64,000 nucleotides of DNA, taken from positions 1 through 64,000 of the forward strand of contig NZ_BJDK01000004.1 in assembly GCF_005405105.1 (NCBI RefSeq), read 5' to 3'. Position 1 is the first letter of the stretch. Each line of letters starts with the position of its first letter. This DNA is from Lactiplantibacillus dongliensis (GTDB taxonomy: Bacteria; Bacillota; Bacilli; Lactobacillales; Lactobacillaceae). The translations under genes and the position numbers were made by a program. Positions 1 through 64,000 of the stretch are shown one piece after another. The notes under the pieces were generated by a model. That model worked only from the letters and a program-made list of their open reading frames with translations. It was not told where the DNA came from and searched no databases.

Positions 1-80
1 CCGAATAGCTACTCGTTACGATAAGCTAGCGCACGTCTTTCTGTCAGCAGTATACGTTGCCTCAATTTGTATTTTACCTA
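1..80 (+). mobile_element. 3' remnant of an IS5/IS427-type insertion sequence
   Basis: These 80 bases match positions 834-913, the transposase 3' end of the complete IS just downstream, with four differences. They therefore come from a second copy of the same element. The remnant stops at a CTA directly before the left inverted repeat of the complete copy. Its own right inverted repeat is not found after that copy, so it was cut off by insertion plus deletion or by recombination. It may extend beyond the left window edge. Confidence 0.85.
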
Positions 81-142
81 GGGTCTGTTTGAAAACATCT
101 TTTTTAGGTATAATCTTTGTAAAAACGAATTGAGGTTTTACC

Positions 143-918
143 ATGACAGTGCCTAAACGTTATGAACTTGAAGATGACCAGTGGGAACGCATTGCTTCAC
201 TATTTCCACCATATCGAACTGGACGACCATCCAAAATTGATGACCGAACTGCCTTTAACGCCATTCTCTGGGTTATGCGCAGTGGTGCGGCATGGCGTGA
301 CTTACCAGAACGTTATGGTGCTTGGCAGACAGTCTATAGTCGTTTCCGCCTCTGGGTTGAGTCTGGGCTCTTCGAACGTATCTTTGAAGAACTCATTGAT
401 GATCCAGATATGGAAAATCTTAGCTTAGATTCGACGATTGTTCGAGCTCATCAAAAAGCAACGGGAGCAAAAAAAACGCCAAGTGTCTGGTCGAAAATCA
501 AGCCATTGGACTAAGCCGTGGTGGTCGTACGACGAAGATTCATGCGGTCGTGGATGGCTTAGGCAATCCGGTCCGCTTTTTACTAACAGGCGGTCAGGTA
601 CACGATAGTCGTGCGGCTAAAACCTTGTTGGAATCACTGGACCTGTCCGACTCTAATGTCATTGCGGACAAAGCCTATGGGACCACTGAGTTGCGACAAT
701 ATATCACAGCGGAATCGGGGACCTACACCATCCCGCCAAAAGAGAATGCCAAAAACAAATGGGACTGTGATTATTACGTTTACTGTGAGCGCCATTTGAT
801 TGAGAACTTCTTCAATCTGTTAAAGAATTATCGCCGAATAGCTACTCGTTACGATAAGTTAGCGCATGTCTTTCTGTCAGCGGTATACGTTGCCTCAATT
901 TGTATTTTACTTAAGTAG
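143..918 (+). CDS. IS5-family DDE transposase made by -1 frameshift (two ORFs)
   Basis: The first frame (143-514, 123 aa) holds the N-terminal DUF4096-type domain and the first catalytic Asp (LSLDSTIV). The second frame (up to 918) holds the second Asp (VIADKAYG) and the Glu of the ERHLIENFF segment. The frames are joined by a -1 shift on an A8 run at 469-476, giving about 258 aa. No stop or damage is seen in either half, so this copy may be active. A GAGG ribosome site lies 9 bases before ATG 143, and a TATAAT -10 box lies at 109-114 inside the left end. Codon use and position mark it as a mobile gene unrelated to the capsule genes. Confidence 0.88.
469..476 (+). promoter_or_regulatory. A8 slippery site for -1 ribosomal frameshift
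   Basis: Eight A residues where the transposase reading frame must move from frame 2 to frame 1. Reading -1 here gives an uninterrupted DDE protein. Translation without slipping stops at 514. Such A-runs are the usual frameshift signal in this IS group. That the shift really occurs here is inferred from frame continuity. Confidence 0.7.
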
Positions 919-994
919 TTTTCAAACGGGCCCTAATATATTAAATTTAGAAAAGGGAACGAAGCAATATGCATTTTAGCTTTTAAAACAAGCC

Positions 995-1528
995 CTAGCC
1001 ACTTACCCACCGATAATCTACAAAATGTCCTGGGTCTTGAAAATTTATCACACAGGCATAATTACCTACAGCCGTGGCATTTTTGGGTATATCTTTAGTA
1101 ACAACGCTTCCCGCCCCAATGGTGACATTATCTTCTATTGTCACATGTTCTACAATGCAAACGTTAGGCCCTATATATACATTATTCCCTATTTTTGCTG
1201 GTGTTTCTGAATTTGAACCGATAGTTGTAAACTGACTTAAATTTACATTATTTCCGATAACAGTTCTACTATTCACAACTATTGGCCCTCCATGACCTAT
1301 ATATAATCCAAAACCGATATTCGTAGAGTAGTGTATTCGAACTATGTTATGTGTATAATCTAAATGCCATAATATTTTACCGAGTAAACCTTTCAAACCA
1401 CTTGTGTGTCCCCAACGAATGGAACATTGAAATCTGAATGTTCCGTTAAAAATATAAGCAAATATAAAAGTACTTAATTTAGAATTACCATAACATCTGA
1501 ATAAATCACTCTTAATATATTCATTCAA
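995..1528 (-). CDS. Hexapeptide-repeat O-acetyltransferase (CysE/WcaF-like) of the polysaccharide cluster
   Basis: A 177-aa acyltransferase of the left-handed beta-helix family. From about residue 70 there are repeated I/V-G-x-x hexapeptides (IGNNV, IGPNV, IGAGS) with the YIGHGG segment typical of the serine-acetyltransferase subgroup. In polysaccharide clusters such proteins transfer acetyl groups from acetyl-CoA to sugar hydroxyls in the cytoplasm, which is the likely role here. The start is TTG at 1528, preceded by a strong AGGAGGAG site; no in-frame ATG fits. It is the last gene of the operon, 35 bp after the pyruvyltransferase-like gene and before the IS. The acceptor sugar cannot be read from sequence. 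Confidence 0.82.
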   Translation of the reverse strand: MNEYIKSDLFRCYGNSKLSTFIFAYIFNGTFRFQCSIRWGHTSGLKGLLGKILWHLDYTHNIVRIHYSTNIGFGLYIGHGGPIVVNSRTVIGNNVNLSQFTTIGSNSETPAKIGNNVYIGPNVCIVEHVTIEDNVTIGAGSVVTKDIPKNATAVGNYACVINFQDPGHFVDYRWVSG

Positions 1529-1563
1529 AACTTCTCCTCCTAACCCATTATTCTACACGTACG

Positions 1564-2547
1564 TTATACAAATTGGTGTTTCCACTTAGAAATTTGACTA
1601 AACGGAATCCTAATATCCATTTCTTGATCACTATTGATAAACTCTTGCACTTTGTCAATTTGCCGATAACTTATAGTTGGTAAATTAGTATCCTTAGCAA
1701 TTTCTCGTGCTCGATTATCCATTTCTATAATCAATGTTCTTCTGCCATGCTGTAACGCTCTAATGCCTGCATGTAGTCTAGTTCCAATATAATCAACTGA
1801 GTCATCCAGTGCATCATCATATGACTGTAAATTTGGGGCAATAAACTCAACCTTACTACTATTTCCTAAATTTAATTTTTGAAATATTTCAATATCTCCA
1901 GGAGATTGAATCCATAGTTTTACTCTTGAATAATTTTTTATTAAATCTGTCATCAGACGTTCATACACTTTCATATACTCCGGAGTCTGGCAATATTCCG
2001 TCACAGTTGTAACTACGGTATCAGCCTTTCCTTTAGGTATTCTATTTAAATGATCCGGAGTTAATTCCCACATGGTTACACATGCAGTATTGATGGACTC
2101 AATACCCATGTCTTGCAGTCTCTTTTGAGTATACGAGTCACGAACCGAATGTAGAAACCGTGAACTAAGCGCATGCTTATAAATTTCCTTTTGTGCAACC
2201 TTTAAAGGTAAATCAATTAGTCTGTTTTTTCTCCCATATGACTGCCATCCTAAACCAATCCCAACTGAGCCTTCAACAGAGTAGTCTCTCACCCCGATAT
2301 GCCATTGCGCATGATTTCTTCCCAGAAATCTATCTGTTAACAAATTCGTTCCTCCAATAAAGCTATATTCAGCTTTTTTCTGGATTGCTTTTGAATTTTT
2401 ACCGATTGTATCATGTGTGCTCGTACTTACAAAGAAGCTATTTGGAAACATTTGCCTTAACTGCTTTTTTACTGCATCCATGATAATAAAATCACCTAAA
2501 TTTCCAGTTGTCACACTAGTATCAAACAAGAAAACTGTATTATACAT
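1564..2547 (-). CDS. Polysaccharide pyruvyl transferase family protein
   Basis: 327 aa with the family hallmarks: an N-terminal NLGD motif in TGNLGDFIIMDA, a central GGTNLL segment, and a C-terminal TRLHAGI stretch followed by IIEMDNRA. Members transfer pyruvate from phosphoenolpyruvate to a sugar to form a ketal, adding negative charge to surface glycans. A GGGAGG ribosome site precedes ATG 2547. The gene lies between flippase and acetyltransferase, so it probably decorates the repeat unit before export. Some proteins of this fold have other or unknown activities, so the pyruvylation assignment rests on family and context. Confidence 0.8.
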   Translation of the reverse strand: MYNTVFLFDTSVTTGNLGDFIIMDAVKKQLRQMFPNSFFVSTSTHDTIGKNSKAIQKKAEYSFIGGTNLLTDRFLGRNHAQWHIGVRDYSVEGSVGIGLGWQSYGRKNRLIDLPLKVAQKEIYKHALSSRFLHSVRDSYTQKRLQDMGIESINTACVTMWELTPDHLNRIPKGKADTVVTTVTEYCQTPEYMKVYERLMTDLIKNYSRVKLWIQSPGDIEIFQKLNLGNSSKVEFIAPNLQSYDDALDDSVDYIGTRLHAGIRALQHGRRTLIIEMDNRAREIAKDTNLPTISYRQIDKVQEFINSDQEMDIRIPFSQISKWKHQFV

Positions 2548-2571
2548 CTTTTCCTCCCAAAATTACTTTCT

Positions 2572-3963
2572 CTATTTACTCGTCAACCTTGCGTCAAATA
2601 TTGGTCTAAGATTCACAAAAACAAGAATGATTTCCAATACTACCAACAGGCTATACATAACCAGTGAGTTTGTCCGACAAAAGAACTGTAATACCGACAT
2701 TAAGAACAAAATAAATAGTGAACTAAATAATAATTGCCAATTTACATGTATGAAAATGTATTTTCTTATATCTCTCAATCTAATGAATGCCACAAAAGCG
2801 AAACCAAGTGCAGCACCAATTCCTGCACCTTGTAATCCTAACGTTGGTATTAATAAAAAGTTTAAAAATACATTGGCAATCATTCCATAGATTGTGGTTT
2901 TCATAATTCCCGCTGTTTTCTTAGTTGCCAAGTAAATTGTTCCCAAAAAACTAGATAGGTTTGAAAAAAAAGTAGCAAATAATAACGATGGAACTACCTT
3001 CCATGCAACAAAGTATGTGTTTGCTACATATACTGACATAATTGGTTTTAGAATTATCAGGATTCCTCCAATTATAACTACTGATAATCCAATATTAGCG
3101 TTAAATACATTTGAAAAGAATCTTTCATCACGATCGCTCTCATACTCTTCCACCGCTGATATCTGCCAAGCTTGTGAAAACACTGTATATAAAACGTTAA
3201 TCATAGTAGGTAACTTGGTTGCAACTGCGTACAATCCGTTAGCTGCCAATCCTACAAATCCAACAATAAAATATCTACTTGCATCATTCGTAAAAAACCA
3301 GAAAAAAGCATTAGGAATCAGGGGAATACTATATCTAAACATACTTTTCAGCATATGCAAACTAAAGTTATTGAATCGGAAGTAGTGCCAAATTTTTGTT
3401 GTAAACACCATGAACGCAACAGAAATAGCAGCAGATATAATCAGGGCAACCAAATATCCTTGCACAGCGGTGTGCTTATAAACAATTAACCATGTACCTA
3501 CGAACGCCATCACGACTGAGCTAACAAGCCCATTTATTGCAAAAACACGTACAAAACCAATACCACGAACAAAGTTTTGCAATAGGTTCTGAATTAAGCC
3601 TATGCTCAAATATAAAATAATATAAACAACATACGACACTTTAAAAAACAACAAAATAGGATACATTGCAAAAGTTATCAAAATCATAAACATAGTAAAC
3701 AAAAATCCAGTAGATAACACTTCGGCCTGATTGATTCGTTTTTCCATTGCAAATCTAAATACTGCATCTGCAATACTCAGGGCTACCACAGGTAACAACA
3801 TATTGACAGTGGTCGTAATCAAATCTACATGTCCAAAATCTGTCGTCGACATGTACCTAGTAAAAATTGGTATTAGAATAAAACTAATAAGTTTACTTCC
3901 TAAATTTCCAATTGCAAAAATTCCAATATTGTTTACCAACCGCTTAACCTTATTATTTAACAT
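2572..3963 (-). CDS. wzx: Wzx-type oligosaccharide flippase
   Basis: 463 aa, almost wholly hydrophobic, with about 12-14 predicted membrane spans and the MOP/MATE-type start NIGIFAIGNLGSKLISFILIPIFTRYMS. It moves the undecaprenyl-diphosphate-linked repeat unit from the inner to the outer membrane face, where Wzy polymerises it. The next gene downstream begins 25 bp after it, and the upstream GT4 gene ends at 4000. The ribosome site is weak (GTGG well upstream), which is common for flippases. In plantarum nomenclature it is the counterpart of cps4J. Substrate specificity is unknown. Confidence 0.9.
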   Translation of the reverse strand: MLNNKVKRLVNNIGIFAIGNLGSKLISFILIPIFTRYMSTTDFGHVDLITTTVNMLLPVVALSIADAVFRFAMEKRINQAEVLSTGFLFTMFMILITFAMYPILLFFKVSYVVYIILYLSIGLIQNLLQNFVRGIGFVRVFAINGLVSSVVMAFVGTWLIVYKHTAVQGYLVALIISAAISVAFMVFTTKIWHYFRFNNFSLHMLKSMFRYSIPLIPNAFFWFFTNDASRYFIVGFVGLAANGLYAVATKLPTMINVLYTVFSQAWQISAVEEYESDRDERFFSNVFNANIGLSVVIIGGILIILKPIMSVYVANTYFVAWKVVPSLLFATFFSNLSSFLGTIYLATKKTAGIMKTTIYGMIANVFLNFLLIPTLGLQGAGIGAALGFAFVAFIRLRDIRKYIFIHVNWQLLFSSLFILFLMSVLQFFCRTNSLVMYSLLVVLEIILVFVNLRPIFDARLTSK

Positions 3964-3999
3964 ATTTAATATTTACCACTTTACTTTTCTACTAAAGTA

Positions 4000-5127
4000 T
4001 TACTTCATTAACTGATCAATTGTGCTTTCCACTTGTCTGGTTGAATGTTCAACGTCAAAGCCAGCTTTAGCAACCTTTCCCTTCTCACTTTGACGACAAA
4101 TTTTGCTCTCAGCTATAATTGTACTAGCCCACTTCTCTATTCCTTCATTTAACCCTAAAAATTGAACATTTCCAGTAATATCAGCTTCTTGTGAAATGTT
4201 ACTGGAATACACACAGTGCAATCCTGACGCTTGCGCTTCAACTCCAGAAATCGGTAGTCCTTCAAATATAGAGGGTAAAATAAAAACATCCATCGCCTGT
4301 AAATACTCATTAACATTCACCACTTCACCCATAAACTTCACATTCGAAGTAATCTTCAATAATTCCGCTTTTTTTATCATATCTTTCTTGAGCGGACCTA
4401 CACCAATAAGCACTAGTATTGCATTCGGTTGAGTTTTTAAAATTTCTTTGAATACATCCAATATAAACGTGTGATTCTTGGTCGTTGCAAAACGACCCAC
4501 ATGTCCGACAACTATCTGATTAGGCTCTATTCCTAATGCAAGCCTCATTCGTCCCCGTACGTTCCTATTGAAGTCATAGTCATCGATTTCCAGGCCATTT
4601 GTAATTAACTTATAGTCATGTTTTTGAGCATGCTTTTTCCCAAACATCCACACAGCTGCCTTATCCGAACATGCGAATTTTGCGCTTGCAATCAAATTAA
4701 TTGCAACTCTCCCAAGGGCATTCATTACTTTTAAGAAATAGGTTTCATCATCTTGAAAGGAGCTGTGCGAATGTATAATAATCTTTTTTTGTCCAGCTAG
4801 TCTACAGATCAACGGGTATGTGAATATATCTGCAGGCTTATTTAGATTAAAATAGGCAATATCATAATTTTTTCTCACATTTTTGAAAACTCTTAATGCG
4901 AAAATCAATGTATTAATTTTTGCTGGCAATTTAGTATTAACTTTCATCAATGCTATCTTATGCCCACCAGCAGCCTTATATCGATCATCAAAAAAATCAT
5001 GACTCATATATTTAACAATAAATTGCAAATTATACCTACTCTTATCTATATGTTCATACAGGTTCAAAGAATACTTTTCTTTACCACCACTACTCAATCC
5101 AAAAACTAGATAAAAAATATTTACCAT
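4000..5127 (-). CDS. GT4-family glycosyltransferase
   Basis: 375 aa with GT-B architecture. The N-terminal acceptor domain starts MVNIFYLVFGLSSGGKEKYSLNLYE. The C-terminal nucleotide-sugar domain has VGHVGRFATTKNH and the E-x7-E type motif around PSIFEGLPISGVEAQASG. It probably adds one sugar to the lipid-linked repeat unit at the inner membrane face. An AGGAG site lies six bases before ATG 5127. It is the second of two adjacent GT4 genes in the operon. The donor and linkage cannot be assigned. Confidence 0.88.
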   Translation of the reverse strand: MVNIFYLVFGLSSGGKEKYSLNLYEHIDKSRYNLQFIVKYMSHDFFDDRYKAAGGHKIALMKVNTKLPAKINTLIFALRVFKNVRKNYDIAYFNLNKPADIFTYPLICRLAGQKKIIIHSHSSFQDDETYFLKVMNALGRVAINLIASAKFACSDKAAVWMFGKKHAQKHDYKLITNGLEIDDYDFNRNVRGRMRLALGIEPNQIVVGHVGRFATTKNHTFILDVFKEILKTQPNAILVLIGVGPLKKDMIKKAELLKITSNVKFMGEVVNVNEYLQAMDVFILPSIFEGLPISGVEAQASGLHCVYSSNISQEADITGNVQFLGLNEGIEKWASTIIAESKICRQSEKGKVAKAGFDVEHSTRQVESTIDQLMK

Positions 5128-5187
5128 TACTTACTCCTATTGTCATTATGCACTTAGCTATTAACGAATAATATATCAGCTCATCTA

Positions 5188-6252
5188 TCACTGATACACT
5201 TTTTGATATTCCTCTGCCATAACTAAATCAGAAAAATATACATTCCAGTATTCTTCACTTCCCGGACACCATTCGATTACACCAGCATCAACTGCAAGCA
5301 TGATTTCCTGAAGTTTAATTTCATCATCTATTCTAAAAAGACGATATAATTTTGAATCCAACAAACTTGCTATTTCTCTATGTGGACCGATGTCACTCAA
5401 TATCAGATTACAATCAGCCGATAATCCTTCAATAATCGACATAGGCAACCCTTCAGACAAAGAAGCCGAAATCATCCAATGTGCCTTCTTAATATATTTT
5501 TCAGGATTAGCAACTTGTCCCGTAAAGTGAATCTTACTCGATTGAAACTTCTCACTAAGCTTCTCATATAGTGGTCCGTCACCTACCACGGTCAGTTTAA
5601 GACGACTTAATTTACTTTCCACTTTTGAAAAATTTTGAACAACATATTCAGTGTTTTTCCTGGTACTCAACGTTCCTAGACACAAAAGCTCAATCTTTTG
5701 ATTTTTTTCTGGAACATCTTTCACACAATTGATCTTTCCAGTTCCATTATGGACTGTCAGTAGACATTCTTTACTTATCCTTAATGAAATTTGAGATTTT
5801 ATGTAGCTAGAACAACAAGCTATTTTGTCCATCTTTCTCCAATAGCTAAATTGCCTTTTTGCCATACTTTTCCCAATGATGCGCCCATATGTAGAAACAT
5901 AATCCACTTCAGGATTATTATGTGCAGTACTTACTTTTAAACAATTGGAGTCACATCCTGCAACCAACTTATCTGCCCTAATACCATGACTGTGAAGAAC
6001 GTCAAATGAATTTGATTCAAGGTACCTTTGAAAATTCTCTTTTCCTTTATAAATAAACTCAATCCTAGAGAGGTTCAAACTTTCCACCACAATGGGTAGT
6101 GTAGAGAATTTTTTCCATTCGTTCCCATCAGTCTCTGGAGAGAGCGTGAGTACCCTAATGTTATTTACCTTACTCAATCTTTTACACAACGAATATAATA
6201 CATTTACTGGGCCAGTATTCTTCAAGGTCGATATGACATACAAAATTTTCAA
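5188..6252 (-). CDS. GT4-family glycosyltransferase
   Basis: 354 aa and GT-B like: the N-terminus ILYVISTLKNTGPVNVLYSL, a HSHGIRAD loop, and a C-terminal donor domain with LCLGTLSTRKNTEYVV and SASLSEGLPMSIIEGL containing the paired Glu motif. Translation starts at TTG 6252 behind a GGAG site. It sits between the GT2 gene at 7175 and the other GT4 gene, with a gap of 60 bp after it. It probably acts in repeat-unit assembly. The two GT4 proteins are clearly different in sequence, so they are not recent duplicates. Confidence 0.87.
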   Translation of the reverse strand: MKILYVISTLKNTGPVNVLYSLCKRLSKVNNIRVLTLSPETDGNEWKKFSTLPIVVESLNLSRIEFIYKGKENFQRYLESNSFDVLHSHGIRADKLVAGCDSNCLKVSTAHNNPEVDYVSTYGRIIGKSMAKRQFSYWRKMDKIACCSSYIKSQISLRISKECLLTVHNGTGKINCVKDVPEKNQKIELLCLGTLSTRKNTEYVVQNFSKVESKLSRLKLTVVGDGPLYEKLSEKFQSSKIHFTGQVANPEKYIKKAHWMISASLSEGLPMSIIEGLSADCNLILSDIGPHREIASLLDSKLYRLFRIDDEIKLQEIMLAVDAGVIEWCPGSEEYWNVYFSDLVMAEEYQKVYQ

Positions 6253-6278
6253 ATGTTTTTCTCCTATATGTTCTCAAT

Positions 6279-7175
6279 TTAACTCACTCTAAACCGATTT
6301 TTCATTACAAGATAAACAAAGCTACTTGGAAGTAAAAGCAGTATTGCGAACAACTTATTGGGCACTTTCCTAATTATAGTAAAAATGCTAACCTTATTTC
6401 TAAACGAGAAAATCATATATACCATGATAAATTTCAACTTCCAATACATGGGTGTTTCAATTGACAGCCTTTTTTCAGCCAGCTTCATGACCCCAATGGG
6501 ATTATCCCACATTATTCGTTTTGAATTAAGCGTCAATCCATCCTCATCGTACTTAGTTGTATATATACCTTGTTGGACAAAAATTGCATCATATACCCTG
6601 CCGATATCAATCCATACATAGTCTTCTGAAAGAAACCTTTCATTTTTAAATTTTGGAAAGGCATGCTTTCTTAAAACACTCGTTTTGAATGTTTCCGCAT
6701 AATCTCCCATCAATCCATTACCGTATCTATATGCGACCAAATTTGCGCGAACATTATCATGCGGAACTTTTCGTAAAGGAGTTCCATCACTGGAGAAACG
6801 TTCAAACACGATTATACCTAATTTTCGATCACTAGCTCGACCTTCAACTTTCCATTGTTGAATTATTCTACTGATCATTTTCGGATCAGCAACATCATCT
6901 GAATCAACAATAATTGTAATCTCACCAGCTGCCATTTGAACCCCATAATTCAATGCAATATGTTTTCCCGAATTTTGATGCAAATATTTAATTTTCCTTT
7001 TAAAGCCACAATTTGATGCCTCTATAAGCTCTAACCCTTCATAAGTATTATCATTGCTACTATCATCCACAATAATCCATTCGAAGCTTTCATTCGTTTG
7101 CTTTTCTAAACTTTGAAATAACCGAAGTATTTTATCTTTTCTGTTATAGACAGTAGTAATAATAGAAACAAGCAT
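6279..7175 (-). CDS. GT2-family glycosyltransferase
   Basis: 298 aa with GT-A fold motifs at the N-terminus: VSIITTVYNRKDKI, the VDDSSNDNT nucleotide-binding loop and a VDSDD metal site around residue 95. A longer in-frame ORF from 7256 exists, but it overlaps the polymerase gene. ATG 7175 has an AAAGGTG site and starts exactly at the conserved GT2 sequence, so that start was chosen. The C-terminal third is rich in hydrophobic residues and may contact the membrane. It lies directly after the polymerase gene in the operon. Donor sugar unknown. Confidence 0.87.
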   Translation of the reverse strand: MLVSIITTVYNRKDKILRLFQSLEKQTNESFEWIIVDDSSNDNTYEGLELIEASNCGFKRKIKYLHQNSGKHIALNYGVQMAAGEITIIVDSDDVADPKMISRIIQQWKVEGRASDRKLGIIVFERFSSDGTPLRKVPHDNVRANLVAYRYGNGLMGDYAETFKTSVLRKHAFPKFKNERFLSEDYVWIDIGRVYDAIFVQQGIYTTKYDEDGLTLNSKRIMWDNPIGVMKLAEKRLSIETPMYWKLKFIMVYMIFSFRNKVSIFTIIRKVPNKLFAILLLLPSSFVYLVMKNRFRVS

Positions 7176-7189
7176 ACTATTCACACCTT

Positions 7190-8287
7190 TCAACCTAAGA
7201 TTGAATGATACGGAATAAAGACTTGTAATCCCGCATGTACAAAAAACAAATACCAAACTGCCATAGAGAATACACTGAAAGTGATTATTTGCATCATACC
7301 TTTAAACATTCTCTGAAAGATCAATGGGACAAGTATTATTTCAAACGTGTTTAAAACAGTGGATACACGCCCAGCAGCTGCTGGAAGCGTATTAAATAGT
7401 ATTAATATAAGTGTACCAGTCAGGTAAACAACTATAACTTTTTGTACATTCTCGACAGAAGCTGTAATTCCCATAGTCTTTTGCTCTCCACTTTGAATGT
7501 TATGCTGGAAGAAAAAGTACAGACAAAGCATTCCAATAGCTAGTTGAAACCAAATCACTGGGTTTGCGAGTCCAGACCCACTTCCTGTAAACACTGTATT
7601 TGTCAAGTAATCTGAGTATGAATTAAATATATTCGCATGGCTTTGTAAGAAACCGCCTGCAAGTTTGGATAAAATAACAGCAAATATGGTAACAATTGGG
7701 AAACTAACTATATTTACTTTCTTTTTAAATACTTTCACTATTACGTAAGCCACAAAAAAGACCAACGCAACTTTTTGAAATAGGCTCGCAATTAAAGTTA
7801 CAATTGCAAAATACACGAAGTGGTGCTTCAGAAGCAAATAAAACGCTAGTAAACATATCACAGCAGCGAGTGATGCACGTATCTGACCAAGATCTCGAGT
7901 AAAATAAAATCTCGAAAAATAATATAAGAGCGCCATTGATCCCAACTGTGGCTGCTTCAAAAGCACCAAAAATAATGTGAACAGGCTAAAAGTAATCAGA
8001 CTAAAAAAAATCAGAAATCCATTAAAGCTCAATGAAAGCTGTACTGCTATCCAATTTAAAATTAAATACCCAATTTCAAAGTGTCCAATTGAAGATAAAG
8101 CAATACCATTTTGTATTTCCGCATACACATCCTGATAACTAGAAAAATCGAAGCCAACCTGTACGCGCATTCCCGCAAATAACGCTAATACAACTCCAGC
8201 TAGAATCATAGGAATATAGGACTTAAAACTCCAACTAAGAATGGTCAAAATTACAACAACCGCAAAAATTGAAAGATATACTGGCAT
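7190..8287 (-). CDS. EpsG/Wzy-type polysaccharide polymerase, membrane protein
   Basis: 365 aa with about ten hydrophobic spans. The N-terminal GMRVQVGFDFSSYQDVY, with its FDF-Y pattern, is characteristic of the EpsG family of O-antigen-polymerase-like proteins. Proteins of this kind polymerise lipid-linked repeat units on the outer membrane face. ATG 8287 directly abuts the TAG stop of the preceding GT2 gene, so the two are translationally coupled. It corresponds by position and topology to the repeat-unit polymerase of plantarum cps clusters. Together with the flippase and chain-length proteins it defines a Wzx/Wzy-dependent system. Confidence 0.88.
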   Translation of the reverse strand: MPVYLSIFAVVVILTILSWSFKSYIPMILAGVVLALFAGMRVQVGFDFSSYQDVYAEIQNGIALSSIGHFEIGYLILNWIAVQLSLSFNGFLIFFSLITFSLFTLFLVLLKQPQLGSMALLYYFSRFYFTRDLGQIRASLAAVICLLAFYLLLKHHFVYFAIVTLIASLFQKVALVFFVAYVIVKVFKKKVNIVSFPIVTIFAVILSKLAGGFLQSHANIFNSYSDYLTNTVFTGSGSGLANPVIWFQLAIGMLCLYFFFQHNIQSGEQKTMGITASVENVQKVIVVYLTGTLILILFNTLPAAAGRVSTVLNTFEIILVPLIFQRMFKGMMQIITFSVFSMAVWYLFFVHAGLQVFIPYHSILG

Positions 8288-9127
8288 CTAAACTCTTCCC
8301 TTTCTTAGCAAATTATTATAAATAAATTGCCGCAGCCAAGTTGGACTAATACCTACAACAACTGCAGATAAAACTCCAATACAAAAACTCTGCCTATCAA
8401 TTAAACCTCCCTTAAGAAAATGTACCCGTGCGTGGTAATTCTGTTTAATATATTTCAATCCCCCACGTCGTTTTTGTAAAGAAACAACTCTTGCAGCAAC
8501 CAATGGGATAGAAATATTTGCAATAGATTTCTCATCTGCCTGTAGCGCTCTTAACCATAAATCATAATCTTCAAAACCTATCACTTCACGGTAACAACCA
8601 ATTTTCTGCACAAAACTTTTTTTAAACATTACGGTCATATGATTTAGAGGATTTCTTTTCTTGGCAAACTTTTTTATTTGGTTTGGATCAGTCGGAACTA
8701 CACGGTAATCAATTACATTTTCCCAGTTAGTGTTAAATTCTTGTATAACACTACCAACTATTTTCACATCATGATGTGTAGAAAAGAACGCTGTTTGTAA
8801 CTCTAATCTATTTGGAAGTGCATGGTCATCACTATCCATCCGAGCTACTAACGGCGCCTTACAATACTGTATACCTTTATTTAGAGCATACCCAAGACTT
8901 CTCAATGTCTTAACTAGAACAATAGTTATCTCAAAATCATCACTATGCCTATCAACAAAATTTCTAAGTGTTGTTTCTAAAGATTCTGTAAGTGGACCAT
9001 CTTTTACCACCACTACCTGTCGCGGTAATTGTGTTTGAGTAGCAATACTTTCCAAAGCTTCCTGAAAAAAAAGGGGCTTTTCTTTATGGTACACAGAAAT
9101 TAATACTGACACGTCCAATTCATTCAT
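8288..9127 (-). CDS. GT2-family glycosyltransferase (AmsE-like)
   Basis: 279 aa. It starts VSVLISVYHKEKPLFFQEAL and has VVKDGP, the LGYALNKGI acceptor loop and the ARMDSDD metal-binding motif. These fit AmsE-type GT2 enzymes that extend the lipid-linked sugar. An upstream in-frame start at 9169 would overlap the priming-transferase gene. ATG 9127 overlaps that gene's stop by only 4 bp (ATGA) and has a GGAG site, so it was chosen. Probably the first glycosyltransferase acting after priming, judged only from gene order. Confidence 0.87.
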   Translation of the reverse strand: MNELDVSVLISVYHKEKPLFFQEALESIATQTQLPRQVVVVKDGPLTESLETTLRNFVDRHSDDFEITIVLVKTLRSLGYALNKGIQYCKAPLVARMDSDDHALPNRLELQTAFFSTHHDVKIVGSVIQEFNTNWENVIDYRVVPTDPNQIKKFAKKRNPLNHMTVMFKKSFVQKIGCYREVIGFEDYDLWLRALQADEKSIANISIPLVAARVVSLQKRRGGLKYIKQNYHARVHFLKGGLIDRQSFCIGVLSAVVVGISPTWLRQFIYNNLLRKGRV

Positions 9128-9804
9128 CTTGCACCATCTCCAGTGCAAACTACTTTTATAGTTCCACACAGCATTTTTATATCAAACCATAGAGAGTAGT
9201 GTTCAATATAGTAGTTATCTAACTGACACTTTATGTCAGGTGTAATATCATACCCACCATTAATTTGAGCATAACCCGTTATGCCAGGAATAATTCGTAA
9301 TCGTTTGGGGAAATCTTTAAACTCTTTGCTGAACTCTTCTGTTAACATTGGCCGTTCAGGTCTAGGACCAACTAGACTCATATCACCCTTAAGCACATTC
9401 CAAAACTGCGGTAATTCATCAATCCGGGTTTTCCGCATGAAACGACCAACCGATGTAATCCGACTATCATGCTTCTGAGCCCAAACTGCACCAGTCTTAG
9501 CTTCTGCATCTTGATACATTGAGCGTAACTTAATAACCATAAACGACTGACCCATCAGGCCGACACGTTCCTGCTTATAAAAAGCCGGGCCAGCCGAAGT
9601 AGCTTTCACCAGAACTGCAAAAACCAGTACTAGTGGGCTACTAATAATTGTCCCTAGTAATCCCACTAACAAGTCAAAAATACGTTTAACAATGAGCCCT
9701 CTACCCGAAACCGGCGTTCCAATCTGATTGACAAAACTATATGTCGGCTTAACTGGTACTGCTTTTATCATCATTTGCTCATCTTCTGCTTCAATTTGTC
9801 GCAT
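9124..9804 (-). CDS. cpsE: Undecaprenyl-phosphate sugar-1-phosphate transferase (priming enzyme)
   Basis: 226 aa of the bacterial sugar transferase (WbaP/CpsE C-terminal) family. One N-terminal hydrophobic hairpin (KRIFDLLVGLLG onward) is followed by the cytoplasmic catalytic part with KLRSM, RKTRIDELPQFWNVL, SLVGPRPERP and PGITGYAQ, all family signatures. It transfers a sugar-1-phosphate from UDP-sugar to undecaprenyl phosphate, the committed first step of repeat-unit synthesis. It lacks the long N-terminal membrane domain of WbaP and so is the short form. The start overlaps the end of the epimerase gene by 14 bp. Gene name given by analogy to plantarum cps4E. Confidence 0.92.
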   Translation of the reverse strand: MRQIEAEDEQMMIKAVPVKPTYSFVNQIGTPVSGRGLIVKRIFDLLVGLLGTIISSPLVLVFAVLVKATSAGPAFYKQERVGLMGQSFMVIKLRSMYQDAEAKTGAVWAQKHDSRITSVGRFMRKTRIDELPQFWNVLKGDMSLVGPRPERPMLTEEFSKEFKDFPKRLRIIPGITGYAQINGGYDITPDIKCQLDNYYIEHYSLWFDIKMLCGTIKVVCTGDGAR

Positions 9805-10729
9805 GTCGCGCCCCTTTCCAGTATTGACCCAGTCCTTTTTTCAAAGACCAATGTGTTGAATATCCTAAGTTAATTAACTTACCTATATTAGCAACAGAAT
9901 GTTTCACTTCGCCTTCGCGACCAGCAGCCATTTGAACATCTAGCTGGTGACCAGCGACTTTTTCATAAATTTCAATAATACTATTCAGACTTAATTCATG
10001 ACCGTTAGCGATGTTAAAGACTTGATGATTGGCTTGTTTAGTCGTAATCAACCACAAAGCTTGAATCACATCCTCAACGTAAATAAAATCACGGGTCTGT
10101 GAACCATCACCGTACAATGTGAATGGCTTATTATCTTCCAAACAACTTGTTAAAATAGACAGCACTCCGGAATATGGCGAACTGGGATTCTGACCAGGTC
10201 CATAGACATTAAAGAAGCGTACACATACGGTTGGTAAATCATATAGTTTCCCATAGGCGAGCACATACCGCTCCGTCGCATACTTATCAATTGCATACGG
10301 TGATAGCGGATCAACTCGCGAATCTTCTCTTTTAGGCAACTCAGGTAAATTCCCATATACTGCTGCTGAGGAGGTAAATAAGAATTGTTTAATTGGTAAC
10401 TTAGCTGCTCGAATAAATTCAAGGGTACTTAACACTGCATTGTGATTGATGGCATGCGTCTCTCCAGGACGCTCAATCGAATCTGCAACGCTCGCAACTG
10501 CCGCTAAGAAGTAAATATAATCAAAATTCTCTTGCTGCAACAGTTGTTGCATAAAGCGCTCATTGCGAACATCTTCAATATAAATCGTCACTAAATCACG
10601 ATTCTTAATATTCTCAACATCACCCATTGATAAATCATCCACAACGACCACATCAATCCCTTGCCGGACCAAATGATCGACCAAGTGCGAGCCAATAAAC
10701 CCCGCACCACCAGTTACCAAAGCTTTCAA
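9791..10729 (-). CDS. NAD-dependent nucleotide-sugar 4-epimerase (GalE/WbpP-like)
   Basis: 312 aa short-chain dehydrogenase of the extended type. Visible are the Rossmann motif TGGAGFIGSH at residues 7-16, a Ser in TSSAAVYG, the catalytic Y-x3-K in SPYAIDKYATERY and the C-terminal VRFFNVYGPGQNP segment. It probably converts UDP-Glc or UDP-GlcNAc to the galacto form used by the priming enzyme encoded next. Translation starts at TTG 10729 behind AAGGAG. Equivalent in position to plantarum cps4D. Which UDP-sugar is used cannot be decided here. Confidence 0.85.
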   Translation of the reverse strand: MKALVTGGAGFIGSHLVDHLVRQGIDVVVVDDLSMGDVENIKNRDLVTIYIEDVRNERFMQQLLQQENFDYIYFLAAVASVADSIERPGETHAINHNAVLSTLEFIRAAKLPIKQFLFTSSAAVYGNLPELPKREDSRVDPLSPYAIDKYATERYVLAYGKLYDLPTVCVRFFNVYGPGQNPSSPYSGVLSILTSCLEDNKPFTLYGDGSQTRDFIYVEDVIQALWLITTKQANHQVFNIANGHELSLNSIIEIYEKVAGHQLDVQMAAGREGEVKHSVANIGKLINLGYSTHWSLKKGLGQYWKGARHATN

Positions 10730-10746
10730 TTATATGACACTCCTTT

Positions 10747-11517
10747 TTAAAGCAACCAAAACTTTCGTTTTTTTCGTGGTACTTCGATAGTCTGCACACT
10801 AACGTTGCCACCATTCAACAAATCCCGCGCATTGGTTGCAAATTGCTCGGAAAGTATTGGATCAATTTTTGTTAACTCATGATAAGCAGCCGTCATTGCA
10901 AATTGACGTTTCGGAAGATGATGCGCATCCGAAGCGACCACTTGTACGAGACCGCATTTAACCAACTCTTTTGCCGTTCGTTGGACTTGCCGACCAAAAG
11001 TACCGACTAAGCTTGTCGCTGTTACTTGCGCTAGTGCGCCTTGCTTTATAAGCTCATATAGGCGCTGAGGCTCAGCGATAATCTGAGCATTTCGCTCAGG
11101 GTGAGCAATCACTGGCGTAATCCCTTCACATGATAATTGAAAGATGACTTCGTCAACATAACTAGGTACCATTTCATGTGGTAGTTCTAGTAATAAATAA
11201 CGACGTCCAGTATCAATACCTAATAAATCGTCCAAATGATCCATTAAATGACCATTCAAATGAACTTCCTGGCCAGGAAAAATTTTTAAAGCAATCTGTG
11301 CACGATCAAGTTCGGCTTGAAACGTTGAAACAGCTTGTCGAACTGTTTCAGCCGAATTAACATAGTGCCGGTCAAGATGATGCGGTGTCGCCAAAATATA
11401 GCCAATTCCATCCAAAACCGCTTGGCGTGCTAAATCCAATGACACCGCTAGTGATGCCGAACCATCATCTAATGTCGGTAAGATGTGACAATGCAGATCT
11501 ACATAATTAGCTTTCAT
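10747..11517 (-). CDS. Capsule PHP-type protein-tyrosine phosphatase (CpsB/Wzh-like; cpsC of plantarum)
   Basis: 256 aa of the PHP phosphoesterase family. The first metal site is YVDLHCHILP, then ILATPHHLDRHY, VIAHPERN and VASDAHH, which provide the His/Asp ligands of the metal centre. It removes phosphate from the tyrosine tail of the kinase encoded just upstream, tuning chain length and export. An in-frame ORF extends to 11580 inside the kinase gene. I chose ATG 11517, next to the conserved start and overlapping the kinase stop by 11 bp; ATG 11532 is an alternative. The second kinase copy (14112) has no such partner. Confidence 0.9.
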   Translation of the reverse strand: MKANYVDLHCHILPTLDDGSASLAVSLDLARQAVLDGIGYILATPHHLDRHYVNSAETVRQAVSTFQAELDRAQIALKIFPGQEVHLNGHLMDHLDDLLGIDTGRRYLLLELPHEMVPSYVDEVIFQLSCEGITPVIAHPERNAQIIAEPQRLYELIKQGALAQVTATSLVGTFGRQVQRTAKELVKCGLVQVVASDAHHLPKRQFAMTAAYHELTKIDPILSEQFATNARDLLNGGNVSVQTIEVPRKKRKFWLL

Positions 11518-12223
11518 CACTGTAGTACCCATTACTATATCCGTAATAACCATTTTGATGATGCTTACTTTGTACATCATTCAATACAGTTCCCAATATC
11601 GTGGCATGCGCCTGCTTTAACGCTGCCACAGCATCACGAACTGCCACTTTTTGCGCAACATTTTGTCGGACTACCAACACCGTGCCATCAATCTTGTTAG
11701 CCAATAACTGTGAATCGGTTACTGGCAAGATTGGTGGGGCATCAACAATCACAACTCCAAACTGTTCACCGGCAGCTTTCAAAAAAGCACCCATCAACTT
11801 ACTTCCTAGTAACTCGGCCGGATTCGGTGGCTTAGGGCCGCTTGGCATCACAAACAAATTACCTACAGCAGGATGAATCGCTTTATTCACATCTTGAATC
11901 TGATGACCCAGCCAAGAACTCAAGCCACGCTGATTTGAAATGCCAAACGTTTTATGAACAGTTGGTCGACGTAGATCGGCATCGACTAACAGCACCTTCA
12001 ACCCTTCGTTAGCATATTCAACGGCTAAATTTGCACTAACCGTTGATTTTCCTTCACCTAATGTTGCTGACGTCACCATTAAAGTTTTTAACTCTTGGTC
12101 AGTCGCCGCAAAATTAATATTGGTTCGTAACGTCTTAATCTGTTCTGTTATGACAGAACTTGGATCATTAATTGTTGTTAAATTAATTGGTGCCGTTAAT
12201 GTTGTTTTTTTTCGTTTAAACAT
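11507..12223 (-). CDS. Capsule BY-type tyrosine kinase, copy 1 (CpsD/Wze-like; cpsB of plantarum)
   Basis: 238 aa with a Walker A motif in TLGEGKST, Walker A' in LLVDADLRRP and Walker B in VIVDAPP, the signature of bacterial tyrosine kinases. The C-terminus is a tyrosine cluster (NGYYGYSNGYYSDES), the expected autophosphorylation tail. It works with the membrane chain-length protein encoded just upstream, whose last codons contain its ribosome site, and with the phosphatase downstream. By hand alignment it is about 79% identical to copy 2 at 14112-14828, with most divergence in the first 15 and last 20 residues. Confidence 0.93.
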   Translation of the reverse strand: MFKRKKTTLTAPINLTTINDPSSVITEQIKTLRTNINFAATDQELKTLMVTSATLGEGKSTVSANLAVEYANEGLKVLLVDADLRRPTVHKTFGISNQRGLSSWLGHQIQDVNKAIHPAVGNLFVMPSGPKPPNPAELLGSKLMGAFLKAAGEQFGVVIVDAPPILPVTDSQLLANKIDGTVLVVRQNVAQKVAVRDAVAALKQAHATILGTVLNDVQSKHHQNGYYGYSNGYYSDES

Positions 12224-12229
12224 CTGAAA

Positions 12230-13006
12230 TCACACCCGCCTTTCAGCTGACTCACGATGATGTTCACGTTTTTTTCGTGAATTTTGGCTAGTCTGTATAT
12301 TTTCAATCTGATCATGGTGCCGATGATGATGCTGATGATTGACTTGACCAAGATTTGTCAAACCAAGTTCATCCGTCAAAAAGTCGCTATCATGAACCCG
12401 CCGGTCAGTTAACATCCTGATACTGGCGTAGAGAAAGCCTAGTAATAAGCCAACAACTAGCCCTGCTGCTAAATAAATTGGTTTCCGTGGCGAAACGGCA
12501 TTAGTAGCCGGAACCGCCGCAGATACAATCGTCACATTATTAACTTTAATAATTTCTTTTACTCGCTTTTTAAACGTCTGGGCTATTTGATTAGCAATCA
12601 TCGCAGCCTGTCGTGGATGGGAATCTGACACATCAATAGAAAAGACTTGCGAATTCTGTGTACTAGAAACACTGACTTCGTTTTTTAGCATTCCTAACGT
12701 ACCGTCATAACCCTTATATTTAGCTAAAGCTCGCTGGGTAGGCTTTAAAATCACCTGATTCGTAATCAGTTCTTTATAAGTGGTGATCATCTGAACATCC
12801 GCCTGTTGAGTCGCATACTGGATTGCCGCATTTTCGCTATGGCGACTGACTAATATCTGAACACTCGCTTTATACTTCGGCGTTACTACAAAGAAAGCTA
12901 AACTACCGGCAACTAATACTCCTGCGATGGTCCACAGTATGATGCCGCGCCAATACTTTCGAACTAATCGAACAAAAAAAGTAAAACTCACTGCCTGATC
13001 CATCAT
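12230..13006 (-). CDS. Capsule chain-length/co-polymerase protein, copy 1 (Wzd/CapA-like; cpsA of plantarum)
   Basis: 258 aa with a Wzz domain between two membrane spans: one near residues 17-37 (GIILWTIAGVLVAG...) and one near 178-198 (YLAAGLVVGLLLGFLYA), preceded by the proline-containing PRKP motif. It controls polymer length and activates the kinase. The cytoplasmic tail is unusually His-rich (NHQHHHRHHDQ) and basic. A GGAG site precedes ATG 13006, and a second ATG follows at 13003. It is the first gene of the large operon. Copy 2 at 14838-15602 is closely similar but differs in the tail. Confidence 0.92.
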   Translation of the reverse strand: MMDQAVSFTFFVRLVRKYWRGIILWTIAGVLVAGSLAFFVVTPKYKASVQILVSRHSENAAIQYATQQADVQMITTYKELITNQVILKPTQRALAKYKGYDGTLGMLKNEVSVSSTQNSQVFSIDVSDSHPRQAAMIANQIAQTFKKRVKEIIKVNNVTIVSAAVPATNAVSPRKPIYLAAGLVVGLLLGFLYASIRMLTDRRVHDSDFLTDELGLTNLGQVNHQHHHRHHDQIENIQTSQNSRKKREHHRESAERRV

Positions 13007-13234
13007 TCACGCTCCACTCAGTTTCTTTAAACGACACTTAACAGATTCAACTGATACATATATAAAGTATTAATGTCACCTTTTTGAAAAGAATCGTTCC
13101 ATAATAAGTGTTTTGCTGTTAGTTAAAGACTTACTCCAAATAAAATGGGACGAAATATGACAGTTATATAACAATTTTATGATTCTATATTGACAAACAT
13201 CACATTCATGGTAGGTTTGAATATAGATTTATTT
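13007..13234. other. Gene-free upstream region of the polysaccharide operon
   Basis: AT-rich DNA between the operon and a bidirectional terminator. On the minus strand there is a GGAG ribosome site and only a weak promoter-like pair (TCTTTA, 17 bp, TATTAT near 13105-13133). On the plus strand a good -35 (TTGACA, 13190-13195) has no convincing -10. A 9-mer TGATACATA at 13052-13060 recurs inverted at 14049-14057 on the other side of the recombinase gene. No ORF or RNA gene was recognised. Confidence 0.6.
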
Positions 13235-13276
13235 ATAAAACGGCATTATTTTTTTCAAAAAAGTGCCGTTTTATTT
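13235..13276. terminator. Bidirectional terminator between recombinase and polysaccharide operon
   Basis: A perfect 11-bp stem (ATAAAACGGCA at 13235-13245 with TGCCGTTTTAT at 13264-13274) has a T-run and A-run within the loop and T-rich or A-rich flanks, so it can terminate in both directions. No gene end lies next to it. It therefore insulates the recombinase promoter from the operon, or attenuates a transcript starting further out. Confidence 0.75.
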
Positions 13277-13321
13277 TATTGAGATCGACGTTAAAATCAA
13301 ATTAAAGAAATTTAGTTTCGC

Positions 13322-13349
13322 TTGATAAACTTTTCATATCATATAAAAT
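13322..13349 (+). promoter_or_regulatory. Probable promoter of the recombinase gene
   Basis: TTGATA at 13322-13327, 16 bp spacer, TAAAAT at 13344-13349, about 50 bp before ATG 13402 and just after the terminator. Confidence 0.5.
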
Positions 13350-13401
13350 TTAAGTGTTGGCATTACTTTATTAGCATTAAATTTGAAAGCAGGCATTTTA
13401 C

Positions 13402-13965
13402 ATGCAATACAATGTAGAACCACTACGTACAAGCCAAGATATAGACACTTTTTTACATCTGGCTATGACTGGTACTCATGGCGCAAGAAACCAGTTATTG
13501 ATCTTAATTGGGTTAAATACAGGGCTACGTATGAGTGATATTTTAGGTTTGACGGTCGGTCAAGTTAAAAATGATGACCTGATCGTTATTATTGAGAAGA
13601 AAACAAAGAAACGACGATTAGTTCTCCTAGCTAAACTACGGTCTCAAATTAACAACTACATTGTCGATTTAGATGAATCGGACTACTTATTCACCGGGAA
13701 AGATACAACACGTCCACTTAGCGTCAATGCGATTTATAAAGTATTTCAAACAATTGCACGTAAAATGCATCGCACGGATATTGGAACCCATACACTTCGA
13801 AAAACATTTGGTTATCACTACTATCAAGAGACCCATGATATCGCCACATTAATGATGATCTTCAACCATTCTAGTGAAGCCGTCACCAAACGTTATATAG
13901 GACTCAATCAAGATGTCATCCTTAAAAGTCTAGCTAACTTCTCTTTAGGATTAAGTCCGGATTAA
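13402..13965 (+). CDS. Minimal tyrosine recombinase (FimB/Xer-like, catalytic domain only)
   Basis: 187 aa. All catalytic residues can be seen: Arg43 in GLRMSDI, a Lys around 67-70 in the beta-hairpin, His130-x-x-Arg133 in HTLRKTFGYH, His156 in NHSS and Tyr165 in KRYIGL. The N-terminal core-binding domain of phage integrases and XerC/D is missing, as in FimB/FimE-type DNA invertases. It is transcribed opposite to the polysaccharide genes and lies between two chain-length/kinase pairs. No phage genes, excisionase or tRNA att site are nearby, so a role in local inversion or recombination of the polysaccharide locus is more likely than prophage integration. That role is inference. Confidence 0.85.
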   Translation: MQYNVEPLRTSQDIDTFLHLAMTGTHGARNQLLILIGLNTGLRMSDILGLTVGQVKNDDLIVIIEKKTKKRRLVLLAKLRSQINNYIVDLDESDYLFTGKDTTRPLSVNAIYKVFQTIARKMHRTDIGTHTLRKTFGYHYYQETHDIATLMMIFNHSSEAVTKRYIGLNQDVILKSLANFSLGLSPD

Positions 13966-14111
13966 ATTAATAAACAATCAACCACTACTTGACTAATGCC
14001 AATCAATTCATTCCAACCAAATCATTTTATTACAATTAATTACTGCGTTATGTATCATACTGTAGCTAATATAAGCTACATTCAGTTAAAAACTGATACT
14101 CCCCAATTCTA
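13966..14111. repeat. Intergenic region with a 20-bp perfect palindrome
   Basis: TGTAGCTAATATAAGCTACA at 14061-14080 is a perfect inverted repeat (7-bp arms, 6-bp AATATA centre). It is followed by a smaller hairpin (CAGTT-AAA-AACTG, 14083-14095). No T-run follows, so it is not a standard terminator for either convergent gene. Arms of this size with a 6-bp centre resemble tyrosine recombinase core sites, but no second copy was found in the window. TATGTATCA at 14049-14057 is the inverted partner of 13052-13060. Confidence 0.6.
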
Positions 14112-14828
14112 CTAATCTGACTTAAATCCATAACCACTACTATACCGATAATATTTATTAGACAACTCTTTACTTTGAACATCATTTAAAACCGCGCCTA
14201 AAATGACCGCATGCGACCGTTCCAACGCCGCAACAGCTTCACGGGCAACGGCTTTTTGCGTCATATTTTGACGAACAACTAAGACCGTCCCATCCATTTT
14301 ATTCGCTAACAATTGTGAATCCGTAACCGGCAAAATCGGAGGTGCATCAACAATGACAATGCCAAATTTTTCACCAGCTGCGGCTAAGAACGACGTCATC
14401 AGTTCACTGCCCAGTAGCTCGGCGGGATTCGGTGGTTTCGGGCCGCTAGGCAATACATAGAGATTGCCAACTGCCGGCTGAATAGCCTGATTAATATCCT
14501 TAATTTGATGACCTAACCAAGAGCTAAGCCCTCTCTGATTAGTAATCCCAAAAGTTTTATGCACCGTTGGCCGCCGTAAATCAGCATCAACCAGTAGTAC
14601 TTTCAACCCTTCATTGGCGTACTCAATGGCTAGATTGGCACTAATAGTCGATTTACCCTCACCCAAAGTTGCTGATGTCACCATAACAGTGTTCAAATCA
14701 CGGTCAGTGGAAGCAAAATTAATATTCGTTCGCAAGGTCTTGATTTGCTCAGTAATCACCGAACTGGGTTCATTAATCGTCGTTAAATCAATGGCAGTCG
14801 TCGCATTTTTCGTCTTTCGTTTAAACAT
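14112..14828 (-). CDS. Capsule BY-type tyrosine kinase, copy 2
   Basis: 238 aa with the same Walker A (TLGEGKST), A' (VDADLRRP) and B (VDAPP) motifs as copy 1. The tail KYYRYSSGYGFKSD keeps tyrosines but with a different pattern, so phosphatase and transporter contacts may differ. A GGAGG site lies before ATG 14828, directly behind the copy-2 chain-length gene. Unlike copy 1 it is followed by no phosphatase, epimerase or priming gene. The next gene is the convergent recombinase. It could act in trans on the operon at 13006 or on another polysaccharide locus elsewhere in the genome. Confidence 0.92.
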   Translation of the reverse strand: MFKRKTKNATTAIDLTTINEPSSVITEQIKTLRTNINFASTDRDLNTVMVTSATLGEGKSTISANLAIEYANEGLKVLLVDADLRRPTVHKTFGITNQRGLSSWLGHQIKDINQAIQPAVGNLYVLPSGPKPPNPAELLGSELMTSFLAAAGEKFGIVIVDAPPILPVTDSQLLANKMDGTVLVVRQNMTQKAVAREAVAALERSHAVILGAVLNDVQSKELSNKYYRYSSGYGFKSD

Positions 14829-14837
14829 AAGGCCCTC

Positions 14838-15602
14838 CTAAATACGTTTGGGAGTTCGATGAACGTCCAGATTGCTAGTTTGCTTAGATTGTAAGTGTCT
14901 GAGCTGCTTATCAACGTGTAAATGTTTTGTTTGATGATTAACTTGCCCTAGATTGTTCAATTTCAATTCATTGGTTAAGTCATAACTACTATGAATGCAT
15001 CGGTCAGTTAACGCCCGCATACCCGCATAAAACAACCCCAATAATCCACCAATTAACAGACCAGCAGCTAAGTACACTAATCGACGCGGTGAAACGGCAC
15101 TTTGGGCTGGGGTCGCCGTCGAAACAATCGTGACATTATTAACCTTGATAATATCCTTAACACGATCTTTAAAAGTTTGCGCAATCTGATTAGCAATCTT
15201 AGCTCCGCGTTGTGGATTCGTATCCAAGACATCAATTGAAAAGACCTGAGAATTTTGATTACTCGTGACACTGACCTCATTCTTTAACAACCCTAAAGTA
15301 CCGTCATAATCAGACCCAGCCGCCAAAACTTCTTGGGCTGGCTTTAAAATAACCTGATTCGTAATTAATTCTTTATAAGTCGTAATCATCTGGACATCCG
15401 CTTGTTGCGTCGCGTATTGCGTCGCTGCATCCTGCGCATGGCGACTAACTAAAATCTGAACACTAGCTTTATACTTAGGCGTAACGACATAAAAAGCCAA
15501 TGCACCAGCAACCAAGAGTCCCCCGATAGTCCACAATAGAATACCCCGCCAATATTTACGGACAAACCTGATAAAGAAAGTGAAATTTACTGCTTGATCC
15601 AT
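14838..15602 (-). CDS. Capsule chain-length/co-polymerase protein, copy 2
   Basis: 254 aa Wzz-domain protein with two membrane spans (about residues 17-37 and 178-198), very similar to copy 1 up to residue about 215. The C-terminal tail differs: the His-rich stretch of copy 1 is replaced by KTKHLHVDKQ and a basic end. The ribosome-site region also matches copy 1 (ACTGAGTGGAGCGTG in both), so the duplication included the leader. It forms a two-gene unit with kinase copy 2. With two such pairs the cell could make mixed export complexes. Confidence 0.91.
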   Translation of the reverse strand: MDQAVNFTFFIRFVRKYWRGILLWTIGGLLVAGALAFYVVTPKYKASVQILVSRHAQDAATQYATQQADVQMITTYKELITNQVILKPAQEVLAAGSDYDGTLGLLKNEVSVTSNQNSQVFSIDVLDTNPQRGAKIANQIAQTFKDRVKDIIKVNNVTIVSTATPAQSAVSPRRLVYLAAGLLIGGLLGLFYAGMRALTDRCIHSSYDLTNELKLNNLGQVNHQTKHLHVDKQLRHLQSKQTSNLDVHRTPKRI

Positions 15603-16287
15603 TACACACGCTCCACTCAGTTACTGTAAGTTCCAACCGACCAAATTATTTGACTTAAAAGTGACTACATACTAATCAAAAACGATTTTCAGAAAACGTT
15701 TTAGTAGTTTCTTTCCAGATATGTACATTTCCAATAATAAATAAGCAATTTGCTTGCACCTATAATCACCATTAATTTCTAGTCTGCCTTTTTATTTCAA
15801 GTTATACTAAACCAAATTCTCAAAGCCATGTCAATCAGCGAGTTTCAAGCCTTTTAGCAGTTTTTTTATATTTAAAAATTGATTTGTGCAAGCTCTAAAT
15901 TAGTCCAAATTGATTAAATATAAACTTTTTTTGTGCCTCAAGTACCCCTGGTTAGTTGACATAAATAATCAACATGAATATTTTTGTATCAAATCTTTTA
16001 ACTGATTTTGAAACTGAGTCCGCCTGTTTTCATAGTTCAATCTATTAACTCGCTATAACAATACAATCAATAAAAGGGACAACTTCAAAATTTATTTAAC
16101 ATTTAAAAATAGATTTTTTATAGCAAAATTCACTATTACTTTATAATCCAAAACTATTTTTGCATTCAGTTCTTATAACTAATCAGGCTTGAAACCACAA
16201 AAAAGCAGGTTAAAATAAATTTCAATCTGCTACTATCCTTCACTATTAAATTGTCTATCAGATCAATCAAATTAAGTCAGATCACGT
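15603..16287. other. AT-rich gene-free region of about 0.7 kb upstream of copy-2 chain-length gene
   Basis: No plausible ORF, tRNA or known RNA was recognised. Minus-strand promoter-like pairs for the copy-2 genes are present, for example TTGCAC, 17 bp, TAAAAA (15863-15891) and TTGCTT, 17 bp, TACATA. A 10-bp palindrome AAAACGTTTT at 15693-15702 resembles a cre half-match but lacks the flanking bases. The very low GC contrasts with the core genes to the right, consistent with an accessory boundary. Confidence 0.5.
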
Positions 16288-16333
16288 AAAAAAGCCAGCT
16301 AGGAAAATAGCTACTTTCCAAGCTGACTTTTTT
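16288..16333. terminator. Terminator of the small secreted protein gene
   Basis: A long hairpin: AAAAAAG, CAGCT and GGAAA on the left pair with TTTCC, AGCTG and CTTTTTT on the right, with single mismatches between blocks. It has T-runs on both strands and lies 33 bp beyond the stop at 16366. Confidence 0.85.
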
Positions 16334-16365
16334 ACTAACAGCGTCCATAAACCCGCCGCTATTAA

Positions 16366-16875
16366 TTACCGAATCCCTTTAATACTAACTTTCTTAGTGT
16401 AAACCCGTTTAGCCTTCTGATGCATCGCCATATTAAACTTAACTTTTTTCGGCGCATAACCAACCCCAATACTACCAGTATACAAGGCCGCCTGTGATTT
16501 GCCTTTTACCTTATAAGTACCACGTTTATAGCTCATTGCCATGTTACTTTGCGTCCAGTCCATCGTATACCAACCATGCTGATGCCGTTCAAGGATCACG
16601 GCATTAGCTTTATTAAAATTAGTCGTTAACGCATACCGCGTCGTGCCTTGCGACTTGCCCCGATACCAAGTCGTTAGCTTAATCGTCTTTTTAGTAATGA
16701 CCGTTTTATGTTGATAATGATCATGATCACGATAGTACCAAGTCCCCCGTAAAGCTTTCGGCATACTTGTTATCTTGTGACTGGCTGCTTGTGCGCTTGT
16801 TGTCGTCATTGGTATTCCAACTAATAACACTAACGCCACCATCAATCCAACCCGTAAAATTAGCTTGTTCTTCAT
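16366..16875 (-). CDS. Secreted small protein of unknown function
   Basis: 169 aa. There is a clear Sec signal peptide: MKNKLILR, then a hydrophobic stretch GLMVALVLLVGIPM, with cleavage likely near SAQAA-S. The mature part of about 140 aa is very basic and rich in Lys, Thr, Tyr and His, with PKALRGTWYYRD near its start, a pattern seen in lactobacillar extracellular lipocalin-like or 'PKALRGTWY' proteins. A GGAGG site precedes ATG 16875; the upstream in-frame ATG at 16902 has none. It lies 43 bp after the hydrolase gene and may be co-transcribed with it. Function not recognised. Confidence 0.75.
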   Translation of the reverse strand: MKNKLILRVGLMVALVLLVGIPMTTTSAQAASHKITSMPKALRGTWYYRDHDHYQHKTVITKKTIKLTTWYRGKSQGTTRYALTTNFNKANAVILERHQHGWYTMDWTQSNMAMSYKRGTYKVKGKSQAALYTGSIGVGYAPKKVKFNMAMHQKAKRVYTKKVSIKGIR

Positions 16876-16918
16876 TATAAAATTCCTCCAAAAATAAATC
16901 ATGCCACCACATCATTCC

Positions 16919-17836
16919 CTATTTACCCAATTCAACATTCGTGGCCTGCGCAATCCGATTAACTAACCGAATCCCACTAACTTCATCTACGTCATCATTC
17001 GTATAAATCGCCAGCAAGTAACCTTGGCGATTGCCCGTAGCTTCAACCACATGCCCGACACTATTCACGGCCCAATGACCGGCATCGTCAGCATCCAACC
17101 AGCCATTCTTCAACTCAAAATGCTGCGCCCCTTTTGAGACACCCCAAGCTTGATCACTCGCCACCGTTCCCATCAAGCGCTGGGCATATTGACGTGACGC
17201 TGAAGAGAGATAATGATTCGGATAGAAGATTACTTTCAATAATTGCAATTGATCCGCTGCCGTTGTCGTCGACAAACCCCAATTAACCGGCGCAGCGTGG
17301 CTATGGGTCATGCCCAGATTTTGATATAAGCTGACCAAGGCTGCACTACCACCTAACCGGTCAAACAACAAATAATCGGCCGAATCATTATCGCTTTGTT
17401 GAATCATCTGTGCAGCCTGTTGCTGGTCATTGCCCGACAACGTCACGACACCTTGGTCACGCTGATGTAATAATTGCACTAAGATACCCACTTTAATCGT
17501 ACTAGCCGCACAATACGTCGTGACGTGGCTTTGATTCGTATAGTGATACGTCTGCTTAGTTGCCGGCGCATACACCGCAACATCAACTTTAGGCTGCTTA
17601 GCTGGGACGGCGGTTTGCCAGCGATGCGTTAAGCGTTTTTGTAAACTCACTGGGCGCACTTTCTTAGCCACCTTAGTGACTTTAGCATGGCTTGCCCTAA
17701 TCGTCTGCTTGGCCGTTTTTTGACTCGCCTGGCTTTGGGGATTTTGCCACAACCAGACCGCCCCGCCACCAACAATGACTGCAATCACCACACCAATCGC
17801 CCACACTTGCCACTTTAATTGTCGTTTTACCTTCAA
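16919..17836 (-). CDS. Membrane-anchored beta-lactamase-like serine hydrolase
   Basis: About 305 aa with an N-terminal membrane anchor (WAIGVVIAVIVGGGAVWLW) and a class-A beta-lactamase/PBP-like domain. The nucleophile motif is S-T-I-K (AASTIKVG), the second motif is SDND, and the third is KNG where KTG or KSG is usual. Such Lactobacillus proteins are thought to act on cell-wall peptides rather than on antibiotics. A GTG at 17845 is in frame but forms part of the AGAGGTG ribosome site, so I place the start at TTG 17836. The KNG variation may change substrate or activity. Confidence 0.78.
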   Translation of the reverse strand: MKVKRQLKWQVWAIGVVIAVIVGGGAVWLWQNPQSQASQKTAKQTIRASHAKVTKVAKKVRPVSLQKRLTHRWQTAVPAKQPKVDVAVYAPATKQTYHYTNQSHVTTYCAASTIKVGILVQLLHQRDQGVVTLSGNDQQQAAQMIQQSDNDSADYLLFDRLGGSAALVSLYQNLGMTHSHAAPVNWGLSTTTAADQLQLLKVIFYPNHYLSSASRQYAQRLMGTVASDQAWGVSKGAQHFELKNGWLDADDAGHWAVNSVGHVVEATGNRQGYLLAIYTNDDVDEVSGIRLVNRIAQATNVELGK

Positions 17837-17971
17837 GACCTGCACCTCTTGACACCTGACCCCAACGCATCCCCCAATCCGTCACTTAGGCATTTTCATT
17901 TTTTATCTATCAATAAGCTTAGCATAAATGTTCATTTATTTGTTAACTTTATTTTCACTAAAATCAACCAA

Positions 17972-18008
17972 CAAAAAAACACGACCTGACCATTTGGCCA
18001 GACCGTGC
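17972..18008 (-). terminator. Terminator of the IreB-RuvX-DUF1292 operon
   Basis: A GC-rich stem (CACGACCTGACC at 17980-17991 with GGCCAGACCGTG at 17996-18007) is followed on the minus strand by seven T. It lies 20 bp past the stop of the DUF1292 gene. Confidence 0.88.
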
Positions 18009-18026
18009 TTTCAGCAAGTCCGTGAA

Positions 18027-18320
18027 TTACTGCATCCCGCCATCATCGGCTAAGAAGGTATTCAAGACTTGTTCAACCATATCCCATTCATCATCGGATT
18101 CGATCAACTTCAATTCACCGTTGTCACCATCATCGGGATCGAAAATGTAGGCTTGAATGTCCACTTCTTCATCCGCAGCGGCGTCAGCTGGGTAAATTAA
18201 AATATATGAATGACCGAAGTCTTCAGAATCGAACGTAAATAAAATGTTAAATAAGGTTTCATTGCCGTCATCATCAACTAAGGTGATCACGTCATCTTTT
18301 TTATTTGGTTTTTGACTCAT
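18027..18320 (-). CDS. yrzB: DUF1292 family protein (YrzB-like)
   Basis: A 97-aa, strongly acidic cytosolic protein (many Asp and Glu, end LADDGGMQ) with the conserved core ITLVDDDGNETLFNILFTFDSED and SYILIYPA. DUF1292 proteins are conserved in Firmicutes next to RuvX and IreB; their molecular role is unknown. GAGG lies before ATG 18320, and the gap to ruvX is 14 bp, so it is the third gene of the operon. Confidence 0.9.
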   Translation of the reverse strand: MSQKPNKKDDVITLVDDDGNETLFNILFTFDSEDFGHSYILIYPADAAADEEVDIQAYIFDPDDGDNGELKLIESDDEWDMVEQVLNTFLADDGGMQ

Positions 18321-18334
18321 TGATTAGTTCCTCG

Positions 18335-18769
18335 CTATCCTTGTGTGAGTTTGCCGTGGCGATCCAAGTAGTTTTGCAAGATTAGACTTGCGGCTAACTT
18401 ATCGATCACCTTTTTGCGTTTCTTTCGGGACGTATTCGCTTCTTCCACGAGCATTCGTTCAGCTTCAACCGTTGTCAAACGTTCGTCTTCAAAGTCAATC
18501 GGTAAATGGAACCGTTCCGTCAGTAAGTCGCCATAATGCTTAGACGCCTCTGCCCGCGGACCTAAGCTATTGTTCATATTCTTAGGCAATCCGAGGACAA
18601 AGCCACCGGCATCATGTTCTTTAACCAGCTCGGCAACGCGGTCTAACCCGAATTCTTCTTCATCTTCATTGATGCGAATAATTTCCACGCCTTGCGCTGT
18701 CCAGCCGAATACGTCACTAATCGCTACGCCGACTGTTCTGGAACCAACATCCAACCCCATTAACTTCAT
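18335..18769 (-). CDS. ruvX: Putative Holliday junction resolvase / pre-16S rRNA nuclease RuvX (YqgF)
   Basis: 144 aa RNase-H-like fold. The N-terminal [15 protein letters not shown] carries the catalytic Asp; [10 protein letters not shown], the [12 protein letters not shown] motif and [14 protein letters not shown] complete the active-site pattern. In bacteria the YqgF family is linked to 16S rRNA 5' processing and to recombination. ATG 18769 overlaps the IreB stop by 4 bp (ATGA), so translation is coupled. Confidence 0.93.
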
Positions 18770-19035
18770 GCATTAACATCCTTATCTGCCTTCAAATAGG
18801 ACTTGACAAGTTCTTCAATAATTTCGTCACGCTGGTGCTTACGAATTAAATTCCGAGCATCCTTTAAACGCGGGATATACGCCGGGTCTCCAGATAGTAA
18901 GTAACCGACAATCTGGTTAATCGGGTTGTACCCCTTTTCTTGTAGCGCTTCGTAGACCGTCGTTAACGTGTCATGGACATCTTTAACATTGTCATTATCG
19001 AAGTTAAAATACATTGTTTTGTCTAACGTACTCAT
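18766..19035 (-). CDS. ireB: IreB family regulatory phosphoprotein (DUF965)
   Basis: 89 aa matching IreB over its whole length ([46 protein letters not shown]). In enterococci IreB is phosphorylated by the Ser/Thr kinase IreK near its N-terminus and affects cephalosporin resistance. Thr residues at 3 and 7 are candidate sites here. GGGAGG lies before ATG 19035. It is the first gene of a three-gene operon with ruvX and the DUF1292 gene. Confidence 0.92.
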
Positions 19036-19151
19036 AAAAAAGCACCTCCCGCTAGTTTCCGCTTCTAGTCCATTCTACTAAATGCTTATATGAAGTACAA
19101 TCAATCCACTTTGATGTAACACATTCGTAATAAAGGGACGCAACTGATAAC

Positions 19152-21794
19152 CTACTTTTCAGCTAACCAAGTATGCGCAGCTTTTAACGCGGCTGGCAAC
19201 CCAGCGGGCTTCTTCCCACCAGCTTGGGCTAAGGTTGGTCGACCGCCACCGCCGCCACCAACTTGCGGAGCAATTGCTTTGATCAAGTCACCAGCTTTAA
19301 TGCCGGCCTTAACTTTAGCATCGCTGACCGCAACTAATAAGTTAACCTTATCGCCGACGACAGCGCCAAGTACTAGCACATCTGAATATTGCTTGGTCTT
19401 CCAAGTATCCGCCAGTTGCCGTAATTGATCCATCCCCGAAACTTGGACCGCAGCCGCAATTAAGGTTGTCCCATTAATATCAGCCACATTTTCGAAAACG
19501 GCGCCCGCTTGTTGACTCGCTAACTTGCTTTCTAAGCTAGCCGCTTTTTGTTGGGCCGCTTTCAAGTCTGCTTGGAGTTGGCTAACCCGATCAGTAGTTT
19601 CAGCTAATTTTGGTGCTTTAACTTGGGCCGCAATCGTCTTTAACCAATTTTCTTCATGTGATAATAATTCGAAGGCTTCCTTAGAGGTAACGGCTTCAAT
19701 CCGCCGAACACCCGCGCCGACCCCGGCTTCAGAAACAATCTTAAAGAGCCCGAGTTCGCTACTGTTCTTAACGTGGGTCCCACCATCGAATTCGATTGAG
19801 TAGTCCCCAATTGAAACGACCCGGACAATCTTCCCGTATTTCTGCGTGAAGACCGCAATCGCGCCCATCTTATGACCCGTTTCTTGGTCGGTTTGAATGG
19901 CACTAACTGGCAAGGCCGCCCAGATCTTATCGTTCACGATCTGTTCAACTTTTGCCAATTCTTCGTCAGTCACTTGACCAAAGTGCGTAAAGTCAAACCG
20001 CAAGTAGTCGGGTTCAACTAATGAGCCAGCTTGTTGCGTATGGGGTCCTAATACATCGCGTAAGGCTTGATCCAACAAGTGGGTCGCCGTATGGTTCTTT
20101 TCGACCTTCGCATGGAAGGCTAAGTCAACGTTTAAGGTGTAAGTGGCGTCTTTATGCATTGGCTTTAAGACTTCAACCGTATGCAAATGCTGCTTATTTG
20201 GTGCATTTTGCACATCCGTCACCTTAGCGACCGTTTGACCATCGGCATCTAAGATCACCCCACGGTCAGCCACTTGGCCACCCATTTCGGCATAAAATGG
20301 CGTCTTGCTGAAGATCATTTCAGCCGTTCCACTCGCTACATCATCAACCAGCTTTTCATCAACAATGATGTCGTTTAAAACCCCTTGTACATCAGTTAAC
20401 TCATCGTAGCCCACATAGTCACTCGGGGTCTTCAAGTTGATCAACAAGCTTCGTTGTACGCCCATTGATTTGGCATTACTCCGAGCATTCCGGGCCCGGT
20501 CACGTTGAGCTTTCATCTCAACTTCAAAGCCAGGTTCATCGACTTTTAAGCCTTCATCGCCCGCATATTCCTTCGTCAATTCGAATGGGAAGCCGTACGT
20601 ATCGTATAACTTGAACGCATCCACGCCTGGTAAGGTATCTTGGCCGGCTTGCTTCGTATCCGCAATTAATTGGTTCAATAGGCTCAGCCCATCGTTCAAG
20701 GTTTCGTTAAAACGACTTTCCTCAGAACTGACAATTTTGGCCACGTAATCGGCATTTTTCAAGACGTCCGGATAATGGGACTTCATGATTTCCCCAACGA
20801 TTGGGACTAATTGGTCCAAGAACGCATCCTTTAAGCCCAACTTTTGTCCGTGTAAAATAGCCCGCCGAATCAAACGGCGAATCACATAGCCGCGGCCTTC
20901 ATTTGATGGTAAGGCACCATCACTAATAGCAAAGGTAATCGTCCGGGCATGGTCAGCAATGACTTTGAATGACACGTCGTCTTGTGCGTTATCGCCATAA
21001 TGCTTACCAGCACTTAATGCTTCCGTCTTATGGATAATTGGTAAGAATAAGTCGGTTTCAAAGTTAGTTGGCGCATTTTGGAAAATGGAAACGACCCGTT
21101 CGAGCCCCATCCCCGTATCAATGTTTTTCCGTGGTAGGGGTTCGTAAGTTCCTTCCGGCGTATGGTTAAATTGTGAGAACACGATGTTCCAAACTTCCAA
21201 GTAGCGTTCGTTTTCCCCGCCAGGATAATTTTCAGGATCGTCGTCAGCTAAGTTATTGAAGCTTTCGCCCCGATCGTAGAAGATTTCGGAATCAGGCCCA
21301 GAAGGTCCTTGACCGATATCCCAGAAGTTATCTTCAACCTTGATAATATGGTCCGGTTTAACCCCAGTGGCTTCCCATTCTTTGATGGCATCGGTATCTT
21401 TAGGGTAGACCGTCATATAAAGCTTTTCTGGATCCCAGCCAAACCATTTTGGTGAGGTCAATAATTCCCACGCCCAAGCAATGGCTTCTTTCTTGAAGTA
21501 ATCGCCCACTGAGAAGTTCCCGAGCATTTCAAATAACGTATGATGCCGCGCTGTCCGTCCAACATTTTCAATATCGTTGGTCCGAATACTCTTTTGCGAG
21601 CTGGTCATCCGCGGATTATCAGGCACAACGGAGCCATCAAAATACTTCTTCATCGTGGCAACTCCAGAGTTAATCCACAATAACGTGGGATCATCGACTG
21701 GGACTAATGACGCACTGGGCACGATGGTATGGCCTTTTTCATGGAAAAAGTCCAAGTACATCTGCCGAATTTCACTACTGCTTAATTTTTTCAT
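19152..21794 (-). CDS. alaS: Alanyl-tRNA synthetase
   Basis: 880 aa, normal length. The catalytic domain starts SSEIRQMYLDFFHEKGHTIVPSASLVP. The editing domain has HTATHLLDQALRD, and the C-terminal C-Ala domain is present. The segment usually written C-GGTH reads FDGGTHVKNSSELG, so the Cys ligand of the editing-site zinc is replaced by Asp. A Gly-rich stretch (QVGGGGGG) near residue 850 is also typical of the enzyme. ATG 21794 has AGGTG. It is controlled by the T-box leader directly upstream. Confidence 0.97.
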   Translation of the reverse strand: MKKLSSSEIRQMYLDFFHEKGHTIVPSASLVPVDDPTLLWINSGVATMKKYFDGSVVPDNPRMTSSQKSIRTNDIENVGRTARHHTLFEMLGNFSVGDYFKKEAIAWAWELLTSPKWFGWDPEKLYMTVYPKDTDAIKEWEATGVKPDHIIKVEDNFWDIGQGPSGPDSEIFYDRGESFNNLADDDPENYPGGENERYLEVWNIVFSQFNHTPEGTYEPLPRKNIDTGMGLERVVSIFQNAPTNFETDLFLPIIHKTEALSAGKHYGDNAQDDVSFKVIADHARTITFAISDGALPSNEGRGYVIRRLIRRAILHGQKLGLKDAFLDQLVPIVGEIMKSHYPDVLKNADYVAKIVSSEESRFNETLNDGLSLLNQLIADTKQAGQDTLPGVDAFKLYDTYGFPFELTKEYAGDEGLKVDEPGFEVEMKAQRDRARNARSNAKSMGVQRSLLINLKTPSDYVGYDELTDVQGVLNDIIVDEKLVDDVASGTAEMIFSKTPFYAEMGGQVADRGVILDADGQTVAKVTDVQNAPNKQHLHTVEVLKPMHKDATYTLNVDLAFHAKVEKNHTATHLLDQALRDVLGPHTQQAGSLVEPDYLRFDFTHFGQVTDEELAKVEQIVNDKIWAALPVSAIQTDQETGHKMGAIAVFTQKYGKIVRVVSIGDYSIEFDGGTHVKNSSELGLFKIVSEAGVGAGVRRIEAVTSKEAFELLSHEENWLKTIAAQVKAPKLAETTDRVSQLQADLKAAQQKAASLESKLASQQAGAVFENVADINGTTLIAAAVQVSGMDQLRQLADTWKTKQYSDVLVLGAVVGDKVNLLVAVSDAKVKAGIKAGDLIKAIAPQVGGGGGGRPTLAQAGGKKPAGLPAALKAAHTWLAEK

Positions 21795-22045
21795 GTCACC
21801 TATGGCACCCTTTCTAAACTGTCGTTTTAAGGCAAAAAAACACCGTTGCTAGTAAAGACGCTGTTAACGCGGTACCACTTTACTTGCAACGATGTGTTCG
21901 TTTACCTCTTAAGCTCATTAACGCTGAGACACGGACTGGTTAGCCAGTCATTGAGTCATTCGGTAGCATTTTATCGACACCGCACTTTTCACAGCGACCA
22001 AAGTGTTTCTGAACTGATATGGCGATAAAATATATCCTTACTCTG
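21795..22045 (-). promoter_or_regulatory. T-box leader of alaS (tRNA-Ala riboswitch)
   Basis: The conserved T-box TGGTACCGCGTT lies at 21866-21877. It is enclosed by a hairpin whose arms (GTTGC-AGTAAAG and CTTTACT-GCAAC) form the terminator, followed by seven T at about 21834-21840. A Stem I-like helix (TTTATCG pairing with CGATAAA) occupies 21970-22035. Uncharged tRNA binding the T-box would stabilise the antiterminator. An alanine specifier is expected from the downstream gene; I could not place it with certainty. Confidence 0.93.
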
Positions 22046-22048
22046 CAA

Positions 22049-22077
22049 AGTATAGAAAAATTAAGGCGCCTTGTCAA
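22049..22077 (-). promoter_or_regulatory. alaS promoter
   Basis: On the minus strand: TTGACA (22072-22077), 17 bp, TATACT (22049-22054). A near-consensus sigma-A promoter just before the T-box leader. Confidence 0.88.
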
Positions 22078-22095
22078 CTGCTAACGCGCGTTAAC

Positions 22096-23439
22096 TTAAC
22101 CTTTCCGATCTTTACGGGCTTTGCGGGCTGAGGCTCGTTGTTCAATCCGTCTATCCATCCGCGCCTTATCCGAAATCTTCGTCCGAATCCGGCGTTTGTA
22201 ACCTGGTTTGACTTTCTTCTTGGCATTCTTCACGTAACTAATCAGACTAGGATCTAGCTTGTCTTGATGTTGTTTCCGTTTGTCACGCCGATTCCGGTCA
22301 TAACTATCCACGATTTCACCATCACGAATGGCTTTCGGTTTGAACTTAATCCCTAAGGCTTCAACGGCACTGACCTTGTCTTCTTCACCGGGACTATAAA
22401 GCGTGATCGCCGTCCCCGGCATCCCGTTCCGACCAGTCCGGCCAACCCGATGAATAAAGAATTCCAAATCAGTTGGAATATCATCATTGATGACGTGTGA
22501 GACCCCTTCAATGTCAATCCCCCGTGAGGCCAAATCAGTCGCCACCACGAATTGATACTTCAAGTTCTGGACGTCACGCATGACCCGTTTTCGTTCCCGG
22601 GGCTTAATATCACCATGAATCATTGCAACGGTCAAGCCTTGACCCTTCAAGTAATGGGCAATTTGTTGGACCCGTTCCTTAGTATTGGCAAAGATCAAGA
22701 CCAAATAAGGCTCCCCAATCGTCAATAAGCGATAAATAATACTATTCTTATCATGACTCTTGGTCGAAATCAGCCAGTTGTCAATCGTTGGACTAATCAC
22801 CGACTCAACTGGAATTTCTTCCATCACCGGATTATTCATATACTTCTTCAAAAATGGCGTCAGCTTTTGCGGCATTGTTGCTGAGAAGACTAACATTTGT
22901 AAGTCTGCTGGCATCCGGCCGGCAATCTGATCAACAACATTTAAGAAGCCTAAATCTAACGTCATATCGGCTTCATCGACAACTAATTGCGTAGCCGTAT
23001 GAATATTCAACGCTTGAGCGCGGATCAAGTCTAAAATCCGACCTGGTGTCCCAATCACTAATTGTGGTTGATGCCGATGTAATTTCGTCACTTGTTCTTG
23101 CTTGTCGGTCCCACCAACATATAATCCAATATGAATGGCTTTCGGACTATGCTGAATCAACTGCTTAGCCGCCGCTTGAATTTGGTAAGCTAATTCACGA
23201 CTAGGCGTCGTAATCACTGCTTGTACGCGACGTTCATCCGCATTCAATTGATTAATCATTGGTAATAGGAACGTATGCGTCTTTCCACTCCCAGTAGCGG
23301 ATTGGCCAATCACACTTCGGCCAGCCGCAATCACTGGAATTAATTTCTCTTGCACCGCGGTTGGTTTGCGGAAGTTGATCTCCTGCAACGCCTGCATGAT
23401 AAATGGTTGTAACTTAAAATCGTTAAAACTTGCGGTCAT
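22096..23439 (-). CDS. cshB: DEAD-box ATP-dependent RNA helicase (CshB-like)
   Basis: 447 aa. All helicase motifs are visible in order: Q motif near PTAVQEKLIP, motif I SATGSGKT, Ia PSRELA, II VVDEADMTLD, III SATMP, V TDLASRGIDIEG, VI HRVGRTGRNG. The last 80 residues are very basic (KKKVKPGYKRRIRTK...), an RNA-binding tail like that of CshB, which acts in RNA remodelling at low temperature. GAGG before ATG 23439 overlaps the end of the upstream nrnA gene (stop at 23442), so the two are coupled. Confidence 0.92.
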   Translation of the reverse strand: MTASFNDFKLQPFIMQALQEINFRKPTAVQEKLIPVIAAGRSVIGQSATGSGKTHTFLLPMINQLNADERRVQAVITTPSRELAYQIQAAAKQLIQHSPKAIHIGLYVGGTDKQEQVTKLHRHQPQLVIGTPGRILDLIRAQALNIHTATQLVVDEADMTLDLGFLNVVDQIAGRMPADLQMLVFSATMPQKLTPFLKKYMNNPVMEEIPVESVISPTIDNWLISTKSHDKNSIIYRLLTIGEPYLVLIFANTKERVQQIAHYLKGQGLTVAMIHGDIKPRERKRVMRDVQNLKYQFVVATDLASRGIDIEGVSHVINDDIPTDLEFFIHRVGRTGRNGMPGTAITLYSPGEEDKVSAVEALGIKFKPKAIRDGEIVDSYDRNRRDKRKQHQDKLDPSLISYVKNAKKKVKPGYKRRIRTKISDKARMDRRIEQRASARKARKDRKG

Positions 23440-23441
23440 TA

Positions 23442-24398
23442 TTAAACCTCTTTCTCGTAATCCCGGGCAACTTGGTCGAGTTCACGCACGACCGTTTCAA
23501 TTTCGGCCTGGTCTTTAGCTTTGGCCCCGCTTGCCATTGGGTGGCCGCCACCGTCATGCAACTTAGCAACCCCGTTGATTGACGGCCCTTTGGAACGTAG
23601 CCGAATCCGGAAATCGCCTTCCTTTTGTTGCACAAAAATTGCCCAGGCTTTGACCGTATCAATCCGGCCAGGCAATGGCACGACCCCTGCCGTGCTGGCA
23701 TCCCCAATTTCAAAGGAGTCCATGATATCGTTCGTTAAGATGACATACGCCGCCCCTGAATCTAATTGCGTCAGGTGCTCATAGACGTAGGCAGATAACC
23801 GGGCAACTGGCAACGTAATCGTATCTTCAATCCGGTTAACGGCCGTGGCATCCGCGCCAGCTTCCATTAACGCCGCCGCTGCTCGCAACGTACTAGGCTT
23901 AGTCGCATCGTATAAGAAACGGCCGGTATCGCCAACAATCCCCGCATACAGCAACTTCGCAGCATCGGCCGTTAAAGTCAATTCGGACTTAAAGGCTGCA
24001 TAGAACTGATAGATCAGTTCACTCGTACTAGACGCCTCAACGTCGACCCATTGCGGATCGCCAAATGCATCATCATTCGGATGATGGTCAATCTTAACCA
24101 AGGCACTACCCGCCTGATAAAATTCACCGTCAATCCGTGGTTGGTTAGCCGTGTCTAAAACCATCACTAACGCATCCTGATAATCTGCTTCAGTCACAAC
24201 ATCCATTTGGCCGAGCCAGTCAAAGCCATGATACTGCTTTCCGGGTGCCAAGACTTTTTTATCTGGAAAACTAGCTTGAATAATTTCAGCTAAGCCCAAT
24301 TGACTCCCAATGGCATCGGGATCAGGGCGTTGATGCCGTTGAATGATAATCGTTTTTGCTTGTTTGATTAAATTTAAAATTTCTGTTTGGACGGTCAT
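23442..24398 (-). CDS. nrnA: DHH/DHHA1 phosphoesterase (NrnA: nanoRNase / pAp phosphatase)
   Basis: 318 aa with the DHH-family motifs RPDPDAIGS, VLDTANQPR, KIDHHPNDD and the C-terminal DHHA1 motif DGGGHPMASG. NrnA degrades 2-5-nt RNAs and 3'-phosphoadenosine 5'-phosphate. The start is ATG 24398 with AGGAAGG; the longer ORF to 24485 has no ribosome site and lies mostly outside the conserved domain. It is co-transcribed with the helicase, which suggests a joint role in RNA turnover. Confidence 0.92.
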   Translation of the reverse strand: MTVQTEILNLIKQAKTIIIQRHQRPDPDAIGSQLGLAEIIQASFPDKKVLAPGKQYHGFDWLGQMDVVTEADYQDALVMVLDTANQPRIDGEFYQAGSALVKIDHHPNDDAFGDPQWVDVEASSTSELIYQFYAAFKSELTLTADAAKLLYAGIVGDTGRFLYDATKPSTLRAAAALMEAGADATAVNRIEDTITLPVARLSAYVYEHLTQLDSGAAYVILTNDIMDSFEIGDASTAGVVPLPGRIDTVKAWAIFVQQKEGDFRIRLRSKGPSINGVAKLHDGGGHPMASGAKAKDQAEIETVVRELDQVARDYEKEV

Positions 24399-24490
24399 AA
24401 TAGTCCTTCCTGTTTGTTCAAAATTTGCTGATGGCTCAAAACTGCCATAGTACCCTAGTATACCGAAGTTTCTGCCGAACGCCAAATGAA

Positions 24491-25624
24491 TTAGTGCTCG
24501 TGCGGATATAAAGGTAAGGTTAAGTTTTCAAAAGCCAGCGGGGCTAAGCCCGTTAAGGTAATTCCTAATAACCGAATCCCCGTCTCAAAATGGCTGTCGA
24601 CGACCTCGTCAAAAATTTCTTCGGCATACTGATCAAGAATCACCGGGTCGTTAGGTAGAAATTCACTAAACGTCCGCCGTTTGGTAATCGTCACAAAGTC
24701 CCCATAACGCAACTTTAAGACTAACGTTTTACCATGCCGTTGATGAGCTTGCATCGTGGTACTGACTAATTTCGCAATTGTCTTTAAATGCGTGTTAACT
24801 TCCGTTTGGGTTTGTAGAAATGGCCCAAAAGTACGCTCTTTACCAATCGACTTACGTTCCCGCAAATATTCGACCGGCCGATCATCACTCCCCCGCACTC
24901 GGCGGTATAGGATATAGCCCAGCTTACCGAAGTGCTGAATCAAATCCATTTCGGTTTGCTGATAAAGATCCGCGCCCGTTAAGATGCCCAGATCATGCAT
25001 CTTCGGCACCGTCTTCTTCCCAACGCCACGAAACTTTTCAATCGGTTCACGTAATAAAAAGGGCTCCGCGTCTTGTGGCAACACAATCGTCACGCCCGCT
25101 GGCTTCCGATAGTCTGAGGCCAACTTAGCAATAAATTTGTTGTATGAGATTCCCGTCGAGCAAGTCAAGTTGGTCTTATACCAAATCTCGCGCTGCAACT
25201 GGTGCGCCAATTGTACGGCACTGCGGATCTGCGGCTTATTCTCAGTCACGTCTAAATACGCTTCGTCAAACGCAATCGGTTCAATCTTATCGGTATACTC
25301 ATGGAAAATCTCATGAATTTGCGCCGAAACTTGTTTATACAACGGAAAGTCTGGCGTCTTAAACACCGCCTTCGGACAAAGTTCCAATGCTTTTTGGGCG
25401 GGCATCGCTGAATGAACACCGTATTGACGCGCCACATAATTGGCCGTGGTCACGACCCCGCGGCCCCCAGTCTGGCGTGGATCATGCGCAATCACTAGTG
25501 GCTGGGTCTTATAGGCCGGGTGCTCGCGTTCTTCAATCGACGCATAAAAGGCATCCATATCCACATGAATAATTTTTCGACTAGTATCAATTTGAATCGG
25601 CGCTTCAATGATCGATTGAGCCAT
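24491..25624 (-). CDS. dinB: DNA polymerase IV (Y-family translesion polymerase)
   Basis: 377 aa Y-family polymerase. Catalytic carboxylates appear in [12 protein letters not shown] and [11 protein letters not shown]; the C-terminal little-finger domain follows, with [12 protein letters not shown] as the helix-hairpin-helix region. GGGAGTG precedes ATG 25624. The upstream promoter contains a LexA-type SOS box between -35 and -10, so it should be damage-inducible. The C-terminus lacks an obvious long clamp-binding extension. Confidence 0.95.
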
Positions 25625-25660
25625 CGCGCAGCACTCCCTTCATTCGTTTCATTAAACTTA

Positions 25661-25690
25661 ATTATAACTGAACATACGTTCATTAAGCAA
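25661..25690 (-). promoter_or_regulatory. dinB promoter with embedded SOS (LexA) box
   Basis: On the minus strand: TTGCTT (25685-25690), 18 bp, TATAAT (25661-25666). The spacer holds the palindrome TGAAC-ATAC-GTTCA (25669-25682, plus-strand reading), a good match to the Gram-positive LexA consensus CGAAC-N4-GTTCG. LexA binding there would block RNA polymerase. Confidence 0.85.
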
Positions 25691-25951
25691 CTCTAACGCC
25701 GTTGATAGCTATTATCGATTGATGTTCTTTGCCACTCTGGTTGGTCCATAATCGGCTGGCGTTAACTGACCGCCAACTCACCAATTTAACCAACCAACTT
25801 AACTGAAAATGACCCCCTCATCAGCGCAATTAACTTTCCAATCCTAGTATTGGGGTTCATGAGTAATAGCTAACACGCTGCAGTGCTTCCTTTAGTTGCT
25901 AGACACCACCGTAAATCAACAAAGACGACCTCAGTTAATGACAACTTAAGC
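25691..25951. other. Gene-free region holding a collapsed copy of the dispersed repeat
   Basis: No ORF was recognised. Positions 25732-25770 match the 5' flank and 5' outer stem of the repeat at 50421 (CACTCTGGTTGG, then AATCGGCT), then jump to the element's 3' flank (CGTTAACTGAC). This looks like a copy that has lost its middle. The remainder has no evident feature. Confidence 0.6.
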
Positions 25952-25992
25952 CTAAAAAATAAGCTCAAGTCCACATTGGACTCAAGCTTATG
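25952..25992 (-). terminator. Terminator of tgt-yajC
   Basis: An imperfect 12-bp stem (25961-25972 with 25978-25989), extended by ATAAGC/GCTTAT, is followed on the minus strand by ATTTTTT. It lies 10 bp past the yajC stop. Confidence 0.82.
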
Positions 25993-26001
25993 ATTAAGGC
26001 A

Positions 26002-26433
26002 TTATTTTGCTTCAGAATCAGCACTATCAGCTTCGCTAGTGACTTCCGCATCAGCACTCGTGGCACTTTCAGCATCAGTACTAGTGGCAGCAGCGGATTC
26101 AGCCGCAGCCCCACTAGCAGGTGCGACCGTTTGGCCAGCATCGGCCGGCGTTACTTTAGCTAAAGCGGTCATATCAAAGACCAAGTAAATCCCGTCACAG
26201 TCTAAGGTAACAGTCTTTTCAGCTTCGTTGACTTCATCAACGACCCCATGCAAACGGCCAATCGTGGTGACCTTGTCGCCGCGCTTAACTTTGCTTAACA
26301 TGTTTTGGTGTTGTTGTTGTTGTTTCCGTTGTGGCCGGATCATGAAGAAGTATAAGAATGCAAACATCACAACGATGAATACAATCGACATGGTTTGACC
26401 GCCAAAAACGCCGGCCCCTAATAAAATGTTCAT
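26002..26433 (-). CDS. yajC: Preprotein translocase subunit YajC
   Basis: 143 aa with a single N-terminal membrane span (MSIVFIVVMFAFLYFFMI), immediately followed by the YajC signature RPQRKQQQQHQNML, then MLSKVKRGDKVTTIGRLHGVV. YajC associates with SecDF at the Sec translocon. The last 45 residues are a low-complexity Ala/Ser/Asp/Glu tail (ATSTDAESATSADAE...), longer than in most homologues. Ribosome site GGAG before ATG 26433. Downstream of tgt, as in many bacteria. Confidence 0.95.
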   Translation of the reverse strand: MNILLGAGVFGGQTMSIVFIVVMFAFLYFFMIRPQRKQQQQHQNMLSKVKRGDKVTTIGRLHGVVDEVNEAEKTVTLDCDGIYLVFDMTALAKVTPADAGQTVAPASGAAAESAAATSTDAESATSADAEVTSEADSADSEAK

Positions 26434-26505
26434 TTAAGAATCGCTCCTAATCTATGTTTGACTATCTTTAACTTTAACAAATTACACTAAAAATTACTAG
26501 TATTG

Positions 26506-27708
<1,203 letters not shown>

Positions 27709-27742
27709 CTAGCGTTGACCCTAGGCTAGTCCGCAGGTTGGA

Positions 27743-27790
27743 TAATAAAAGAAGACCAGCACTAAGTCTGATCTTCCCACGTACTGGTCT
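27743..27790 (-). terminator. Probable terminator after queA
   Basis: AGACCAG (27753-27759) pairs with CTGGTCT (27784-27790), followed on the minus strand by a T-rich TTCTTTTATT. It lies 3 bp past the queA stop. The loop is long, so strength is uncertain. Confidence 0.5.
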
Positions 27791-27792
27791 AA

Positions 27793-28827
27793 TTAATGGA
27801 TAAACATCGCATCGCCAAAACTAAAGAAACGATACTTTTCGTCAATGGCATGTTGATAAGCCTTTAAGATCATATCACGTCCGGTAAAGGCCGCCACCAA
27901 CATCACTAACGTTGATTTTGGTAAATGGAAGTTGGTAATAAACGCATCGACCACTTTCCATTGATAGCCCGGCTTAATAAAGATATCCGTCCAGCCAGAA
28001 TCCGGCTTGATCTCACCATTAAACTTCGAGCCAATCGTTTCCAGCGTCCGAATCGAGGTCGTCCCAGTTGCGATAATCCGACCACCGTTAGCGCGAACCT
28101 CATTGAGTGTCTTCGCCGCGTCTGCATCTAACCGATAAAATTCACTGTGCATTTTGTGGTCTTCGATGTTATCTTCTTCCACTGGACGGAAAGTCCCTAA
28201 ACCAACGTGTAAGGTCAAGTAGACTAACTTAACACCCTTATCTTGGACTTTCTGCAATAAATCCTTCGTCCAGTGTAAGCCCGCAGTTGGCGCAGCGGCC
28301 GAACCATTTTCCTTCGCATAGACGGTTTGATAACGGTCAGGGTCATCCAACTTAGCCTTAATATAAGGTGGCAATGGTGTTTCGCCAAGGCTCTCCAAAA
28401 TTTCCATAAAAATACCGTCATAGTGGAATTCAATCAAGCGAATCCCGTCTTCTTTTTCAGCCGTCACGGTCGCTGTCAATTTGCCGTCACCAAATGAAAT
28501 CACGGTACCAACATGGGCCCGTTTGGCTGGCTTCATCAAGGTCTCCCATTCGTCGCCTTCGGTATTATGCAGTAATAAAACCTCCGCGTGGCCGCCAGTT
28601 TCGGGTTTAACCCCGTATAACCGGGCCGGCATCACCCGCGAATTATTCATGACAACCGCATCGCCGGGGTTCAATTGGTCGATAATATCGTAAAAATGCT
28701 TATCTTGCATCTCACCGGTGTGGCGGTCTAGTTCTAATAACCGCGATGTATCCCGTTCCTTGATTGGGGTTTGGGCAATTAATTCATGGGGCAAATCATA
28801 GTCAAAATCTTCAAGTGTTAAACTCAT
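27793..28827 (-). CDS. queA: S-adenosylmethionine:tRNA ribosyltransferase-isomerase
   Basis: 344 aa and full length: the [24 protein letters not shown] start, [34 protein letters not shown] and GTTSIRTLE are all QueA signatures. It transfers the ribosyl of SAM to preQ1 in tRNA. Third gene of ruvA-ruvB-queA, 21 bp after ruvB. Confidence 0.96.
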
Positions 28828-28848
28828 TTCTGTGACCTCTAATCTAGT

Positions 28849-29859
28849 TTATTTCTGCTCTGGGTAAGGCACGCCCAGATGTTGATACCCTTTAATCGTG
28901 ACGACTCGACCGCGTTGCGTACGCTTTAGATAGCCAATCTGTAACAGATACGGCTCAACGACTTCCGCAATCGTATCGGTTTCTTCACCAATATTAGCCG
29001 CAATCGTCGCTAAGCCCACGGGACCGCCGTCGTAATAGTCCAGCATGGTCCGTAAAAGCTTGTTATCCGTTTCATCCAAACCAGCCTCATCCACTCGTAA
29101 GTAAGTCAACGAGCGACTAACAATCGCTTCATCAATCGCATTTTGATCCGCAACTTCGGCAAAATCTCGAATCCGTTTGAACAAGCGGTTCGCAATCCGC
29201 GGCGTTCCACGGGACCGCCGCGCAATCTCATGCGCCCCGGATGGCTTAATCGATGTTTGGAAAATATCGGCAGTTCGCTTAACAATGGCTTCCAAATCAT
29301 CAACGTCGTAATAAGCCATGTGTTCAACGATGCCAAACCGATCCCGTAATGGCGCCGACAGCATCCCCGCGCGCGTGGTGGCCCCAATTAAGGTAAATGG
29401 TGGCAACGGAAAATGCACGGGATGTGCAGTCGGCCCTTGACCAACCACGATATCGACATAGAAGTCTTCCATTGCGGAATACAACATTTCTTCAACGATT
29501 TTAGGCAGTCGATGAATCTCATCAATAAATAAGATATCACCTGGTTGCAATTCATTCAAGAGTGCCACCAAATCGCCGGGCTTTTCAATGGCCGGACCAC
29601 TAGTCGTCCGAATCTGAACCTGCATCTCGTTAGCAATCACCATCGCCAACGTCGTCTTCCCTAAACCCGGTGGGCCATATAGTAAGACGTGATCGAGGGA
29701 TTCTTCACGTTTACGGGCCGCTTCAATATAGACCCCTAATTCATGCTTAACCCGATCCTGACCGATATATTGTGCCAGTCGTTGTGGACGCAGCGACTGT
29801 TCAAGTGACGCTTCCGCATCATCGGTCTTGTCACCGGATAATATGTTGTCATCGGCCAA
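28849..29859 (-). CDS. ruvB: Holliday junction branch-migration ATPase RuvB
   Basis: 336 aa AAA+ protein: Walker [10 protein letters not shown], Walker [11 protein letters not shown], sensor ATTRAGML, the arginine-finger region [17 protein letters not shown] and a C-terminal winged helix. With RuvA it drives branch migration of recombination intermediates. It starts 11 bp after the ruvA stop and shares the SOS-type promoter of ruvA. Confidence 0.97.
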
Positions 29860-29870
29860 TTAAATCCCTC

Positions 29871-30485
29871 CTACTTCGTTAATAATCGTAACCCTTCACT
29901 CAATAATTGGTTCGTATCTGCGGCATTGGCAGTCGCAAACGTCGTTAACTTCGGCGTGATGCGTTTGACATCCCGCGCAGCATAGCCCAACGCGGTTAAC
30001 GCTGCTAGTGCATCAGCTAAGGCCCCATCAGCGACTGGCGCCTCAACACTCAAGGCAGTCTGACCAGTCACATCAACATTCAAATCTTTTAATTTATCTT
30101 TCAAGTCTAACACGATTTGTTGCGCAGTCTTCTTACCGACCCCTGGAAAACTCGTCAAATACGTGGCGTTACCTTGATTAATAGCTTGGATCAAGCCGGA
30201 ATGATCGTTATTGGCTAAAATAGCCAAAGCTGATTTCGGACCAATCCCGGAAACGTTTAGCAACTTTTCAAATAACGCTTTTTCATCGGCATCGTAAAAG
30301 CCAAATAACGACATCCCGTTATCACTAACCGCCTGATGAATAAACATCTTAACGGCAGCTTGGCCGACTTCATACCGATACGGATTAGCGGTTAACACCT
30401 TGTAACCAATCCCAGCCACTTCAATCACCACAAATGCTGGCGTAACATCCGTAATCTGGCCTAAGAAATATTCATACACAGTCAT
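29871..30485 (-). CDS. ruvA: Holliday junction DNA-binding protein RuvA
   Basis: 204 aa: the OB-fold start YEYFLGQITDV, two helix-hairpin-helix motifs (LNVSGIGPKSALAIL, SFPGVGKKTAQQIVLDLKDKL) and a C-terminal domain III that contacts RuvB. The start is ATG 30485 behind AAAGGAG. The ORF continues to 30530, but that start would lie upstream of the -10 box (30521-30526), so it cannot be translated from this promoter. Confidence 0.95.
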   Translation of the reverse strand: MTVYEYFLGQITDVTPAFVVIEVAGIGYKVLTANPYRYEVGQAAVKMFIHQAVSDNGMSLFGFYDADEKALFEKLLNVSGIGPKSALAILANNDHSGLIQAINQGNATYLTSFPGVGKKTAQQIVLDLKDKLKDLNVDVTGQTALSVEAPVADGALADALAALTALGYAARDVKRITPKLTTFATANAADTNQLLSEGLRLLTK

Positions 30486-30498
30486 AAACTCCTTTAAT

Positions 30499-30526
30499 AA
30501 AACGTATGTTTGCTCGCTAAATTGTA
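30499..30526 (-). promoter_or_regulatory. ruvAB-queA promoter with SOS-like box
   Basis: On the minus strand, an extended -10 TGG-TACAAT (TACAAT at 30521-30526) is followed by CAAACATACGTTTT (30499-30512), an imperfect LexA-type palindrome. A weak -35 (TTAAGT) lies 16 bp upstream of the -10. ruvAB is an SOS operon in Bacillus, which supports the reading. Confidence 0.6.
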
Positions 30527-30656
30527 CCATAAAACCCGGGTCACTTAATAGATTAGGGTAACAAAATCCCTTTGATTTTTAATAAAAAGTCATCGTCATC
30601 GCTTGCTGATTCAGTCATAGGCATGCTATGCTCATCTTCTGAGGAGTTGAACAATC

Positions 30657-31169
30657 ATGCAATTAAAGCCTTTTACCGCGATCTTACCCACGACTAGCGG
30701 CCTTAAAAAAATTACCAGCGGGACGACGACTGACTGGACAGCCGCCGATGAACAGCTACAAACTACCCCTGCCTACTATTGGTATGAACTAACAAGCCAC
30801 GGGATTCATCAGTGGCGCTTACTTGCCAACTGGACTGCGCCAGCGACGGTCACGACCATGGCGCCAGCAGCCATCAATACCGTCTTATATCCCCAACAGC
30901 CCGTCATCGAAATGTTGATCGATGATTGGGTCGGCCATTTTCCCAAAGCTTGTGACGTCACCGATCCAGCGGGAACGACCCACCGGCTGTGGCAGATCAC
31001 CGATGCGGATGTGCTAGCCGATATCACGGAAACAATGGCCGCCATAACACCGCGGAAAACATGGTTAACGACTACGCCCACCCCGTTAGTCATGCTAGTT
31101 GCGGAACCCGAATGGACTAAATTCGATCAGCCGTTGACGATGCCAGCACATTTGATTCGCCTGGGCTAA
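30657..31169 (+). CDS. Short DUF1015-like protein of unknown function
   Basis: 170 aa, with a clear GAGGAG site before ATG 30657. It is a lone plus-strand gene between ruvA and the YfhO gene. The start MQLKPFTAILP, a YYWYEL segment and the segment GTTHRLWQITDADVLADI resemble, in order, the opening, the 'PALYVY' strand and the 'GvrHRLWrItD' segment of DUF1015 proteins. Those are about 400 aa and continue with an ADGHHRYE motif; here the protein ends soon after, with TWLTTTPTPLV in that place. It may be a degenerate or specialised N-terminal-only relative. The family match is from memory and needs a profile search; no function is proposed. Confidence 0.65.
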   Translation: MQLKPFTAILPTTSGLKKITSGTTTDWTAADEQLQTTPAYYWYELTSHGIHQWRLLANWTAPATVTTMAPAAINTVLYPQQPVIEMLIDDWVGHFPKACDVTDPAGTTHRLWQITDADVLADITETMAAITPRKTWLTTTPTPLVMLVAEPEWTKFDQPLTMPAHLIRLG

Positions 31170-31190
31170 CTTTAGTCAGTTCAAAAATCT

Positions 31191-31241
31191 AAAATGGTCG
31201 GGATGACTTGGTGAAAGACCAAATCATCCCGACCATTTTTT
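31191..31241. terminator. Bidirectional terminator between the DUF1015-like gene and yfhO
   Basis: AAAATGGTCGGGATGA-TTGGT pairs with ACCAA-TCATCCCGACCATTTT across a GAAAG loop; a very stable stem with T-runs in both directions. It serves both convergent genes (stops at 31169 and 31255). Confidence 0.93.
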
Positions 31242-31254
31242 AATTGACTAAAAC

Positions 31255-34200
31255 TTAGTGCGATCGCCGTTTCAGCGGTCGGCGCCACCAAGCTAAACCA
31301 GCCGTCACAACTAAGCTTAAGACTGTTAAACTCCCGCCTAAATCTAAACCAGGCGTGCGATACCGCAACTTAATCGTGTGCTGACCGGCTGCTAACCGGG
31401 CCCCCACGAAGCCATCATTGACTTGCTGCGTTTTAACCCGGTGCCCATCAACTTGTAATTGCCAGCCCGTCGAATACGGAATCGACGTTGTCAAAACGGT
31501 TGGCCGCTGACTCGTCGTAGTCTGACCAGTCACTTGGTTATTAGTAACCTTTAAGTTGGTCAATCCCTGCTGCTGTAAACGTGCAGTTTCAGCTTGATAA
31601 ATTGACCCAAATGGCACCGCAACCAGCTTGGCATGTTTAAAATGCAGGCCTTGCATATTGGTAAAGTCCAACGTAATCGTCTTACGTAACCGATTACTAT
31701 AGCCCAAATTAAAGACCGCCGCGTGGCGCTGCTCATAATCAGACATATTGGTCGTCCCTAATTGATCGAAATCGACCGAGTTATCAACCGTTTTAGCCGT
31801 TAACGTATACCCGCTAGCGCTCAAGCTATCCTTAAGACCATCCCGCAATTGATTAACTTGATCTAATTTCGTATTCGGCCGTGCATTAAAGACCGTACTA
31901 GCAGCACTTGTCTGCAGGCTTTGCCCAATCGACGACCGATCATAAGTGATCCCAGTCAATGATAAATACAATTCTGACTGACGATACTTTTCAGGCTGTT
32001 TTATTTTTAGCTGATAAGACAGTTGGTTGCCCTGCACATCACTTGTCAGACTCGTTAGCCGGCGCTGATTCGCCGTCGTCGTGCGATCAACGATTATTTG
32101 ATTGGTTTTAATTAATCGCTGAACTGCTGCTGATGGCCGCGTCATCTTGGTCGCCGGCGCTAAGGCCTGACGTTGCTTGGCCGTTAAAGTCGTGGCATCG
32201 GCTGCAAGCCCCGAGACGCCATTCGACATTCCCGTCGCATGCTGCATTCGATAAATCATGACTTTATCAGTCGTATCCAAGACACTGCTGTCGTCAACTT
32301 GCACTTGGTAGGCCACTGGCTGACTACGCTTGACCGGCGTGATTGTTGGCACGCCAGCCAGCTTAGTCGTCGTTAAAGCCCCTTGTAACAAAGCTTGTTC
32401 CCGATCAATCGGTGATAATTGCTGATAATCAGCCGTAGAAAACTGCTGCGCTTGGGTATAAGCAAGCGGTAACGTTTGATTCGACTTCAAAATTACCGTC
32501 CCCGTATGATTGCTCAAGCCGTACACAAATTTATCTGGATAAACCTTAACGTGACCGTTAGCAGATTTAACAGGGGTATACCCCGCTGGCATCGCTTGAT
32601 TAGTTAGTTGATCCGCCCGGGCAAATAAATACTTGACGCCTAACAGACTGTTTAAGGTTGTCCGTTCATTTAAACTGCCTAACGGGGCGTTCATGGCATA
32701 CTCGACGTTACCAACCGACTGACTCAACCGACCAAGGGCTGCATTTTGAACCGAGAAATAAGAGCCAACGGTGTGCGTGCCTAAAACCATCGGAATATTA
32801 TTGCCGGCTGAACGAATCGTATAGTAATTGGGCATTAAATTTGTCCGATAAAACCCAGTTTTCGGTAACCCAGTCTCGGCATCGTCCAAATAGTGCTTAA
32901 CCCAAGTTAAAGCTGTGCCGCGGCGAATCTGTTCACTAGCACCGGAAGTCGTATTAATACTGAGCCAACCGAGCCCATTAGTTAGCAGATTAAGCATCAC
33001 TAGTCCCATCAGCAGCCCATGATACTGGCGCGGCGACAAGATAAAGATGCGTTGCAATAACACAAAGATCACCAATGCCAATACCACTAAAAAGGTCGCA
33101 ATATCATGTTTACGAATATTTAAGTAAAAGCCATTGACGATCCAGATGATCGCGATCAAGCCCAAACTAATCCCCGCTAGCCACTTCAAATCATCACGCG
33201 TTAAAGTCGGCAACTGATCCACCAAGACCATTGTGACATAGGCGAACACAAGCGTCGCCATCAATAACCAGCGATTAGACGGTGAGGAAAAGACGTTGAA
33301 GACTGCTGCAAAAGCCGGGAGCAAGATGCCAATTGCCATGCCGACGATGATCACATTGACATAGAAATACCGTTTAAAATGCCGCAAGCTGTAAATCAGT
33401 CCGAGCCAACTAATCCCGCTTAACCCTAAAGTAACCCAATACTGCACCCCACCGCCATTCGTCAGCAAGCGGTTCGGCAGATTAACGTAATAATTAATCG
33501 GATACGTCCACAGACCATTGGCAAAATCAAAGCTGGTCCGGGTTGCGTGTAACATCGCCAATAGCGTCGGTACCAAAATCACCCCCGCCATTGCAACTCC
33601 TAGTCCCACCGCCAGCAAGAACCGGCTGAGTAAGACTTTAAACGCCGGTAATGGCTGCTTTTCAGCAGTTAATTGCCAATAACGGATGCCGGCGTAGATT
33701 AAACTACCTAACGCTAGTAAATACGCAAAATAAAAGTTGCTCATAATGACAATGCCGGTTAGCAACGTCAACGGCCACCAAGCCCGACCATGCAAAACCC
33801 GTTCAATCGTCCAACATAACAGTGGGAACCAAATCATTGGTAACAAGAAAAAGGGATGGTGCATACTGACATAGAACGTGTAGGCCGTAAACGTATACGT
33901 TAAGGTCCCAATCAAGCGACTGAAGCGGCTAAACTTAAACTGACCACTAAAGCCTAAGAATGCTAAACCAATCGTATAAAAGCGCAACAAAATCAAGCCT
34001 TGATAGCCGGCTTCTAGTTGCGCATGCGGAATCAAAGCGACGAGATAATTAAACGGGTCACCGACCACATAATACGCAAAGGTCGTCAGTTGATCCGCAC
34101 CCAAGCCGAGGTTCCAAGACCAGCTAAATAAGCCTTGTTGGCTCGGATGCTGTAAAATCTTTTGAAATTCAACCAAAATTGGAAAGTGTTGGGCAATCCC

Positions 34201-34320
34201 GTCAACTTCCCAAATCAAAGTCCGTCCCGCCAAGAATAAACTGCCAAAGGTGATCGTCACAATCATGACAAACCCCAGCGAGTACCAGCCCCATAGCGGT
34301 AGTTTGCGTAATTTAGTCAA
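31255..34320 (-). CDS. yfhO: YfhO family large membrane protein (putative glycosyltransferase)
   Basis: 1021 aa. The first about 470 residues carry a dozen or more membrane spans in a GT-C-like arrangement with LIWEVDGIAQHFPIL (acidic residues in the first outer loop) and WSWNLGLGADQLTTF. A long extracellular domain follows (about 480-985), with a final span and a basic end (RRPLKRRSH). YfhO proteins are linked to glycosylation of lipoteichoic acid or other surface polymers; the substrate is unknown. Translation starts at TTG 34320 behind GAGGGGGG. Single-gene unit. Confidence 0.88.
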   Translation of the reverse strand: MTKLRKLPLWGWYSLGFVMIVTITFGSLFLAGRTLIWEVDGIAQHFPILVEFQKILQHPSQQGLFSWSWNLGLGADQLTTFAYYVVGDPFNYLVALIPHAQLEAGYQGLILLRFYTIGLAFLGFSGQFKFSRFSRLIGTLTYTFTAYTFYVSMHHPFFLLPMIWFPLLCWTIERVLHGRAWWPLTLLTGIVIMSNFYFAYLLALGSLIYAGIRYWQLTAEKQPLPAFKVLLSRFLLAVGLGVAMAGVILVPTLLAMLHATRTSFDFANGLWTYPINYYVNLPNRLLTNGGGVQYWVTLGLSGISWLGLIYSLRHFKRYFYVNVIIVGMAIGILLPAFAAVFNVFSSPSNRWLLMATLVFAYVTMVLVDQLPTLTRDDLKWLAGISLGLIAIIWIVNGFYLNIRKHDIATFLVVLALVIFVLLQRIFILSPRQYHGLLMGLVMLNLLTNGLGWLSINTTSGASEQIRRGTALTWVKHYLDDAETGLPKTGFYRTNLMPNYYTIRSAGNNIPMVLGTHTVGSYFSVQNAALGRLSQSVGNVEYAMNAPLGSLNERTTLNSLLGVKYLFARADQLTNQAMPAGYTPVKSANGHVKVYPDKFVYGLSNHTGTVILKSNQTLPLAYTQAQQFSTADYQQLSPIDREQALLQGALTTTKLAGVPTITPVKRSQPVAYQVQVDDSSVLDTTDKVMIYRMQHATGMSNGVSGLAADATTLTAKQRQALAPATKMTRPSAAVQRLIKTNQIIVDRTTTANQRRLTSLTSDVQGNQLSYQLKIKQPEKYRQSELYLSLTGITYDRSSIGQSLQTSAASTVFNARPNTKLDQVNQLRDGLKDSLSASGYTLTAKTVDNSVDFDQLGTTNMSDYEQRHAAVFNLGYSNRLRKTITLDFTNMQGLHFKHAKLVAVPFGSIYQAETARLQQQGLTNLKVTNNQVTGQTTTSQRPTVLTTSIPYSTGWQLQVDGHRVKTQQVNDGFVGARLAAGQHTIKLRYRTPGLDLGGSLTVLSLVVTAGLAWWRRPLKRRSH

Positions 34321-34477
34321 CTGAACCCCCCTCTTTTTTGGTGGTTACCCACCAGTCCCCATTAATTTCTGAAAATAAGTATAAAAGTATTTTACCATGA
34401 ATCCACCCGTTAACTGGGCTTCATCACTAACCTTTAACCTAACTTTGTCAATTTGTTACTTAATATTTACACAAAGC

Positions 34478-34520
34478 TAAAAAGTCTGCTAACAGTTACA
34501 CACCGTTAACAGACTTTTTA
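34478..34520. terminator. Terminator after mutL
   Basis: AAAAAGTCTG-TAAC on the left pairs with GTTA-CAGACTTTTT on the right (15 bp, one mismatch). T-runs on both strands. Ends the ymdB-mutS-mutL operon. Confidence 0.88.
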
Positions 34521-34562
34521 CAATAAAATGATTTTTAGTTAATTAACTCGCCCAACGCAACG

Positions 34563-36575
34563 CTAATTGTGACTTTGCGCCGTATGGCTATCTTGAATCC
34601 GCTTGAACATCTTTTCCATATCGGAGTTCGTGAAATGGACCGTCACCGGGCGACCATGTGGGCAATTAAACGGATTTTCACAGGTGGGTAACTTTTTAAG
34701 TAACGCCCGAGCTTGCTGATCATCTAAATGGTGGTTCGCTTTGATAGCACGTTTACACGACATCATAATCGCCGTTTTTTCTCGAAATTGCGCCACGGTT
34801 AATTTATCGTCATTCAAGACCCAATCAATCATCTCTTTAATCGTGTCTTCTTCTTGGCCGGCCTTAAACCAGGTCGGATGCGCATGGACAATAAAACTAT
34901 TGCCGCCAAATGGTTCTAAGTGTAAGCCTAATTCAGCTAACAACGGCAATTGCTCTTTGATCTTCAAAACATCACTTGTCGGATAATCCAGCACAATTGG
35001 CACTAACAAGTTCTGTTGATCCGCACTGACCTCACCAATGGCTTGGCGATAATACTCATAGTTAATCCGTTCCTGTGCCGCATGCTGATCCAAGATATAC
35101 ATCCCATCATCAGCTTCCGCCAACAAGTAGGTCCCATGCATTTGACCCAAATAACGCAAAGTTGGAAAGCGCTCGGCCGATTCAGCCGGGGCCGCCGCTG
35201 GTTCGGCTTGAATGGCAACTCTAGTCGGCTTAGCGGCGGGTTTGCCAAACGGTAACGCCGACACTTCATGTTGATACTTTGCATCAAATTCAGCAATCAT
35301 CGGCGTCTTTAACTCGTTACGAGCTGCAATCATAATCGGTTCAGTAGGTGCCGTACTGGGCTGTTGATCAGCTAAATGAGTCGCCGGCTTAGTAGTTGGC
35401 TTAGCGGTTGAATCAGGCTTCCCTGCAGTAACTGGCGTTGCCATCGAGGCCGGGGTCGCTTTGGTCACCGTTGGATCAGTTGACAACGGTTGATGCTGTA
35501 CTGACGCGGCATTTAAATCCATCGCCAGCTGATCAGTATTCAACCGTTCCCGTCGATGACTACCGAGATTAGTCAAAGCCGATGGAATCAAGTTAACATT
35601 GGCTAGCCGTTCCGTAATGGTCGTACTGATCAGCTTGGCCAACTCAGGTTCCTTGCTTAACCGAACCTCTTGCTTCGTTGGATGCACGTTGACATCAACT
35701 AATAACGGATCCATGTGAATCGCCACGACCGCAATCGGATACCGACCGACCATTAACTTTGAGCCATAGCCTTTAATCACGGCTTTGGTCAATTGTTGAT
35801 TTTTAATAAACCGACCATTGATCAAAAGTGAGATGTACTGGCGACTCGCGCGCGTTAACTCAGGCAACGCCACGTAACCCGTCACTTGATAATCAGCTGA
35901 TTCACCAGTAATGGCCACCATCTTGCGGGCATTTTGCACCCCGTAGATACCAGCAATGACTTGCTGCAGATCACCACGACCGGCCGTTTTCAGTAATTCC
36001 TTATGGTTATGGACTAACCGAAACGCGACGCCCGGGTAACTTAAGGCTAGCCGATTGACGATATCCAAAATATTAGCTAGTTCCGTTTGCGCTGACTTTA
36101 AATACTTGAGACGAGCCGGCGTATTGAAGAATAAGTCGGTCACACTAATATCGGTCCCTTTCCGTAAGGGCGCCGGTGCTTGCTTCAATAATTTACCGCC
36201 ACGGTAATGAATACTCGTGCCGGTCGTCCCGTTACTGGTATTCAAGACGACATCGGCTACTGAGGCAATACTGGGCAACGCTTCACCACGAAAGCCCAAC
36301 GATTGGACCCGAAACAGATCGGCTCGTGAGGTGATTTTACTAGTAGCATGCCGCTTAAAGGCGATCAAAACGTCATCGTCGGCAATGCCATCACCGTCAT
36401 CAATCACGCGAATCGACTGAATACCGGCTTCCGCGACCATCACATCAATCTGGGTGGCGTGCGCATCGAGCGCATTTTCAACCAGTTCTTTGACGACGGA
36501 CGCTGGCCGTTCAATCACTTCACCTGCTGCAATTTGATCCGCTAATACGGATGATAATTCATGGATTTTACTCAT
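34563..36575 (-). CDS. mutL: DNA mismatch repair protein MutL
   Basis: About 670 aa. The N-terminal GHKL ATPase shows [16 protein letters not shown] and [14 protein letters not shown] Pro/Ala/Thr-rich linker spans about residues 340-470. The C-terminal endonuclease domain has [20 protein letters not shown] and CPHGRP. This is the metal-dependent nicking MutL type found in bacteria without MutH. GTG 36578 and ATG 36575 are adjacent; the ATG was chosen. It follows mutS by about 25 bp. Confidence 0.96.
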
Positions 36576-36601
36576 CACGTTCAGCCTTTCTCACTTAAAC
36601 C

Positions 36602-39271
36602 TTACTTCGTTAACTTTTGTTGCCATTTGTAGAGTTGGTTCATGACATCCATCGGGGTCATTGCCATCAAGTTCAATTGTTTCAACTGTTGGATAACCTT
36701 TTCACCTTTAGGATCGGTCACAGTCGGTTCTGCAAATAACGACAGTTGTTCCTCCGGCGCGGGAGCCGCGGCAACGGTTGCTGGCGTGCTGGCAACGTTA
36801 TCCGGTGTTTCAGCGGGTTCCGTTGCTTCAACCGGTTCAACCGGTGTACTTGCTGATGAACTAGCTGGCGCCACCTGCGTCGAAACGGTACTCCCCTGTG
36901 CTTCTAAACTTGCTAAAATTTTATTAGCCCGGGCTAACAAGTCCGCCGGCATCCCAGCTAACTTCGCCACATGCACCCCGTAGGACTTATCGGCGGCACC
37001 CGCTTCAACTTTATGCAAGAAGACAAGCTCACCATTTTGTTCTGTCGCCCCCACATGCACGTTTTGTAGACCAACTAATTCTTGATCTAACGCGGTTAAT
37101 TCATGATAGTGGGTTGAGAACAACGTTTTGGCATGGATATTATTATGCACAAACTCAATAATCGCTTGTGCTAACGCCATCCCATCGTAAGTTGCGGTCC
37201 CGCGACCGATTTCGTCAAACAAAATTAGACTGTTAGCCGTCGCGTGCTTCAACGCATTATTGGCTTCTTGCATTTCGACCATGAAAGTACTTTGACCCGA
37301 AATCAAGTCATCTGTAGCCCCAATACGGGTAAAGATCTGGTCAAAGATGGGTAACTGCGCTTTTTTCGCGGGCACAAAACAACCGATCTGCGCCATAATC
37401 ACCGTTAATGCCAATTGCCGCATATAGGTACTTTTCCCAGACATGTTCGGTCCCGTAATCAGCATGACCGTCTCATCCGGTGCCATCTTCACATCGTTGG
37501 GCACATAGCTCTGATTACCCATCACCTTTTCAACAACCGGATGCCGGCCATCAATCAGCTCTAAATCATGAGACTTCGTTAAAGTCGGCCGCACAAACCG
37601 GTAATCTTCACTCACAACCGCAAAGCTTTGGAGCACATCAATCGCAGCGACCGCCTTAGCTAGCGTTTGAAGCCGCTTAATAGCCGCTTTAACCGTTTCT
37701 CGCACCTTGGTAAATAAGGTATACTCCAATTGGGTAGAATGGCTCTCTGCTTCTAATATCAAGCTTTCATGCTCTTTTAGCTCAGGCGTACTGAAACGTT
37801 CGGCGTTCGTTAACGTTTGCTTCCGTTCGTACCGCTCCGCTGGTAATTGGGCCAGATTGGTTTTGGTCACTTCAATATAATAGCCAAAGACGCGGTTGAA
37901 ACCGATCTTCAAGTTCTTAATCCCCGTCACTTGGCGCTCCTGCGCTTCTAAAGCAGCAATCCACTTTTTCCCATTGTTCATGGCGTCGCGATACTTATCA
38001 AGCTGCTCATCATAGCCATCCTTGATGACCCCGCCATCCGTTACCGATAACGGTGCTTCGTCAACAATCGCCCGGTCGATCAGGTCCGCGACATCTTCCA
38101 CGGGATCCAACCGGCTGACTTCGTCTTTAAACACTTCGGGATCCAGCTCCGCTAAGATATACCGCAACTTTGGCACTTGGCGCAAGGACGTCTTTAATTG
38201 AATCAAGTCCCGGCCGTTCACGCTGCCAAACGCCACTCGGCCGGCTAAACGTTCCAAGTCATAAACTTTAGTCAGTTCTTCTTGCAAGTTACTACGTTCA
38301 AAATAATGGGCTAATAACGCGGCCACTTTATTCTGCCGAGTTTCAATATCAGCTTTTACAATCAATGGCCGATCTAGCCATTGTTTTAAGAGGCGCCCAC
38401 CCATGGCAGTTTTGGTTTCATCCAACAGCCATAATAACGTGCCTTGCTTCTTTCCCGTCCGAATCGAACGCATTAATTCCAAATTATACTTAGAATTATG
38501 ATCCAACTTTAAAAAGTATGATGGTTCATACGCAATCGCCTTTTGTAAATGCGCCAGGCTCCGCTTTTGGGTCACGTTGACATACATCAACAAATGTTCA
38601 ACCACTTGCTGCTCCAAAGCAACCGTCAAATCTTGTGTTAAATAACTGAGTTCGGCTTGCGGTTCAACGTTATTTTGTTCCGAAATTAAGATACCGAGTG
38701 CTTTGATTTGAGCCCGCAACTCGGCGGATACCGTCGCATCGACCACGATTTCTTTAGTTTGCAAACTCGTTAATTCATTAATCAGCGCATCGTTAGTCGT
38801 CAACAAACTCGTTTTCAGTTCACCAGTCGATAAGTCGGCATAAGCAAACCCATACTGACCAGCGTCCTGAACTAACGCCGTCAAGTAGTTATTGGACTTA
38901 GCTTGTTCGGCCCCACGTTCTAAAGTCGTCCCGGGTGTCACCAACTGGATAACCTCGCGTTTGACCATGCCTTTAGCTAACTTCGGGTCTTCCATCTGCT
39001 CACAAATCGCGACCTTATAGCCTTTATCCACTAAAATATCAATATAATTTTGAACCGCTCGATGCGGCACCCCACACATGGGAATCGGATTAACAGCGGA
39101 ATGATTCCGCGTCGTTAACGTTAGTTCTAAAAGTTGCGCGCCTTTAATGGCATCGTCAAAAAACATCTCATAGAAATCCCCGAGCCGATAAAACAAGAAC
39201 GCATCGGGGTATTGATTTTTGACCGCAAAATACTGCTTCATCATTGGCGTTTCTTTTGCTTTTGTTGACAC
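36602..39271 (-). CDS. mutS: DNA mismatch recognition protein MutS
   Basis: 889 aa. The mismatch-reading F-x-E motif is in [11 protein letters not shown] (residues near 36-38); the ATPase has Walker [10 protein letters not shown], Walker [17 protein letters not shown] and STHYHELT. Between about residues 790 and 850 there is an Ala/Pro/Thr-rich low-complexity insert before the C-terminal helices. Start GTG 39271 with AGGAAC. Operon ymdB-mutS-mutL with gaps of 27 and about 25 bp. Confidence 0.97.
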
Positions 39272-39298
39272 TTTGGTTCCTACTTTCTATGACCTAAA

Positions 39299-40105
39299 TT
39301 AATCGTCAAAATAAGGGTGGTCCGGGTTAATTAAGACCCGTTGAATCTTCTTGGCATGCCCAGTCTTACCGTCTAAGTCAATGACACAACCGGATAAAAC
39401 AGCCGGGCTATCTTCTTGCACATTGAACCGCGTTGGCATTTGGTCTAAGAAGCGACTAATGACATTTTCACGTGTCATCCCTAAAATACCGTTATACGGC
39501 CCCGTGAAGCCCACATCCGTTAAGAAAGCAGTTCCACCAGGCAAGACCCGGTTATCACTCGTTTGCACATGTGTGTGGGTTCCTACGACCGCACTGACCT
39601 GCCCATCTAAATACCACGCGAGGGCTTCTTTTTCACTAGTCGTTTCGGCATGCATATCAATAAAGATATTCGACGTTTGGGCGCGTAAGGCCTTGACAAC
39701 TGGCTTGACCGTCGTAAACGGATTCGCTAAGTTTTGACCCATAAAGACGTTCCCCTGCAAGTTAATTACGGCTAACTTTTCCGCATTAACATTTAAAATC
39801 GTATAGCCGACACCTGGAGTCGTTTCAGCTGGAAAGTTCAGTGGGCGGACTAACTTCTTCGCGTCCCCAATAAAATCAAAAATTTCATTGTTATCCCAAG
39901 TATGGTTGCCCATCGTAATCACATCGGCCCCAGCCGTTAAGAAATTCTTATAAACCTCTTGATTAATCCCGCGGCCCCGGGTGGCGTTTTCACCATTCAC
40001 AATCGTGACCTGTGGCTTATAGCGCCGTTTCAGCTTAGGTAAGTACGTCGCAATGGCATCTTGGCCAACGTTACCCATGACATCACCAACAAATAAAATT
40101 CGCAT
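39299..40105 (-). CDS. ymdB: YmdB family metallophosphoesterase
   Basis: 268 aa. Metal-binding motifs: FVGDVMGNVG, NGENATRGRGI, GNHTWDN, DMHAETTSEK and GTHTHVQT. In Bacillus YmdB is a cyclic-nucleotide phosphodiesterase affecting motility and biofilm. It usually follows rny; here rny is directly upstream, but a terminator separates the two, and ymdB instead leads the mutSL operon. GGGAG before ATG 40105. Confidence 0.93.
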   Translation of the reverse strand: MRILFVGDVMGNVGQDAIATYLPKLKRRYKPQVTIVNGENATRGRGINQEVYKNFLTAGADVITMGNHTWDNNEIFDFIGDAKKLVRPLNFPAETTPGVGYTILNVNAEKLAVINLQGNVFMGQNLANPFTTVKPVVKALRAQTSNIFIDMHAETTSEKEALAWYLDGQVSAVVGTHTHVQTSDNRVLPGGTAFLTDVGFTGPYNGILGMTRENVISRFLDQMPTRFNVQEDSPAVLSGCVIDLDGKTGHAKKIQRVLINPDHPYFDD

Positions 40106-40122
40106 ATGTTCTCCCTTGTTTG

Positions 40123-40136
40123 ACTGTTATAACAGT
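40123..40136. promoter_or_regulatory. Palindromic operator-like site upstream of ymdB-mutSL
   Basis: ACTGTTATAACAGT is a perfect 14-bp palindrome, 17 bp before ATG 40105. It lies close downstream of an extended -10 (TGC-TAAAAT on the minus strand, about 40141-40149), where a repressor would block transcript start. The regulator is not known to me. Confidence 0.5.
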
Positions 40137-40216
40137 TATTTTAGCATTAATCGTCTGAAAATGCGGTGTCCGGCTTGGCATTATTTTACTTAACGAATCC
40201 AACCAGAGCCCCAATC

Positions 40217-40256
40217 GTAAAAAAATAAGCCTAAGACTTTTCAGTCCTAAACTTAT
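40217..40256 (-). terminator. Terminator of rny
   Basis: ATAAG-TTAGGACT (minus strand) pairs with AGTCTTAG-CTTAT across GAAA with G-U pairs and is followed by six T. It separates rny from ymdB. Confidence 0.85.
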
Positions 40257-40263
40257 CTTCTGT

Positions 40264-41823
40264 TTATTTAGCGTAGTCAACTGCTCGAACTTCCCGAATG
40301 ACGGTAACTTTAATGTGTCCAGGATATTCAAGTTCATTTTCAATTTGCTTTTTAATATCGTGGGCCAAGACGGTAGCCTGTAAATCAGACACGTCTTTTG
40401 GCTTAACGATAACCCGAATCTCACGACCCGCTTGGATAGCATAACTCTTCTTAACGCCATCTTCCGCATTCGCAATCGTTTCAAGTTTTTCAAGTCGATG
40501 AATATAATTCTCCAACGACTCGCTCCGAGCACCTGGCCGAGCTGCGGATATTGCATCTGCAGTTGCAACCAAGACGGCAATAATGGATTTCGCTTCAACA
40601 TCACCATGATGTGACGCAATCGTATTGATTACCACTGGGTTTTCTTTGTACTTCGTTGTTAATTCCACGCCAATTTCAACGTGGGAACCTTCGATCTCGT
40701 GATCAACGGCTTTACCAATATCGTGTAATAATCCTGCGCGTTTCGCGACAGTAACATCTTCACCAAGTTCAGCGGCCAAAACACCCGCCAACTTCGCAAC
40801 TTCAATTGAATGATTTAAGACATTTTGCCCATAACTAGTCCGATAATTTAAGCGACCGACTAACTTGATCAAGTCAGGATGCATCCCGTGCAATCCTAAA
40901 TCAAAGACCGTTTGTTCACCGGTTTCGCGAATCTTTTCGTCCATCTCTTTACGAGCTTTTTCAACCATTTCTTCAATCCGAGCCGGATGAATCCGACCGT
41001 CTTGAATCAACTTCTCTAACGCAATTTTAGCGATTTCACGCCGAATTGGGTCAAAGCCACTCAAAACGACCGCTTCCGGGGTATCATCAATAATTAAATC
41101 AATCCCAGTCAGCGTTTCTAAGGTCCGAATATTTCGACCTTCACGACCGATAATCCGGCCCTTCATGTCGTCATTCGGTAAAGAAACCACTGAAACGGTG
41201 GTTTCGGATACCATATCCGCGGCACTTTGTTGGATGGCTTGAACGATTAAGTTCTTCGCTTCTTTTTCAGATTGCGACTTAACCTCGTCCGTACTTTCTT
41301 TGATCATCACGGCTCGCTCATGCGTTAATTGATCCCGCGTTTGCGTTAAAATCCGTTCCCGCGCTTGATCTTGCGATAAGGCGGCGACCTTTTCTAATTC
41401 AGCTTGACGTTGCGTGATTAGTGAAGCTGCACTTTGTTGCTGTTGTTCCACACGTTTTTGCTCGTTGGCAATTTTGTCTTCCTTTTTGCCTAAAGCATCT
41501 TCGCGTTTTTCAAAAGTATTTTCCTTATGATCCAAAGTCTCTTCGCGTTGTAACAACCGGTCTTCTTGCTTTTGCACTTCATTCCGGCGTTGCTTTAACT
41601 CGTTTTCAACCTCAGTTCGGTAACGGTGACTCTCTTCTTTTGATTCAAGAACCTTTTCTTTCTTGTGAGTCTCCGCTTGCTTCTTGGCTGAAGCAATAAT
41701 ACCCTCAGCTGTGTGCTTGGCCGCGTCCAATTCCTTTTCATGGACATTCTTACGAACGACATAACCAATCCCATAGCCGACAACAATTGCGATGACTGCG
41801 AGGATTATACCGAAAACATTCAT
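40264..41823 (-). CDS. rny: Ribonuclease Y
   Basis: 519 aa. An N-terminal membrane anchor ([18 protein letters not shown]) is followed by a long coiled coil rich in Lys, Glu and Gln (about 30-200), a KH domain around [16 protein letters not shown], and an HD domain with [12 protein letters not shown] and ASHHGDVEA. It starts bulk mRNA decay from the membrane. GGAGG before ATG 41823. Monocistronic, with its own promoter and terminator. Confidence 0.97.
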
Positions 41824-41912
41824 GTTTCCACCTCCGCATCACCTAAATCCAGTTAACATAAAATCAACTACAAATTTTCAGATGTTATATTTTGATTACT
41901 TACACACTTGTT

Positions 41913-41941
41913 ATTCTAATGTTTGAAACTAGTAGTGTCAA
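41913..41941 (-). promoter_or_regulatory. rny promoter
   Basis: On the minus strand: TTGACA (41936-41941), 17 bp, TAGAAT (41913-41918). It leaves an untranslated leader of about 85 nt. Confidence 0.85.
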
Positions 41942-42010
41942 CTTAAAGTCTTATGTGAAGCCCATCGTTAGCCATCAAACGTCCCTTAAATTATGCAAAA
42001 AATATGTATA

Positions 42011-42044
42011 AAAACGCCCAAAACCACCGTTTTGGACGTTAACG
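42011..42044 (-). terminator. Terminator of recA
   Basis: AACGTCCAAAAC pairs with GTTTTGGGCGTT (minus strand), then TTTTATAC. It lies 10 bp past the recA stop. Confidence 0.85.
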
Positions 42045-42049
42045 ATCAT

Positions 42050-43135
42050 TTATTTATCTTTTTCAGTATCACCTAAATCTAATTCACTAGGATCAGTTGT
42101 TGGGGCCGCTGAATCGGCTTCAGTATTAGCTTCATCATCATCGGCGCCGTCCATGCCATAAGCATCCCGAACCTTTTGTCGAATATCCGCCATGACATCC
42201 GGATGATCTGCCAAGTATTTCTTCGCATTCTCACGGCCTTGACCAATTCGATCTTCGCCGTATGAGTACCAAGACCCACTCTTCTTAACGATATCCTTGT
42301 CCGCTGCCATATCAACTAATTCACCAGTTTGAGAAATCCCATAACCGTACATGATATCAACTTCGGCCCGCTTGAATGGCGGCGCAACCTTGTTCTTGAC
42401 CACTTTGATACGAACTCGGTTCCCGATAATATCGGTGCCGTCTTTGATTTGTTCCGCCCGCCGGACTTCCAACCGGATCGTCGCGTAGAACTTCAAAGCC
42501 CGACCACCAGGCGTCGTTTCAGGGTTACCAAACATAACCCCAACCTTTTCACGAATTTGGTTAATAAATAACGCAATCGTCTTCGTTTTATTTAACGTCC
42601 CGGAGAGTTTCCGTAGCGCTTGTGACATCAGTCGTGCTTGGAGCCCAACGTGCGCGTCACCCATTTCGCCTTCGATTTCAGCCCGCGGTACTAACGCCGC
42701 CACGGAATCGACAACTAAAATGTCGACCGCCCCACTGGAAACCAAAGCATCGGCAATTTCCAAGCCTTGTTCACCAGTATCTGGTTGTGAGAGCAATAAG
42801 TCGTCAATATTAACACCTAAATGTTCAGCATAAACGGGGTCCAAAGCATTTTCAGCATCGATATAAGCAGCCGTTCCGCCTTGCTTTTGCACTTCAGCGA
42901 CAGCGTGCAACGCAACGGTTGTTTTACCGGAACTTTCAGGACCGTAGATTTCCACGATTCGGCCGCGGGGATACCCGCCAACACCAAGCGCGTCATCTAA
43001 GGCTAAGGAACCACTTGAAATGGTCGAGATCGCCGTATTAGCGGCATCCCCCATTCGCATAATGGAGCCTTTACCGAAGTTCTTTTCAATCTTTTTTAAG
43101 GCAGCATCTAGTGCTGCTTGCCGTGCATCAGCCAA
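42050..43135 (-). CDS. recA: Recombinase RecA
   Basis: 361 aa. The N-terminus [28 protein letters not shown], Walker A GPESSGKT, the [21 protein letters not shown] loop and [11 protein letters not shown] are canonical RecA. The acidic C-terminal tail ([12 protein letters not shown]...) is typical of lactobacilli. The start must be TTG at 43135, seven bases after AGGAGG; the in-frame ATG at 43171 overlaps the promoter -10 and has no ribosome site. Induced through the SOS box upstream. Confidence 0.97.
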
Positions 43136-43166
43136 ATTATTTCCTCCTTTGGGTCTCGCTCTTAAT

Positions 43167-43217
43167 ATCATAGCTGTTCACCTTCAGAAATGCAAGCAAA
43201 AAGCGAACAAAAGTTCG
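43167..43217 (-). promoter_or_regulatory. recA promoter and LexA (SOS) box
   Basis: On the minus strand: TTGCAT (43190-43195), 17 bp, TATGAT (43167-43172). CGAAC-AAAA-GTTCG at 43204-43217, just upstream of -35, is an exact match to the Gram-positive SOS half-sites. Confidence 0.88.
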
Positions 43218-43219
43218 TG

Positions 43220-44482
43220 CTATTTTTTGATGGCAGTATCTGCCACTAATTTACGGCGTAACCAATCGAGCCCCGCCATCACGCTACGCTCCCGAATCCG
43301 TTGCCGATCACCAGCAAAGTGATACAAGCGGCCTTCAGTTGGCTGATCGCGATACGCCAGCCCAATCCAAACGGTCCCCGCTGGTTGCCCTTCAAGTGCG
43401 TCCGGACCGGCAACCCCCGTGAAGCTTAAGGCCGTATCGGTTGCTAGCTGTTGGCGCGCCCCGTCAGCCATGGCAATTGCCGTTGCTTCCGAAACGACCC
43501 CGTCATGATCAATTGTCGCTTGCGGCACGTTGACCAATTGATGCTTAGCAGCATTGGCATAGGTCACAAAGCCGCCAGGGAAAATGGCAGAAACACCGGG
43601 GACTCCACCAATCGTACTTTGAAACAACCCTGCCGTTAAACTTTCAGCGCCCGTGATGCTAAGTTGCCGTTTGATCATTGTGTTAATGACCACCGCTACT
43701 AATGAATTATCATCACCATAGCCATACAGATAGTCCCCAACCTGGGCTTTAATCTGAGCTTCCACGGTATCTAAAGCCACGGTTGCTTCAGCTTGGGTTG
43801 CGGCCTGAGCGCTTAAGCGTAACGTCACTTCATTGGTCTTGGCATAGGGCGCAATCGTCACCGCCTGTTGATCGTCAATCAAGGTTTTAAGTTCCGTCAC
43901 CAATTGCGACTCGCCGATACCAAAGAACCGCAAGACCCGTGAATAAATCTGGGCTTGCTGGCCATACGCCGCTTGTAATTGCGGCTTAGCTTCAGTATCA
44001 AACATCATGGTCATTTCCCGGGGTGGGCCTGGCAATAATAAGAAGTCAGCTGAATCTGGTGACTGGTAAAAGGCCCCGACCGCTAAGCCATTATGATTCG
44101 TCAACGGGGTAGCCCCCGCCGGATATAAGGCCTGTAACCGATTATTGGCCGTCATCGTTTGCTGCGTCTGCGTAAAGCGGTCAGTGATCACCTGCATCGC
44201 AGCCGGATCTTCAACCAAGGGAACATTGAGATAGGCCGCGAGTGTTTGCTTCGTCAAATCATCTTTAGTCGGCCCTAAGCCCCCTGATAAAATGACCAAA
44301 TCGTTACGTTGCGCTGCAATCTCAATCACAGTTGCTAACCGTGCGGGATTATCCCCGACAACGGTCTGATAGTAACTATCAATCCCTAATTCGGCTAAAC
44401 CTTGTGCAATGTGGGTACTATTCGTGTTCGTAATCTGACCGAGTAAAATCTCGGTCCCAACGGCAATAATTTCTGCTTGCAT
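43220..44482 (-). CDS. cinA: CinA family competence/damage-inducible protein (nicotinamide-nucleotide amidase-like)
   Basis: 420 aa. The N-terminal MoCF-binding domain (AEIIAVGTEILLGQITNTN, SGGLGPTKDDLT) is fused to a C-terminal CinA domain (SITGAESLTAGLFQSTIGGVPGVS, FTGVAGPD). The family hydrolyses NMN or ADP-ribose and is linked to RecA in streptococcal competence. Start M5 (ATG 44482) is chosen because AAGGAG directly touches the upstream ATG 44494. It lies next to recA, but recA has its own promoter. Confidence 0.93.
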   Translation of the reverse strand: MQAEIIAVGTEILLGQITNTNSTHIAQGLAELGIDSYYQTVVGDNPARLATVIEIAAQRNDLVILSGGLGPTKDDLTKQTLAAYLNVPLVEDPAAMQVITDRFTQTQQTMTANNRLQALYPAGATPLTNHNGLAVGAFYQSPDSADFLLLPGPPREMTMMFDTEAKPQLQAAYGQQAQIYSRVLRFFGIGESQLVTELKTLIDDQQAVTIAPYAKTNEVTLRLSAQAATQAEATVALDTVEAQIKAQVGDYLYGYGDDNSLVAVVINTMIKRQLSITGAESLTAGLFQSTIGGVPGVSAIFPGGFVTYANAAKHQLVNVPQATIDHDGVVSEATAIAMADGARQQLATDTALSFTGVAGPDALEGQPAGTVWIGLAYRDQPTEGRLYHFAGDRQRIRERSVMAGLDWLRRKLVADTAIKK

Positions 44483-44555
44483 GCTGAATGACATCTCCTT
44501 GTAACTTGCTGCGCGTTACGTTAAGTATATACGAAAACAAATTGTTCAAGCACTA

Positions 44556-44586
44556 AAAAAGTTCCGCCAATTGGCAGAACTTTTTT
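44556..44586 (-). terminator. Terminator after pgsA
   Basis: AAAAAAGTTC-GCCAA pairs with TTGGC-GAACTTTTTT across a near-perfect palindrome; the T-run points into the gap before cinA. Ends the ymfFH-rodZ-pgsA operon. Confidence 0.9.
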
Positions 44587-44589
44587 AAG

Positions 44590-45174
44590 TTATTTAAATC
44601 CATCTGAAAAGACGTTGCGATTTTGCACGAAGTAATCAACCCCCGAGTAAATCACGAAGAAGAGACAGATGTACAACATGATGCTGGCAAATGGTACGTT
44701 AATCGCCGCAAACAACACATTGTTCAATAGTAAAAAGATAATCGCAATCATTTGCGTGGTCGTCTTAATCTTACCTGGCATGGCCGCCGCCATCACTTCA
44801 CCGTTATTTTCAACGATTAAAAGTCGTAACCCAGTGACCGCTAGTTCCCGGCACATGATAATTGCCACGACCCAGTCTGGCGCCATATTCAGGCGCACCA
44901 AGATAATGAACGCCGTCATGACTAACATCTTATCAGCTAACGGATCAGCAAACTTGCCGAAATTCGTTACTAGATGTTGGCGCCGAGCAATCTTCCCATC
45001 GGCTAAGTCGGTCAGTGACGCAACCGCAAAGATCAGTGTCGCCACGAGCTGGGTTACGGGAATCGTTGTGCCAGCCCAAACCACTTGGCCCCAACTCAAA
45101 GGTAAGACCATAATCAGTAGAAAGACCGGAATCAAGATAATCCGAAACACCGTTAATTTATTAGGTAAATTCAC
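44590..45174 (-). CDS. pgsA: CDP-diacylglycerol-glycerol-3-phosphate phosphatidyltransferase
   Basis: 194 aa membrane enzyme with the CDP-alcohol phosphotransferase motif D-G-x2-A-R-x8-G-x3-D-x3-D in ADGKIARR...FGKFADPLADK. It makes phosphatidylglycerol phosphate from CDP-diacylglycerol. GTG 45174 with AAAGGAG. Last gene of the ymfF-ymfH-rodZ-pgsA operon. Confidence 0.95.
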   Translation of the reverse strand: MNLPNKLTVFRIILIPVFLLIMVLPLSWGQVVWAGTTIPVTQLVATLIFAVASLTDLADGKIARRQHLVTNFGKFADPLADKMLVMTAFIILVRLNMAPDWVVAIIMCRELAVTGLRLLIVENNGEVMAAAMPGKIKTTTQMIAIIFLLLNNVLFAAINVPFASIMLYICLFFVIYSGVDYFVQNRNVFSDGFK

Positions 45175-45195
45175 AGCTATAACTCCTTTACAACG

Positions 45196-46089
45196 TTATT
45201 TAATGGTCAACGTAATCGTCCGAACTTGGCTGGTGCTGTTCTTCGGATTGAAGTCAAACTTCTTGCCATTAATGGTTGCACTGGTTGCTTTAGCGTTCCC
45301 AAACTGGAATTTGACCGTAGTGGCATTGCTTGGCAAAGTGACGGTATGTGACCCGTTCGCCGTCAACGTTCCTTGCCAAGTCTGCGTGCCATTAGTTGTC
45401 ACGGACGTCCAAGCAGCACCAGTTGCCTTTAAGACAACCTTGTTCTTCTTAGCCCCGTTCGTTAGCGTATAAGCCGTATCGCTAGTGCCATCTGCTTTAA
45501 TCGTTTGGTTCGTTTTCTTCTTATCAGCAGCTTTTTTCGAACTAGCTTTGGCAGCACTGCTGCTAGCGGCTTTCTTGGAGCTAGCGGCACTACTGGTTTG
45601 CTTAGAACTCGAGACTTGCGTACTTGAGCTGCTGGCGCTAGTGGCCGAACTTGACCCAGTATGGGTCCGGACAGCCATGAACCAAATAAATAACAGAATT
45701 AAGACCACAATCGCCGTAATAATAATCGTTGGCAAATAGTTGCGAACCCGACTCGTGGGACTGCTAGGCCGTTCCCGGGTTGCGGCCCGGGTTGGCTGGG
45801 TGTCATCGACATTTTGAACATAGGTCTCTGCATGGGTTGCAGGTAATTGGTCACTGTATTCTTTCAGTAACGCATCCCCATCGAGATCAACCGTGTCAGC
45901 ATATTGCTTCACAAACGCCCGCACATAAAAATCACCAGGCAGCTTATCGAATTGCTCATCTTCAATCGCGATCAAATACCGCTTTTGAATCTTGGTGATC
46001 TGTTGTAAATCATCAATGGTTAATCCTTTGGCGGTTCGCGCAGCTTTTAGACGCGCGCCAATGGTACTTTTTTCTTCATTTTCACTCAT
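45196..46089 (-). CDS. rodZ: RodZ-like helix-turn-helix membrane protein (YmfM-type)
   Basis: 297 aa. A cytoplasmic XRE-type HTH lies at about residues 10-75 (IGARLKAARTAKGLTIDDLQ...). A single membrane span follows (YLPTIIITAIVVLILLFIWF), then a Ser/Ala/Lys low-complexity linker of about 60 residues and an extracellular DUF4115 beta domain. RodZ links MreB to the cell-wall machinery. ATG 46089 behind GGAG was chosen over 46137. The order after the M16 genes and before pgsA matches Bacillus ymfM-pgsA. Confidence 0.9.
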   Translation of the reverse strand: MSENEEKSTIGARLKAARTAKGLTIDDLQQITKIQKRYLIAIEDEQFDKLPGDFYVRAFVKQYADTVDLDGDALLKEYSDQLPATHAETYVQNVDDTQPTRAATRERPSSPTSRVRNYLPTIIITAIVVLILLFIWFMAVRTHTGSSSATSASSSSTQVSSSKQTSSAASSKKAASSSAAKASSKKAADKKKTNQTIKADGTSDTAYTLTNGAKKNKVVLKATGAAWTSVTTNGTQTWQGTLTANGSHTVTLPSNATTVKFQFGNAKATSATINGKKFDFNPKNSTSQVRTITLTIK

Positions 46090-46191
46090 TTGACTTTTTC
46101 TCCACCCTAAGTCTATTTTCAAAATCTTTCGATTCATAGTATATCACAGCCGACCTAGTGTCGGTACTGGTGATATGAACTTAAAACTTCC

Positions 46192-47493
46192 TTAATGCTT
46201 ACTAGTTGGTCGAATCTGATACTCACTAATCGCTTGTGAGGTTAACAGTTGTTGCGCGATGGCTTTAATATCATCCAAGGTCAAACTTGCAATCGTCGCT
46301 GGTTCATCAAACAGCGTCGTATTGCCAAATAACCGTTGATCATAACGATTGGCGATGGCTTCTAGTGAGTTCGCCATAAAGACACAACGCCCAATCATTT
46401 CTTTTTTCACCATCGCTAATAAGTCAGCTTGACCTTCGACCGCTTGTGACCAGTTCTCTAGAACCGCAATAATCGCCGCATCAAATTTTTCAGGTTGGTT
46501 AGTTTCCCCACTAAACGTGACAAAATTAAATCCATTTTGTAATTCAAAATCATAACCAAAGGTATCGTCAATAATACCCTCGTCATATAACCGTAAATAA
46601 TTCTTAGACGTATCGCCAAATAAAAGTTCTAATAAGACATTCACACCTGCACGATATTTTAAGGCGGCCGGACCAGCTTCAATCGGCGCTAATCCTTTGA
46701 CCCCAATAATCGACTTTGCCCGGCTGACCGGCATATCAATCATCCGATACGGCATAATATCATGACCGTCCGTCACTGTGGCTGGAATCTTGCGTTCAAT
46801 CGGTTGAAACGCATCAAAATGTTTGGCTGCTTGATTGGCGGTCACCCAGTCCAAGACCTCATCTGGATCTAACTTACCGACCACAAACAGCGTCATATTC
46901 TCTGGATGATAAAAGGTCCGATAAGCCGCATACAAATCATCGGCCGTGATCTTCGCAATCGACTCCGTGGTCCCGGCAATATCATACTGTAACGGATGAT
47001 TTGGGTATAAATTGCCAATCATGCCAAAGTATAAGCGCCAACTCGGATCGTCGTTATACATCTCGATTTCTTGCCCAATAATGCCCTTTTCTTTTTCGAC
47101 CGTGGCCGGCGTAAAGTATGGGTCTTGGACAAAATCAAGTAAGGTCTCCAAATTCTCACGTAAATGCTGCGTCGCTGAGAAAAGGTAGCTCGTCCGCGTA
47201 AAGCTGGTAAAGGCATTGGCACTCGCCCCGTACTTACCGAACGTTTGGAACGCATCGTGGTCAGCCTTTTCAAACATCTTATGTTCTAAAAAATGGGCAA
47301 TACCATCAGGAAACCGCCGCATCTCCGTCTCACCAGCAGGGACAAAAGTATTGTCAATGGAGCCATAATTAGTTGTAAAGACCGCATACGTTTTATGGAA
47401 GCCTGCTTTAGGCAAGAGGGTGACCGTTAGCCCATTATCAAGCTTCGTCTGGTAACTAGTTTCATTAAATTGTTCATATTGTTTCACTTGCAT
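46192..47493 (-). CDS. ymfH: M16 family zinc metallopeptidase (YmfH/AlbF-like)
   Basis: 433 aa. The inverted zinc motif HxxEH is present in IAHFLEHKMFEK, and the family third ligand Glu is expected in KEKGIIGQEIEM about 75 residues later. With its catalytically dead partner encoded upstream it would form a two-protein M16 peptidase. ATG 47493 starts 1 bp after the stop of ymfF, indicating coupling. Substrate unknown. Confidence 0.92.
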   Translation of the reverse strand: MQVKQYEQFNETSYQTKLDNGLTVTLLPKAGFHKTYAVFTTNYGSIDNTFVPAGETEMRRFPDGIAHFLEHKMFEKADHDAFQTFGKYGASANAFTSFTRTSYLFSATQHLRENLETLLDFVQDPYFTPATVEKEKGIIGQEIEMYNDDPSWRLYFGMIGNLYPNHPLQYDIAGTTESIAKITADDLYAAYRTFYHPENMTLFVVGKLDPDEVLDWVTANQAAKHFDAFQPIERKIPATVTDGHDIMPYRMIDMPVSRAKSIIGVKGLAPIEAGPAALKYRAGVNVLLELLFGDTSKNYLRLYDEGIIDDTFGYDFELQNGFNFVTFSGETNQPEKFDAAIIAVLENWSQAVEGQADLLAMVKKEMIGRCVFMANSLEAIANRYDQRLFGNTTLFDEPATIASLTLDDIKAIAQQLLTSQAISEYQIRPTSKH

Positions 47494-47494
47494 G

Positions 47495-48757
47495 TTAAGC
47501 CGCGCCTCCGTTCAAAAAGAAGCCATCATTCAAGGTGACCAGCTGAGCCACTGCTTGAATCTGTTCCCGCGTGACTGCTTGAATCTGCTGTAACCACTCA
47601 TCATCACTCACTTGACGTTGAGTCAGATCATCGATCAAAGCCTGAATGGCAAACGTCCGTTGGCTATCCAAACTGGATTCAAAATCATTGATTAACCCTA
47701 ATTTCAGTTGGTCAACCAGTTCATCGGTAAACTCACCGTTTTTAATCGCGGTCAACTGGTCATCAATAATTTGTAAGACTTGATCGTGATTCTTACCGTC
47801 AATCCCGGCTTGCACTTTCAAAACGCCGCGGAATGTATCCAATGAGCTGCTGGCATAATAAGCCAAACTGGCCTTTTCACGCACATTCATGAATAACTTT
47901 GATAAGGGCGAGCCGCCAAATAATTCATTAAACACTAAGGCCGCATAATAATGATTATCCCGATAGAAGACGGGTAGATCATAGCCCAAGTTCAACTTGG
48001 CTTGACTCAAAGCTTGTTGTTCACTGGTTTCAACGTAATGACCAGTATTTTGATGCTGATAAAAAGCCGTTAACCGATCAGTCGGCCGGTCTTTGAACCC
48101 GACTTGTCGCCATTGCGTGGTCACCGCTTCTACATCAACATCACCCATGACAATAATATCAATCTGATTAGTTGCTAAGACCGTCTGGTAGTACGCATAT
48201 AAGTCGGTTGCTGACAGCGTGCCTAAGTCAGCGACGGTCCCAAAGCTTGGCACTTGTTGTGCCGCATCGGCCACAAATAAAGCTTCATTTAACTTTTGCG
48301 CCGCATAGTACTGCTTATCATCCGCCAATGATTCAATCGAGGCTTGTAAGTTGGTGACTTGCCGATCAAAAGTAGCTTGATCGAATTGCTGATCTTTAAC
48401 CAATGGGCGATAGATAATCTTTTGTAAGAAATCAATTGCACTCGCAGTTAAAGCCTGATCAGTGGCCAAATAACGCTCATTGGGTACTGTAATGGCTAAT
48501 TGTAGACTATGCGTTGGTCCCTTGCGACTAACGCCGGCACCAAAGGCCGCCCCGAACATGGCTGCTAACGCATGCGCTAACGCCCGTTGATCAGGATAAT
48601 CGGCTGAACTTGTTTCTAATAAATTCGATAATAACGCTCGTTTCGTAATTTCGTCCCGCTTCAGCGGTGCCCGAAAATTAACGATAATTTGGTTGGTTTT
48701 GAATTGATGACTCGTAACGGTCGTCAATCGAACCCCTTTTGCTAACTGAACTTGCAA
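47495..48757 (-). CDS. ymfF: M16 family peptidase-like subunit without zinc motif (YmfF-like)
   Basis: About 420 aa, M16 fold by its overall sequence (IVNFRAPLKRDEITKRALLSNLLE, LNLGYDLPVFYRDN, LVFNELFGGSPLSKLFMNVREK). The position of HxxEH reads ALAHALAAMFG, so it lacks the zinc site, as is usual for the non-catalytic partner. The start is TTG 48757, seven bases after AAGGAGG; the GTG at 48775 is inside the ribosome site region and unlikely. First gene of the four-gene operon. Confidence 0.9.
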   Translation of the reverse strand: MQVQLAKGVRLTTVTSHQFKTNQIIVNFRAPLKRDEITKRALLSNLLETSSADYPDQRALAHALAAMFGAAFGAGVSRKGPTHSLQLAITVPNERYLATDQALTASAIDFLQKIIYRPLVKDQQFDQATFDRQVTNLQASIESLADDKQYYAAQKLNEALFVADAAQQVPSFGTVADLGTLSATDLYAYYQTVLATNQIDIIVMGDVDVEAVTTQWRQVGFKDRPTDRLTAFYQHQNTGHYVETSEQQALSQAKLNLGYDLPVFYRDNHYYAALVFNELFGGSPLSKLFMNVREKASLAYYASSSLDTFRGVLKVQAGIDGKNHDQVLQIIDDQLTAIKNGEFTDELVDQLKLGLINDFESSLDSQRTFAIQALIDDLTQRQVSDDEWLQQIQAVTREQIQAVAQLVTLNDGFFLNGGAA

Positions 48758-48784
48758 ATTACATCCTCCTTGCACTATGTATAA

Positions 48785-48813
48785 ATAATAAGCGAAAGAC
48801 TATGTTGACGCAA
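48785..48813 (-). promoter_or_regulatory. Promoter of the ymfF operon
   Basis: On the minus strand: TTGCGT (48808-48813), 17 bp, TATTAT (48785-48790), about 27 bp before the start codon. Divergent from lysC. Confidence 0.8.
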
Positions 48814-48908
48814 CTTTACACGTCGCATCAACCTATAAACCATTTTCCGGTCAGTCACAGTTTGACGAAAACGTTATAAAATGAGATTCCGCTGAGGTCA
48901 CATTAACA

Positions 48909-48937
48909 TTGCAAACTCGCGGTTTGTCTGCTATTCT
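48909..48937 (+). promoter_or_regulatory. Aspartate kinase promoter
   Basis: TTGCAA (48909-48914), 17 bp, TATTCT (48932-48937) with an extended TGC before the -10. Only about 27 bp lie between the expected transcript start and GTG 48971, which leaves no room for a lysine riboswitch or T-box. Confidence 0.82.
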
Positions 48938-48970
48938 TTTCAGTATTGATAAATTGAGGAGCGATTTAAT

Positions 48971-50323
48971 GTGAAAGTAATTAAATTTGGTGGCAGTTCG
49001 CTTGCCAGCAGTACCCAACTACAAAAAGTACTGTCGATCGTCAAAGCTGACGACCAACGGAGAGTTGTGATTGTTTCCGCGCCAGGTAAACGGTTCGCTG
49101 GTGACACCAAAGTGACCGATTTGCTCATCCAGTATGCTCGTCAAACGATTCACCGTCAAGACACGACGGCCATCGTGGACACGATCATCGACCGTTATGC
49201 CGAAATTGGCCACGGTTTTGGGGTGCCTGATGATCAACTTGAACCCATTTTTGACATTATTCGGAACTTACCGAAACAACCTTATGCGGATAACACCTAT
49301 TTAATGGCCGCCTTTAAAGCTCATGGTGAACGGCTCAACGCCCAATTAGTGGCCGCTGTCTTCCAAAAGTCAGGCTTAAATGCCCGCTACTTGGACCCCA
49401 AAGAGGCCGGTATGGTCGTTACCGATGTCCCCGACGACGCCCAGATTATCGATAGTAGTTATCAAAATCTGGCTAAATGGGCTAACAGCGATAAAATCTT
49501 AGTCATTCCAGGGTTCTTTGCTTATAACCGCAATGGCCAGATTTGTACGTTCTCCCGTGGTGGTTCCGATATTACCGGCGCCATTCTCGCACGCGGCGTC
49601 AATGCCGACCGTTATGAAAACTTTACTGACGTTGACGCGATCTATGCCGTCAACCCATCATTAGTCGCACAACCAGCCGCGATCGCCGAGATGACTTTCC
49701 GGGAAATGCGGGAACTTTCTTACGCTGGCTTCTCCGTATTTCACGACGAAGCCTTGATCCCTGCTATCCAAGGTAACATCACGGTGAATGTTAAGAACAC
49801 GAACCATCCAGAAGCTCCTGGGACCTTAATTCAGTCAACTAAGGCCACCAGTACAAAATATCCCGTTACTGGGATTGCGAGCTCCTCAAGCTTTTGTTCC
49901 TTATACTTACGAAAATATCTCTTAAACAAAGAAGTTGGTTTTGGCCGCAAAATCTTAACGATTTTAGAAGACCATCATGTCAGTTATGAACACATGCCAT
50001 CTGGGATCGATGACTTGACGATTATCTTTGATGAACATCAACTGACCCCCGAACTGGAAAAGGAACTGACGGCTGAAATTTCTGCCGCCGTTCATCCTGA
50101 CGAGCTCTACTTCACCCACGATTATTCCATCTTAATGATTGTTGGTGAAAATATGCGTAACCGGGTCGGAATCATGTCCCGTGCCGCCACGGCTTTAGCT
50201 GATAATAACATTAAGTTGATTATGGTCAACCAAGGGGCCTCCGAAATTTCCATTATGTTCGGAGTACACGACCGCGATGCTGATCAAGCAGTCATTGCCT
50301 TGTATAATGAATTTTTTAAATAA
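48971..50323 (+). CDS. lysC: Aspartate kinase
   Basis: 450 aa. N-terminal KFGGSSLA binds the substrate phosphates, FSRGGSDITGA lies in the ATP/aspartate site, and two C-terminal ACT domains (from about residue 300, and LIMVGENMRNRVGIMSRAATALADNNI) provide feedback control. It makes aspartyl phosphate for the lysine, threonine and methionine branch and for diaminopimelate. GAGGAG before GTG 48971. It stands alone, without other pathway genes, and is one of only three plus-strand host genes in the window. Confidence 0.95.
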   Translation: MKVIKFGGSSLASSTQLQKVLSIVKADDQRRVVIVSAPGKRFAGDTKVTDLLIQYARQTIHRQDTTAIVDTIIDRYAEIGHGFGVPDDQLEPIFDIIRNLPKQPYADNTYLMAAFKAHGERLNAQLVAAVFQKSGLNARYLDPKEAGMVVTDVPDDAQIIDSSYQNLAKWANSDKILVIPGFFAYNRNGQICTFSRGGSDITGAILARGVNADRYENFTDVDAIYAVNPSLVAQPAAIAEMTFREMRELSYAGFSVFHDEALIPAIQGNITVNVKNTNHPEAPGTLIQSTKATSTKYPVTGIASSSSFCSLYLRKYLLNKEVGFGRKILTILEDHHVSYEHMPSGIDDLTIIFDEHQLTPELEKELTAEISAAVHPDELYFTHDYSILMIVGENMRNRVGIMSRAATALADNNIKLIMVNQGASEISIMFGVHDRDADQAVIALYNEFFK

Positions 50324-50329
50324 CTAAAC

Positions 50330-50379
50330 AAAACCACGCTAACAACTGACATCATCGTCAATTGTTAGCGTGGTTTTTT
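50330..50379 (+). terminator. Terminator of lysC
   Basis: AAACCACGCTAACAA (50331-50345) pairs perfectly with TTGTTAGCGTGGTTT (50362-50376), then T-run. Ends 7 to 56 bp past the stop. Confidence 0.93.
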
Positions 50380-50420
50380 ATTGTCGTCTCTAGCGTAAGC
50401 CAATTGTCTTGTTTAACTTA

Positions 50421-50573
50421 CCACTCTGGTTGGCCCAGAATCGGCTGGAACGTGGTGGCCGCGTTTGTGAGCCGAAGTACGGTCTCACAAGCCGGGCTTT
50501 ATCTAAGTCGCAGAACCACGACTAAGATAAACGACACCACTGAGCCAATTCTGGTCCGCCCGTCGTTAATGAC
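50421..50573 (+). repeat. Dispersed structured repeat, copy A (about 153 bp)
   Basis: The outer stem GGCCCAGAATCGGCT (50432-50446) pairs with AGCCAATTCTGGTCC (50543-50557). The inner stem GTGGTG (50452) pairs with CACCAC (50535). Hairpin 1 is GTGAGCC/GGTCTCAC (467-473/481-488 of 50 kb). Hairpin 2 is ATCTAAGTCG/CGACTAAGAT (501-510/519-528). Copies B and C keep this fold with different stem bases. A small ORF across it is only a shadow. It sits in the gap after lysC. Confidence 0.85.
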
Positions 50574-50744
50574 CGGATGATTGTAAATGATTCATGATTT
50601 ACATTTAACCAATTACCTTAATTGAGACGTTGCTTTCAAAATGACTCATAGTGTCCAACGTTTTAAAAACTAACCGGTAGATGGTAATCTCTACTAACAA
50701 CAAACGTGCTAAATATTACTACCCTATCTGGGCCATAAAATTAG
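50574..50744. other. Gene-free remainder of the lysC-HTH gap
   Basis: No gene was recognised. At 50582-50603 two arms TGTAAAT and ATTTACA flank an 8-bp centre, an operator-like inverted repeat with no assignable regulator. Nothing else stands out. Confidence 0.5.
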
Positions 50745-50987
50745 CTAGTCAACTGTCGTCCCTAAGGCTATTGCATAGTTTTGTAACATCGCAGTTGTTG
50801 GCACAGTATCTAACCGTTCAAAAGCTAAAAATTCAGTTGTTGTCATCTGCATCCGCTGTGCCATTGTTCCTACTGGAAGCTGGTGTGTAATTCGAAATGC
50901 ATTTAACTGTGCTAGCTGTCTAATTCGTTTCAACTCATCCGGACTGATGGTTGTTAATGTTGCTTCAAAGTCATCCCAAGTTGTCAT
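50745..50987 (-). CDS. Small helix-turn-helix (XRE/HigA-like) protein, no toxin partner seen
   Basis: 80 aa. The central part (RIRQLAQLNAFRITHQLPVGTMAQRMQMTTTEFLAFERLDT) resembles the XRE-like helix-turn-helix of HigA-type antitoxins, which usually follow a RelE/HigB toxin gene. No toxin-like ORF precedes it: the 130 bp upstream on the minus strand contain only a 38-codon hydrophobic frame starting at GTG. No strong ribosome site is seen. It may be an orphan remnant of a toxin-antitoxin unit or a small regulator. Confidence 0.5.
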   Translation of the reverse strand: MTTWDDFEATLTTISPDELKRIRQLAQLNAFRITHQLPVGTMAQRMQMTTTEFLAFERLDTVPTTAMLQNYAIALGTTVD

Positions 50988-51119
50988 TTTTAAACACCAG
51001 CCAATTACGAGCCGACGAGAGTGGCAAATTCCATCTAACTAGAATGACAATCAAAAAGGCGATGCCACCACAATTAAGCAGCGTCACCGTCTTGGTTAGC
51101 TATTCTGATATTGAGTCGC

Positions 51120-51956
51120 TTAGTTTTCAACCTGCTGATTACCAAACCACTTCTTATTAATCTTCGCTAACGTTCCATTTGCCTTTAACGTCTTCAAACC
51201 AGCGTTAATCTTGGCTTTCATCGTCGTATCACCTTTACGCAAACCAACCGCAAAGTCTTCGGAGTCGAAAGTCCCTTGCGATTCTGTATAAGCGGCGGAA
51301 TTGGCTTCATGCTTGATGTAATAGTTCGCATAGACGCTATCAATCAATAACCCCTTAATCCGACCAGCATTCAAGTCTAAGAAAGCATTCGTGAAGGTGT
51401 CATATTGAATCGGCGTTTTCCTGGCAATCTTGTCCTTAAGTAACTTCGGATTATTCTCTAATGATTCGTAACCAGAAGACCCGGATTGCGCCCCTAAAGT
51501 CTTGCCGGTCATATCATTAAATGAATTAATGTGATTCTTCTTTAACGAAACCAAGACTTGCTTGTTCTTCAGATACGTATTACTGAACGCCACCACTTTT
51601 TCCCGTTGCGGGTTCTTCGTATACCCATTCCAAATCAAATCGATGGTGCCGTTACGCAGTTCGGTCGCATTCATCGACCAGTCAATGGTTTGGAAGCTAA
51701 CCTTGACGCCATACAGCTTAAACACCGCGCGCGCCAGGTCAATATCATAGCCGACTAATTTACCGGACTTTTCACGAAATCCCATGGGAACGAAGCTATC
51801 ATCCAGCCCCACAACGACGGTGCCGTGCTTCTTGATTTTCGTCCATGTATCTTGAGTATCGGCGCGGGTCGTGACATTCTCACAGCCACTAAGCGTTGTC
51901 GTCAAGCCGACTAAAACTAAGCTGAGTAGCAATAATGATATTAAGCGTTTCTTCAT
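51120..51956 (-). CDS. Amino-acid ABC transporter substrate-binding lipoprotein
   Basis: 278 aa, signal peptide with lipobox TLSGC (Cys25). The periplasmic-binding-protein family 3 domain shows GTVVVGLDDSFVPMGFREKSGKLVGYDIDLARAV, TELRNGTIDLIWNGYT and FAVGLRKGDT. It captures a polar amino acid and delivers it to the permease encoded upstream. Third gene of the T-box-controlled operon. The substrate is uncertain; a T-box-controlled histidine-type transporter is one possibility. Confidence 0.92.
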   Translation of the reverse strand: MKKRLISLLLLSLVLVGLTTTLSGCENVTTRADTQDTWTKIKKHGTVVVGLDDSFVPMGFREKSGKLVGYDIDLARAVFKLYGVKVSFQTIDWSMNATELRNGTIDLIWNGYTKNPQREKVVAFSNTYLKNKQVLVSLKKNHINSFNDMTGKTLGAQSGSSGYESLENNPKLLKDKIARKTPIQYDTFTNAFLDLNAGRIKGLLIDSVYANYYIKHEANSAAYTESQGTFDSEDFAVGLRKGDTTMKAKINAGLKTLKANGTLAKINKKWFGNQQVEN

Positions 51957-51967
51957 CCTGCCACCCC

Positions 51968-52609
51968 CTATTTGGTCTGGTTCGGTTCAACGTGTAGCAT
52001 CTCATCAGCAATATTCTTCGCAAAGGTCAAATCATGGCTAACCACAATTTGCGTCATTCCATCCGCCTTTAACCCAAGGATCAGCTTTTCAACTTCTTGC
52101 CGTAAATTTGGATCCAACGCCGAGGTTGGTTCGTCATAACATAAAACGTTAGGCTTCATCGCTAAGGCCCGCGCAATCGCGACCCGTTGTTGTTGCCCAC
52201 CGGAGAGTTGGTAAGGGTACTGGTCCCCGTGGTCACCGAGATTCAAGCGGTCCAATAATTGTTGGGCAGCAGCTTTAGCATCATCGGCACTTTCTTTTAA
52301 GACCATCGTGGGCGCCAACGTGATGTTTTGTAACACTGTTAAGTGTGGGAATAATTCAAAGTTCTGGAACACGACCCCAATCACACTGTCATTCGTCCGG
52401 TTCGTATAGGGATCAAAAGCTTGGCCGTCCACTAAGAATTGACCGCTATCCACTTTTTCTAAACCAGTAATGCAACGTAATAAGGTCGTCTTCCCAGCCC
52501 CAGAAGGACCGACGATACTTAGAATCTCACCGTCTTTAACCGTTAAGTTTAAATCTTTAATGATGGTCCGGTTACCAAAACTTTTGGTCATATTTTTAAG
52601 TTCTAACAT
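51968..52609 (-). CDS. Amino-acid ABC transporter ATP-binding protein
   Basis: 213 aa: Walker A GPSGAGKTT, signature LSGGQQQR, Walker B VLCYDEPTSALD and the switch His in VVSHDL. It belongs to the polar-amino-acid (GlnQ/HisP) type. It is somewhat short (about 240 aa is usual), lacking the C-terminal extension. 12 bp after the permease gene and 11 bp before the binding-protein gene. Confidence 0.94.
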   Translation of the reverse strand: MLELKNMTKSFGNRTIIKDLNLTVKDGEILSIVGPSGAGKTTLLRCITGLEKVDSGQFLVDGQAFDPYTNRTNDSVIGVVFQNFELFPHLTVLQNITLAPTMVLKESADDAKAAAQQLLDRLNLGDHGDQYPYQLSGGQQQRVAIARALAMKPNVLCYDEPTSALDPNLRQEVEKLILGLKADGMTQIVVSHDLTFAKNIADEMLHVEPNQTK

Positions 52610-52621
52610 CGGCGTTCCTCC

Positions 52622-53263
52622 TTATTTCCAGTAACTATAACGTTTTTCAATCTGTCGTAATACGAACGTTGTGACGGCGGTCAACAATAAGTAGAGCACC
52701 GCAACTAAGACTAATGGGACTAACGTGACATCCCGCGCCGTAGCTACGTTGCCGGCTCGTAGTAAGTCGCCTAGGCCGATAACATAAACTAACGACGAGT
52801 CTTTAATCAGGTTAATCACTTCGTTACCAACCGATGGCAATACGATCTTGACCACTTGTGGAATCACAATCTTACGAATGGTTTGCGCGTAACTCAACCG
52901 CAATACCCGGGCACTTTCATACTGGCCATTATCAATCGATTGTAAGCCACCACGGAAGATTTCAGCGAAGTAAGCCGCGTAGTTTAAGATAAAGGCGAAT
53001 AACGCCGCTTCATACCGCGGAAAGACCAGCCCAATCAGTGGCAAGCCATAAAAGACGAAAATCAATTGTAGTAGTAACGGCGTCCCCCGCATCAACCAAA
53101 CGTAAAAATTAATTAACCATTGCAAGGGTTTGATATTCGAAATTAAGCCTAAACTTAAAATCAACCCTAACGGTAACGACCCCACGAGCGTCCATAAGAA
53201 AATCTGTAGCGTCATGCCGGCGCCGGATAATAATGATGGCAAAATCTCAGTAATATAATGCAT
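52622..53263 (-). CDS. Amino-acid ABC transporter permease
   Basis: 213 aa with about five membrane spans and the EAA loop (ESARVLRLSYAQTIRKIVIPQ) that contacts the ATPase; HisM/GlnP type (YVWLMRGTPLLLQLIFVFYGLP). First gene behind the tandem T-box leader. GGGAGG before ATG 53263. Confidence 0.93.
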   Translation of the reverse strand: MHYITEILPSLLSGAGMTLQIFLWTLVGSLPLGLILSLGLISNIKPLQWLINFYVWLMRGTPLLLQLIFVFYGLPLIGLVFPRYEAALFAFILNYAAYFAEIFRGGLQSIDNGQYESARVLRLSYAQTIRKIVIPQVVKIVLPSVGNEVINLIKDSSLVYVIGLGDLLRAGNVATARDVTLVPLVLVAVLYLLLTAVTTFVLRQIEKRYSYWK

Positions 53264-53289
53264 AAGCGTTCCCTCCCAAATTCGTTAAC

Positions 53290-53672
53290 AGCAACAAAAA
53301 AGTCCCCTTGAGACATAATCTCAAGAGGACGATTCGACGCGGTGCCACCTCAGTTCGCAGCAGCTTCACAGCTACTGCCTCAGGGAGTTTAGTGATAATA
53401 AAAAAATCGTCCCTAGGTCTAAAACCTAAGAGGACGATTAATATCGCGGTGCCACCTCATCTTCATCAATTACTCACGTAACTGAACTCAGCGAGTTTAT
53501 CACTAAACTCCGCCGCTAACGAGGCCAACCGGAACAGCTTACTTCATTCAGCCATTCAACTCACAGATGTGGTTCGTCATTTAAACGTGATTGGCTTTCC
53601 AGCACCGCCAATTCTCTGTCCAACGTCTAATCAACTACTCTTCTGTTCCCTGTCTTTTTTAATGTTGCTCTC
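53290..53672 (-). promoter_or_regulatory. Tandem T-box leader of the amino-acid ABC transporter
   Basis: Two T-box sequences (AGGTGGCACCGCG on the minus strand) occur at 53445-53457 and 53338-53350. Each is followed by a terminator (about 53401-53437 and 53295-53330) with a T-run. Only the first has a preceding Stem I region (53515-53660, with AGAGAA and GGTG-like distal elements). The second module has just a short hairpin before its T-box. A His codon (CAC near 53575) is a candidate specifier, with low certainty. GGAGTTTAGTGATAA at 53384-53398 is perfectly complementary to 53497-53511. Confidence 0.85.
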
Positions 53673-53701
53673 ATAATAACCAAAAACCGGTTACTCGTCA
53701 A
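53673..53701 (-). promoter_or_regulatory. Promoter of the ABC transporter operon
   Basis: On the minus strand: TTGACG (53696-53701), 17 bp, TATTAT (53673-53678), starting directly after the minD stop at 53709 with no clear terminator between. Some read-through from minD is possible. Confidence 0.85.
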
Positions 53702-53708
53702 GCGCTTT

Positions 53709-54515
53709 TTACTTATTTCGGTGAAAAATACTAGTAATTCGCGACCAAACGCCGACCTTTTGATGCTCAATGTTCATCAATGGCACGGTTTCGCCTTCGA
53801 TTCGCCGGGCAATATTTCGATAACCCTGGGCCGCTGGATTCTTAGGATCTAAGACAACCGGTTCCCCGTTATTGGATGTCCGAATAACGGCATCGTCATC
53901 GACCACGATTCCTAATAGATCAATGGATAAGTGATGGGTAATTTCATCAATGTCCATAGTTTCGCCATCTTGCATCATCCGTTGCCGGATCCGATTAATA
54001 ACTAATTTAGGGGCTTCAGCTAATGGGTATTGTTCCAATAAACCGACAACCCGATCCGCATCGCGAATTGCTGAAATTTCAGGTGTTGAAACGATAATGG
54101 CCGCATCGGCACCCGCAATCGCATTCATAAAGCCTTGTTCAATCCCAGCTGGGCAATCTAATAAGACATAGTCAAAGTCCGGCTTAAGTTCATCGACCAC
54201 GGCCCGAACTTGATCCGGATTCAATGAATTCTTATCCGCGTTTTGAGCAGCTGGCAATAAGTAAAGTAAGTCATCAAAGCGCTTATCTTTAACTAAAGCT
54301 TGCCGTAATTGCGCGCGATTTTCAACGACATCCACAATATCATAGAGGATGCGGTTATCGAGGCCTAAAATGACATCTAAGTTGCGTAAGCCGATATCAA
54401 GGTCAACTAAGCAGACTTTTTTGCCCATTAAGGCCAAAGCCGTCCCTAAGTTGGCGGTCGTCGTTGTTTTACCGACACCCCCTTTACCAGAGGTGACGAC
54501 AATTGCTTTTCCCAT
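53709..54515 (-). CDS. minD: Septum-site determining ATPase MinD
   Basis: 268 aa, deviant Walker A SGKGGVGKTT, VDLDIGLRNLD, LLDCPAGIEQGF and a C-terminal amphipathic membrane-targeting helix (VGVWSRITSIFHRNK). It positions the MinC inhibitor at the membrane. ATG 54515 overlaps the minC TGA stop by one base (TGATG), with GGAGG inside minC. Confidence 0.96.
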   Translation of the reverse strand: MGKAIVVTSGKGGVGKTTTTANLGTALALMGKKVCLVDLDIGLRNLDVILGLDNRILYDIVDVVENRAQLRQALVKDKRFDDLLYLLPAAQNADKNSLNPDQVRAVVDELKPDFDYVLLDCPAGIEQGFMNAIAGADAAIIVSTPEISAIRDADRVVGLLEQYPLAEAPKLVINRIRQRMMQDGETMDIDEITHHLSIDLLGIVVDDDAVIRTSNNGEPVVLDPKNPAAQGYRNIARRIEGETVPLMNIEHQKVGVWSRITSIFHRNK

Positions 54516-55183
54516 CAAATATGTCCTCCATTCTGAATAAATAATTTAGGTCGTACTCGTTTTAATTGATTTAAAGGTTGGTAATCTAAAGCTTGAATGT
54601 CATTGATATACACGACATTCGACCCGGTTGCCGTTTTGGCTGGATCTACTAACTCTAACAGTTCACCGACTCGTACCCGGGGAACCGTCGTCAAATCACT
54701 GACAATGACGGCCTCATTATGATCAGGATACCCTGCTTCTAAGGCGCCGGCAACGTCACCCATCACAAAGATACTGCCAGTTGCCCGTAGCACCCCGCCT
54801 TCATGAATCTTACCAAAGAACAGCACATCTCCAGTAATCGTCACGACTTGACCATTACGAATAATCTGATTAATTAGATGGACGGTATCGCGTTCAATCA
54901 TCGTCATGGCATCCGCCGTCAAAATCACGTCCGCGGCTAACTTATGAATGCTAAACAACGCATAACGCTGAATCAACTGCGTCACTTGTTGCGTTTGTTC
55001 GGCCGTCAATAGCCGGCCCTCCGTACTAATATCAAATGCAATCTGTTTGTCAGTCGTATTGTCAACTTGCAACCGATCGAGCAAGGTCTTTAAATCGACC
55101 ATAATTGTCTCGAAACTGGCGGCTTGCCGAAAGATTAATTCATAGCCATCATTACTGGCCTTTAAAACCACACTTTGCTGCAT
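54515..55183 (-). CDS. minC: Septum-site determining protein MinC
   Basis: 222 aa. The N-terminal FtsZ-inhibiting domain (VVLKASNDGYELIFRQAASFETIMVDLKTLLDRL) is followed by the beta-helical C-terminal domain (NGQVVTITGDVLFFGKIHEGGVLRATGSIFVMGDVAGALEAG). The start is taken as ATG 55183 behind AAAGGAA; GTG 55201 lies upstream of that site. Coupled to minD. Confidence 0.95.
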   Translation of the reverse strand: MQQSVVLKASNDGYELIFRQAASFETIMVDLKTLLDRLQVDNTTDKQIAFDISTEGRLLTAEQTQQVTQLIQRYALFSIHKLAADVILTADAMTMIERDTVHLINQIIRNGQVVTITGDVLFFGKIHEGGVLRATGSIFVMGDVAGALEAGYPDHNEAVIVSDLTTVPRVRVGELLELVDPAKTATGSNVVYINDIQALDYQPLNQLKRVRPKLFIQNGGHI

Positions 55184-55204
55184 GTCTGAATTCCTTTCCA
55201 CCGA

Positions 55205-55729
55205 CTAACTCACTTTAAGATATAACTGCCGTACCGGATAATACAAAATCACAAACAACGCCAAGTTGACGGCAATCGTTGGGCCTAACGTATAGACCGC
55301 AAAGTCGGCTAAATTACTCGTCATTACTTTACCAATCAAATACCAAATATACACAAATGCTTCGACGATCGTTAAATTAATAATATAGACCATTAGCATC
55401 GTCAAGAAGTTCAAATCAAGCCACGGCTTAACCTGACGACTCAAGTAAACCACTAACGGTAGGGCCACCATATAGACACCCAAAATTCCCGTATAGTACC
55501 AATCAAACACTAGCCCCGCAAAAGCTGACCAGATACCGATTGATAAATCATTACGGTCATCCAAAAAGACGGCAAAAATGATCCATAGTAAGACTAAATG
55601 TAAGACACTGGAATAAGGATACTTAAATAAATGCGCTGCAAACACATTTGACAAGGACCCATCTAAAAACAAGGCTAAAAATAACCCGACTGGGAAGATA
55701 ATTCTTAAACGTGATACTCTCACAATCAT
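55205..55729 (-). CDS. mreD: Rod shape-determining protein MreD
   Basis: 174 aa, five to six membrane spans (LRIIFPVGLFLALFLDGSLSNVF..., LVLLWIIFAVFLDD), basic start. Part of the elongasome with MreB, MreC and RodZ. GGGAGG is only three bases before ATG 55729, so GTG two codons on could be the real start. Confidence 0.93.
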   Translation of the reverse strand: MIVRVSRLRIIFPVGLFLALFLDGSLSNVFAAHLFKYPYSSVLHLVLLWIIFAVFLDDRNDLSIGIWSAFAGLVFDWYYTGILGVYMVALPLVVYLSRQVKPWLDLNFLTMLMVYIINLTIVEAFVYIWYLIGKVMTSNLADFAVYTLGPTIAVNLALFVILYYPVRQLYLKVS

Positions 55730-55738
55730 TAGCCTCCC

Positions 55739-56584
55739 TTATTGTACCGCTACCGTAACCACGGTTAAGTCAGTTAGGTTAGCTGCTGGTGTAATTTCAA
55801 TTTCGGAAGCCAGCCCGTAATCATCTTGTTTGACCTTGGCAACAGTCCCGACGTATAAGCCTTTAGGCGTCACACCGCCCAAGCCACTCGTCACCACTTT
55901 GTCACCTTTTTTGATCTTCGTCTTAGACGTTACGGAACCCATTTCGATCAAATTAGTGCTCTTGTCATAGCCCGTCACAATCCCATTAACGGTACTACCG
56001 GCCTTGTTCGTCACTTGAATCGCAAATTTATCGGCTGACGAACTCGTGCTCGAAATCAATTCAACCTTAGAATTAGTCTGATTAACTTCAACCACCCGAC
56101 CAATCAACCCTGATTGTGACATGACTGGCATATTCTTCTTAATCCCAGCCGTGGCCCCTTTAGAAATCACCAACTGGTTCATCCATGAAGAAGGTGTCCG
56201 CGTTAAAACATTGGCGGTCACTGCCGTGTAAGCCGTCAAAGAATTGTTTAACTTTAATTCTTTACGTAACTGTTTGTTTTCAGCAGTCGCGGTTTGCGCG
56301 TTGACCTTAGCTTGTGCTAATTGGTCAACTTGCTTTTTGAGTTTTTGGTTTTCTTGATACGTATTCAGGAGATCCGAAACCGAATTAGACGCCCCTTGCA
56401 AGCCATTCACCGGCCAAGCAATCACCCGGTCAACCGCACCAGCGACATCGTTCCCAAACTGCTGAAGCAATGGCGGGGTCGACTTTTTATTACGGACCGC
56501 AACTGAAACGCTCATCAAGCCGAAACTGATTATTAACACAATGATCACGATAACCAATTTACGGTTGAAAAAAAACTTTTGCAT
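55739..56584 (-). CDS. mreC: Rod shape-determining protein MreC
   Basis: 281 aa. One N-terminal membrane span (LVIVIIVLIISFGLMSVSVAV), a coiled coil (about 65-105) and an extracellular beta-barrel domain with VISKGATAGIKKNMPVMSQSGLIGRVVEVN and VVTSGLGGVTPKGLYVG. It scaffolds the peptidoglycan elongation complex. It follows mreB after a 70-bp gap holding a hairpin. Confidence 0.95.
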   Translation of the reverse strand: MQKFFFNRKLVIVIIVLIISFGLMSVSVAVRNKKSTPPLLQQFGNDVAGAVDRVIAWPVNGLQGASNSVSDLLNTYQENQKLKKQVDQLAQAKVNAQTATAENKQLRKELKLNNSLTAYTAVTANVLTRTPSSWMNQLVISKGATAGIKKNMPVMSQSGLIGRVVEVNQTNSKVELISSTSSSADKFAIQVTNKAGSTVNGIVTGYDKSTNLIEMGSVTSKTKIKKGDKVVTSGLGGVTPKGLYVGTVAKVKQDDYGLASEIEITPAANLTDLTVVTVAVQ

Positions 56585-56624
56585 ACTGAACCCCCGGTCG
56601 AAAATTCAATTATTTAACAATAAA

Positions 56625-56648
56625 TAAGCGGGAAGTCATCTTCCCGCT
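56625..56648 (-). terminator. Intercistronic hairpin between mreB and mreC
   Basis: AGCGGGAAG (56627-56635) pairs with CTTCCCGCT (56640-56648) across a 4-base loop, followed on the minus strand by TTATTTATTG rather than a clean T-run. It could be a partial terminator or an RNA-processing/stability element that sets mreB above mreCD-minCD. Confidence 0.55.
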
Positions 56649-56654
56649 CACCTG

Positions 56655-57668
56655 TTATCGCTTTTTCATAACATCGATGCTCTTGAGTGATTCCCCAGTC
56701 CCAACGGCCACACAATCAAGGGGTTCGTTAGCAATAAATACGGGTACTTTCGTCGCATCAGCAATGACTTCGGAAAGATTCTTTAATAAGGCGCCACCAC
56801 CGGTCAAGACAATCCCATGGTCAATCACGTCAGACGCGATTTCAGGGGAAGTTTCTTCCAAGGTTTCCTTAATTGCCGAAATGATTTCTGAGACGATTTC
56901 TTGAATCGCTTCAGCGACATCGACTGCTGAAATTTCAACTGTTTTTGGTAAACCGGATAATAAGTCCCGGCCACGAATGGTTGAGCTTTCAATGTCTTTA
57001 GCAGCTTCAAGCGAAGCTGAGCCAACATCGATCTTTAATTGTTCGGCCGTCCGTTCACCAATTAGTAAGTTAAACTTTTGCCGAACATGATAGATGATCG
57101 AGTCATCGATCTTATCACCAGCCATCCGGATTGACCGACTCGACACAATCCCACCTAAGGAAATTGTAGCCACATCAGTCGTCCCGCCACCAATATCAAC
57201 AACCATGCTACCAGTTGGATCCATGACCGGCAAACCGGCCCCAATCGCTGCGGCAAATGGTTCTTCAATGACATAAGCATCCCGGGCGCCGGCAACTCGA
57301 GTCGCATCAATCACGGCTCGTTTTTCGACTTCGGTAACGCCGCTTGGTACACAAACCATGACATAAGGCTTACCATTAGAACGGCCTAATGTCTTTTGAA
57401 TAAAGTATTTCATCATAGCAACGGTGGTATCGTAATCCGCAATGACCCCATCTTTCATTGGTCGAATCGCCACGATACTTGCTGGCGTTCTCCCAATCAT
57501 ATCCCGTGCATCTGAACCAACGGATACGATTTCACCAGTCTTCGTGTTCTTCGCAACTACAGATGGTTCTCGTAGCACGATTCCCTTGCCGTCAACGTAC
57601 ACAATTGTGTTGGCAGTACCGAGATCGATCCCGATATTCTTTGTCCCAAATCCGAACACTACATTCAT
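56655..57668 (-). CDS. mreB: Rod shape-determining actin homologue MreB
   Basis: 337 aa actin fold: phosphate 1 [13 protein letters not shown], connect and phosphate 2 [17 protein letters not shown], adenosine [11 protein letters not shown]. It guides lateral wall synthesis. First of mreBCD-minCD. An extended -10 promoter (TGC-TATAAT, TATAAT at 57718-57723) lies about 50 bp before ATG 57668. Confidence 0.97.
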
Positions 57669-57717
57669 CCCTTCATCATAAACATTTTAATTTTTTATAT
57701 TAGTCATAATAGTTAGT

Positions 57718-57723
57718 ATTATA
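57718..57723 (-). promoter_or_regulatory. -10 box of the mreBCD-minCD promoter
   Basis: Perfect TATAAT on the minus strand, preceded by TGC (extended -10); no good -35 at 17 bp. It lies in the 211-bp gap between radC and mreB. Confidence 0.7.
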
Positions 57724-57879
57724 GCATAATAGCCCGGCATAAAAAATCTGCCTGAATCCTAGCATACCGTAATATATTAAAAAATACAGTTCCACTATTT
57801 AACTTAGATAAAATTTAACAAAAAACGCGATTAAGCGGATTATTAATCCGTCCTAACCCCGTTATTTTACCACATTCTT

Positions 57880-58521
57880 TTACGATTCGATATTACAATT
57901 CAACAACCCTTGCTCCGCAAAACTAAAGTAATCGGTTTCACCAACCACAAAACTATCCAAAAGTGGTATACCCAATAACTCACCACAGTCTTGTAGCCGC
58001 TTGGTAAAGGCCGCATCCCGTTTCGACGGGGTCGCGTCCCCGCTCGGATGATTATGGGCAATCACCACGCGAGCCGTATTGGTTAGTAAGGCCGCCTGAA
58101 AAAGCTCCCGCGGATGAACCGGGCAGGCATTCAGCGTCCCCTGAAAGATCACTTGGCGTTTCACAATCTGATTCTTCGTATCTAAGCATAACAATAAGAG
58201 TTGTTCTTGCCCCAGACCAGCAAAATCATGTTGGAGTTGTGCGCCAGTCTGCTCACTACCATAAATTTGGCCTAATCGGACCCGCGGTTGTTGCTGCAAA
58301 AGTTGCCCGCAACGAATCGCCATTAACAAACTATTCCAAAGCGGATTAGGATTAACCTGTTCCGACCACTCATGCATCTGTGCTAACGGATAGCTCTGCT
58401 CAAAAGCCTGCGCCGCTTCATCCGCCGCACTGGGCGTCATAAAATCACCGAAAAAACGTTGGATCAAGTGCTGAATCTGATCCAGCTGATTATCACTCGT
58501 GCTCGTTACTAATAAACTCAT
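57880..58521 (-). CDS. radC: RadC family JAB1/MPN domain protein
   Basis: 213 aa. The C-terminal JAB metalloprotease-like motif is intact: VVIAHNHPSGDATPSKRD (HxH-x7-SxxD type). The N-terminal helix-hairpin-helix region is shorter than in most RadC proteins. Its molecular function is unproven despite the name. The start is ATG 58521, preceded by GGGAGG; the TTG at 58542 is upstream of that site. It follows folC by about 38 bp. Confidence 0.92.
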   Translation of the reverse strand: MSLLVTSTSDNQLDQIQHLIQRFFGDFMTPSAADEAAQAFEQSYPLAQMHEWSEQVNPNPLWNSLLMAIRCGQLLQQQPRVRLGQIYGSEQTGAQLQHDFAGLGQEQLLLLCLDTKNQIVKRQVIFQGTLNACPVHPRELFQAALLTNTARVVIAHNHPSGDATPSKRDAAFTKRLQDCGELLGIPLLDSFVVGETDYFSFAEQGLLNCNIES

Positions 58522-58559
58522 CGAAATTTCCTCCCTACTCAAGAGGCAACTCCGTAAAG

Positions 58560-59879
58560 CTAATCCGTTTCCGTTTTAAAATATGCCCGCACATCCGAAA
58601 TAAAGTACAGTGACCCCGTCAATAAGATGATATCGTCACTCGACATTTCGCTAGTGACCTGCACTAACGCTGACTGCCAATCATCAAAGACGGGCGCTGA
58701 CATTCCGGCTGGCAATTCAGCTTCCAGCGTATCTGGAGCGGTCACCTGCCGCGTATTTGGCCCGGCAAAGCGTGTTAGTAACAAGCGCACATTTGGCAAT
58801 TTAGCCAGCGTTTGAATCATTTGGGCATGTTGCTTGTCCGCTAAGACTGCCAAGATCAGGTACACCGTTTGTTGACCGAAACGCTGCTTTAAAGTCGCCG
58901 CTAATTCAGTCATTGCCGGTTCATTGTGCGCGCCATCGATCACAATCAGCGGTTCGTCATTCAACCGTTCCAACCGACCGGGCCACTGTGTCTGCGCCAA
59001 GCCTTGTCGGACATCCCGTGCTTGAATCGGGGTGGCCTGCAATTGATGATAAGTCAAATAAGCCGCAATCGCCACCGCCGCGTTGTCCACTTGATAGTCG
59101 CCTAGTAACGGCGTTGTTAAGTCCTTAAAATGCTGACTAATCCCATCAAAGTTAAATCGCTCCTGCCAACCTTTAGGCGGTAAGAGCTTCGTTGTGAAAT
59201 CCGCTCCTAGTGTCAGTAACGGTGCTTGTTGGTCTTTAGCCGTGGCCACCATGACGGCTTGCGCTTCAGCTGGTAATTTACCGACAACCACCGGGACGTT
59301 TGGCTTAATAATCCCCGCTTTTTGGGTCGCAATCGCCGTTAACGTCCGACCAAGAATCTGCATATGATCGTAACCAATCGTTGTAATCACACTGACTTGC
59401 GGCGTAAAAACATTCGTCGAATCGTATAAGCCGCCTAAACCAACTTCAATCACGGCCACATCGATTGGCTGCGTGGCAAAGTATGTGAACATCATCGCGG
59501 TGATGATTTCAAATTCAGTGGGTCCGCCTGTCGGCAATTCAGCGTCTAACTTAGCAACAACTGGTTCAATCTGTTGGACTAACGCCACTAAATCAACGTC
59601 ACTAATCGGGATGCCATCGACGCTAATACGTTCATTGAACCGGGTAATAAACGGTGAGGTAAAGGTCCCCACCGTCAACCCATCGGCCATCAACAAATCC
59701 CGCAAATCCGCGACCGTTGAGCCTTTGCCATTCGTACCGGCAACATGAATCCCATGGACTTTTAATTGTGGATCACCTAATTCTTTTAAGAAACGCCGCA
59801 TCCGATCAAGGGTCGGAATCTTTTTAAACTTTGTTCGGCCATGGATAAACGCCAAAGCCTGATCATAATCTTGAATCAC
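58560..59879 (-). CDS. folC: Bifunctional folylpolyglutamate / dihydrofolate synthase
   Basis: 439 aa Mur-ligase fold: HVAGTNGKGST (P-loop), FTSPFITRFNERI, TTIGYDHMQILG and IDGAHNEPAM. It adds glutamate to folates in the cytosol. GTG 59879 with GAGAGGAG. The upstream gap contains the paired repeats B and C. Confidence 0.94.
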   Translation of the reverse strand: MIQDYDQALAFIHGRTKFKKIPTLDRMRRFLKELGDPQLKVHGIHVAGTNGKGSTVADLRDLLMADGLTVGTFTSPFITRFNERISVDGIPISDVDLVALVQQIEPVVAKLDAELPTGGPTEFEIITAMMFTYFATQPIDVAVIEVGLGGLYDSTNVFTPQVSVITTIGYDHMQILGRTLTAIATQKAGIIKPNVPVVVGKLPAEAQAVMVATAKDQQAPLLTLGADFTTKLLPPKGWQERFNFDGISQHFKDLTTPLLGDYQVDNAAVAIAAYLTYHQLQATPIQARDVRQGLAQTQWPGRLERLNDEPLIVIDGAHNEPAMTELAATLKQRFGQQTVYLILAVLADKQHAQMIQTLAKLPNVRLLLTRFAGPNTRQVTAPDTLEAELPAGMSAPVFDDWQSALVQVTSEMSSDDIILLTGSLYFISDVRAYFKTETD

Positions 59880-59915
59880 GTTGGTGGTACTCCTCTCTTA
59901 TGAGCTGGAAATTTG

Positions 59916-60075
59916 CCGCTCCGGGTCGACTGGATTTGATGCTGGAACGTGGTGGCCGCGTTTATGAGCCAAAAAGCGGTCTCATAAGCCGGGCTTTGAC
60001 TAGGCCGGGGATAATTCACCCCAACCAAGTCAAACGACACCACTGAGCATCATCCAGGCGCCCCTGCGCTAATGA
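59916..60075 (+). repeat. Dispersed structured repeat, copy B
   Basis: Same plan as copy A. The outer stem CTGGATTTGATGCT (59930-59943) pairs with AGCATCATCCAG (60046-60057, with a 2-nt bulge). Hairpin 1 is ATGAG/CTCAT; hairpin 2 is TTTGACTAGG with CCAAGTCAAA plus an inner GGGG/CCCC. GGAACGTGGTGGCCGCGTTT and AAACGACACCACTGAGC are shared with copy A (one base differs). Stem bases change on both sides together. Confidence 0.85.
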
Positions 60076-60311
60076 CTGTCTGTTCTTTAAAACTAGCATG
60101 TGAGTTAAAAAATAATCTAACTACTTAACAACGATTTTTCCAATAATAAGTCTGTTTCCTATTTTAGCCATTTCAAACCAACTACGCTACTCTCAATCAC
60201 AACATTTTGATAGACACTACTTTTGGTGCTAGTTAAAATGGTCGCCTGCCAGTTGGTTGCTAAAACGCTCAGCTAAACTAACAATTTGAACTGTTTATAA
60301 ATAATCACCCA
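60076..60311. other. Gene-free spacer between repeat copies B and C
   Basis: No ORF, RNA or clear regulatory signal was recognised. It forms the loop between the two inverted repeats. Confidence 0.5.
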
Positions 60312-60467
60312 ATTAACGTCGGGCGGGCCAGCATTGGCTAAGTGGTGTCGTTTGACTTAGTTGAGTGACCTCTACTCAGCTTAGTCAAAGCCCGGCTTAT
60401 GAGACCGCCCTTCGGCTCATAAACGCGGCCACCACGTTCCAGCCGATGCTGGCCCAACCAGAGTGAC
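60312..60467 (-). repeat. Dispersed structured repeat, copy C (inverted relative to B)
   Basis: Read on the minus strand it matches copy A: CACTCTGGTTGG flank, outer stem GGGCCAGCATCGGCT with AGCCAATGCTGGCCC (plus coordinates 60441-60455 and 60325-60339), ATGAGCC/GGTCTCAT hairpin, and a second hairpin with TTTGACTAAG/CTAAGTCAAA arms. Opposite orientation to copy B, 236 bp away. Confidence 0.85.
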
Positions 60468-60549
60468 AACTCAATCCAACCTTAAGCGTAGCCAGACTGA
60501 CTGACATCACAGATGCTTTAAAAACGTGGACTACTGGCTTCAATGTACA

Positions 60550-60590
60550 CAAAAAAGCCTACCCCACAAATGTGTCAGGTAGACTTTTTA
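60550..60590 (-). terminator. Terminator of valS
   Basis: AAAAAG-CTACC (minus strand) pairs with GGTAG-CTTTTTT around an inner TGACACATTTGTGG loop. A T-run follows on the minus strand, 6 bp past the stop at 60596. Confidence 0.85.
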
Positions 60591-60595
60591 AAAAA

Positions 60596-63265
60596 TTAAG
60601 CTTGGGCTTTAATGTCCGCTAAACGTTGCTTAGTAGCGGCAAGTTTCGTTTGGTTATCAGCGAGTTTTTCTTTTTCACTGTTAACGACAGCTTCCGGCGC
60701 ATTGCCGACAAAGCGTTCGTTACCGAGCTTCTTAGTGGCCCGCGTCACTTCACTTTCAAACTTCGCTTGTTCTTTTTCAAGCTTTTTAATTTCTTCGTTC
60801 AAATCAACCAGTTCAGCTAACGGAATATAAACTTCCGCATCGCTAATTACCTGCGTCATCGATAACTTCGGTGCCGTCACATCCGCGCCAATGGATAACG
60901 TCTTCGGATGTGCAAACCGTTGAATATAATCTTCGTTGGCTTTGAAGACCGTTTGTAACCGGCTGCTGTCGGTCTTAATCAATAGATCAACGGCAGAGGA
61001 CATCTTAGCGTTAGCTTCAGCCCGGATGCTCCGAACAGCCGTGATTAAGTCGATTAATGACGCCATATCAGCTTCAGCAGCGGCATCGTCGAATTCAGGA
61101 TGATCGACTGGATAATCCGCAACGACTAAGGATTTCCCAACGTGTGGCATCGATAACCAAATCTTTTCCGTGACGAATGGCATGATTGGATGGAGTAACC
61201 GTAACGTTTGATCCAAGACATAAGCCAAGACATTTTGGGTATTGGCTTTAGCTTGGGCATCGTCACCGGTTAAGACTTCCTTACTCATTTCGATATACCA
61301 GTCACAGAAATCATTCCAGATAAAGTTATACAAGGCCCGACCGGCTTCACCGAAATCGAACTTATCAAAGAGTGCGGTCACTTGTTTAACGGTATCGTTC
61401 AAGCGACTTAAGATCCATTTGTCAGCTAAAGTCCAGTCAGCCTGCGCTGGTAAGGTTGGCTTGTCCATCTCGCCTAAGTTCATGATGACATAGCGGCTGG
61501 CGTTCCAAATCTTGTTAATAAAGTTCCAAGAAGAATCCATCTTCGTATAACTGAAGCGGACGTCTTGCCCAGCGGTAGAGCCATTGGATAAGAACCAACG
61601 TAAGGAGTCAGCCCCATACTTCTTGATAACATCCATAGGGTCAATCCCGTTACCTAAGGACTTACTCATCTTGCGGCCCTGTTCATCACGAATCAAGCCG
61701 TGTAATAAGACATTCTTAAATGGCCGTTCGCCAGTAAATTCAAGACTTTGGAACATCATCCGTGACACCCAGAAGAAGATGATATCGTAACCCGTGACTA
61801 AGGTGTTGGTTGGGAAATACCGCTTAAAGTCAGCCGCATTTTCATCTGGCCAGCCCATCGTTGAGAATGGCCATAGCGCACTTGAGAACCACGTATCCAA
61901 CACATCGGGATCTTGTTCCCAGTTTTCAATATCCTTAGGTGGTTCGACATCAACGTAAGTTTCGCCGGTCTTTTTGTTATACCAGGCTGGAATCTGATGT
62001 CCCCACCAGAGTTGCCGTGAGATCACCCAATCATGGACATTCTCCATCCATTGATTAAACGTATCTTCAAACCGATCCGGCACAAAGTTAACTTTGTTGT
62101 CCGTCTTTTGATTCTTCAACGCTTGTTCTGCTAATGGTTGCATCTTGACGAACCATTGCGTGGATAACCGAGCTTCAACTTGAACCCCAGTCCGTTCAGA
62201 ATGACCGACACTATGCACGATTGGGTCGATTTTGATCATCAAGTCTTGAGCTTGTAAATCTTTGACCATCGCTTTACGGGCTTCAAAACGATCTAAGCCT
62301 TCATACTTACCAGCATTAGCGTTCATTGAGGCATCTTCATTCATCGTGTTGATGCGCTTCAAATCATGACGATTACCCACTTTAAAGTCATTCGGGTCAT
62401 GCGCGGGAGTAATCTTAACCATCCCAGTCCCAAATTCAGGATCAACATAGGCATCGGCAATAATTGGAATTTCCCGGTCAGCTAATGGCAAGATGACATT
62501 TTTGCCAACCAAATCCTTATAGCGATCATCACTCGGGTTAACCGCCACCGCCGTATCACCCATCAACGTTTCAGGACGCGTCGTCGCAATTTCGATGTAG
62601 TGTTTACCGTTGAACGTATAATCCTTATCAGCAAATGGGTATTTAACATGGTAGAATGCGCCTTGGTCATCTTTATGAATAACTTCAATATCAGATAACG
62701 CAGTCCGGGCTTGCGGATCCCAGTTAATAATGTATTCGCCACGGTAAATCAAGCCTTTTTTGTAGAGGGTGACAAAGACTTTTTTAACTGCGTCAGACAA
62801 CCCATCATCCATCGTAAAGCGTTCACGTGAATAGTCGAGGGATAAGCCTAACTTAGCCCATTGTTGTTTAATAATTGAGGCATATTCGTCTTTCCAATCC
62901 CAAACTTGTTGGACAAACTTTTCACGGCCGAGGTCGTAACGACTAATGCCTTGTTCGCGCAACTTGGCTTCAACCTTCGCTTGGGTCGCAATTCCGGCAT
63001 GATCCATCCCTGGTAACCAGAGCGTGTCATAACCTTGCATCCGCTTTTGACGAATAATAATATCTTGTAACGTGGTATCCCAAGCATGGCCTAAATGCAA
63101 CTTACCAGTAACATTAGGCGGTGGAATCACGATGGAATAAGGTTTAGCTTTTTGGTCGCCCGAGGGCTTAAATAGTTCTTCATCCAACCAAGTCTGATAC
63201 CGACCTTTTTCAACGGCGGTCGGATCATATTTAGTTGGCATATCAGTCGTTAATTCTTCTGACAT
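60596..63265 (-). CDS. valS: Valyl-tRNA synthetase
   Basis: 889 aa class I synthetase: HIGH-type motif [14 protein letters not shown], editing domain CP1 with [13 protein letters not shown] and [14 protein letters not shown] in [11 protein letters not shown], and a C-terminal coiled coil (about 820-889). The start is ATG 63265 with AAAGGATG; the ORF continues into the T-box leader up to 63397, which is not coding. Regulated by the T-box upstream. Confidence 0.97.
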
Positions 63266-63289
63266 GAAGGGCACATCCTTTCTTTGACT

Positions 63290-63678
63290 GGGTACTAAAA
63301 AATCCATTCGTGCTAGTAATTGGATTACTAGGACGAATGGATTCGCGGTACCACCTAATTTTAAAGAGTGGTCTGAAAGCCGGGAGCTACCGAGCACCGC
63401 CTAGCTAACTGGTGATGCGGCGGTTTTTCCGCATTAGCAGTTGGCGTAGCGCGCACAGGTTGCTGGCTTTCAGAGCACGTTTCGGCAAATTTGCCAAAAC
63501 CTCTCTACACTTAAACATTATTGTTAACGAACGGCGCATCCGTCCGGTCAGCCCTACTGCTTTCAGGCTAACAGCTCACAAGGTACCTTCACCTAACCAC
63601 CGGCAAAAACTTCCAGCACCGTTTTCTCTCTAAAACCGGTCAGTTAAGTTACTCACTTGCTCATCGCTTGAATGTTCC
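63290..63678 (-). promoter_or_regulatory. T-box leader of valS (tRNA-Val riboswitch)
   Basis: The T-box AGGTGGTACCGCG lies at 63344-63356. The terminator hairpin (AATCCATTCGT-CTAGTAAT with ATTACTAG-ACGAATGGATT) occupies 63301-63343, followed by T's on the minus strand. About 300 nt of Stem I/II/III region lie upstream. It includes a GC-rich hairpin with AACTGCTAATGCGG and CCGC-GCAT-AGTT arms (63398-63443), which makes this leader longer than that of alaS. Confidence 0.92.
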
Positions 63679-63679
63679 T

Positions 63680-63708
63680 ATTGTAATGAATTTTTAATTA
63701 AACGTCAA
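63680..63708 (-). promoter_or_regulatory. valS promoter
   Basis: On the minus strand: TTGACG (63703-63708), 17 bp, TACAAT (63680-63685). It begins 5 bp after the tpx stop, so no separate tpx terminator is visible. Confidence 0.87.
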
Positions 63709-63712
63709 TTAC

Positions 63713-64000
63713 TTATTCGAATTGTTTTAACGCATCTAAAGCAGCCACGTAGTTTGGTTCGTGGGTCATTTCAGGGACAATTTCATGATAAACAACCTTG
63801 CCATCCGCATCCAATACATAGATTGCCCGGGCTAAAGTCCCGTTATTCGGCAAATATAAATTCGTCGCGTAACCAAATGAGAGTTCTTCATCGGAAGCAA
63901 CCGTTAAATTCTTGACGCCTTCTTTAGCACACCAACCAGCTTGATCGGCAATCGAGTTATTGGAGATGGCTAAGAACCGAACATGTGGATATTGGTCCGC
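63713..64000 (-). CDS. tpx: Thiol peroxidase (Tpx), 3' part; runs off the window edge
   Basis: The last 95 residues are present, ending at TAA 63713-63715; the start lies beyond 64000. Sequence such as FLAISNNSIADQAGWCAKEGVKN (resolving-Cys region of Tpx), FGYATNLYLPNNGTLARAIYVLDADGKVVYHEIVPEMTHEPNY and the end ALDALKQFE fit the atypical 2-Cys peroxiredoxin Tpx, which reduces peroxides with thioredoxin. The peroxidatic Cys is outside the window. Confidence 0.9.
   Translation of the reverse strand, partial: ADQYPHVRFLAISNNSIADQAGWCAKEGVKNLTVASDEELSFGYATNLYLPNNGTLARAIYVLDADGKVVYHEIVPEMTHEPNYVAALDALKQFE

Follow-up and report, generated by a model that had tools for sequence, protein, structure and literature searches.

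The repeat present in three copies in the window, the 64,000-nt stretch of Lactiplantibacillus dongliensis DNA analysed here, is, as judged from its sequence, a MITE family: its members are short and non-coding, bear terminal inverted repeats and target duplications, show insertion polymorphism and have ends in common with an autonomous IS. We put at about 0.7 the probability that these are non-coding MITEs of paired branched units that are moved by IS982 and need folded DNA for their propagation.

The complete element of about 400 bp consists of a terminal inverted repeat (ACGCTTGGTGCTAGTTG), a branched unit, an AT-rich spacer, a diverged inverted unit and a second terminal repeat, and contains no gene. 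Length was 388-408 bp in 47 of the 54 elements having both ends, the other seven being shorter. Searching for the terminal repeat with at most 2 mismatches in 17 positions returned 181 places, compared to 1 for the reversed control. Neighbouring units were arranged tail to tail in 16 of 19 pairs, and 32 of 47 units thus belong to 16 inverted doublets. Only one of 30 copies (L025) is crossed by an ORF of at least 70 aa (98 aa), edge overlaps of up to 60 bp being allowed. When folded as single-stranded DNA, the complete element L022 reached a z of -9.5, with the first unit's outer stem paired otherwise than in the consensus in the best fold; the z of copy A (50415-50573) was -6.0. The repeat of about 155 bp described in the initial annotation corresponds to one branched unit and hence to half of this larger element, whose second, inverted unit and ends had been missed.

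The covariance model R1, which was built from 32 copies including window copies A, B and C, detected only these three in the window at E<=0.001 (Table 1). Elements A and C are elements of the above type with the second unit mostly deleted. The right terminal repeat of element A, ending at 50707, has 4 mismatches in 17 positions, and the tail of this element aligned to complete element L022 with a score of 58.0, the maximum among 300 shuffles being 30.6. In element C, the terminal repeat at 60219 has 3 of 17 mismatches. Copy B was found to have no second unit and no terminal repeat, its tail scoring 15.0 against the second unit (shuffle mean 16.1); similar copies are present in genomes G017, G001 and G009. 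Two words reported as common to the three copies were recovered exactly in all of them, AACGTGGTGGCCGC at 50449(+), 59946(+) and 60425(-) and AAACGACACCACT at 50529(+), 60032(+) and 60341(-), and the variants of the outer stem and of hairpin 1 are essentially those originally given.

Table 1. Coordinates of elements and branched units in the window.
Feature	Position	Strand	Description
Element A	50391..50707	+	Decayed; left terminal repeat, unit, spacer, second-unit remnant, right terminal repeat; left end approximate
Copy A, branched unit (domain 1)	50416..50570	+	R1 score in cmsearch, 173.0 bits
Copy B, single branched unit, different subfamily	59911..60073	+	139.0 bits
Element C	60219..60489	-	Terminal repeats recognisable at both ends; only the outer stem of the second unit left; aligned to complete L022
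Copy C, branched unit (domain 1)	60312..60471	-	181.8 bits

Past mobility of the elements was shown at the sequence level. Target duplications of 7-12 bp, differing in length between elements, flank 30 of the 54 distinct elements with both ends, compared to 0.3% in a permuted control (5,000 pairs); by the rule used, the other 24 have none. In the corresponding syntenic regions, the sister genome G017 lacks two elements of contig C1 of this genome (G000), those at 3047-3453 and 74590-74988. The site of the latter is a clean empty site, and at that of the former the target letters differ. For element C, G017 was rejected as an empty site because about 26 bp of the element ends remain there.

Seven DDE_Tnp_1 places were found in G000, and at four of these loci a MITE end was present within 3 of 16 mismatches, at two of them on both sides; the reversed-pattern control gave 0 in all seven. 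One of the end-bearing IS loci encodes an intact 299-aa protein matching NCBIfam IS982 with 190.2 bits (cut-off 130). The ends of the MITE and of the IS982 family in this genome are identical at 13-14 of 16 bases and differ at 2-3, and IS982 elements on plasmids of Levilactobacillus brevis and Lentilactobacillus hilgardii have the ends ACGCGTAGTGCTAGTT, ACGCGTTGTGCTAGTT or near variants (three of four examined). Going by these matching ends, an IS982 transposase probably moves the MITE in trans in this genus. Since the four IS loci of G000 have no branched unit inside, the MITE interior did not arise from the IS by deletion. In G144, a genome of genus g4, the copies carry a terminal repeat of a different kind, and therefore IS982 cannot be the general partner. 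Candidates rejected as partner were IS256, with no match in G000 or G017, and a Y1 transposase, with no match in G000. The initial suggestion of a REP/MITE-like mobile hairpin is borne out as to mobility by terminal repeats, target duplications, absences in the sister genome and matching IS982 ends; that the DNA fold matters for the element is likely, on indirect evidence.

Using copy C as blastn query against the same genome, the 40 of 281 candidates that were scored, C included, all had E<=5.2e-42, far from chance. By extrapolation, some 550-660 units make up about 3% of the DNA of this genome. The further copies in related genomes, on which the initial proposal had been made to depend, exist: listed copies number at least 142 in G000, 127 in G001 and 86 in G009, and the fold was found in at least 10 of 40 sampled genera of the family Lactobacillaceae. 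No match of the units was found outside this family. A distant blastn search with the complete element gave no match in plasmid and phage collections, from which records near the genome of the window were possibly left out, and an exact 23-letter pattern occurred 0 times in viral contigs. Rfam, at gathering and permissive thresholds, returned nothing at A, B, C or the units of nine further loci. No published description was found in the literature searched, which mostly excludes subscription journals; in the term passages of PMC2267715 and PMC1590033, L. johnsonii is the sole Lactobacillus found. As far as these searches show, the repeat is undescribed, in agreement with the initial statement that no named family was known.

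That paired stem changes keep the fold, first proposed from three copies, was corroborated with 67 units, whose covariation is genuine and far exceeds what three copies can reveal. Standard pairs occupy 93.6% of 3063 paired cells, and 42 of 47 pairs have changed on both sides. The covariation score was 0.662, compared to 0.153 after shuffling and at most 0.120 after sliding; on one measure the signal was weak, further pair types numbering 124 versus 116.2 in shuffled data, with the former value reached by 16 of 500 shuffles. When all 47 predicted pairs were counted in four alignments, G-U exceeded A-C in each (136/9, 186/121, 233/128 and 79/18). This tally was judged to be spoiled because some pairs are G-U throughout, and later tallies covered only pairs whose consensus is Watson-Crick, dropping those that are G-U in almost all copies. 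At these varying pairs, G-U and A-C numbered 10 versus 9 in an alignment not fitted to the fold and 33 versus 72 in the fold-fitted alignment. Counted by cluster, there were 51 A-C and 19 G-U; this A-C excess might reflect G-U pairs in the opposite strand. Twelve tRNAs used for comparison had 22 G-U and 0 A-C, a count biased by ARAGORN drawing accepted pairs only. That G-U is no commoner than A-C at varying pairs favours a DNA fold over an RNA, although it is no proof.

The structured RNA that had been considered initially, whether a cis-regulatory leader or a multicopy small RNA gene, did not hold up well and appears improbable. It would fit the strong covariation, the branched fold with conserved junction letters and the few predicted pairs that almost all copies have as G-U, whose inclusion makes G-U commoner than A-C. 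However, flanking genes are randomly oriented around the best-scoring 30 copies (8/8/7/7), and the pair counts just given, the lack of an Rfam match, the terminal repeats, the target duplications and the clean empty site all speak against it. An REP/REPIN-type element, on whose folded single-stranded DNA a REP-associated tyrosine (Y1) transposase would act, is very improbable, even though PMC3116915 describes REPINs as palindromic units that are paired in inverted orientation and show compensatory changes. Within the genus, 8 of 21 genomes gave no Y1_Tnp (PF01797) match, G000 among them, and all 8 have copies, whereas G018 and G019 possess Y1_Tnp yet lack copies; together with target duplications and terminal repeats matching IS982, this already contradicts such an element for this genome, barring recent enzyme loss.

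It is possible, albeit rather unlikely, that the covariation is mutational, one arm being copied from the other by template switching at quasi-palindromes or by exchange between copies, and that the fold has no role. The almost wholly Watson-Crick nature of the varying pairs, with G-U no commoner than A-C, is consistent with this, as are the different versions that G000 and G017 carry at locus B and the orthologous units at C1:37418 of G000 and C20:35033 of G017, which differ by four compensated pairs with no single-side change and look exchanged between subfamilies. Compensated changes (10 in all) occurred in 4 of 12 orthologous unit pairs, but the other eight changed without any compensation (0 compensated versus 14 single-side changes). 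Furthermore, covariation is as complete in the outer stem, between whose arms both hairpins lie, as in the hairpins themselves (10 pairs of 10 in helix 2), and the junction motifs are conserved, both of which argue against a purely mutational origin.

In the preferred explanation, a MITE dependent on folded DNA, an IS982-family transposase would act on the terminal repeats and insert the element, in most cases intergenically, with duplication of 7-12 bp. The two units could form branched arms with the paired element ends as their base, either in a single strand during replication or as a cruciform. Propagating lineages keep the fold mainly by changes from one Watson-Crick pair to another, while most fixed copies compared decay without compensation. 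As the fold is kept in the former and the latter decay, we infer that folded DNA is needed for propagation and not for a service to the host at each locus.

The IS982 family is known for target duplications of variable length, a feature shared by the element along with the matching ends; unlike it, IS982 measures about 1 kb, has a transposase gene and lacks the unit. EFAR of Enterococcus faecalis is likewise a structured intergenic repeat of about 170 bp in Lactobacillales, but R1 had 0 matches in the one genome titled E. faecalis (G564) that was searched with it. Bacterial MITEs such as QMITE2 of Coxiella, with 7-9 bp duplications (PMC10969869), and RUP of pneumococcus are similarly short and non-coding, with terminal inverted repeats, target duplications and ends common with a host IS. 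Here, in contrast, two homologous branched units in inverted orientation form the interior, their fold covaries from genus to genus, and none of the four IS loci was found to contain this interior. REPINs/BIMEs are also non-coding inverted doublets of structured units with compensatory changes and hundreds of copies (PMC3116915), but REP units measure 20-40 bp (PMC3733652), whereas those described here are branched, span about 155 bp, and come with terminal repeats and duplications in a genome without a Y1 match. BOX, RUP and SPRITE of Streptococcus pneumoniae are folded intergenic repeats as well, BOX being modular and BOX and RUP having paired ends (PMC3049150); the inverted-pair architecture and cross-genus covariation set the present repeat apart, and R1 had 0 matches in the single Streptococcus genome searched by name, that of S. 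infantis.

We tentatively propose, as a doubtful extension, that the unit pair may be an ancient replicating module, a folded-DNA device required for propagation that would have spread through many genera of lactobacilli while swapping terminal repeats and DDE transposases. This swapping would concern the IS982-type ends seen here and the other end type in genus g4. For RNA-discovery pipelines, the repeat is a warning against taking strong covariation in a dispersed bacterial repeat as proof of RNA. Strong covariation with no G-U preference can be used to test the DNA fold as a selected trait of a DDE-moved transposon. If the proposal is true, the module would be a transposon kept by the shape of its DNA, standing between cut-and-paste MITEs and folded-DNA systems like REPINs.

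Copies A, B and C of a ~155-bp branched repeat, with stem changes paired on both sides, had been reported in the initial annotation of the window, and both the copies and the changes are present in its sequence as described. Alignment of these three with 29 further copies of the same genome, from which the covariance model R1 was built, yielded a consensus of 47 base pairs, 12 of them changed on both sides. In 67 distinct units, drawn from 33 genomes and covering the first, second and third types, aligned by fitting to the model and therefore biased towards the fold, standard pairs occupied 93.6% of 3063 cells (65.8% when shuffled, 34-47% when slid), both-side changes occurred at 42 of the 47 pairs (812 cells versus 215 shuffled) and the covariation score was 0.662 versus 0.153 shuffled. 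A weak measure, the number of further pair types, gave 124 versus 116.2 and was reached by 16 of 500 shuffles. Covariation was also found in the 32-copy alignment, which was not fitted to the model.

Extending the alignment beyond 155 bp in 16 of the first 30 loci revealed a longer element, bounded by ACGCTTGGTGCTAGTTG at its start and by the reverse complement of this sequence at its end. In reverse, its second half is another, diverged unit; it is nearly whole in 14 of the 16 loci and partial in L003 and L013. R1, trained on first units only, detected the second unit in reverse orientation at ~48-102 bits in elements from the window's genome (G000), its sister genome G017, and G002, G009, G013 and G001. 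After removal of mirror-image hits, 47 units were counted in 220 kb of G000 (C1:1-120000 and C7:1-100000); 19 neighbouring pairs lay less than 500 bp apart, 16 tail to tail (+-), comprising 32 of the 47 units, and 3 in tandem. Extrapolation suggests ~660 units in 3.1 Mb, or ~550 when the more thinly populated window (3 in 64 kb) is included. Loss of the second unit can be seen at G000 C1:37380-37650, where G017 retains a complete orthologue. As single-stranded DNA, the complete element at locus L022 is predicted to fold with z -9.5 into two branched arms with paired ends; in this best fold the first unit's outer stem pairs otherwise than in the consensus. By eye, many G001 copies (L067, L070, L071) have as their inverted partner a third type of unit, distinguished by an extra hairpin (CTGCAGACC..GGTCTGCAG), which also occurs at G000:C1:96304-96484. 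Inverted unit pairs with long spacers (~270-420 bp) were seen in other species of the genus (L055, L058, L059, L042, L068).

Repeat copies and other features of the window
Feature	Position	Strand	Remarks
Copy A	50416-50570	+	unit of an element whose second unit is mostly gone
Copy B	59911-60073	+	lone unit, different subfamily
Copy C	60312-60471	-	unit of an element whose second unit is mostly gone
Aspartate-kinase-like gene	48971-50323		AA_kinase and ACT domains; near window copies
Mur-ligase-type gene (folC-like) and valS			around B and C
T-box leader	53427-53659	-	Rfam RF00230, 115 bits
T-box leader	63326-63673	-	Rfam RF00230, 112 bits
DDE_Tnp_1 transposase fragment (L307)	526-891		without MITE-type ends

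Judged by position, one T-box precedes an amino-acid ABC transporter operon and the other sits where valS begins. The unit version that G017 carries at the location of copy B differs from it (window 59880-60145 versus L077 2080-2360). Across a 429-column stretch around B the two genomes show 75% aligned identity, compared to 94% in the adjoining stretch; independent insertion, exchange between copies or fast change may account for the difference. The place of C in G017 is not empty and holds a remnant of element ends.

With up to 2 mismatches the end repeat occurred at 181 places, compared to 1 for the reversed control. Allowing 4 mismatches per end, the sequences examined from G000, G017, G002 and G009 contained 54 distinct two-ended elements, 47 of 388-408 bp and seven shorter (154-357 bp). 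Flanking duplications with at most 1 mismatch accompanied 30 of the 54 (7 bp, n=7; 8 bp, n=8; 9 bp, n=11; 10 bp, n=2; 11 bp, n=1; 12 bp, n=1) and by this rule were absent from 24; permuted flanks gave 0.3% of 5,000. Elements at G000:C1 3047 and 74590 are missing from the syntenic places in G017: for the latter, the empty site is an uninterrupted flank with a single copy of the duplicated AATCAAGT, and for the former the flanks align and the target letters differ.

A DDE_Tnp_1 search of the window's genome identified 7 places, 4 of them with the MITE end at up to 3 mismatches in 16 bases; in L306 and L312 this end flanks the gene on either side. The reversed end pattern was found at none of the 7. 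L310 carries an intact 299-aa gene whose product matches NCBIfam IS982 (190.2 bits, cut-off 130) and Pfam DDE_Tnp_1_3/DDE_Tnp_1, and reading frames are interrupted at the three other IS loci with MITE-type ends. No unit was found inside these four loci. Similar ends, such as ACGCGTAGTGCTAGTT, ACGCGTTGTGCTAGTT or close variants of them, belong to IS982 elements on two plasmids of Levilactobacillus brevis and one of Lentilactobacillus hilgardii; a search of 260 bp to either side of a Lactiplantibacillus plantarum IS982 element found none. In the window's genus the family's probable partner is IS982.

The pair types bear on whether the fold acts as RNA or DNA, as G-U on the same strand should be tolerated in a functional RNA. 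Over all 47 predicted pairs, G-U versus A-C counts were 136 vs 9, 186 vs 121, 233 vs 128 and 79 vs 18 in four alignments (A1-A4). In A1, 126 of the 136 G-U come from four predicted pairs that read U-G or G-U in 31 or all of the 32 copies and may be true wobble pairs or simply unpaired; changes at the remaining pairs comprised 10 G-U and 9 A-C. Watson-Crick-consensus columns of the 67 units held 33 G-U, 72 A-C and 36 others, and 46 clusters by 43 pairs, four pair columns being dropped, gave 1811 Watson-Crick, 51 A-C, 19 G-U and 22 others. Twelve tRNAs, drawn by ARAGORN with accepted pairs only, showed 22 G-U and 0 A-C. The A-C excess might also represent G-U pairs of the other strand. A DNA fold is therefore probable, short of proven; we consider a structured RNA very unlikely. 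ORFs of at least 70 aa were absent from 29 of the 30 best-scoring G000 copies (60-bp edge overlap allowed), a 98-aa ORF crossing one, and flanking-gene orientations of these 30 were spread 8, 8, 7 and 7 over four classes. Comparison of 12 orthologous G000-G017 unit pairs showed 0 compensated and 14 single-side changes in eight, and 10 and 21 in the remaining four; one of these four, with 4 compensated and 0 single-side changes, looks like an exchange with another subfamily. These counts imply that most fixed copies compared decay freely and that the fold is renewed in spreading lineages, which would be easier to reconcile with a requirement of propagation than with a function for the host at every locus. 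Our best explanation, to which we assign a probability of about 0.7, is a MITE family whose fold is kept for propagation and which is probably moved by IS982.

Within the genus, R1 matched 19 of 21 genomes, with at least 142 places each in G000 and G017 and no match in G018 and G019. In the family sample, searched with strict filters and a ceiling of 14 scored places for each genome, matches were found in at least 47 of 201 genomes, representing at least 10 of 40 genera. Under strict filters, 23 of 395 genomes of the order sample matched, all belonging to this same family, which we take to be Lactobacillaceae. Seven of 37 named genomes matched (Levilactobacillus wangkuiensis, L. andaensis and Ca. 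L. faecigallinarum, Lapidilactobacillus bayanensis, L. gannanensis, Lacticaseibacillus yichunensis and Companilactobacillus nuruki); the 30 without a match include genomes labelled Enterococcus faecalis, Pediococcus pentosaceus, Weissella, Leuconostoc, Lactococcus garvieae, Streptococcus infantis, Bacillus inaquosorum and Levilactobacillus suantsaii. In G144, a genome of genus g4, 3 of 7 copies have ~420-460 bp in common and keep the inverted-pair plan, with ends that differ from the MITE end (~GRTTCTTTCTTAAATT by eye), implying a different transposase. Possible duplications of 8-12 bp were seen by eye at the G144 elements L262, L264, L265 and L267, which have the same unit pair and these other ends. 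That the unit pair is an ancient folded-DNA module spread across genera, swapping ends and transposases, is a tentative and rather doubtful extension. Altogether, the repeat is a MITE family of lactobacilli with an interior of a new kind: two branched units, inverted relative to each other, that are conserved across genera through covariation.
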